DNA of 33,368 nt, taken from assembly GCA_015490995.1 (NCBI GenBank), contig WFWT01000139.1, forward strand, positions 1 through 33,368, written 5' to 3'. A program made the translations under genes and the position numbers. Source of the DNA: Anaerolineae bacterium (GTDB taxonomy: Bacteria; Chloroflexota; Anaerolineae; JAADDB01). Under the pieces are notes generated by a model, which was not told the origin of the DNA, did not search any database, and saw nothing but the letters and a program-made list of their open reading frames with translations. Shown here piece after piece: positions 1 to 33,368 of the stretch; positions within the stretch are counted from its first letter, which is position 1, and each line of letters starts with the position of its first letter.

Positions 1-2
1 CC

Positions 3-68
3 CCGTACGGCCAACGTGTCATGGACAACGTTCTGTCCGTCAATCAAGGCGCTGAGCTTGGTCGCTAG
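3..68 (+). CDS. Possible 3' end of an upstream gene (partial)
   Basis: One frame is open from the window edge to a TAG at 66-68 and encodes about 21 residues ending in NQGAELGR. It would be the C-terminal tail of a gene lying mostly outside the window. A second forward frame (phase 1) is also open here, so the call rests only on position, just before a promoter-like sequence. Nothing about function can be read from so short a tail. Confidence 0.25.
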   Translation, partial: PYGQRVMDNVLSVNQGAELGR

Positions 69-86
69 GGTGCACTGTATTATACT
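58..86 (+). promoter_or_regulatory. Candidate sigma-70-type promoter for the gene at 146
   Basis: TTGGTC (58-63), a 17-base spacer and TATACT (81-86) resemble a -35/-10 pair. Transcription would begin near 93, about 50 bases before the GTG at 146. The surrounding AT-rich stretch (75-115) contrasts with the GC-rich coding sequence. Seen by eye only. Confidence 0.4.
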
Positions 87-145
87 AAACCACAACTATA
101 TATTGACAGTGAAATGGCACGTTAATTGCAAAGAGGCACGATCAC

Positions 146-592
146 GTGACGGCTCAAATACCTGAGAGACTGATCTACGAGGGCGAAGAATTCCCTATGA
201 CCTTTTGCCCTCCTCTGCCCAAACAGGACCCACGTATCCAAGAACGCAGTGCCGAGGAACTGCAAGATTGTGATCCCATTGTCCGTTCTACCGCGTGCTG
301 GCGAGGGTACATCGCTACCTGGGAAGTTAGAGATGGAAGGTTTTACTTGGTAGACATTACCGGAAGGTACAAGCTTGTCACCGAAACCCCGATTTTCGCT
401 GATTGGTTTAGCGGTGTGCTTCGCATCCCCAAGGGCGACATCTTGTACTATGCTCACATGGGATTTGCCACCGTCTATGAGCAGGAAATGCACATAAGAA
501 TCGAGAGAGGTGTTGTCGTGGAGACGAGGGTTGTGGACAACCGCGGACGGGACATCCCCTCTTCTGTGCGGGAATGGGGTGATGTGTTTTAA
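146..592 (+). CDS. Conserved hypothetical protein, 148 aa
   Basis: I recognise no named domain. The protein is soluble-looking, with no signal peptide or membrane segment. Its middle and C-terminal part (WRGYIATWEVRDGRFYLVDI, then a DWFSG, LRIPKG, YAHMGFATVYE, VVDNR series) resembles from memory a widespread family of uncharacterised bacterial proteins; this is unsearched. The start is GTG at 146 with an AGAGG about 8 bases upstream; the first residues MTAQIPERL look like a natural N-terminus. The gene lies 37 bases before another unknown gene on the same strand, so the two are probably co-transcribed. The family appears in scattered accessory locations, so an immunity-like or accessory role is possible but unproven. 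Confidence 0.7.
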   Translation: MTAQIPERLIYEGEEFPMTFCPPLPKQDPRIQERSAEELQDCDPIVRSTACWRGYIATWEVRDGRFYLVDITGRYKLVTETPIFADWFSGVLRIPKGDILYYAHMGFATVYEQEMHIRIERGVVVETRVVDNRGRDIPSSVREWGDVF

Positions 593-629
593 GCCGTAAT
601 GCTACTTCGACATCGCGGAGGACACGTCC

Positions 630-1448
630 GTGAGTTACGTCGTCATCGTGTGCGACATGTTTCACTTCGCCAGTGACCCTGAACATGAAATCGAGGTCCC
701 AGGCTTTCCCACCAGGGAAGTGGCCATCGAATATGCCCGCCGTCGAGTGCGCAGTTCCCTGGAAGAATTGCGTAAACCGGGTCAAAGCCCAGAGGAACTT
801 CGTCGTCTGTGGTACATCTTTGGCGAGGATTGTCGCGTTGTGGGGCCGGAAGGCGTGGTCTATCGAGCCTTCTCGGAACTGGAGCACTTCATCCATCACC
901 CGGCCAGGGGGGAGGAATCCGACTACAACGCGCTGTACGAGTCCCTCCTGCCCGTGGATTTCGCGCTTACATGTGAGTGGATGGCCGGGGCGGTGCCACC
1001 TCCCTACCACTACGAGTACCGCCTCGTGCTGCGCCGATATGAACCGCCCTCTAATGTAGAAGCAGGGTTGTATCCCCCTATGCAAGGGGAGATTACCTTC
1101 TGGCCGGATTATCCGAGAGCCCACGTGCCCGCGTGGAAAGAAACTTTTTCGGTGGGAACGCGCGCCTGCCTGCACGTGTATGCTTTGCTTAAGGACGGTG
1201 ATCTCCTACATGATAGGTCTTCTCAACAGGAAGGGAGGGTGGCCATTGGCGGCGAAATCGCGACCTTGGAGGTGACTGCCGAGGGTCAAACATGGCGCAT
1301 TTGTTCCACCGCCCTTCCTCCAGAACAGCACGCCTTCCTGCTGGAAAGGGTCATGCCCGCGGTGAGGAAGATGGTACCGGATCCTGTGTGGGAACGTCTG
1401 GAAACCCGACGAGAGGCGTATCACCGGGGGACAGAATCAAGCCCGTGA
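630..1448 (+). CDS. Hypothetical protein, 272 aa, possibly two domains
   Basis: The function is not recognised. The first ~90 residues (YVVIVCDMFHFASDPEHEIE, then a PGQSPEELRRLW and FGEDCRVV stretch) resemble from memory a small stand-alone family of uncharacterised bacterial proteins. The remaining ~180 residues match nothing I know. There is no membrane segment or signal peptide. The start is GTG at 630, preceded by GGAGG at 617-621 with an 8-base gap, which fixes the N-terminus well. It is codirectional with the 148-aa gene upstream and convergent with the glycosyltransferase; the two stop codons lie only 25 bases apart. A fusion of the small domain to a partner-specific C-terminus is one reading. 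Confidence 0.7.
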   Translation: MSYVVIVCDMFHFASDPEHEIEVPGFPTREVAIEYARRRVRSSLEELRKPGQSPEELRRLWYIFGEDCRVVGPEGVVYRAFSELEHFIHHPARGEESDYNALYESLLPVDFALTCEWMAGAVPPPYHYEYRLVLRRYEPPSNVEAGLYPPMQGEITFWPDYPRAHVPAWKETFSVGTRACLHVYALLKDGDLLHDRSSQQEGRVAIGGEIATLEVTAEGQTWRICSTALPPEQHAFLLERVMPAVRKMVPDPVWERLETRREAYHRGTESSP

Positions 1449-1473
1449 CTATGTCTTTCATGTCCATGTGTTG

Positions 1474-3423
1474 TCATAGGTCCTGCCGGGTTCGTTCTTC
1501 CCACCATTGACACAACACATACCACACAAAGAGAGGCAATACTCGTTGCCGTCGCCAGCGCCACGGTTCTCGTATGAGACGCCATAGCCATTCCAGGCCC
1601 AGCTGTTGAAGCCATCGAGGCGCCCGTTTTTGCGTGCCCGCGATGAAATCCAGCGCGCCGCCTACGCCCATGGCCACCCTCACTTCCAGCCACGACCAGT
1701 TGCGGGCAATCCACCATTCCTGTTTGGGCGCGCCGTAGGCGACAAAGAGAATATCCGCCCTCGCAGCGTTAATGCGGGCCACTTGTTCGCGGTCGAAGGC
1801 TGGGGAGGGATCACCGGCTTCCGCGCCCACAATTTGAAGTCCCGGATATTGTTCGGTCAACACCTGTGCAGCTTTTTGGGCAACGCCCGGCGCGGCGCCC
1901 AGAAGGTAAACCCGCCATCCGTGACGAGCAGCCATTTCCGCCAAGCGAGGTACACCATCAGAACCCGTGACCCGCTCTGGAACGGGATGCCCCAATATGC
2001 GGGAAGCCCAGAGGACACCGATACCGTCGGGCCAGGCCATGAGCGCTCGGTTGAGGATGGCCCGATAACCAGGATTTCGGTGGGCGTGCATGATGATCTC
2101 CGGGTTGACGGTGACAATGTATCCCCGTCGGCCACTCTGTAATACATGTTGGGTGGTCGCAAGGGCCTCCTCAAAGGTTAAGCGATGAACTTTGACACCG
2201 AGGATAGTTACCGAAGGCAGGGCAGAGCGGCAGGTTCCTGGTTTTGGAGAGGGTACAGCCACCTTGGGGGGCGAGAGGGTTTCCAGAATGTCCAGCACCT
2301 GGGTGGCTGCTCGTTCCCATGAAAACCGTTGCACGTTTTGATATCCCTGTTGGACAAGCCGACGACGCAAGGCGGGATCGGTGATAAGGCGTTCCAGTGC
2401 CCGTGCGAGGGACTCTTCGTCCGTGGGATCAACGAGCAGCGCGCCGTCACCGGCCACCTCGGGCAAACTGGAACGATTGGACGTGAGCACCGGTACCCCC
2501 AGAGCCTGGGCTTCCACCACGGGAAAGCCGAATCCTTCGTGTAGGGAAGGGTATACTAGGGCCAAGGCACCTTGCAGCAGTGGAGGCAGATCCGCGTCCG
2601 GAACATACCCTAGCAAGCGCACCCGCTCTCGAAGGTCGTCTTCCCGTGCGCGTTGAAGGATAGGATCGGAAAGCCAGCCCGGTTTACCGGCAAGGACTAG
2701 CAACGGAGGTGGCAAAGGTTGGGGGGCTTCGGTGATCACCGGCACATGGTGTACACGCGCGAACGCGTTGAGGAGACGAAGGAGGTTCTTGCGTGGGTGA
2801 AGGGTTCCCACAAAAAGAAGATACGGTCGGGTTAGGCCGTATCGATGGCGTACTTGTAAGATTTGCTCGGTAGTTGGGGTAGAGGCAACCGTCGACGGGA
2901 GGCCTGGGTAAACCACGGATATACGGTCTGGGGAAGCTCCGTACCAGCGTTGCAAGTCTTCGGCCGTGGCGCGGGAATCCACAAAGATGTGTTGGGCGCG
3001 CCGTACGTTGTGGCGGGTGCTCCATTGCAAATACCAGCGTTGTCGTCGGGGATGTGCGTGGGGGAAGTATTCGTACCCCAGATCGTGCACGGTTACTGCT
3101 ATAGGCAGGGCAGGAGGGGGCCACAGGGGGATCACATGTGCCGGGATGAAGAGCACATCCGGTGGCTCGCGCCATAACGTCTGGGCCAGGCCAATGTGGG
3201 TCCACAGTCGGGGCACCCGAATGGTTCGAACCTGCACGTGGGAGGGCCAAGCATCATAGCCGAACCATGTAGGGTGTAGCTCAGCACCCGTGTACAAACG
3301 GAGTTTATGCCCTCGCGCGGCGGCCAGAGGGATGAGATGCTGGATCAGGTGGAGACTGTATGTTTCTGTGCCTGTCCGTGCTGTCGGACGTATTCGACTT
3401 GCATCTATTCCGATGCATGCCAT
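1474..3423 (-). CDS. Fused glycosyltransferase: GT4 domain plus WecG/TagA/CpsF (GT26) domain
   Basis: This 649-aa protein holds two complete enzymes. Residues ~1-385 form a GT-B fold GT4 transferase: TGTETYSLHL near the N-terminus, LLFVGTLHPRKNL at 202-214, and the EGFGFPVVEA nucleotide-sugar motif at 296-305. A ~20-residue Pro/Ser-rich linker follows. Residues ~403-649 form a WecG/TagA/CpsF domain: TVNPE (438-442), PDGIGV (465-470) with the likely catalytic Asp466, RVTGSDG, GAPKQE (564-569), GVGGALDFIAG and the RAPRWLQQLGLEWLWRL tail. GT26 enzymes of this type transfer ManNAc or related sugars onto undecaprenyl-linked acceptors, so the protein probably builds a cell-surface glycan at the inner membrane face, adding two sugars in succession. 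Substrates are unknown. It stands alone here, with no polysaccharide cluster around it, and is divergent from ribD. Confidence 0.9.
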   Translation of the reverse strand: MACIGIDASRIRPTARTGTETYSLHLIQHLIPLAAARGHKLRLYTGAELHPTWFGYDAWPSHVQVRTIRVPRLWTHIGLAQTLWREPPDVLFIPAHVIPLWPPPALPIAVTVHDLGYEYFPHAHPRRQRWYLQWSTRHNVRRAQHIFVDSRATAEDLQRWYGASPDRISVVYPGLPSTVASTPTTEQILQVRHRYGLTRPYLLFVGTLHPRKNLLRLLNAFARVHHVPVITEAPQPLPPPLLVLAGKPGWLSDPILQRAREDDLRERVRLLGYVPDADLPPLLQGALALVYPSLHEGFGFPVVEAQALGVPVLTSNRSSLPEVAGDGALLVDPTDEESLARALERLITDPALRRRLVQQGYQNVQRFSWERAATQVLDILETLSPPKVAVPSPKPGTCRSALPSVTILGVKVHRLTFEEALATTQHVLQSGRRGYIVTVNPEIIMHAHRNPGYRAILNRALMAWPDGIGVLWASRILGHPVPERVTGSDGVPRLAEMAARHGWRVYLLGAAPGVAQKAAQVLTEQYPGLQIVGAEAGDPSPAFDREQVARINAARADILFVAYGAPKQEWWIARNWSWLEVRVAMGVGGALDFIAGTQKRAPRWLQQLGLEWLWRLIREPWRWRRQRVLPLFVWYVLCQWWEERTRQDL

Positions 3424-3455
3424 CCGTTCACTTTCCTGGCTAGGAGGTTGTCCCG

Positions 3456-3485
3456 TTGATCTCCGGAAGAATGCGCGGGTATTAT
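3456..3485 (+). promoter_or_regulatory. Candidate ribD promoter
   Basis: TTGATC (3456-3461), 18 bases, TATTAT (3480-3485). The opposite strand reads a perfect TATAAT at 3486-3481 that could serve the divergent glycosyltransferase, although I see no good -35 for it. A ribD transcript from here would carry a leader of about 145 bases. Confidence 0.4.
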
Positions 3486-3531
3486 AAGCGTAGCGTGAGG
3501 AATACTATAATCTCCCCCTGCCTGTCGGCCA

Positions 3532-3564
3532 TGGCGATCGCCAACATCAACATCGCCAATCGCC
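3532..3564 (+). repeat. 12-bp palindrome and three ATCGCC repeats in the ribD leader
   Basis: TGGCGATCGCCA at 3532-3543 is a perfect palindrome. ATCGCC recurs at 3537-3542, 3552-3557 and 3559-3564, so the GGCGAT half at 3533-3538 could pair with any of the three. It may be an operator or a set of alternative hairpins. It does not match the FMN riboswitch expected for a riboflavin gene. Confidence 0.4.
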
Positions 3565-3635
3565 GGTGTCGGATGTCTATGTTAACGGGGTGGGGGATGA
3601 GGGAGAGGACGAGATAGAGGGGGAGGAGGGTGCAG

Positions 3636-4739
3636 ATGCCGGAGGACTACATGGCCATGGCGTTGCGACTGGCTGAACAGGCCCGTGGGCGAACCAGCCC
3701 CAACCCTATAGTGGGCGCGGTGGTGGTGAAGGATGGCCAAGTAGTGGGGCGCGGCTTTCATCCCCGGGCCGGCGCGCCTCACGCGGAGATATTCGCATTG
3801 CGGGAGGCAGGAGAACGGGCCCGCGGGGCTACCTTGTACGTTACCCTGGAACCGTGTAGCCATTATGGTCGAACCCCTCCATGTGTGGATGCTATTATTG
3901 CGGCCGGGATCAGCGAGGTGCACATGGCCATGATCGACCCGAACCCCCGGGTAGCCGGTGAAGGTAAGCGTCGGTTGGAGGCAGCCGGTATCCGGGTAGT
4001 GGTGGGTGAGCGGGAAGCGGAAGCGCGAGCCCTGAATGAGACCTACATTCACTGGATCACCACCTGTCGGCCGTTTGTGATTGCCAAGTTCGCCATGAGC
4101 CTGGATGGTAAGATCGCGACCTGCACAGGACATGCTCGTTGGATCACCGGCCCTGCGGCCCGGCGTCGGGTCCATGAGCTGCGGGATATGGTGGATGCCA
4201 TCTTGGTGGGGGTGAACACGGTTATTATGGACGACCCGCAACTGACCACCCGCCTGGACAAGCCGGATGTGCGTCATCCGCTGCGGGTGATCTTGGATAC
4301 GCGAGGCCGTATCCCCATGACGGCCCGTGTAGTTGACCCATCTTTGCCGGGTCATACGGTAGTGGCAACCACATCGGCCATGCCTGCCTCCCTTCAGAAA
4401 GCACTGCGCGCGCGAGGGGTAGAAGTTTGGGAGATGCCGGCAGAATCTTTTGGTGTGAGCATTGAGGCCGTGCTTGCCCGCCTGGGTGAACGGGAGGTTA
4501 CCAGTCTGCTGGTGGAGGGGGGGAGTAAAGTGCTGGGCCGTTTCTTCGCAGGCGGCTGGGTCAATAAGGTGGTAGCCTTCATCGCTCCTCTCATTATCGG
4601 AGGGCAGGCGGCTCCTTCACCCGTGGGTGACCCGGGTGTACGCCGGGTGGAGGAAGCCTGGCGTCTCGAGCAAGTCCAGGTGGAGAGGGTGGATGGAGAC
4701 ATAATGATCACGGGATATCCCGCAAGCCGATCCGGTTGA
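3636..4739 (+). CDS. ribD: Bifunctional riboflavin biosynthesis protein RibD
   Basis: RibD deaminates the pyrimidine ring of the GTP cyclohydrolase II product and then reduces its ribosyl side chain with NADPH, the second and third steps of riboflavin synthesis in the cytosol. The deaminase domain (1-~145) has the zinc site HAE at 49-51 and Cys74/Cys83 in PCSHYGRTPPC. The reductase domain (~146-367) starts with RPFVIAKFAMSLDGKIA and carries the LLVEGGSKV motif. Starting at ATG 3636 (367 aa) gives H49, E51, C74 and C83, the same numbers as in Bacillus RibD/RibG, and puts GGAGG 6 bases upstream; the GTG at 3630 lies too close to the ribosome-binding site. No other rib genes (ribE, ribBA, ribH) follow, so the pathway is dispersed. 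Confidence 0.96.
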   Translation: MPEDYMAMALRLAEQARGRTSPNPIVGAVVVKDGQVVGRGFHPRAGAPHAEIFALREAGERARGATLYVTLEPCSHYGRTPPCVDAIIAAGISEVHMAMIDPNPRVAGEGKRRLEAAGIRVVVGEREAEARALNETYIHWITTCRPFVIAKFAMSLDGKIATCTGHARWITGPAARRRVHELRDMVDAILVGVNTVIMDDPQLTTRLDKPDVRHPLRVILDTRGRIPMTARVVDPSLPGHTVVATTSAMPASLQKALRARGVEVWEMPAESFGVSIEAVLARLGEREVTSLLVEGGSKVLGRFFAGGWVNKVVAFIAPLIIGGQAAPSPVGDPGVRRVEEAWRLEQVQVERVDGDIMITGYPASRSG

Positions 4740-4782
4740 GCGTGTGTCGGGAACAACGTGAGTGGATAAGGAGGCCTTTCTC

Positions 4783-5694
4783 ATGCCGGAAATACCTGCA
4801 ACATGGTATCGTGCCGGTGAGGCGTTTATTCAGTGGGTGCAGTCCTACCGCCATCCGGTGCCGGATGCGGTGTTTGCGCTGGCCAGCTTTCTAGGGGAGG
4901 AGGTGTTTTTTCTGCTGTTTCTGCCCGTGATTTACTGGAGTGTGCAGCCTGCATTGGGCCGGTGGTTGGCTTACGCGCTGCTTGCCGGGGCATATGTGAA
5001 CAGCACGCTGAAGTACATGTTTCTCACTCCGCGGCCTCCGGAAACTTATTGGCATCACGTGTTGCGCCCCGAGAGCCCTGGCTTTCCCAGCGGCCACGCG
5101 CAGGTAGGCGTAATGGTGTGGGGCACACTGGCAGCGTACTATCGTCGATGGCCGGTAGTTTTGGGGGCAGTGGTGTTGATAGCGTTGGTGGCCTTCTCAC
5201 GCATTTACAACGGAGTCCATTACCCCCATGATGTGCTGGGGGGACTGTTGTTCGGTCTGGTGGGACTGGGCGTACTTCTCAAGATAGGGCCTGTGGTGGC
5301 CCAGCGGGCAAATACATATCCTTTAGGACGGCTGATAGTATTACTGTCGGCGCTCGTTTTGATGTTGCTTGTCCTTCATCCAGTCCAAGGGGGGCAGTGG
5401 CCGGCACCGGCTGCAGTGACCACGGCGGCTACCGCTTGGGGGATGTCGGTGGGGTTTGTGCTGGAGCAACGGTACGTGCGTTTTAACGTACGTGCGTCTT
5501 TCCGCCATCGCGCTCTGCGCACAGTGGTCGGCTTGGTGGTGATCGCGGGGGTGTACGTGGGCTTACGCTTCCTGACCCCGGAAGGCCTTTACACGGTAGG
5601 TCGTTTTGTCCGATACGCGCTGATTGGCCTGTTGGTTGCTTGGGGGTTGCCTTGGTTCTTTGTGCGTGTGGGCTGGGCTGGACGAGAGATGTAA
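4783..5694 (+). CDS. PAP2-family integral membrane phosphatase, 303 aa
   Basis: This is a polytopic membrane phosphatase of the PAP2 superfamily, which dephosphorylates lipid phosphates such as phosphatidate or undecaprenyl diphosphate. All three signature motifs are present: K77-x6-RP84-85, PSGH at 102-105, and SR139-140 with H146 and D150. After the catalytic core there are about 140 more residues with roughly four hydrophobic segments, so it is longer than the ~200-aa BacA-replacing PgpB types. AAGGAGG at 4768-4774, 8 bases before ATG 4783, marks this start over the GTG at 4762. It follows ribD by 43 bases and may be co-transcribed with it. The substrate cannot be told from sequence. Confidence 0.9.
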   Translation: MPEIPATWYRAGEAFIQWVQSYRHPVPDAVFALASFLGEEVFFLLFLPVIYWSVQPALGRWLAYALLAGAYVNSTLKYMFLTPRPPETYWHHVLRPESPGFPSGHAQVGVMVWGTLAAYYRRWPVVLGAVVLIALVAFSRIYNGVHYPHDVLGGLLFGLVGLGVLLKIGPVVAQRANTYPLGRLIVLLSALVLMLLVLHPVQGGQWPAPAAVTTAATAWGMSVGFVLEQRYVRFNVRASFRHRALRTVVGLVVIAGVYVGLRFLTPEGLYTVGRFVRYALIGLLVAWGLPWFFVRVGWAGREM

Positions 5695-5714
5695 GTGCCT
5701 TTAGGGGTGGCCTT

Positions 5715-6206
5715 CTATGAGACAGCTGTTTCGTCTAAGTCCGGAGGAGAGGTAGCTGCGCGTTCCTGCAATGCCTGACGGGCAGCCTTATCCACGCGTT
5801 CGTTGTCCTTATGGCCGGCGTGGCCTTCTATCCAGTGCCAGTGTACGTCATGACGCTGTACTTCCTGCCATAAGGCTTCCCACAGATCGCGGTTTTTCAC
5901 CGGTTGTCGGTTGCGTGTGCGCCAACCTTGCCGGATCCATCGGGGCAACCACTCTGTGATCCCACGACGCAGATATTGAGAGTCCGTGTAGAGGTCCACA
6001 CGGCATGGACGCCGCAACGCGCGCAAGGCTTCTAGCGCCGCTCGCAGTTCCATACGGTTATTGGTAGTCATACACGCCGCGCCGGAAAGGAGTTTTTCGT
6101 GCTGGCCATACCGTAACAGGGCTGCCCAGCCGCCCGGCCCGGGATTTCCGCTGCACGCGCCGTCGGTATAGATTGTCACGTGGGGGGGATGGTCAGGTTG
6201 TCCCAT
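5715..6206 (-). CDS. rnhA: Ribonuclease HI
   Basis: RNase HI cuts the RNA strand of RNA:DNA hybrids, removing R-loops and primers. The 163-aa protein carries the full active site: D15 in [16 protein letters not shown]53 in [12 protein letters not shown]75 in YTDSQYL, H129 in [10 protein letters not shown] and D139. The spacing is identical to E. coli RNase HI (D10, E48, D70, H124, D134) with a constant offset of 5. The last ~15 residues are a polar tail beyond the usual ~155-aa enzyme. It converges on the PAP2 gene (20 bases between stops) and diverges from the transglycosylase gene. The start is ATG at 6206, with only a weak GAGG close upstream. Confidence 0.97.
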
Positions 6207-6497
6207 TGCCTCGCCGCGAGTACCATGAGGGTAATATCTCTGTCCTGAGCGCTACCATATATTCCGGAGAAAGCGTACCTTAGAAAAAGGTTTCCGGCAA
6301 CTTTGCACGATGGTCGGTGGGATGCTCCGACCCTTCCCCGCACCGGCTGCCTGTCATCCGTATCAAGCACAGCTCTTCTCCCGGCGACGGTGAAACTCGA
6401 CCCGGGGGCGAAGCGTCTGAACGGTACCGGTAGCTCCGGAGAGGCCATCGTGTCGTCGGCGGGTGGAGGACGCGCTGGGTGGTAGGGGAGTGTGTGC
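6207..6497. other. 291-base divergent intergenic region, no gene seen
   Basis: The region separates rnhA from the transglycosylase gene. No convincing -35/-10 pair stands out on either strand. It is GC-rich from ~6310 on and contains a short perfect hairpin (GGTCGG 6312-6317, loop of 9, CCGACC 6327-6332) and further CCCGG/CCGGG pairing around 6397-6413. I compared it by eye with RNase P RNA, tmRNA, SRP RNA and 6S RNA and saw no match. A short frame at 6303-6485 has no ribosome-binding site. Confidence 0.4.
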
Positions 6498-8999
6498 ATG
6501 CGATATAAGCTGATCTTGCTTTTAGGTGTGGGCTTGGTGCTTGTTCTGCTGGGTGCGGGGCTGTGGGGCTATGGCCGACGTGGGACTTCTTCGCCTTCGG
6601 TGGCAACCCCGAGTGTGACGCTGAGCGTTCCCGACCGTGTATCCCCCTTATCCCCTTCCTCTCCACGATTTACCCCGACCCCTACACCGACCCCGTCCGC
6701 CACACCTACCCCGACGCCGACTTGGACGCCCACTTGGACACCAACACCCACACCGGTACTGCAGGTGCGAGATTGGTTGTGGTTGCAGGAGGACGGTGCA
6801 ACTACAGCCGCGTTGAGGGCTGCGGCGCAGAACGCCGCGGGAGAGGAAAGGATCCACCTTCAAGTATTGCTGGCACAGACATTGCGCCGTCAAGGCAGGG
6901 TGCAAGGGGCGATAGACATTATCACTGCCCTCATGGCCGATAGCGCGACACCGGCCACGATCAGACCATTCCTCATCCTAGAGCAGGCGCGTCTGTTAAG
7001 GGCCCAAGGTCGTTATTCGGAAGCTGTAGGTACGTTGGAGACATGGCTTTCTTCGGCTACCGGAGTGCTGGTGGGGCGGGGATATTATGAACTGGCGCGC
7101 CTTTATCGGGATCAAGGCATGGTGGACAAAGCCATCGATGCGTATCGTCGTGCGGTGCAACACGCCGGTGAAGTGGAGCGACGGATGTGGCGATACGAAC
7201 TGGCCGCGTACTTGGCAGCCGAAGGGAGGGTGACCGACGCGCTGGCAGCTTACATGGCACTCGCGGACGAAACCCAAGATCCGGCTGCACGCGCCCAAAC
7301 GTTGCTCACGGTGGGACGCCTCCAACTACAGTTAGGGAACACCGCAGCCGCAATGGAGGTATTTCGTCAGGTGCTGGAACTGGCTGCCAACACCCGTCAG
7401 GGACGGCAACCGGCGCAAATTAATCGTCGGGCAGTATCTGCAGCGTACGATGCATTACGCGGCCTGCTGGCCAACGGGCAGGCTGTTGACGACTATACTC
7501 GGGGCGTGATAGACGTGGAGGCCGGCGCGTACGCGGTCGCCGTGCAGGTGCTTGTCCGGTATTTGGACACAGTCGAGCCTCATTTTGGGGACGCGCATGC
7601 CTACCTGGCGCGAGCACTGGAAGGCACCGGCAACGCTCTGGCCGCCGTTGAGCAGTGGGAGACGTTGATCGCTACCCATCCGGAATGTCCTTGTTGGGGG
7701 GACGCGTGGTTCAACTTGGCGCGGTTATACCGTAGACAGGGCAACCGGGCACAGGCGTACCAGGTGTTGCAACGGCTGATTCGTCACCCGCGCGCGTCCC
7801 AGGCCTTACGGGCCCGTGCGCGTTTGCAGGCCGCGGACGACCTCGTCGCGTTGGGTGAGGAGGACACTGCGCTGCCGGAATATGTCCGACTGGCTCAAGA
7901 ACCTGTTTCGCCCAACATCCGCTACCGAGCAGCCCTTACCGCGGCTGTGCTGGCATATCCTGTCCGCGCGGACATAGGGCTCACCGCAGTGCGCGTGGCC
8001 TTAGCCCAAGATCCACCTCCTGTCTGGGCCGATCCGCTGCGTTACTGGGAGGGGCGGCTTCTCTTGGCGCAAGGACGGCAGGCAGAGGCAGTAATGGTAT
8101 GGCGGGAATTAGCCACCAGACGTCCCCTCTCCTACTACGCCTTTCGGGCTGCGGAACAGTTGCAGGAGCTGGGGGTCGATCCAGGGCCGTGGTGGACCGG
8201 GCAGGTGCCTGACGCCGGAGCAGGGGTGTTGCCCGTGCCCTCGCGCGCTGTGGAGGTCTTCTTACAACAGTATACCCTGTCCCCCGCGGTACGGATGGCA
8301 TTGCAACGTGGGGCCGCTTACGCGACGGTGGGCCTGCCGGTGACGGCGGATCGGTACTTCCGACAGGCCATTGCGGCTATAGCTGAGCCAGACGTTTTGC
8401 TTGCGCTGGGTGAAACTTTTATCGGGATGGGAATGCCACACTTAGGCGTTCAAGTGGGGGTGCGCTTCCTGCAGGTGACCGGCATCTCCCTCAACGAGGC
8501 TCCACCGCAACTTTGGCCCCTGTTGTACCCGACACCGGCCCGCAGGTTTGTGGAGCAGGTGGCTGCAGCCTATGACGTGGATCCGGCCCTTCTATTTGCC
8601 ATGATGCGTCAGGAGAGCCGGTTCCTGCCTTGGGCGACCAGTCCAGCTCAAGCTCAGGGCGTCATGCAGCTCATTCCCGACACGGCCCGATACGTTGCCC
8701 GGCAAATGGGCGTGCCGGCCGCGGCGGAGGAGCTTTACCGGCCGGTGTGGAATATCCCCATGGGTGTGTTCTACTTTGCCGACGCGCTGCGGCGCTTTGG
8801 TGGTCAGGTACCCGTGGCTCTTGCCGTGTACAATGCCGGACCGGGAAACGCTGCGCGGTGGGTTCAACGATGGGGGGAGGACTTGGATGTGTTCCTGGAG
8901 CGCATTCCCTTCCTGGAAACCCGCACATATCTGCGGGAGGTGCTGCGTCAAGCTGCGGTGTACCGCGCACTGTACTATTGCCCACGACCAACGTGCTGA
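6498..8999 (+). CDS. Membrane-anchored TPR lytic murein transglycosylase (SLT family)
   Basis: This is an 833-aa cell-wall enzyme that should cleave the MurNAc-GlcNAc bond of peptidoglycan with 1,6-anhydro ring formation, outside the membrane. Residues ~4-25 form an N-terminal membrane anchor. A Thr/Pro-rich linker (59-86, TPTPTPTPSATP-like) follows, then a long helical solenoid with TPR-like repeats (~100-660). The C-terminal SLT domain (~680-825) has the catalytic Glu706 in MMRQESRF, then AQGVMQLIPDTA and AVYNAGPG. The order resembles Slt70, with an added anchor and linker. ATG 6498 sits 7 bases after AGGGGAG (6485-6490), while GTG 6492 is only one base after it. The solenoid may bind partner proteins or shape substrate access. 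It is followed by a PAP2 gene, plausibly for recycling the lipid carrier. Confidence 0.92.
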   Translation: MRYKLILLLGVGLVLVLLGAGLWGYGRRGTSSPSVATPSVTLSVPDRVSPLSPSSPRFTPTPTPTPSATPTPTPTWTPTWTPTPTPVLQVRDWLWLQEDGATTAALRAAAQNAAGEERIHLQVLLAQTLRRQGRVQGAIDIITALMADSATPATIRPFLILEQARLLRAQGRYSEAVGTLETWLSSATGVLVGRGYYELARLYRDQGMVDKAIDAYRRAVQHAGEVERRMWRYELAAYLAAEGRVTDALAAYMALADETQDPAARAQTLLTVGRLQLQLGNTAAAMEVFRQVLELAANTRQGRQPAQINRRAVSAAYDALRGLLANGQAVDDYTRGVIDVEAGAYAVAVQVLVRYLDTVEPHFGDAHAYLARALEGTGNALAAVEQWETLIATHPECPCWGDAWFNLARLYRRQGNRAQAYQVLQRLIRHPRASQALRARARLQAADDLVALGEEDTALPEYVRLAQEPVSPNIRYRAALTAAVLAYPVRADIGLTAVRVALAQDPPPVWADPLRYWEGRLLLAQGRQAEAVMVWRELATRRPLSYYAFRAAEQLQELGVDPGPWWTGQVPDAGAGVLPVPSRAVEVFLQQYTLSPAVRMALQRGAAYATVGLPVTADRYFRQAIAAIAEPDVLLALGETFIGMGMPHLGVQVGVRFLQVTGISLNEAPPQLWPLLYPTPARRFVEQVAAAYDVDPALLFAMMRQESRFLPWATSPAQAQGVMQLIPDTARYVARQMGVPAAAEELYRPVWNIPMGVFYFADALRRFGGQVPVALAVYNAGPGNAARWVQRWGEDLDVFLERIPFLETRTYLREVLRQAAVYRALYYCPRPTC

Positions 9000-9137
9000 C
9001 CTGTGCAAGGTGATAGATGTCCCATCCCGCGCGAGGATTTGACAGGAGGCCGCGGTTGACGCATGCTCCCTGCACGTCGGTAGGTGTAGCAACCTCCGAG
9101 GCAAGAAAGATCTTGTGGGAGAACAAACAGGAGGCTG

Positions 9138-9659
9138 ATGAAGGTTTGGGAACGACTTCACCGGTGGGACGCGAGGCTCACCGCGAAAGTTCACATCCCG
9201 GTGGGACATCCGCTGCGCCGGGGTGTGGTGGTGGGCGCGCATCTAGGCGATGGTCCCCTGTGGGTTGGGTTATGGGCGCTGGGCTGGTGGTACTGGTGGG
9301 ACATTCCGCGCCTTCAGCGGGGGATTCTCCTGTGGGTCTTTAGCGCGGCTTTAGCCGCGGTGATCACTTACGCCATCAAGTTTACGGTAAAGCGACCACG
9401 GCCGCGACAGCTGGCAGGGTTTTATTCTCAGCGATATGACGCGCACGCGTTTCCGTCCGGACATGCCACACGGATGGGTACCGTCGCTCTGTGGGGAAGT
9501 ATGCTTTTCCCGCAGTGGCAACCGGTGTTCTGGGGGATTAGTGTGTGGTGTGTGGTGAGCCGGGTGGCCCTGGGTGTGCATTATGTGGGCGACGTGGTGG
9601 GGGGCTTCCTTATCGGTCTCCTCGTTTCATTAGGACTGTTCGCAATGGTCGGGATCTAA
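9138..9659 (+). CDS. Small PAP2-family membrane phosphatase, 173 aa
   Basis: This is a compact PAP2 protein with all catalytic motifs: K81/K85 and RPRP at 86-89, PSGHATR at 106-112, and SR141-142 with H148 and D152. Four to five hydrophobic segments are visible, and the protein ends right after the third motif and one last membrane helix. Its size fits undecaprenyl-pyrophosphate or phosphatidylglycerophosphate phosphatases, but the substrate is not determined by sequence. AGGAGG at 9129-9134 is 3 bases before the ATG, which is close but usable. It lies 138 bases after the lytic transglycosylase; that gap has a TTGACA at 9039-9044 without a clear -10. It is the second PAP2 gene in 5 kb and is not a close copy of the first. 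Confidence 0.9.
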   Translation: MKVWERLHRWDARLTAKVHIPVGHPLRRGVVVGAHLGDGPLWVGLWALGWWYWWDIPRLQRGILLWVFSAALAAVITYAIKFTVKRPRPRQLAGFYSQRYDAHAFPSGHATRMGTVALWGSMLFPQWQPVFWGISVWCVVSRVALGVHYVGDVVGGFLIGLLVSLGLFAMVGI

Positions 9660-9660
9660 A

Positions 9661-9702
9661 GGGAGGGTGTGGCAGGAACGTAAATATGTGCCACACCCTC
9701 CC
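9661..9702. terminator. Bidirectional terminator-like hairpin between convergent genes
   Basis: GGGAGGGTGTGGCA (9661-9674) and TGCCACACCCTCCC (9689-9702) form a perfect 14-bp stem with a 14-base loop. It begins 2 bases after the PAP2 stop codon and ends 14 bases before the usp stop codon, so it can end transcripts from both sides. Neither flank has a real U-tract, so it may work as a strong hairpin without one or as an mRNA 3'-end stabiliser. Confidence 0.8.
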
Positions 9703-9715
9703 GCTTGGTGACCCT

Positions 9716-10423
9716 TTAGTGTACCACCAGGACCGGACAGGTGGCCATGCGTACCACCCGTTCGCTCACACTGCCCAGGACGAGTCCCCGAATTGCGCCC
9801 AGCCCGCGTGAGCCCACAATAATGAGATCTGCTTCACGGGCCTCAGCCACCGTCAGGATAGCCCGGGGGGCAGGCCCTTCCAGTACTTCCATTTCCACGT
9901 CCACTCCTGCTCTCTGCATGGCATCCGCGTACGGCTTGAGGAGTTCCCGTCCTCGCTCCACCTCGGCGCCGGCTAGGCGGTAGAATTGTTCGTCACCCAG
10001 CACGGTGGGAATGGGTGGGTACGCGTGCACGAGGTAAACCTTAGCGTTATGTTGCTGGGCCAGGTGGGCGGCATACGCAACTACTCGGGCGGAGTGTGGG
10101 GACCCATCGATCGCGGCTACGATAGTCTTAAACCGGACGGTGGGAATGTCCAGGGAGCGGACTGCCGGCGTTTCGGCCGGTTCACTCCCTCGTGAGGCCG
10201 GCGTGTCTTCTGGCAGCGGTCGAAAGCGGAACCGGGGACAGCGATGCCCACGGATAGCGCTTTCCATGACATAAGGCTCGCCGAGCATACACCCGGTGCC
10301 CGTGTAGTATTGACAATTGGCGCATACCCGCAGATGCCACCCGCAGTTAGGGCATCGGTCGTCCGGTTCCGGGGACAGGTTGCTGATAGGGTAACCGCAG
10401 TGGTGACACGTGTATTTGGCCAT
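9716..10423 (-). CDS. Zinc-ribbon/universal stress protein fusion, 235 aa
   Basis: The N-terminal ~65 residues are cysteine-rich: CHHCG (C6, C9) with CPNCG (C24, C27) form a classic zinc ribbon. C34, C37, C45 and C62 (CANCQYY, GCMLG, RCPRF) may make a second metal site. A proline-rich linker leads to a UspA domain (98-235) with the nucleotide-binding signature G204-x2-G207-x9-G217-S218, so ATP binding is expected. Usp proteins modulate stress survival; the ribbon suggests protein or nucleic-acid contact, which is inference. ATG 10423 has GAGGAG 6 bases upstream; the longer frame to 10510 would add a leader-encoded, unconserved-looking tail. It is the last gene of the minus-strand stress block. 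Confidence 0.9.
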   Translation of the reverse strand: MAKYTCHHCGYPISNLSPEPDDRCPNCGWHLRVCANCQYYTGTGCMLGEPYVMESAIRGHRCPRFRFRPLPEDTPASRGSEPAETPAVRSLDIPTVRFKTIVAAIDGSPHSARVVAYAAHLAQQHNAKVYLVHAYPPIPTVLGDEQFYRLAGAEVERGRELLKPYADAMQRAGVDVEMEVLEGPAPRAILTVAEAREADLIIVGSRGLGAIRGLVLGSVSERVVRMATCPVLVVH

Positions 10424-10434
10424 GGTATGCTCCT

Positions 10435-10454
10435 CATCAGGTGTGCAGCTGATG
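10435..10454 (-). promoter_or_regulatory. Small hairpin abutting the usp ribosome-binding site
   Basis: CATCAG (10435-10440) and CTGATG (10449-10454) form a 6-bp stem with an 8-base loop. On the mRNA its 3' arm directly touches the AGGAG of the usp gene. It could modulate translation of usp. The pairing is exact, but the stem is short. Confidence 0.35.
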
Positions 10455-10462
10455 CGGTGTTT

Positions 10463-10500
10463 CCGCGGCGCCGAAGAGGAGGCACTCCCTGGCGCCGCGG
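10463..10500 (-). terminator. Intercistronic hairpin between coiled-coil gene and usp
   Basis: CCGCGGCGCC (10463-10472) and GGCGCCGCGG (10491-10500) form a perfect 10-bp GC-only stem with an 18-base loop, which can itself fold (GGAG/CTCC). It starts 10 bases after the stop codon of the coiled-coil gene and lies 40 bases before usp. With no U-tract it may be a partial terminator, an mRNA processing site or a stabiliser that sets the usp level relative to upstream genes. Confidence 0.6.
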
Positions 10501-10510
10501 GGCATGCCAA

Positions 10511-10942
10511 CTATGATCGTATTTCCCGAAGGCGTTTGCGGGCTTCCAGCGCGCGCAGCTCGGCCTTTTTGCGGGCCAATTGGGCCTGTAACTGGGCGTC
10601 ATGCGCGACCCGCTGCGCCCGCTCTTGGATTTCCGCCAGCTCCTCTCGAACCCGTTCCAACATGGATTCGAGGTTCTCCCGGCCTTCGCTCAGGCGTTTT
10701 TCGACTTCCGCGCTGACTTCGGCCTGAAGTTCCAGTGCCTTCTCCTGTACTCGCTCACTTACTTGGTGAGCTTTGTCCAGGGTGACGGTTTGTAGTTCAA
10801 TGGCCTGTTCCCGCAACGTGCGAGCCCGTTCCTCCAGTTCTCGGCGCAGCCGTTCATCTCGTTGGAAGAGCCACGCCGCTGCAGCCGCGCCGATGGCTAT
10901 ACCGGCCAACATGAACCACAATCGATGGGTGCGTCCACTCAT
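10511..10942 (-). CDS. Membrane-anchored coiled-coil protein (YtxH-like), 143 aa
   Basis: A single N-terminal membrane helix (~9-26, Ala-rich, FMLAGIAIGAAAAAWLF) is followed by ~115 residues of nearly continuous charged coiled coil (E, R, Q, L and A rich heptads from ~28 to 140). No catalytic residues are visible. The layout resembles YtxH-like and other stress-associated envelope proteins, but low-complexity helices look alike, so family membership is uncertain. AGGAGG 6 bases before the ATG at 10942 is a strong start. It sits 66 bases after the Vms1-like gene and 87 bases before usp, on the same strand. A scaffold or membrane-tether role for neighbouring products is possible but not shown. 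Confidence 0.75.
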   Translation of the reverse strand: MSGRTHRLWFMLAGIAIGAAAAAWLFQRDERLRRELEERARTLREQAIELQTVTLDKAHQVSERVQEKALELQAEVSAEVEKRLSEGRENLESMLERVREELAEIQERAQRVAHDAQLQAQLARKKAELRALEARKRLREIRS

Positions 10943-11008
10943 TTCTCACCTCCTCCTTGGCCTTTGCGTGAACCAGCGACAAGGTGGTTACCGGGCCTTT
11001 CGATGGGT

Positions 11009-12205
11009 TTAATAACGCAACAGAGCTCCGATTAACCCGCGCTCGCGAAAGACATCCTTCATCGGACCGCGTAAGATTTCCACCGTCCCGCCGGTGCTCA
11101 ACACCTTTTGCATGGCCAGGTCCACGACGTCCTCTACCTCTGTTAGGATTCCCCCGCAATACGGACAGCTCTCGGGCGGTTTTTCCAGGATATCCGCCAC
11201 CAACCCGGCGCACTGGGAGCATTCCCAACCGGGGTGCTCCAGTCCCTCTGGGACTACCAGAAGCGCTACCCGCTGCTGTTGGACGGCCATTAACACATCC
11301 GCGTAGCCGAGAACGCCGTTTTGGCCCTTCTCCGCGGCGGTAATAACCTGGTCCACCCGTTCTGCCTCGATTTGGCGTTCGATTTCCTGGGCTAGGGCCC
11401 TGACCTTGTCCCGGATGACGTTTAGGTTGTCTGTGATGCTGGCCGGCAATTCGCCGGCGATGCGTTGTTGGAGGGCTTTGGGAAGGTAATCCCGTACTTG
11501 GGCAACGTTCTCTTCCGTGCCCATAAGGACAATGCGTTGCCAGTTATCCCGTTCGGCTAGGCGGGCAGCCACTTCGGCCACGGAACGGAAGTGGTGCATC
11601 GCGTGGTCGTCCACGTGACGCTGATAGCGGGCCTGGGACCACCCGCCGGCTTTGTGCCGATTAGGCACGTAATCGTGCAGTGCGAAGGAGTATTCTGCAA
11701 TTTCGCCCAGGTAAAACAGGAAAAAGCGCGCCTCTTCTCGAGTGGTAAGCACCACACCAAACCGTTCGTATTCATCCATTACTGTCAACAGCGGACGTAG
11801 GTACGGTCGGTCGTCCCATACCAGCCGGGTGCGGATGCGCACTGGAATCCGGTACACGCGCCACAAGTTAGCCGGTTCACCGGTAAAGATCACCAGGCTG
11901 CGGCCGGGTTCTTTGAGCTCGTACATCAAGTAACGTTCAATGCGGGCCAGTTCGTTCTCAAACGCGCGGCGCTCCTGCTTGTCCGTGATCCGCTCGTACC
12001 ATGTCCGTGCCATGTCCTTCAGCTTTAAGCGGACCTTGCCTGTGGCCACCTGTTCTGGGGAGATGTCCAGGTAAGCGCTGAGAATGCCTCGCGTGGGCAG
12101 TGTCAGCTCAGTCAGGGGTTCTAATTCGTCCGGCTTAAGGAAATCAAACCCACGTTCGTCGTCACCGATGAGTTCAAGCCGGATGGAGTCCAGGTCGACG
12201 CTCAT
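11009..12205 (-). CDS. Vms1/Ankzf1-type peptidyl-tRNA hydrolase (bacterial eRF1-like, baeRF family) with zinc ribbon
   Basis: This 398-aa protein is related to the eukaryotic/archaeal release-factor superfamily. Residues ~35-125 (ILSAYLDISPE onward) are the N-terminal domain and ~125-270 the catalytic-type domain. The loop AGGWSQARYQRH (186-197) aligns with the GGQSALRFAR-type loop of eRF1: the Gln of GGQ is replaced by Trp and a Gln follows two residues later, as in the GxSQ loops of Vms1-like proteins. Residues ~280-398 form a third domain with a zinc ribbon (C329, C332, C347, C350). Vms1 releases nascent chains from tRNA on stalled large subunits, so a ribosome-rescue or hibernation role is likely here; activity is not proven. 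GGAGGAGGAG upstream of ATG 12205 is a very strong ribosome-binding site. It lies 39 bases after the sigma-factor gene. Confidence 0.85.
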   Translation of the reverse strand: MSVDLDSIRLELIGDDERGFDFLKPDELEPLTELTLPTRGILSAYLDISPEQVATGKVRLKLKDMARTWYERITDKQERRAFENELARIERYLMYELKEPGRSLVIFTGEPANLWRVYRIPVRIRTRLVWDDRPYLRPLLTVMDEYERFGVVLTTREEARFFLFYLGEIAEYSFALHDYVPNRHKAGGWSQARYQRHVDDHAMHHFRSVAEVAARLAERDNWQRIVLMGTEENVAQVRDYLPKALQQRIAGELPASITDNLNVIRDKVRALAQEIERQIEAERVDQVITAAEKGQNGVLGYADVLMAVQQQRVALLVVPEGLEHPGWECSQCAGLVADILEKPPESCPYCGGILTEVEDVVDLAMQKVLSTGGTVEILRGPMKDVFRERGLIGALLRY

Positions 12206-12244
12206 AATCTCTCCTCCTCCTCACGTGTTGTGTACGGTATTGGA

Positions 12245-12946
12245 TTAAGTGGGTCTATCCGGTGCGGTGGACGTAGGGTTACCATGTCCCTCGGCTGCCT
12301 GTGGCCGGGCCGCCGTTAATTGGGCCCGCAACGCGTCCCGTGCTTGGATCAGGTGTTGTTTGACAGTTGCTGTATCCCATCCATAGATACGGGCGATCTC
12401 GTCTTCCCGTAGGCCCTCCAGGGCGTGGAGGACGAACACCTCCCGGGTCCTGGGGGGCAGGGTGGCCAGAGCTTGTTGCAGGGGATGGCTGAGTTCTGCC
12501 AGTTCCAACCATTCTTCGGGCGATCGTGCAGCAGGGTCGGACAACAGGTCCTCCCAAGTGACCACGTCGTCCGGGGTGTAAAACTCGTAAATTTCGGTGT
12601 CCAAGTCCAGGGTGCTGACATCCTCCTGGGAAACCAATTCTTCCAAGGGGATGTCGTCGGAGGGCCGTTCGCGGGCTGCCTTCAGGTACTGGCGTAGACG
12701 CCGTAGGGCGAGTTGCAAGAGCCAGGGTCGTAAGGAACCTTGCGGTCGGTTCTCCCAGGCAGAGAGCGCGGTGGCGATGACGTCGTCCACCACATCCTCC
12801 GGCCGGACGGCCTCGGCGGGTAGGAGGCCCAACCCTTCGTAGTACTCGATTTCTCGCCGGACGAAGGTGTGCAGGTGGTGCAGGTAAGGTTCCAGCGCGG
12901 CTTTTGGTTCCGGCATGGGGGACGACGGTTCACGCAGGGTGATCAT
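12245..12946 (-). CDS. ECF-like sigma-70 family factor, 233 aa
   Basis: The N-terminal half (~20-95) is a divergent sigma region 2: helical, with EDVVDDVIATAL and RPWLLQLALRRLRQYL. A long acidic linker (~96-160, many D/E and an EIYEFYTPDD stretch) follows. Region 4 (~163-212) is clear: LPPRTREVFVLHALEGLREDEIARIYG then TVKQHLIQARDALRAQL, the -35-binding helix-turn-helix. No anti-sigma gene or membrane sensor is adjacent, so regulation may act through the linker, through the neighbours, or at transcription. GGGAGG 6 bases before ATG 12946 supports the start. The gene overlaps the end of the BON gene by 17 bases, which points to translational coupling. It could direct transcription of the surrounding stress genes; that is inference. 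Confidence 0.8.
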   Translation of the reverse strand: MITLREPSSPMPEPKAALEPYLHHLHTFVRREIEYYEGLGLLPAEAVRPEDVVDDVIATALSAWENRPQGSLRPWLLQLALRRLRQYLKAARERPSDDIPLEELVSQEDVSTLDLDTEIYEFYTPDDVVTWEDLLSDPAARSPEEWLELAELSHPLQQALATLPPRTREVFVLHALEGLREDEIARIYGWDTATVKQHLIQARDALRAQLTAARPQAAEGHGNPTSTAPDRPT

Positions 12947-13409
12947 GGTCCGCCTCCCGCACTTTGAGCGCGTTAATCACCTTGCGAACGCCGGGCACGC
13001 GCTGGGCAATGGCCTCAGCCCGCCGACGGTCTTCTTCGGAGGAGACATACCCCCACAGGGTGACCGCGCCGGCTACCACGTTGACCTGAATGCCGGGGAA
13101 ATCATCCTCCAGGCTTGGTTCTTGCTCTAGGGCAGCGGCTACCGCGCGCTCCAATTCCTCGTCTGCCAGCAGTTCGTTGCGAACTTGCCGCACGCCCGGC
13201 ACTTCCTGGGCTACGGCGGTGGCCATGTGTTTGAGGGTACGGGTGGGCACCCACCCTCGCAGTACAACGTCGTGATTTTCCACGTGCACCGCGATGGGCA
13301 ACACCAGCTCTCGAAACGGCGGGTACGCGTGGTTCAGCGCGTGATAGACTCGTTCCCGCAGTTCTTCCGCTTCTTCAGGTGAGAGTGTGGGCTGCCGGTG
13401 TTCGTTCAT
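12930..13409 (-). CDS. Twin BON-domain protein, 159 aa
   Basis: Two BON domains can be read, ~16-82 and ~86-152, each with the pattern of a helix, a strand containing V-x-V-x2-x-V-x-L-x-G (VENHDVVLRGWV; VVAGAVTLWGYV), and a final VPGVRxVxNxL (VPGVRQVRNELL; VPGVRKVINALK). BON domains bind phospholipid or help assemble envelope and stress proteins. No signal peptide or membrane helix is present, so this copy is probably cytosolic. The gene has GAGGAGG-like sequence just upstream of ATG 13409 and overlaps the start of the sigma-factor gene. It lies 72 bases after the rhomboid gene. Cytosolic BON proteins elsewhere often sit with Usp, Hsp20 and CBS genes, in keeping with this context. Confidence 0.9.
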   Translation of the reverse strand: MNEHRQPTLSPEEAEELRERVYHALNHAYPPFRELVLPIAVHVENHDVVLRGWVPTRTLKHMATAVAQEVPGVRQVRNELLADEELERAVAAALEQEPSLEDDFPGIQVNVVAGAVTLWGYVSSEEDRRRAEAIAQRVPGVRKVINALKVREADHDHPA

Positions 13410-13481
13410 GTTCCCCCCCTCCTCGTCATGTCCACGGTCCGCGTCGGAGCCGCGCCTGGCGAGGTCGGGTTCGTCTAAAGG

Positions 13482-14183
13482 TCACCACCGCATTCGGTCA
13501 TAATCGTAGACAAAGTAGTACGGCGGTCGTCGTTCTCGGAAGATAGGGCCGAGGATCAGGCCGGCTACAAAGCCGCCGATGTGTGCCCACCAGGCGACGC
13601 CTCCCACTTGCAAGGCACCGGTAGCCAACGCAAGCAGACCGTTTAGGTACTGGCTCAGGAACCAGTAGCCTAGGGCGATCATTGCCGGAATCTCCACCAG
13701 TGTGAAGTAGAAGAAGATAGGCACCCCAAGCACGACCCGGCTGGTGGGAAAGAAGATCATGTACGCGCCCAACACGCCTGATATGGCACCACTGGCCCCA
13801 ATGCTGGGAATGGTGGACGTGGGCGTCATGAAGGCCTGGGCCAGGGCGGCCAACACGCCCGAAAGCAAGTAGAACACAAGATACCGCAAATGGCCCATCT
13901 GATCTTCAACGTTGTCCCCGAAGATCCACAGGTACACCATGTTGCCGATAATGTGGTACCAGCCCCCGTGCAAAAACTGGCTTGTGATCAGGGTAAGCAG
14001 CACCTCCGGTTGTTCGGTCCAGCGCCACAAACGTGCCGGGATAACCCCATATCGCTCGAAGAGGACGCGGACTTCTGGACCGTATCGTAGTTCGATGAGG
14101 AAGATAAAAACGTTGATCGCGATCAGGGTGTAAGTGACCCAGGGAAACCGTCGGCGAGGGACCGAATCGCCCAGCGGTATCAT
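13482..14183 (-). CDS. Rhomboid-family intramembrane serine protease
   Basis: This is a 233-aa polytopic protease that cuts transmembrane helices inside the bilayer. The catalytic dyad is Ser131 in GASGAISG (129-136) and His201 in AHIGGF (200-205); HIIGNM (77-82) supplies the oxyanion Asn81. About six hydrophobic segments are visible, starting with ~15-32. The C-terminal ~20 residues (Tyr/Arg rich) are cytosolic or extracellular tail. The stop of the SDH protease gene and the start of this gene share ATGA (14180-14183), so the two are translationally coupled. AGGAGG 9 bases upstream also supports the start. Natural substrates are unknown. Confidence 0.95.
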   Translation of the reverse strand: MIPLGDSVPRRRFPWVTYTLIAINVFIFLIELRYGPEVRVLFERYGVIPARLWRWTEQPEVLLTLITSQFLHGGWYHIIGNMVYLWIFGDNVEDQMGHLRYLVFYLLSGVLAALAQAFMTPTSTIPSIGASGAISGVLGAYMIFFPTSRVVLGVPIFFYFTLVEIPAMIALGYWFLSQYLNGLLALATGALQVGGVAWWAHIGGFVAGLILGPIFRERRPPYYFVYDYDRMRW

Positions 14184-15046
14184 GACAGGAATCCTCCTGT
14201 GGACGGTTTAGAACCTGGCTGTCGGCGACCGGTGTCATAGGGTAGAGGAATGTATTGCACCGAAGGTCGCCGTTGGGCAGGCTGGGGGTACAAGGCCATC
14301 AGCTGGTATACCTCACGGGGCATGTCGGTGCTGACGTTCAGGCCCAGCTCCCGAGCTTCTTGTACGGAGATAGGGTAATCGTGGGTCCACTGCCCCGAGG
14401 AAAGGGCCGTGGCCAGGGTGCGAGCTAGTTCCTCCGAACCGCCTCGGCCGCGCACGATCCCGTACACGGTCTTCCACACCTGTTGCAGGGCCTTCTGCGC
14501 AATGTCGGCCATGATCAGGGTCTGGTCATCGATTTCGTTGGTGTCTTTCATTTCCAGGACCTTCACGATAGAAGCCGCAGGATATTGTCCCAGCTGAGGG
14601 TCTACCGGTCCCAGTACCGCGTTCTCGTCCATGACGATCTCGTCTGCCGCCAATGCGATCAGTGTACCGCCGGACATCGCGTAGTGAGGCACGAACACAG
14701 TGACTTTGCCCTTGTGTCGCACCAGCGCTTCGGCAATCTGTTCAGCAGCAAGGACCAGGCCTCCCGGTGTGTGTAGGACTAGGTCAATGGGCATGTCGGG
14801 TGGGGTGAGGCGAATGGCTCGCAACACCTGTTCACTGTCCTCAATGTCAATAAACCGGGAAATAGGAATGCCCAGAAACGCCATGGTTTCCTGGCGGTGG
14901 ATGAGCGTGATCACCCGGGACTGACGGTGGCGTTCCATCTGGCGCATCACCCGTTGACGGGCTGCTTCAAGCCAGCGTTGCTGGAGCATGGGTTGGACAG
15001 CTGAGAGGATGAAAAGCAGCCAGAACAGAGAGAAGAATATGTCCAT
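14180..15046 (-). CDS. SDH-family Clp-fold serine protease, membrane-anchored
   Basis: This 288-aa protein belongs to the serine dehydrogenase proteinase (SDH/ClpP-crotonase fold) family. An N-terminal hydrophobic helix (~3-19) anchors it. The Clp-like core (~45-260) has HTPGG at 92-96 (oxyanion), the nucleophile Ser125 in AMSGGTLIAL, and DENAVLGPVDPQLGQ at 140-154. The C-terminal ~35 residues are polar and probably disordered. Despite the family name, I infer a membrane-associated peptidase, related in fold to SppA and NfeD, not a dehydrogenase. A GGAGGTGAT ribosome-binding site precedes ATG 15046. It is coupled by ATGA to the rhomboid gene, so both proteases are probably made together and may act in sequence on membrane proteins. 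Confidence 0.92.
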   Translation of the reverse strand: MDIFFSLFWLLFILSAVQPMLQQRWLEAARQRVMRQMERHRQSRVITLIHRQETMAFLGIPISRFIDIEDSEQVLRAIRLTPPDMPIDLVLHTPGGLVLAAEQIAEALVRHKGKVTVFVPHYAMSGGTLIALAADEIVMDENAVLGPVDPQLGQYPAASIVKVLEMKDTNEIDDQTLIMADIAQKALQQVWKTVYGIVRGRGGSEELARTLATALSSGQWTHDYPISVQEARELGLNVSTDMPREVYQLMALYPQPAQRRPSVQYIPLPYDTGRRQPGSKPSTGGFLS

Positions 15047-15129
15047 GGATCACCTCCGGGCGCTCGTAAGATGTTCGGACCTTCCGGACCCTTGGCAGAT
15101 GACTGTATACCTGACATACGGAGAACGGG

Positions 15130-15153
15130 AAGGGGGACATCTCACGCCCCCTT
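15130..15153. repeat. Inverted repeat upstream of the SDH protease gene
   Basis: AAGGGGG (15130-15136) and CCCCCTT (15147-15153) form a 7-bp stem with a 10-base loop. It lies in the 237-base gap between hspR and the SDH gene, downstream of the candidate promoter and so within the leader RNA. It may be an operator or an RNA hairpin; there is no U-tract. Confidence 0.4.
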
Positions 15154-15222
15154 GCCATCATTCTCTCTACGATTCCTCCTGGTGACGCAGGGTGGGTTAA
15201 TTCGGTATATCTATTCGTTCAT

Positions 15223-15251
15223 ATCCTAAGGTGCAGTCCATTTCGGATCAA
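15223..15251 (-). promoter_or_regulatory. Candidate promoter for the SDH-rhomboid-BON-sigma genes
   Basis: Read on the minus strand: TTGATC (15251-15246), 17 bases, TAGGAT (15228-15223). Transcription would start near 15216, about 170 bases before the SDH start codon. It suggests that the genes from SDH to usp can be expressed separately from grpE-dnaJ-hspR. Confidence 0.45.
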
Positions 15252-15283
15252 TAGGCCTAAAAGGCTATATGGTGTTTTTCAGG

Positions 15284-15703
15284 TTAGGGGGCATCTCGCC
15301 ACTGACCGTCCTCAGCCAGGAGCCGGCGTAAGCGTTGGATTTCGGCGTTCAACGCGGCCACTTGCCGAGCCATCTCCGCTTCCAGTTGTGCCAATTCTTC
15401 CTGCAAAGCGAGGATTTGCTGGCGCAGGTGAAGGGCGACTTCAATGCCGGCTAAGTCTAGACCGAGTGTTTCTCGCCATTCGCGCACGCGAATGAGCAGG
15501 CGCACATCCCGGAGAGAGTAACCTACTCCACCGCCGGGCATGGTCTTGGGCTGAATCCACCCGCGTCTTTGGAGTTGACGGACCAACGCGGGGGAGACTC
15601 CCGCCAGACGAGCAGCGATGTGCAGGGTAAACCGGGGCTCATCGTCGTAGGGCCACGCGCTTTCCCATGAAGCGATCTGTAACAGCGTTGGTGTGCGTTT
15701 CAT
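15284..15703 (-). CDS. hspR: HspR-like MerR-family heat-shock repressor
   Basis: This 139-aa MerR-family regulator has the DNA-binding domain at ~26-72 (HIAARLAGVSPALVRQLQR, then the wing PGGGVGYSLRDVRLLIRV) and a C-terminal coiled coil (~95-131) for dimerisation. HspR proteins repress chaperone operons by binding HAIR inverted repeats, with DnaK as co-repressor. The position straight after dnaJ (3-base gap) supports HspR over other MerR members. The first 20 residues form an extra N-terminal arm. AGAGGGG upstream of ATG 15703 fits. dnaK itself is not in this operon, and I found no convincing HAIR site before grpE. Confidence 0.85.
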   Translation of the reverse strand: MKRTPTLLQIASWESAWPYDDEPRFTLHIAARLAGVSPALVRQLQRRGWIQPKTMPGGGVGYSLRDVRLLIRVREWRETLGLDLAGIEVALHLRQQILALQEELAQLEAEMARQVAALNAEIQRLRRLLAEDGQWRDAP

Positions 15704-15706
15704 GGC

Positions 15707-16696
15707 TTACCCCTCTTTATCCCGACGTTGGGCTAGTTCCCGGAGGCGTTGGAAAAGGCGTTTTTCCTCCTCGCTGAGGTCGGTGGGGATTTGTATGGTC
15801 ACCTCGGCGTACAGGTCGCCGCGTTGGTCAGGGTTGTGCAGTTTGGGCATACCCAGGCCGCGCAGGCGGAAAATGCGACCGTTTTGGGTGCCGGGTGGAA
15901 TCTTTAACCAGACTTGACCGGTCAGGGTGGGCACGCGGACCTCGCCACCCAGGACCGCGGTGTACACGTCCACGGGGACCTTGACGTAAAGGTCGTCCCC
16001 TTTGCGTTCGAAGAGGGGATGAGGCAAGACTTCAACCCGCAGGTAGAGATCGCCCGGCTGCCCGCCTCCAACTCCTGGTTCGCCTTTGCCTCTAACCCGG
16101 ATGCGCTTGCCGGTATCGATCCCGCGCGGGATGCGAACCTCCAGGGTGGTGCCGTCCTCCCATCGGAGGCGGCGGGTGCCTCCGTGAAATGCTTCCTCCA
16201 AGGTAATTTGAAGCGTTTCCTCTACGTCCCGCCCGCGACGGGGACGGGGTTGGGACCAGGTTTGGCTTCGAGGGCGGCGGCCTACGCCGCTGAAGAACTG
16301 TTCAAAGAAGTCAGAAAAGCCGAAGCCTCCCAGGTCACCAAAGATGTCCGCGAAGTCGCGTAGGTCCTCCGGGGTAACGTATTCCACGTACACGGTGCCC
16401 TGCTGTCCAGGATGTCCGGTCGCCCATTGGCTCCAGTCGAAACGGCCTCCAGGCCGTCCAGCCCGTTGCCATGCCTCATATTGGCGGCGCATCTCATCGT
16501 ACTTGCGCCGTTTTTCCGGGTCGGAAAGGACTTCATATGCCTCGTTGATCTCCTTGAAGCGTTCCTCCGCCTGCGGATCGTTGGGGTTCATATCGGGGTG
16601 GTATTGGCGGGCCAGGCGGCGGAACGCGCTTTTGATCTCCTTTTCACTGGCGTCAGGAGAGACACCCAGGATCTTGTAGTAGTCCTTGAATTCCAT
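15707..16696 (-). CDS. dnaJ: DnaJ-family co-chaperone without zinc finger (class B J protein)
   Basis: This J-domain protein stimulates DnaK ATPase and hands over unfolded clients. The J domain (4-68) has HPD at 33-35. A Gly/Phe/Gln region (~80-150) follows, then the two-part client-binding domain (~155-315) with [18 protein letters not shown] and [18 protein letters not shown]. The four CxxCxGxG repeats of class A DnaJ are absent, so it is CbpA-like (329 aa against ~375 for zinc-finger DnaJ). GGAGGAG at the end of grpE drives ATG 16696, three bases after the grpE stop. Since it is the only J protein here and is linked to grpE and hspR, it probably serves as the main or a heat-inducible partner of DnaK. 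The symbol is by position; cbpA would suit equally. Confidence 0.93.
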
Positions 16697-16699
16697 GGA

Positions 16700-17404
16700 T
16701 TACTCCTCCGAGGACGTAGTCGCGTCCTGGGCAGATTGTGTAGGGGCAGGGCGGGCGACCCGGACGCGGGCTGGCCGCAAGAGGGCCCCCTGGTAGGTGT
16801 ACCCACGCTGCACCTCGTCCACCACGGTATCCGGTGGCACCTCTTCCGTCTCCACCACCTCTACGGCCTCGTGGACAAAGGGATCAAATTTCTGGCCCAC
16901 GCTTTCGATAGGTTTCACCCCCTCCCGTTCCAGGGTGCGCATAAGTTCCTGGAAGATCATCTGTACTCCCTGGTGCAGGATTTTGGGGTCGCTGTCACTG
17001 TGTTTGATGACCATCTCCAAATGATCGACAAAGGGAAGTATGGTCTGCAGGAAACGCTGTTTCTCTTGGCGCGCTTCATCCGCGTATCGTTTCTCCAGGC
17101 GCTTGCGGAGGTTGTCCATTTCCGCCATGGCCCGGAGGTATTGGTCCTTGTACATCTCTACCTCTCCACGAACCTGAGTGAGTTCTTCCCGGAGACGCTG
17201 AAGTTCAACTTCCAGCGCGGCAATCTTCTCCTCCGGGGTGGGTTCACCCTCCTGCGTGGCGGGTGTGGCTGTTGCCTCCGCGGTCGTCTGGGTCTCGGTC
17301 ACAGGCGCGTGTTCCGCGGGCGCCTGTGCCTGGGACTGCGACGTTTCTTGGGCCGAGTGTTCTTCCTCCGAGCGTACCGGTATCTTCACCTGCTTGCGTG
17401 CCAT
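16700..17404 (-). CDS. grpE: Nucleotide exchange factor GrpE
   Basis: GrpE dimers release ADP from DnaK. This 234-aa protein has a ~55-residue low-complexity N-terminus rich in Thr, Gln, Glu and Ala, a long coiled coil (~57-115, with MDNLRKRLEK), and the beta head (~165-222) with FDPFVHEAV and GYTYQGALLRPARVRV. AGGAGG 5 bases before ATG 17404 fixes the start. It is the first gene of grpE-dnaJ-hspR; the usual preceding dnaK is absent and the next gene upstream is an unrelated amidohydrolase 194 bases away. Both ends are acidic and low complexity, which makes the protein longer than E. coli GrpE (197 aa). Confidence 0.95.
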   Translation of the reverse strand: MARKQVKIPVRSEEEHSAQETSQSQAQAPAEHAPVTETQTTAEATATPATQEGEPTPEEKIAALEVELQRLREELTQVRGEVEMYKDQYLRAMAEMDNLRKRLEKRYADEARQEKQRFLQTILPFVDHLEMVIKHSDSDPKILHQGVQMIFQELMRTLEREGVKPIESVGQKFDPFVHEAVEVVETEEVPPDTVVDEVQRGYTYQGALLRPARVRVARPAPTQSAQDATTSSEE

Positions 17405-17598
17405 AATTGCCTCCTGAGCTCATCCCGGTTAAGGTGATGGCCTATCTGGACAGTTTCCGCCGAGAGCATAGCAAACCCTATTTGGTAGCGGCCGCGCAGG
17501 CCCCTTTGTGCGGTTTTCATCATACCTTCAAGGCGCAAGATGCGTATATGTAGGGCATTAGCGTTATGTTAGAAGCGCCGTTATCGCTGGTTGGGTCT

Positions 17599-18972
17599 TC
17601 AGCCGCGAGCGTGGGCTCGTTCGACCATTTGGCGGGCCAGCGCGTTATGGCGCCGGATAATGGGTTCCGGGTCAAAGTGGGTGAAATGACCGTTCTCCAC
17701 AATGACCTTGCCGTTAATGACGCTCAGGTCGACCTGTTGAGGGGTGCAGAACACGAGGGCGGCGACCGGGTCATGCAGGGCACCGGCATAAGGAAGACGC
17801 TCCAGCCTGAAACCGATGAAATCTGCGGCCATGTTCGGGGCCAGGCGTCCTATGTCGTCCCGGCCAAGTACTCGTGCCCCTCCGACCGTAGCTATTTCCA
17901 GGGCCTCCCACGCGGTGAGCGCGGCCGGATCGCCTTGTACGCGCTGGAGAAGCATGGCTTGCCGTGCTTCGGCCAGCATGTGGGAGCTGTCGTTGCTGGC
18001 CGAGCCGTCCACTCCTAGACCCAGGCGGACCCCCGCACGCAAGTATTTTCGCACCGGCGCGATGCCGGAAGCCAGGCGCATGTTTGAAGTAGGGCAATGG
18101 GCCACACCGGTGCCGGTGCGGGCTAGAAGGGCAATTTCCTCATCGTTCACGTGGACTCCGTGGGCATACCAGACGTCCTCACCTACCCAGCCCAACTCCT
18201 CCGCGTACTCCACGGGCCGCTTGCCAAAGCGCTCCCTGCAGTACACTTCTTCGTCCAGCGTTTCCGCGAGGTGTGTGTGACCATGCACGTTATAGGCCCG
18301 AGCCAGGGCAATGGACTCTCGCATCAGGTCAGGCGATACCGAGAAAGGGGAGCAGGGCGCGACCACAATGCGAATCATGGCATAACGATCTGGGTTGTGA
18401 TACGCCTCGATGACCCGCTGGGTGTCCTTTAGGATGGCATCCTCATCCTCGACCACCCGATCGGGGGGAAGCCCCCCCTGGGATTCTCCGAGGGACATGC
18501 TGCCCCGGCTGGCGTGGAAGCGAATGCCGATCTCCCGCGCGGCGTAAATGGTGTGGTCCAGTTTGACGTCGTTGGGAAACAGGTAAAGGTGGTCGCTGGT
18601 AGTGGTACACCCGGAAAGGATGAGTTCGGCCATGCCCACCAGCGCGCTGACATAGGCTGCCTCGCCGGTGAGTTCAGCCCAGATGGGGTATAAGGTTTTC
18701 AGCCACCGGAACAGGTCAGCGTTCTGGGCTGCCGGGAGGGCGCGGGTGAGGGTTTGATAAAGATGATGGTGGGTGTTTACCAGCCCGGGCAACACGATCA
18801 TGCCGCGAGCGTTGATAATGCGGTCTGCTTCCTTGGGCAGTTCGTCGGTGGGCCCCACCTGTTCGATCACGTTATCCCGCACAAAAATGGCGCCATCCTT
18901 AATAATTCGTTTGTCCGGGTCTGGGTCCATGGTGATCAGCAGATCCGCGTGTCGCAGGAGCAGCGTGGTCAT
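17599..18972 (-). CDS. Amidohydrolase, 8-oxoguanine deaminase-like
   Basis: This 457-aa metal-dependent deaminase of the amidohydrolase superfamily has the metal ligands H68/H70 (NTHHHLYQTLTRALPA), H234 (GHTHLAETLDEE, with E237), H271 and D322 (GLGVDGSASND). The sequence texture (ASRGSMSLGESQGGLPPD, VAPCSPFSVSPDL, HCPTSNMRLASGIAPVR) is that of the 8-oxoguanine deaminase group, which turns 8-oxoguanine into urate; related enzymes act on hydroxyatrazine and other triazines, so the substrate is probable, not certain. GGGAGG 9 bases upstream supports ATG 18972. It follows the C-N hydrolase and NfeD genes on the same strand, 61 bases downstream. It may scavenge or detoxify oxidised purine. Confidence 0.85.
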   Translation of the reverse strand: MTTLLLRHADLLITMDPDPDKRIIKDGAIFVRDNVIEQVGPTDELPKEADRIINARGMIVLPGLVNTHHHLYQTLTRALPAAQNADLFRWLKTLYPIWAELTGEAAYVSALVGMAELILSGCTTTSDHLYLFPNDVKLDHTIYAAREIGIRFHASRGSMSLGESQGGLPPDRVVEDEDAILKDTQRVIEAYHNPDRYAMIRIVVAPCSPFSVSPDLMRESIALARAYNVHGHTHLAETLDEEVYCRERFGKRPVEYAEELGWVGEDVWYAHGVHVNDEEIALLARTGTGVAHCPTSNMRLASGIAPVRKYLRAGVRLGLGVDGSASNDSSHMLAEARQAMLLQRVQGDPAALTAWEALEIATVGGARVLGRDDIGRLAPNMAADFIGFRLERLPYAGALHDPVAALVFCTPQQVDLSVINGKVIVENGHFTHFDPEPIIRRHNALARQMVERAHARG

Positions 18973-19033
18973 GGGTCTTTGCCTCCCTAAGCCATTGGGA
19001 TAGTGGATTGTAGGTTGATCGCCGTCCGAGAGT

Positions 19034-19858
19034 TCACCAAGTGCCGGCCGGGGAGGGGAGAAGAGCGGTGTACACCTCGGGGCGGCGATCGCGGAGGATA
19101 GGGATGCGGTTTCGGGCGGTGGTGGTGTCGTTCAGGTCCACGGTGACTGTGAGTAGAATCTCCTGCTCCCCCGCCTCCACGATGATATCACCCCAGGGGG
19201 AGACCACCATGGAGTGTCCGCAGAACGTTTCGCCCTTGCTGGTCCCTACCCGGTTGCAAGCGACGATGAAGTACTGGTTTTCAATGGCACGGGCTTGAAC
19301 CAAAACACGCCAGTGACGCGCTCGAGCGCACGGCCATTCCGCAGGCAGGAGGACCAACGTGGCTCCCTGGAGCGCGTAATGGCGGAACAGCTCCGGGAAC
19401 CGCAGGTCGTAACAGATGGCCAGGGCTACCCGTCCCCACGGCCACTCCCACACCGGTGCTGCCTCTCCGGGCCGCAAATAGCGGTCTTCTTCCATTAAAC
19501 CGAAGAGGTGGACTTTACGGTATACACCCACGAGTTCGCCGGTGGGAGAGGCCAGAATGGCCGTGTTGGCGAACCCCTCTTCCCTGCGCTCCAGTGCGGA
19601 CCCTGCGATCCAAAGGGCGTGCTCCTGGGCCCACTGACACATCGTGGCAAAGATGCCCTCCTTCAGGGGAGATGCGAGGTCGGCGGCCTGTTCCAGGGCA
19701 TACCCGGTGTGCCACAGCTCTGGGAGGAGCAACACGTCGGAACCGCGGCGCGCGGCTTCGACCACCAGGGCACGCGCGCGGGCGATGTTGGCTTCTGGGT
19801 CGCCCAGGGCAATGGGCATCTGGGCCAGGGTGACCGTAATGCGCGTGTTATGCGTCAT
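19034..19858 (-). CDS. Nitrilase-superfamily C-N hydrolase (omega-amidase-like), 274 aa
   Basis: The catalytic triad of the nitrilase superfamily is E47 (LLLPELWHTGY), K115 (YRKVHLFGLMEED) and C149 (ICYDLRFPELFR). The C-terminal RIPILRDRRPEVY resembles omega-amidase/YafV-type enzymes that hydrolyse short-chain amides such as alpha-ketoglutaramate; the exact substrate is not set by sequence. The longest frame starts at 20005, but its first 49 residues lie inside the nfeD coding region and look unlike the family. ATG 19858 has AGGAGGG 7 bases upstream and gives the usual length. The start overlaps the end of nfeD by 11 bases, so it is translationally coupled to it. Confidence 0.9.
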   Translation of the reverse strand: MTHNTRITVTLAQMPIALGDPEANIARARALVVEAARRGSDVLLLPELWHTGYALEQAADLASPLKEGIFATMCQWAQEHALWIAGSALERREEGFANTAILASPTGELVGVYRKVHLFGLMEEDRYLRPGEAAPVWEWPWGRVALAICYDLRFPELFRHYALQGATLVLLPAEWPCARARHWRVLVQARAIENQYFIVACNRVGTSKGETFCGHSMVVSPWGDIIVEAGEQEILLTVTVDLNDTTTARNRIPILRDRRPEVYTALLPSPAGTW

Positions 19859-21191
19859 GGGTATTCCCTCCTTCTGTTTCCGTTTCCGCGTCCCACCGGC
19901 GTACTCGCAGGCGTAACCCCTCATAGCCGACAACACGTACTCGTGAGCCCGCCGGGATGGGAGGATCTTCCGCCTCTGCCTGCCACAGACCATCAATGTA
20001 GACAAGGCCTTGGGGTGTTAGATCCGTTCGCGCTTCGGCCTCCCGGTTGAGGAGAGCTTCCATACCCGTCCACGGGCGCCGTTTTTGCGCGCCTACGACT
20101 TTTGCCACAATGAAGGCGAAAAAGGCAGCTGTGAGCAGGGCAAGGCTAATTATGGTAAGCCAGGGGATTCGGACAAAGGGCTGATAGAAGAGCAGCGCGG
20201 CCCCCGCTATAAAGGAAATAATACCCCCTATTGTCAGCACACCGGTAGTCCCCAGCTTGATGTCCAAAATAAATAGCAAAAAGGCGAGGGCAATGAGAGC
20301 AAGACCCGCGTAGTTGGCGTCCAGCACTCCTAGGGCATAAATCCCCAGAATCAGGGCAATGGTGCCGGCGATACCGGCGACATAGCCGCCGGGCTGGGAG
20401 AACTCGGTGACCAGCAGCTGGATGCCCAGGGTGATAAGAAGGAGCGCCAAGGAAGGGGTAATTATTCGGTTGAGGAAATCTTGTACCGGGCCGAGGGGAA
20501 ACTCCTGTACGACGGCGTCGGCGGTCCGCAGGGTACGTGTGCCAAAAGCGCCTTCCACGGTGACCCCATCGGCTTGACGGAGAAGGTCATTCAAGTCCTG
20601 GGCGATGATGTCAATAACGCCCAGACGCAGGGCTTCCTCCGCGTCGGCAGCTGCTGCTTCGAATACCGCCCGGCGAGCCCACGCCGTCGCCGCCTCGCCC
20701 CGGCGTCGAGCCAGCTGTTCAATGTCTTCGGCCAGGGTGTTCTCGATTTTTTGGCGCAGTGTATCGGGGATGTCCACTCCGCCAGGCCCCACGGGGCTGG
20801 CAGCACCGATGGTGGTGTTGGGCGCCATGGCTGCCAAGTGAGCGGCTAACGTGATAAACGTGCCCGCGGAGGCAGCATGCGCGCCCGGCGGGTAGACGTA
20901 CACAATAACCGGTACGGGAGCGTTGACAATGGCTTGGACAATGCGATTCATTAAGTCAATGCTTCCGCCGGGAGTGTCCAGCAGGATGATCACCGCTTCC
21001 GCGCTACGTTGCTCGGCTTGGGCAATGCCTGCCTCCACATAGGAGGCGATGATACCACTCAGCTGGCCTTTGACAGTTAGCACCACGACGCGGGGCGGCG
21101 CTTCCTGACCGTGAACGGGGAGCGCCACCAAGAGGAGGATCAAGGTGACGACCCACCACCACGTGATGATATGTCGTATTCGCCACCTCAT
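19848..21191 (-). CDS. NfeD-type membrane serine protease (long form)
   Basis: This 447-aa protein has a signal peptide (~5-29, ending LPVHGQ), a ClpP-like protease domain (~33-215), four to five membrane helices (~240-365) and a soluble C-terminal OB-fold (~372-432). The active site is Ser109 in HAASAGTFI; by comparison with archaeal PH1510, Lys148 (RQKIENTLAE) is the likely partner. DTPGGSIDLMNRIV at 72-85 is the oxyanion region. Long NfeD proteases cut stomatin-like membrane proteins, but no stomatin gene is adjacent here. ATG 21191 (or GTG 21194) is preferred: the longer frame from 21317 would start inside the candidate promoter. Its end overlaps the C-N hydrolase gene. Confidence 0.9.
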   Translation of the reverse strand: MRWRIRHIITWWWVVTLILLLVALPVHGQEAPPRVVVLTVKGQLSGIIASYVEAGIAQAEQRSAEAVIILLDTPGGSIDLMNRIVQAIVNAPVPVIVYVYPPGAHAASAGTFITLAAHLAAMAPNTTIGAASPVGPGGVDIPDTLRQKIENTLAEDIEQLARRRGEAATAWARRAVFEAAAADAEEALRLGVIDIIAQDLNDLLRQADGVTVEGAFGTRTLRTADAVVQEFPLGPVQDFLNRIITPSLALLLITLGIQLLVTEFSQPGGYVAGIAGTIALILGIYALGVLDANYAGLALIALAFLLFILDIKLGTTGVLTIGGIISFIAGAALLFYQPFVRIPWLTIISLALLTAAFFAFIVAKVVGAQKRRPWTGMEALLNREAEARTDLTPQGLVYIDGLWQAEAEDPPIPAGSRVRVVGYEGLRLRVRRWDAETETEGGNTHDA

Positions 21192-21316
21192 CACCGTGCT
21201 GTTATCCTTAACTTCTGCTCTCGTCCCTCCCGGAGGAGGGTGTGGAAAGGGGCAAGGCTCTGTGTCAAGCGATCCACCTGTGTCCCTAGAGATGCGCTCG
21301 TGCGCGGTTCTCCTCA

Positions 21317-21346
21317 ACTATACCCGAGAGAGGAAGGGGCGGTCAA
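21317..21346 (-). promoter_or_regulatory. Candidate nfeD promoter
   Basis: On the minus strand: TTGACC (21346-21341), 18 bases, TATAGT (21322-21317). Transcription would start near 21310, leaving a leader of about 120 bases before the nfeD start. The match to the sigma-70 consensus is good at both boxes. Confidence 0.6.
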
Positions 21347-21375
21347 GGTTGCAATAGCTCCCCCAAGGAAGGCGT

Positions 21376-21404
21376 TTGACAGCCCTCAAACTTGGTGATA
21401 GAAT
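21376..21404 (+). promoter_or_regulatory. Promoter of the nuo operon
   Basis: TTGACA (21376-21381) matches the -35 consensus exactly; the 17-base spacer is optimal and TAGAAT (21399-21404) differs from the -10 consensus at one base. The start point would be near 21411, about 86 bases before nuoA. This is the best promoter in the window and suggests strong housekeeping expression of complex I. Confidence 0.75.
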
Positions 21405-21435
21405 GCACAAGACGTGCAGGGGAAGGAAACACGTC

Positions 21436-21448
21436 CACACCAGGTGTG
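21436..21448 (+). promoter_or_regulatory. Palindrome in the nuoA leader
   Basis: CACACC-A-GGTGTG is a perfect 6+1+6 inverted repeat, about 25 bases after the predicted transcription start. The location suits a repressor operator; it could also form a tight RNA hairpin, although a one-base loop is too small without opening a pair or two. No regulator gene is nearby. Confidence 0.4.
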
Positions 21449-21496
21449 TCCTGAAAGTGTTTCTTACCCATCCCGGCAGGGCATAGGGGGAGAAGA

Positions 21497-21856
21497 ATGC
21501 CATACGGATACGTGTGGTTGCTGATAATGCTGGGATTGGCCGCGGGTGTGGCCATGATGATGATGTTTTTACCCTTGCTCCTGGGTCCCAGGAACCCTGT
21601 TCCCACCAAGTATGAGCCCTATGAGTCGGGCATGAAGCCGTTTATGCTTCCCCGCCGTCGCTTTCCCGTGCATTATTACCTGGTGGCGATTCTTTTCGTG
21701 GTGTTCGATATCGAGATCCTGTTCCTGTACCCCTGGGCTGTGATTTTGCGCGATCTGCGCTGGTTCGGCCTTGTGGAGATGGGTGTCTTCCTCGGCATTG
21801 TATTGGTAGGGTTTGTGTACGCCTGGCGCAAAGGCGCGCTGGAGTGGATCCGCTGA
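21497..21856 (+). CDS. nuoA: NADH:quinone oxidoreductase subunit A
   Basis: NuoA is a 119-aa, three-helix membrane subunit of complex I at the junction of the membrane arm with the quinone site. It has YEPYESG at 39-45 (the conserved acidic loop), FDIEILFLYPWA at 70-81, and a closing WRKGALEW. GGGGGAG stands upstream of ATG 21497. It is the first gene of the operon, behind the consensus-like promoter. The 148-base gap to nuoB is the largest in the operon and holds no other gene. Confidence 0.95.
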   Translation: MPYGYVWLLIMLGLAAGVAMMMMFLPLLLGPRNPVPTKYEPYESGMKPFMLPRRRFPVHYYLVAILFVVFDIEILFLYPWAVILRDLRWFGLVEMGVFLGIVLVGFVYAWRKGALEWIR

Positions 21857-22004
21857 ACCTCACCGGAGAGTCTTTGGGGTGTGATGTGTTTCCCCGCGCA
21901 CGGTAAAGAGCAATGTGGCGCGTGTGCCTGATGATAACATGGATACTTCAAGACCAGCGGGTGTGGTTAAGGCATGGTGTGGGCATACTGGGGAGGAGGG
22001 GAGT

Positions 22005-22529
22005 ATGGCACAGCAAGATTGGCAGACCATGACGGCCCAGATCAACAACCAGGGATATGTGCTCACCACCCTGGAGCAAGCGATAAATTGGTGTCGGCGG
22101 AATTCGGTCTGGCCGTTGCTGTTCGGGTTGGCCTGTTGTGCGATTGAAATGATCACTGCAGGCACCAGCCGCCACGACATTGCCCGTTTTGGTTCGGAGA
22201 TCTTTCGCGCCTCCCCTCGCCAGGCCGATCTGATGATCGTGGCCGGTCGGGTGTCCAACAAGATGGCGCCGGTGATCAAACGGCTGTACGATCAGATGCA
22301 AGAGCCCAAGTGGGTGATCGCGATGGGGATTTGCGCGTCTGCTGGTGGCCCCTTTAACAATTACGCCATCGTGCAGGGAGTGGACAAGATTATTCCGGTG
22401 GACGTGTACATCCCTGGTTGTCCGCCACGGCCTGAAGCCCTTTTCTACGGGCTGCTCAAGCTTCAGGAGAAGATCCAGCGCGACCATCCGCTGCAGCGTG
22501 GGGAGGTACCGTTGCTGGCCCGACGTTGA
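22005..22529 (+). CDS. nuoB: NADH:quinone oxidoreductase subunit B (cluster N2)
   Basis: NuoB carries the terminal [4Fe-4S] cluster N2, which passes electrons to quinone. The four ligands C44, C45 ([10 protein letters not shown]), C110 (MGICASAGG) and C139 (IPGCPPRPE) are all present. I start it at ATG 22005 (174 aa), which has GGAGGAGGGG just upstream. The alternative GTG at 21915 would add 30 residues with no resemblance to the family. The short N-terminus before [14 protein letters not shown] suits the bacterial quinone-reducing form. Confidence 0.95.
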
Positions 22530-22595
22530 GGACAACGGCATGCAAGTCAAGGGTGTGATTCAGACAAAGTGGCGACGTCGCAATGAGGGATCGTT

Positions 22596-24395
22596 ATGAG
22601 CGCAGAACAGGTGGTCCAAGCCCTGACAGACGTATCCTATAAGCCGGATGGGGAAGGCGAGCGCCGCGTGGTGGAGATGTTGCGCCAGCAGTTTCCCGAC
22701 GCGGTGCTGGCCACAGAGGAATTTCGGGGAGATCAGATCGTTACCGTGCGAGCGGATCGCTGGCGAGAGATAGCGCGCTTTTTGCGCGATGACCCAGACA
22801 TGCGCTTCAACTTGTTGGTGGATGTCACTTCCTATGACCGGTTGAAGCTAAATCAACGCCCCCGTTTTGTGGTTGTATACCAGTTGCATTCTATCCCTTA
22901 CAACCGCCGTTTGCGGGTTCAAGTGCCCGCAGACGATGATCAAAATCCTACCGTCCCCTCGGTGGTGCCCATCTGGCCAACCGCGAATTGGCACGAACGG
23001 GAAGTATATGACCTGATGGGTATTCGCTTTGAGGGGCACCCGAACCTTAAACGTATTCTTATGCCCCCCAATTGGGAAGGTCACCCCCTGCGAAAGGACT
23101 ATCCCCTGGGGGGAGAGCCGGTCCCCTTCACCGTCACGTGGAGCAACCCGGAATTCGAGCACTTGGGCCGCCAGATCCTAAAGCCGGAGTTCCCGCCCGA
23201 AGAGATTCCACCAGGAATGGACCCGGAGCGACACATCATCGTTAACATGGGTCCACAACACCCTTCCACCCACGGAGTGTTACGCCTCATCGTGGAGCTC
23301 GAAGGGGAGACCATTGTGCGGGTGGAGCCGGATTTAGGGTATCTCCATTCAGGATTCGAGAAGCAAGCGGAGCATATCCGGTACAAAGATTTTGTCTATT
23401 ACACCGACCGCATGGATTACACTCAGGCGATGAACAACAACCTGGGGTATGTCCTTGCGGTGGAGAAGCTGTTGGGGGTAGAAGCTCCGCCCCGTGCCCA
23501 GGCTATTCGGGTAATCATGTCCGAACTACAGCGACTGGCAGCCCACCTGCTCTGGTTGGGCACCCACTCGATGGATTTGGGAGGGGTGGGGTTATCGTTG
23601 ATGATGTACGCGTTTCGCGAGCGGGAAGCTATCCTTGACATGTTCGAGATGGTCTGTGGTGCCCGGTTGACCGTTTCGTACATCCGCATTGGCGGGGTGT
23701 GGAAGGATATTCCCCCTGCGTTTGAGCGTCGATTGCAAGAGTTTCTCGATTACATGCCGGCGCGCATTGACGAGTATGAGCGGATGCTGACGGATAATCC
23801 TATCTGGAAGAAACGGACCATTGGCATTGGTAAACTCACGGCAGACCAGGCCATTAGCCTGGGATTGACCGGACCCATGTTGCGGGCGACGGGAGTGGCC
23901 TACGATGTGCGGCGGGTGCGCCCATATTGCGGTTATGAGAACTACGATTTTGACGTAGTAACCGCCACTGACGGTGATGCGTATGCCCGGTACCTCGTAC
24001 GCATCGGTGAAATGCGCCAAAGTCTGCGCATTATCCGCCAGGCCTTGGCGGGCCTGCCTGAGGGACCGGTACAAGTGCCTAACCCGAAGGTCACTCCACC
24101 GCCCCGAGAGCGTCTGGATGTCAGCATGGAGGCGTTGATCCATCACTTCAAACTGTGGACGGAGGGTATTACCCCACCGCCAGGGCAGGTGTATCACAGC
24201 ATCGAGAACCAGAAGGGGGAGTACGGTATCTTTATTGTCAGCGACGGCAGCAATATGCCGTACCGGGTTCACGTGCGGGGCCCCTCGTTCGTCAACTTGC
24301 AGGCCTTAAATCCCATGTCTCGGGGCCATCTGATCGCGGACTTGATCACCAACATCGGTTCGATAGACATCGTGTTGGGGGAAGTGGATAGGTAG
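22596..24395 (+). CDS. nuoCD: Fused NADH:quinone oxidoreductase subunits C and D
   Basis: One 599-aa chain joins NuoC (~25-175; signature [20 protein letters not shown]) to NuoD (~212-599; [10 protein letters not shown] at 218-227, GYLHSGFEK, and the C-terminal [28 protein letters not shown] split over the last residues). Together they form the connecting arm: NuoD binds quinone next to cluster N2 of NuoB, and NuoC stabilises the arm. The linker (~176-211) is Pro-rich. Such CD fusions are known in E. coli and other lineages. It starts 66 bases after nuoB with GAGG upstream of ATG 22596. No internal stop or second start with a ribosome-binding site was seen at the junction. Confidence 0.95.
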
Positions 24396-24504
24396 GAAGC
24401 GTGAGATATTCCTTCTCCCCTCAGTGGAAGGAAAGGTCCACCGGCTGTATGTGTCCGGTAGTGGTGATCAACGGTGTGCATAACAGGCAAACCGGGAGTG
24501 GCTT

Positions 24505-26379
24505 ATGGTGTTGACGGAAACTATTGTGCAAGAGATCCGTCGGTTGATGGACAAATATCCACATCCCCGCTCCGCGTTGGGCCCCGCGTTACACGTGGTC
24601 CAGCGGGAGCTGGGATGGATATCACCTAAGGCGGAAGAGGAGGTCGCTGCGCTTTTTGGTCTGGATCCCGCGGAGGTGCACGCGTTTGTGGGGTTTTATA
24701 ACATGTATTACACCGAACCAAAGGGCGTGTACCATCTTGAGATGTGTACCAATGTCTCCTGTCTGTTGCGCGGGGCCGGCGCTTGCACGCGACATCTGAT
24801 GAAACGGCTGGGCATCCATGATTGGGGGGAGACCAGTGAGGATGGTCTCTTCACCCTGGACCACACCGAGTGTCTGGGATCCTGTGGTACGGCGCCGGTG
24901 ATGAGCGTGCGCAAGCGCGGACAGGAGCTACCCCGCTATTATGAGCAACTCACGCCGGAGCGCCTGGATCAGATCCTCGATGACCTGCGGGCCAACGTGG
25001 ACCGACCGTTGCCGGTGGAGCCGGACCCGATGGGACCCGCGCGCTTCGGTGGTATGGCGTCCAAGGTGCTGCTGGCCCGGGTCCACAAGCCGGACTCGCA
25101 CCGCATTGACACGTATATCGAAGATGGAGGCTATGAGGCTCTGCGCAAGGCCTTGCAGATGTCCCCGCAAGAGGTGATCGAGGTGGTTAAGGCCTCGGGG
25201 CTACGGGGCCGGGGCGGCGCGGGCTTTCCGGCAGGAGTCAAGTGGTCCTTTGTGCCCGAAGATGTGTTTCCGCGCTACCTGGTGTGTAACGCGGACGAGA
25301 GTGAGCCGGGGACGTTTAAGGACCGGATGTTGATGGAGTACGACCCGCATCAGGTTATCGAAGGCATTATCATTGCGGCATATGCCATCCAGGCGGAGAA
25401 AGCGTTTATTTACATTCGGGGCGAGTATGGCTTTCCGTACATGCGGCTACAACAGGCTGTAGAGGAGGCGTACGAGCGAGGTTTCCTGGGAAAGGATATT
25501 CTCGAGTCGGGTTTTGATCTGGACATTATTGTGCATCGCGGGGCCGGGGCTTATATCTGTGGCGAGGAGACGGCCCTCCTCACGTCTCTAGAGGGGTATC
25601 GCGGACACCCTCGTCTCAAGCCTCCTTTCCCGGCGGTTAAGGGGCTTTATGGAAAGCCCACCATTATCAACAACGTGGAGACGCTGGCCAACGTGCCCCA
25701 CATCATTAAGCACGGTGCCGATTGGTACCGGCAATTCGGCACAGAGCAAAGTCCAGGCTTTCGCATTTTCTGCGTCAGCGGGGAGGTGAAGCAGCCTGGG
25801 CTGTACGAATTGCCCCATGGGGTCACATTGCGTGAACTCATTTACGAACATGCGGGGGGCACCCTGGACGACCGCCCTATCAAGGCGGTGATTCCAGGCG
25901 GGTTGTCCATGCCTATGTTAACAGGGGACCAGCTGGACACTCCTTTGGACTTTGAGTCGGTCCAGGCTGCGGGCTCGCTGTTGGGTTCGGCGGGGATCAT
26001 TGTGATCTGCGAGGGCACGCCCATTGTAGAGGTGATGACACGCACTTTGGCCTTTTACCGCGAGGAGTCCTGCGGCAAGTGTGCTCCTTGTCGGGAAGGC
26101 GTGCCTTGGCTGGAGAAGATCGCCCTTCGTATCAAGGACGGGCGAGGACGTAAAGAGGACCTGGAAGAGATGCTGCGTATTTCCCGGTTTATCGAGCAAC
26201 AGTCCTTTTGCCCCTTTGGCCCGGCTGCTGTGTGGGGCATGCAGAGCGCGATCAAACACTTCCGGGAGGAGATCGAGGCGTACATTGAGCAGACGAACCC
26301 CACAGGAAAGGTACCGGTGTTGCCGGTGCGGCCTATCTATCGGCCAGATGTGGGCGAGCCCGCCCATGAACGGGATTAA
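24505..26379 (+). CDS. nuoEF: Fused NADH:quinone oxidoreductase subunits E and F
   Basis: This 624-aa chain combines NuoE (~1-160) and NuoF (~185-605), the electron-input end of complex I. NuoE holds the [2Fe-2S] cluster N1a with ligands C81, C86, C123 and C127. NuoF holds the FMN/NADH site (GRGGAGFPAG at 235-244; NADESEPGTFKDR at 262-274) and the [4Fe-4S] cluster N3 (C523, C526, C529 in SCGKCAPCREG, plus C569 in SFCPFG). A ~20-residue linker rich in Pro joins them. All cofactor residues are intact, so the fusion should be active. It keeps the two subunits in 1:1 ratio. GGGAG 6 bases before ATG 24505 supports the start; the 109-base gap after nuoCD holds only a weak hairpin. Confidence 0.95.
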   Translation: MVLTETIVQEIRRLMDKYPHPRSALGPALHVVQRELGWISPKAEEEVAALFGLDPAEVHAFVGFYNMYYTEPKGVYHLEMCTNVSCLLRGAGACTRHLMKRLGIHDWGETSEDGLFTLDHTECLGSCGTAPVMSVRKRGQELPRYYEQLTPERLDQILDDLRANVDRPLPVEPDPMGPARFGGMASKVLLARVHKPDSHRIDTYIEDGGYEALRKALQMSPQEVIEVVKASGLRGRGGAGFPAGVKWSFVPEDVFPRYLVCNADESEPGTFKDRMLMEYDPHQVIEGIIIAAYAIQAEKAFIYIRGEYGFPYMRLQQAVEEAYERGFLGKDILESGFDLDIIVHRGAGAYICGEETALLTSLEGYRGHPRLKPPFPAVKGLYGKPTIINNVETLANVPHIIKHGADWYRQFGTEQSPGFRIFCVSGEVKQPGLYELPHGVTLRELIYEHAGGTLDDRPIKAVIPGGLSMPMLTGDQLDTPLDFESVQAAGSLLGSAGIIVICEGTPIVEVMTRTLAFYREESCGKCAPCREGVPWLEKIALRIKDGRGRKEDLEEMLRISRFIEQQSFCPFGPAAVWGMQSAIKHFREEIEAYIEQTNPTGKVPVLPVRPIYRPDVGEPAHERD

Positions 26380-26403
26380 CCAGGCAGGAAGGGGTGGGAG
26401 GTC

Positions 26404-29046
26404 ATGAGCGAGAAGCAAACGGTCACGGTGACTATAGATGGTGTCCAGTACGAAGTGCCAGCCAACATCCCCCTTACGCGGGCGATGCGCAAGTTCCTGG
26501 GCATCGACATCCCGACGTTCTGCGCACACCCGCGCCTGGAGCCGGTGGGGGCGTGTCGCCAGTGTTTGGTGGAGATCGAGACGCCCCGAGGGCCGCGTTT
26601 GACCACCGCCTGCACCACTTACACTACCGACGGTTTGGTGGTCCTGTACAACACGGAAACGGCGCGCGCGGCTCGGGAGGCCACGTTAGAGTTCCTGCTC
26701 ACCAATCACCCGCTGGATTGCCCCATCTGTGACAAGGGAGGGGAGTGTCCCCTTCAGGATCAGACACTCCGGCATGGGCCGGGTGAAAGTCGCTTCTTGG
26801 AGGAGAAGATCCACAAGAACAAACGTTATCCTATCTCCGACCTGATCATGCTGGACCAGGAGCGGTGTGTGCTCTGTTGGCGATGTATTCGCTATCTGGA
26901 GGAGTGGGAGTTCAAACCTCAGCTGGGATTGTACCATCGGGGAGGAGAGACGGTCATTGACATTCACCCTGATCACCCCCTGACCGCCAAGACCAGCGGG
27001 AACATTATTGATATTTGCCCGGTAGGCGCGTTAACCAACCGGGTGGCCCGCTTCCACTTCCGACCGTGGACGTGGGGACCCTACCCGCGTACGCTCCAGC
27101 AGGTACCCAGCATTTGTATTCACTGTTCACAGGGGTGCAATTTGCGCATCGATGTGCGCACGGATCGCGTCCGGCGCATTGTCGCGCGTGAGAACATGGC
27201 CGTCAATGATTGGTGGATCTGTGACAAGGGACGGTTTGCTCAAGGCTTTTTCCACCATCCGGACCGTTTGACCCAGCCTCTTGTGCGGGAAAACGGTGAG
27301 CTTCGTCCTGCGTCCTGGGAAGAAGCGTTGCAACGGGTGGTGGAGGGCCTCCACCGCTGGGCACAGCAGGATCCGGAGGCCGTGGGTGCCATCGGGTCCG
27401 GCAAGGTGAGCAATGAGGCGAATTACCTGCTTCAGAAATTCTTCCGTTTAATGGTGGATACCAATAACATTGACCATCGCTGGGGCGGGGATGTGTTGGC
27501 GGACCCGACAGGTATGGGAGCCATTGAAGACATTTACCGGGCGGATGTGATTGTGTTGTTGGGGCTGGATATCGCAGAGGAGGTACCCGTTTTGGCTACC
27601 TTTTTCCGTCGGGCGGTGCGCCGTAACGGGGCCAGGGCGGTGATCCTCCACCCGCGGCGGGTGGAGGACGCCCGTTTCGGGGTGTACTTGCCCGTGTGGC
27701 CGGGTGGGGAGGCCATATGGCTTAACGCGTTGATGGCCCGCCTGGTACGGGAGGAGCGGTTTAGGGCTGCTGCCCGACGTCACGCTGGTGGTCAGGCGTT
27801 TTTGACTTGGCTCAGTGATTACGGTGACCTAGATGACTTGCCCGGAGTCACGGAAGAGACCATGGCGCACGTGGTGCGCCTTCTGGCCGATGCGCAATCA
27901 CCGCTGGTTCTCTACGGTGCGGATGTCGTGCGGGGCCGGGCAGCGGAAGCCAACGCAGCCGCGCTCCATAACCTGGCTCTGCTTCTGGGTGAGGATCGGG
28001 TGGTTTACGTGGGGCCGGATGCCAACAGTTTGGGCGCTCGAGACATGGGGGTGCTGCCCGCGTTTTTGCCCGGCTATGTGCCGGTGACGGATGAGGCAGG
28101 GCGGGAGCGGTTCCGTCGCCTTTGGGGCAGTGAAGTGCCTGAGGAGCCGGGGTTAACGTACACCCAGATGTTACAGGCTGCGGCCGATGGGCAGTTGAAG
28201 GCGCTGTTCGTCATGGGGAGTGATCCGGCAGCGGATGGCGCGTGGGCAGCCCGAGCCCTCGAGAAGTTGGCGTTCCTGGTAGTGCAGGATATCTTCCTCA
28301 CCGACACGGCTCGGCGTGCCGATGTGGTGTTGCCGGCTACCACGTACGCGGAGACGGACGGCACCTTCACCAACATGGAGCGCCGACTCCAGCGTGCGCC
28401 TCAGGCCTTTAGGCCGATTGGAGACGCACGCCCTGATTGGGCCATTCTCGTCGCGCTGGCCCAGCGTTGGCCTGTACGGGAAGCCGGGGAAAGCCGCCGT
28501 AAGCCCCGCAAAGGCCAGCGCGCGGCCCGGTCGCCTCAGGCCCGGTGGACGTACACCACCCCTCAGGATGTGTTGACCGAGATCGCGCGGGTGGTGCCTC
28601 AATACGCCGGCCTCACCTGGGACGCGCTGGGGACGTCAGGTCGGTATACGGCCGGTGAGGGGGTGCCTCGGCCGCGCGGTTTCCAACAAGTCCCGCCGGC
28701 AGCTTTGCCCGCGGAGCCGGAGTATCCCTTTACCTTGGTGGCCGATCGCTTTCTCTACGATCACGGTACCCTTATCCGGACAACGGATCGGTTTGCCCGG
28801 TTACTGGCCCCGCCGGTGGCTCGAATGCATCCCGAGGATCTGGCCCGCTACGGCCTGAAACCGGGCAAGGAGGCGGTCATCACCTCTCCTCACGGGGAGG
28901 TAACCCTTCCTCTGGCAGCAGACCCAACGGTACAGCAGGGTACTGTTGCCCTCGCGTACAGCTTGCCCGGCGCGCCCCTGGAAACCCTGATGGGACCGGA
29001 AGGTCCCGGGGTGCTGGTGAACGTGGTCCAACCGGACGCGCGGTGA
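26404..29046 (+). CDS. nuoG: NADH:quinone oxidoreductase subunit G, with N7 cluster motif
   Basis: NuoG is the large iron-sulfur subunit of the peripheral arm. The 880-aa protein shows N1b (C40, C51, C54, C70), N5 (H102, C106, C109, C115), a further [4Fe-4S] site (C155, C158, C161, C205), and the optional N7 motif C238-x2-C241-x3-C245-x27-C273. The molybdopterin-oxidoreductase-like domain fills ~235-700 without a cofactor site I can identify, and a C-terminal domain ends ~870. A basic, Arg/Lys-rich insertion (~697-715, about REAGESRRKPRKGQRAARS) looks lineage specific. It follows nuoEF by 24 bases, with GGGAGG just before ATG 26404. Confidence 0.95.
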   Translation: MSEKQTVTVTIDGVQYEVPANIPLTRAMRKFLGIDIPTFCAHPRLEPVGACRQCLVEIETPRGPRLTTACTTYTTDGLVVLYNTETARAAREATLEFLLTNHPLDCPICDKGGECPLQDQTLRHGPGESRFLEEKIHKNKRYPISDLIMLDQERCVLCWRCIRYLEEWEFKPQLGLYHRGGETVIDIHPDHPLTAKTSGNIIDICPVGALTNRVARFHFRPWTWGPYPRTLQQVPSICIHCSQGCNLRIDVRTDRVRRIVARENMAVNDWWICDKGRFAQGFFHHPDRLTQPLVRENGELRPASWEEALQRVVEGLHRWAQQDPEAVGAIGSGKVSNEANYLLQKFFRLMVDTNNIDHRWGGDVLADPTGMGAIEDIYRADVIVLLGLDIAEEVPVLATFFRRAVRRNGARAVILHPRRVEDARFGVYLPVWPGGEAIWLNALMARLVREERFRAAARRHAGGQAFLTWLSDYGDLDDLPGVTEETMAHVVRLLADAQSPLVLYGADVVRGRAAEANAAALHNLALLLGEDRVVYVGPDANSLGARDMGVLPAFLPGYVPVTDEAGRERFRRLWGSEVPEEPGLTYTQMLQAAADGQLKALFVMGSDPAADGAWAARALEKLAFLVVQDIFLTDTARRADVVLPATTYAETDGTFTNMERRLQRAPQAFRPIGDARPDWAILVALAQRWPVREAGESRRKPRKGQRAARSPQARWTYTTPQDVLTEIARVVPQYAGLTWDALGTSGRYTAGEGVPRPRGFQQVPPAALPAEPEYPFTLVADRFLYDHGTLIRTTDRFARLLAPPVARMHPEDLARYGLKPGKEAVITSPHGEVTLPLAADPTVQQGTVALAYSLPGAPLETLMGPEGPGVLVNVVQPDAR

Positions 29047-29127
29047 TCCGGCGGCGGGTAGCCGGTTTAAGGCAGGTGTCGGCATGCTTCAAAACGCTAT
29101 AATGTCGCACTGGTGAGGGAACCTGGC

Positions 29128-30135
29128 ATGGATTGGGTGGATCTGGTGGTAATACCGATTATCAAAGGGGCACTGATCCTGTTCATTTTGTTGACCGCCA
29201 CGGCGTATTTGACACTCTTTGAGCGCAAGTTGATCGCCCGCTTTCAGGTCCGCTTAGGGCCTAACCGGGCGGGACCCTTTGGCCTATTACAGCCGTTGGC
29301 GGACGCGGTGAAACTCTTCTTCAAAGAAGAGGTGGTCCCCGGCCATGTCAACAAGCCCGTATATCTCCTGGCCCCCATGATGGCCATGGTGCCGGCCATT
29401 GCCCTGTTCGCCGTGGTCCCTCTGGGGCCGGATCTGTCTCTCTTTGGCCGGCGAATTCCCCTGCACATGGGAGGGGATGTCAACGTGGCGCTTCTGTATG
29501 TGTTGGCCATTGCTTCTGTGGGCACGTACGGTGTCATGTTAGCGGGGTGGGCCAGCAATAACAACTATTCCCTGTTAGGGGCCATGCGCACCAGTGCTCA
29601 GATGATCTCCTATGAGCTGCCCATGGCCATCATTGTGGCCAGCTTGTTGCTCGTCACGGGCACCATGAGTGTAGTAGAGATTGTGGAACAGCCCCGTCCC
29701 TTATGGGCTTGGTTGTGGCTCTGGTTGGGCTTTCCGCTTTACTTTATCACCATGCTGGCCGAGTCCAACAGAGCCCCCTTTGACTTTCCGGAAACCGAGA
29801 ATGAGCTCATTGCCGGTTATCAGACCGAGTACGGTGGGTTTAAGTTTGCTGTTTTTTACATTTCGGAATACCTGCACATGCTAACCAGCAGCGCGGTAGC
29901 TGTGACCTTGTTTTTTGGTGGATGGCGGGGACCTTTTGTGGATCAGTTCCCCCTGTTGGGGCCGGTGTACTTGGCGTTAAAGACAGTGGCTATTCTCTTC
30001 TTGTACGTGTGGGTGCGCGCGAGCATCCCTCGGCTGCGATATGATCAGCTGATGAGCTTTGGCTGGAAGTATTTGTTGCCGTGGTCGTTGCTCTACTTGG
30101 CGGTGACTGCCGTGCTGGTCGTCGCGTTGTCGTAA
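29128..30135 (+). CDS. nuoH: NADH:quinone oxidoreductase subunit H
   Basis: NuoH is the eight-helix subunit that forms the quinone tunnel entrance together with NuoB and NuoD. Its loop ERKLIARFQVRLGPNRAGP and the acidic segment ESNRAPFDFPETENELIAGY are both intact. The start is ATG 29128 (335 aa), with GAGG 9 bases upstream, rather than GTG 29113, which is followed by the non-conserved REPG. The 81-base gap after nuoG has a TATAAT at 29098-29103 but no matching -35. Confidence 0.95.
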   Translation: MDWVDLVVIPIIKGALILFILLTATAYLTLFERKLIARFQVRLGPNRAGPFGLLQPLADAVKLFFKEEVVPGHVNKPVYLLAPMMAMVPAIALFAVVPLGPDLSLFGRRIPLHMGGDVNVALLYVLAIASVGTYGVMLAGWASNNNYSLLGAMRTSAQMISYELPMAIIVASLLLVTGTMSVVEIVEQPRPLWAWLWLWLGFPLYFITMLAESNRAPFDFPETENELIAGYQTEYGGFKFAVFYISEYLHMLTSSAVAVTLFFGGWRGPFVDQFPLLGPVYLALKTVAILFLYVWVRASIPRLRYDQLMSFGWKYLLPWSLLYLAVTAVLVVALS

Positions 30136-30178
30136 CCGTTGTGTGTGAGTGCCAGGGGAGACTTTGGGAGGTTAGCAT

Positions 30179-30655
30179 ATGGCTATCAAGGATGTATATC
30201 AGGGAACACGGGCTATTGGGCGAGCGCTGGGAGTAACGTTGAAGCACCTGTTTGAGGCGCCGGTCACCGTGGAATCGCCCGATAGGGAGCCCATCGCAGT
30301 ATATCCTCGTTTTCGAGGCCGGCATTATCTCCGACGATATGAGAACGGATTGGAGCGGTGTATTGGGTGTCAGCTGTGTGAAGCTGCCTGCCCTACGGGC
30401 GCGATTTACATTGAGGCGGAGGAAAACGACCCGGATAACCCGGTGTCCCCAGGCGAGCGTTACGCGAGGGTGTACGAGATCAACCTCTTGCGGTGTATCT
30501 TTTGCGGCGATTGTGAGGAAGCATGTCCTACGGAAGCCATTGTCTTGGGTCATGGGTACACACTTGCCAATTACACCCGGCGGGATTTTGTGCTCACTAA
30601 GGAAGATCTCCTGAACCCGCCGGAGCCTAATGTGGTTATTCGGCCGGAGGGATAG
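30179..30655 (+). CDS. nuoI: NADH:quinone oxidoreductase subunit I (8Fe ferredoxin)
   Basis: NuoI carries clusters N6a and N6b, which link NuoG to N2. The two CxxCxxCxxxCP motifs are C61, C64, C67, C71 and C106, C109, C112, C116, spaced as in the family. The 158-aa length is ordinary. The N-terminal ~45 residues form the amphipathic membrane-contact helix region. GGGAGG lies upstream of ATG 30179. The stop is three bases before nuoJ, so translation is probably coupled. Confidence 0.96.
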
Positions 30656-30658
30656 GCG

Positions 30659-31177
30659 ATGGAATGGGTGTTCTTTGGCCTGTTCGGCGTGCTCGCCTTG
30701 GTGGGCAGTGTGGGCGTTGTGGTGAGCCGGAATGCCGTCCACAGCGCGCTGTTTCTCCTGGTAAACTTTGCGGCTACTGCCCTGTTGTTCCTGGTGCTGG
30801 GAGCTCAATTTCTGGCCCTGGCTCAGGTTCTGGTGTACGCGGGCGCGATTGTGGTGCTGTTCATCTTTGTGGTCATGTTGGTGGGGAATGAGACGGTGGA
30901 CGATTTTGTTGCCCGCGAGCGTCCTTGGTTGCGGTGGGCGGCTGTGGGCTTTTTCCTGGTTTTTATCGCCGTAGCCGGCTATAGCTTAGTAATGAGCGGG
31001 TGGGAGGCCGCTAAGGGACTGGCGGATTACGGCGCGGTGGAACGGGTAGGTGCGGTGTTATACCGGGAGTACTTGTTGCCCTTTGAGCTGGCATCGGTCA
31101 TTCTGCTGGCCGCCATGATCGGCGCCATCATCCTGGCCGCACGTACCCGACCGCCCTTGGGACGGCCGGAAGAGTAA
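30659..31177 (+). CDS. nuoJ: NADH:quinone oxidoreductase subunit J
   Basis: NuoJ is a 172-aa membrane subunit with five hydrophobic helices. Helix 3 carries the family's conserved segment (ALAQVLVYAGAIVVLFIFVVM written in part: QVLVYAGAIVVLF), whose pi-bulge is part of the proton pathway. The start is ATG 30659, three bases after the nuoI stop, with GGAGG inside the end of nuoI as its ribosome-binding site. Confidence 0.95.
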   Translation: MEWVFFGLFGVLALVGSVGVVVSRNAVHSALFLLVNFAATALLFLVLGAQFLALAQVLVYAGAIVVLFIFVVMLVGNETVDDFVARERPWLRWAAVGFFLVFIAVAGYSLVMSGWEAAKGLADYGAVERVGAVLYREYLLPFELASVILLAAMIGAIILAARTRPPLGRPEE

Positions 31178-31207
31178 CGGGCAAACCCTGGCACGAGGGA
31201 AAGACTT

Positions 31208-31510
31208 ATGGTGCCCACAATGTATTATCTCCTGCTGGCAGCTGTGATCTTCGCCGTGGGCGCGCTGGGCGTCCTGGTACGGCGGAACGCACTTATCATC
31301 TTCATGTGCATTGAAATGATGATGAACGCCGCCAACCTGACCTTTGTCGCGCTGGCCCGACACTTTGGCACCCTTGACGGTCAGATCGTGGTGTTTCTGG
31401 TGATGGCCATTGCCGCGGCAGAGGTGGCCATCGGATTGGGCATTGTGGTGGGCTTGGCGCGTCATCGGGACACGCTCAACGTGGATCGTATCAATCTCCT
31501 ACGGTGGTAG
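31208..31510 (+). CDS. nuoK: NADH:quinone oxidoreductase subunit K
   Basis: NuoK is a 100-aa, three-helix subunit. Both membrane glutamates needed for proton transfer, E36 (CIEMMMNAANL) and E72 (AAAEVAIGL), have the same numbers as in E. coli NuoK, which also supports the start at ATG 31208. GAGGG lies 9 bases upstream. It lies 30 bases after nuoJ and 50 before nuoL. Confidence 0.96.
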   Translation: MVPTMYYLLLAAVIFAVGALGVLVRRNALIIFMCIEMMMNAANLTFVALARHFGTLDGQIVVFLVMAIAAAEVAIGLGIVVGLARHRDTLNVDRINLLRW

Positions 31511-31560
31511 GCCGCGGCATAAACGCCACCCAACACCTGGAGAAAACGGAGACAGGATCA

Positions 31561-33368
31561 ATGATGGTGGAGTACGCGTGGCTCCTGTTAGGATTTCCCC
31601 TATTGGGCATGATGTTGAACTTGGCCTTCGGCCGCCGGTGGGGAAAGCGTGTCACCGGAGTGGTTGCTTCGGCGGCTGTGTTGGCCGCCTTTGGGGTGGC
31701 CGTGGGGCTGTTCCTTTCCCTTAATCGGCTCCCTCCTGAGGAACGGGTTATTGAGCAGGTCCTGTGGTCATGGATAGCGATCGACCTTCTAGAGGTAGAG
31801 ATCGGCCTGCTCATCGACCCGCTGTCGGTGTTTATGGCCCTTGTTGTTACCGGGGTGGGGTTTCTGATTCACGTGTATTCCATGGGGTACATGTGGGCAC
31901 CCCATGAAAAGGGCGAAGAAGAGGCGATGGGCGACATACCCCGGTTCGTCCGTTACTTCGTGTACCTGAACTTCTTCGTGCTCATGATGTTGACCCTGGT
32001 CATGGCTACCAATTTTGTGCAGATGTTCATCGGTTGGGAAGGGGTCGGCTTGGCCTCGTACCTTCTGATCGGGTTCTGGTTCTTTAAGCCCAGCGCCTCG
32101 GACGCGGCGAAAAAGGCCTTCTTGGTAAACCGTGTGGGCGATGTGGGTTTCCTCCTGGCGATGCTCTGGGTCTTCCGTCTGAGCGGGCGATTAAATTTTG
32201 TGGAGTTGTTTCGGCCGGAAAACATTCAGGCATTGGAAGTGGGGGCTACCACCATTGGTTTGTTGTTGCTGCTGGCTGCGACGGGTAAATCGGCGCAAAT
32301 ACCGCTGTACGTCTGGCTGCCCGATGCGATGGAAGGCCCCACGCCGGTCAGCGCGCTTATCCACGCGGCGACTATGGTCACTGCGGGTGTGTACATGATC
32401 GCTCGGACCGCGCCCCTGTACGCTTTATCCCCAACGGCCATGACCTGGGTAGCGATTGTGGGAGGCGTGACGGCTTTCCTCGCCGCCACCATTGCCCTCG
32501 CCCAGACAGACATGAAACGCATTATGGCGTATTCCACCGTGTCGCAACTCGGGTACATGTTCCTGGCCGTGGGTTCGGGCGCGTTTGTGGCGGGTATTTT
32601 CCACCTGTACACCCACGCGTTTTTCAAAGCGTTGCTCTTCCTGGGCGCGGGCAGTGTGATGCACGCGCTGCACGGGGAACTGGACATTCGCAAGATGGGC
32701 GGGTTAAAGGAGAAAATGCCCATTACTTATCGGACTTTCTTGGTAGGTGCGGCCGCGCTGGCCGGATTTCCCCTCCTTTCCGGGTTCTTCTCGAAGGATG
32801 AGATCCTCCTTGGCGCGTGGAATCGTTCTCCCTGGCTGTGGCTGTTGGGCACTTTGACGGCTTTTCTGACGGCCACTTACGCGTTTCGGGTGGTGTTCGT
32901 GCCCTTTTGGGGCACACCGCGAAACCGCAAGCTGGTGGACCACGCACACGAATCTCCACGTGTGATGACAGTGCCGCTGATCATCTTGGCCGTGGGTGCC
33001 GTGCTGGGAGGGATAATCGGGCTACCCAAGATGTCATGGCTGGCCGGCTGGTTGGCTCCGGTGTTTGAGGGAGTCGCCCATGAGCCTGAAGTCAGCACAG
33101 TAGCGTGGGTGTTGATGGGCATTTCGGCCCTTGTTTCCCTCGCCGGCCTGTATTTTGCGTATCAGGTGTTCGTGGTGAACCCGGATCTAGCCCTTCGGCT
33201 TCGGCGCACTCTTGGGCCGGTGGACACGCTGGTGCAAAACCGGTATTACGTGGACGAGATCTACATGATGGCCGTGGTAAACCCCTTAAAGGCGCTCGGG
33301 GATTGGTTGGCCTATGTGGTGGACCAGCAAGGTATCGATGGACTGGTGAACGGTGTGGCCCGCGCGAC
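31561..33368 (+). CDS. nuoL: NADH:quinone oxidoreductase subunit L (partial, cut by window end)
   Basis: NuoL is the distal antiporter-like proton pump with the long lateral helix. The frame is open from ATG 31561 to the window edge (602 codons visible), so the C-terminal end is missing. E160 (FIGWEGVGLASYLL) and K243 (TGKSAQIPLYVWLPDAMEG) are the family's proton-channel residues, followed by TPVSALIHAATMVTAG and TDMKRIMAYSTVSQLGYM. A second ATG follows immediately at 31564. By gene order nuoM and nuoN should lie just beyond the window. Confidence 0.96.
   Translation, partial: MMVEYAWLLLGFPLLGMMLNLAFGRRWGKRVTGVVASAAVLAAFGVAVGLFLSLNRLPPEERVIEQVLWSWIAIDLLEVEIGLLIDPLSVFMALVVTGVGFLIHVYSMGYMWAPHEKGEEEAMGDIPRFVRYFVYLNFFVLMMLTLVMATNFVQMFIGWEGVGLASYLLIGFWFFKPSASDAAKKAFLVNRVGDVGFLLAMLWVFRLSGRLNFVELFRPENIQALEVGATTIGLLLLLAATGKSAQIPLYVWLPDAMEGPTPVSALIHAATMVTAGVYMIARTAPLYALSPTAMTWVAIVGGVTAFLAATIALAQTDMKRIMAYSTVSQLGYMFLAVGSGAFVAGIFHLYTHAFFKALLFLGAGSVMHALHGELDIRKMGGLKEKMPITYRTFLVGAAALAGFPLLSGFFSKDEILLGAWNRSPWLWLLGTLTAFLTATYAFRVVFVPFWGTPRNRKLVDHAHESPRVMTVPLIILAVGAVLGGIIGLPKMSWLAGWLAPVFEGVAHEPEVSTVAWVLMGISALVSLAGLYFAYQVFVVNPDLALRLRRTLGPVDTLVQNRYYVDEIYMMAVVNPLKALGDWLAYVVDQQGIDGLVNGVARA

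Follow-up and report, generated by a model that had tools for sequence, protein, structure and literature searches.

The family 10 gene and its neighborhood

The window, the 33,368-nucleotide stretch of Anaerolineae DNA analyzed here, carries on its minus strand, at positions 11009 to 12205, an intact gene with an ATG start and a strong upstream ribosome-binding site, GGAGGAGGAG. The gene encodes a Balon-like protein of 398 amino acids with three eRF1-type domains, assigned below to family 10 of the baeRF proteins. It is single copy in its own genome, and a homolog is present in 32 of 41 relatives. Three close homologs are about 77% identical to it; dN/dS is about 0.06 to 0.10 where dS, which is near saturation, could be estimated, and judged from these homologs the gene is under purifying selection. 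One family member (L030, genome G034; 1216 to 2433) is broken across several frames and has an in-frame TGA, representing either a damaged copy or an assembly error.

The surrounding genes, all on the minus strand, are in the order grpE-dnaJ-hspR-like-SDH protease-rhomboid-BON-sigma-family 10 gene-YtxH-Usp. The chaperone genes are grpE (16700 to 17404; PF01025, 160 bits) and dnaJ (15707 to 16696; PF00226/PF01556), followed by an HspR/MerR-like regulator (15284 to 15703), which scores 58 bits against the HspR model NF047375, under its cut-off of 105. An SDH-family Clp-fold serine protease (14180 to 15046; NF047768, 446 bits, cut-off 250), a rhomboid protease (13482 to 14183; PF01694, 127 bits) and a BON-domain, OsmY-like protein, a further stress neighbor (12930 to 13409; PF04972, 110 bits), lead to an ECF-type sigma-70 factor gene (12245 to 12946; Sigma70_r4_2, 52.9 bits, with region 2 weak) that lies directly upstream of the family 10 gene across a 39-nt gap. 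Directly downstream is a YtxH-like stress protein (10511 to 10942; PF12732, 30 bits, under cut-off), kept at +1 in close relatives, and then a zinc-finger and universal stress protein (9716 to 10423, reading the ATG at 10423 as the start; PF00582, 126 bits), with a homolog at +2 in loci L170 and L036.

This stress-gene setting extends to other genomes. In Chloroflexota the family gene repeatedly lies behind dnaJ and hspR and ahead of clpB, with the whole series on one strand. Of 53 loci in which a family gene could be called, a few being duplicates or short contigs, a ClpB-type gene is present in 20, DnaJ in 17 and an HspR-like gene in 14. The HspR operator HAIR (CTTGAGT-N7-ACTCAAG) has no match in the window at up to 3 mismatches and is not enriched in the family neighborhoods (18 matches, compared to 16.5 in shuffles), and promoter and terminator scans gave results at chance level. 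The genome of the window also encodes RF1, RF2 and HPF; a search of it for a separate true acVLRF1 returned the family 10 gene as the sole match.

Family assignment and predicted fold

The top Pfam match of the protein is PF18854 (baeRF family 10), at 132.2 bits against a cut-off of 27.1, and by this measure the protein is a direct member of that family, which was named in 2019 by Burroughs and Aravind (PMC6514570). PF18854 is also the first Pfam match of the M. smegmatis protein Balon, MSMEG_1130 (125 bits, for the sequence as printed in the PDB match). The cut-offs of PF18859 (acVLRF1; 56.3 bits against 27.1) and of baeRF families 2 and 5 are passed as well, at scores far below that for family 10. 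In NCBIfam, the best match is the MSMEG_1130 hibernation factor family, at 116 bits against an equivalog cut-off of 480, and a sequence search of the PDB placed Balon first (8.6e-15) and aRF1 second (6e-12). The profile search proposed with the original prediction therefore leads to family 10, with the Balon family on top in NCBIfam though under its equivalog cut-off.

An AlphaFold2 model of the protein has an overall pLDDT of 83.8, falling to about 55 to 65, a low confidence, in the GGWSQ loop. Its best structural match is Balon (8v9l), with a Z score of 27.7 over 365 residues and an rmsd of 5.4; other Balons match at Z of 19 to 21, and aRF1 and eRF1 at Z of about 20 with a larger rmsd than the Balon match. 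The model includes a full N domain that matches the eRF1 N domain 2llx (Z of 11.7). The predicted fold is of the three-domain eRF1 type, as the original prediction had anticipated in calling the protein eRF1-like, and comes nearest to Balon, ahead of aRF1 and eRF1, which terminate translation in archaea and in humans. The further description of the protein as Vms1-like was not supported, since Balon and family 10 are closest: the Vms1 relatives of the acVLRF1 family (PF18859) lack the stop-codon N domain and have a short N-terminal extension, in contrast to the full N domain here, and the protein scores more weakly against them than against family 10, although it passes their cut-off and one of their members shares the GGWSQ loop.

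The model also bears on whether the protein could be a Dom34/Pelota-like factor, splitting stalled ribosomes together with a GTPase and without hydrolysis. Such factors belong to the same superfamily and have no GGQ, and Pelota matches the model at Z of 12 to 13, but the matches to Balon and aRF1 are far better, no translational GTPase gene was identified near the family 10 gene, and Hbs1 and ABCE1 are not known from bacteria. We regard this assignment as very improbable.

The GGWSQ loop and the zinc ribbon

The middle-domain loop AGGWSQARYQRH comprises residues 186 to 197, with GGWSQ at residues 187 to 191 (11633 to 11647, minus strand), where eRF1 holds GGQ. phmmer pairs this loop with that of aRF1 without a gap, RHKAGGWSQARYQR against KHKMGGQSQRRYER, over the shared pattern HKxGGxSQxRY, and by this alignment Trp189 falls where GGQ has its catalytic Gln. 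Translation and alignment together bear out the original description of a Trp at that position with a Gln two residues on. Gln191 itself aligns with the second Gln of GGQSQ in crenarchaeal aRF1 and with Ala (GGQSA) in haloarchaeal aRF1 (4af1) and human eRF1. The stop-codon motif NIKS, another point of difference from these three-domain factors, is not in the window protein, which has ITDKQERR where aRF1 has ITDNIKLK, and neither NIKS nor NIKL occurs in any of 137 relatives. The GGxSQ form of the loop has already been published for related families.

None of 121 family members has GGQ in the loop. Residue 189 is Trp in 89 of the 121, a frequency inflated by the fetching of part of the set with a motif requiring GGW[AS][QA], and residue 191 is Gln in 50 and Ala in 44, counts that likewise depend on sampling and alignment. 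Because the second, degenerate alignment search was biased by the motif, Gln was counted also on the rows fetched without it, where 35 have Gln at 191 and 42 do not. When the loop and ribbon columns are left out of tree building, the Gln191 label requires 16 parsimony changes, at least 11 of them on starred branches, compared to about 40 in shuffles; the state is clustered on this tree, yet repeatedly lost or regained. Gln is found in 7 of 8 tree rows of the window protein's clade. Where Gln is missing but GG[WL] is kept, Ala takes its place in 19 of 22 representatives and R193, Q195 and R196 remain conserved, so that the swap at 191 looks like a tolerated exchange in a conserved loop rather than decay. 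Some family members lack the loop motif entirely and retain the ribbon. Gln forms (L042) and Ala forms (L040, L049 and L068) share the same dnaJ-hspR-X-clpB order.

These patterns are central to whether the protein might instead be a peptidyl-tRNA hydrolase acting on stalled ribosomes to free their chains. Gln191 would then serve as a catalytic Gln displaced along the loop (GGxSQ), a mechanism put forward for VLRF1 and tentatively extended to family 10. Burroughs and Aravind (PMC6514570) suggested that family 10 may be active on account of its Gln, which they described as well conserved; in the present sample fewer than half of the members have it, and Ala is nearly as common. The retained Gly-Gly, the Gln in all GGW members of the window's clade, the passed acVLRF1 cut-off and the GGWSQ of one acVLRF1 protein are consistent with hydrolysis. 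However, that protein is one of five Chloroflexota acVLRF1 proteins, and the other four lack Gln at the position; the residue aligned to Gln191 is Ala in active eRF1; Gln191 swaps with Ala or other residues at least 11 times, often with the rest of the loop unchanged; and the gene order around Ala forms is the same. The published suggestion is weakened by the exchange of Gln with Ala and by the alignment of Gln191 to a non-catalytic position, and we consider a hydrolase unlikely. A release factor in general is disfavored by Trp189 on the catalytic Gln, by a Gln191 position that is Gln or Ala in aRF1 and eRF1, and by the missing GGQ and NIKS. The original prediction had offered nascent-chain release and ribosome hibernation side by side; the first fares poorly on these grounds and the second is the one supported.

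The putative zinc ribbon of the third domain has the motif originally described, C-x2-C-x14-C-x2-C, spanning Cys329 to Cys350 (11156 to 11221, minus strand), with Cys residues at 329, 332, 347 and 350 that are all invariant in the 29 nearest homologs. It aligns with a metal-site-like region in domain 3 of haloarchaeal aRF1 (4af1) and for this reason is best seen as inherited; the tree shows about 7 changes between having and lacking it. Neither loop nor ribbon is unusual, and their combination is not special: it is widespread in family 10, itself published in 2019, and the ribbon region can be aligned in archaeal aRF1.

Probable ribosome hibernation and the upstream sigma factor

We conclude, with a probability of roughly three in four, that the window protein is a Balon-type ribosome hibernation factor of baeRF family 10, a stress-controlled, non-hydrolytic occupant of the A site. 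Most likely it belongs, as an ordinary member, to a family of ribosome-pausing stress proteins described only recently, because the residue needed for cutting is absent and Balon, the closest relative with a solved structure, shuts down ribosomes under stress. For Balon (MSMEG_1130; 8v9j/8v9l), a ribosome complex has been solved and translation is inhibited (PMC10901736). The two proteins have in common PF18854, the three-domain fold, the absence of GGQ and NIKS, and a stress context; they are about 21% identical, and Balon differs in having neither the zinc-ribbon Cys residues nor a GGW loop.

The factor would be produced from the stress/heat-shock gene cluster and, mimicking a tRNA, would occupy the A site of the ribosome, with its N domain in the decoding center, where no stop codon would be read. 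The middle-domain loop (GGWSQ...RYQRH) would face the peptidyl-transferase center and the zinc-ribbon domain 3 would point towards the translational GTPase side, so that the ribosome would be kept idle with its peptidyl-tRNA uncut. By analogy with Balon, we infer A-site binding and a block of translation; hydrolysis is probably absent, as Trp replaces the catalytic Gln. A contact with EF-Tu, also modeled on Balon, is only a guess. Several points argue against hibernation, namely, the missed NCBIfam equivalog cut-off, the Gly-Gly that is kept here and absent from Balon, the Gln prevalent in the clade, the low loop pLDDT, and the finding of no HPF gene adjoining the family gene in the neighborhoods searched. 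Adjacency to HPF is reported for other families. No paper from after 2024 dealing with hydrolysis by relatives of Balon turned up in the literature searched.

This analysis places a gene that is abundant in Chloroflexota in the Balon class. It also argues that the Gln of many family 10 members, once read as a sign of a hydrolase, occupies a non-catalytic position at which true release factors, too, have either Gln or Ala. Because Gln and Ala forms occur naturally in the same gene context, the hydrolase question is directly testable. The link with HspR/ClpB and with a dedicated sigma factor hints at how such hibernation may be switched on.

New here, from gene order and domain content, are the conserved sigma factor gene directly upstream and an anti-sigma-like domain fused to the factor in relatives. 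In 12 genomes (the window's own and L002 to L005, L037, L038, L044, L102 to L104 and L106), the gene immediately upstream of the factor is a homolog of this sigma gene, with a 4-nt overlap between the two genes in several. In L037 (7794 to 9170) and L038 (7773 to 9146), and also in G414 and G380, an N-terminal HxxxCxxC zinc anti-sigma-like domain is fused to the family 10 protein, directly after a sigma-type gene; its matches (zf-HC2, E of 0.001 to 0.003; NF052375, 1.2e-6) are under the Pfam cut-off, and the fusion was seen in this one genus only. The N terminus of L104 has a similar, weaker stretch. Conceivably, the sigma factor and a ribosome-binding Balon homolog, in some relatives fused to an anti-sigma-like domain, act together as a switch: the factor that idles ribosomes would govern a stress sigma factor, so that ribosome occupancy would set transcription. 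We hold this scheme to be very improbable. Also very improbable, in our view, is a role in which the factor of the window protein's clade works chiefly with the upstream sigma factor, acting like an anti-sigma protein that senses the state of the ribosome; the adjacency, overlaps and fusions fit this role, but the window protein has no anti-sigma domain, the fusion is confined as noted above, and most of the family has no upstream sigma gene.

Elsewhere in the window, the Complex I genes as read include a fused NuoE-NuoF (624 amino acids; 24505 to 26379) and a fused NuoC-NuoD (599 amino acids; 22596 to 24395). PAP2 phosphatase genes at 4762 to 5694 and 9138 to 9659 lie on either side of a gene for a TPR and lytic transglycosylase protein (6492 to 8999), and a group 1 glycosyltransferase is joined to a WecG/TagA-type transferase in a protein of 649 amino acids (1474 to 3423).
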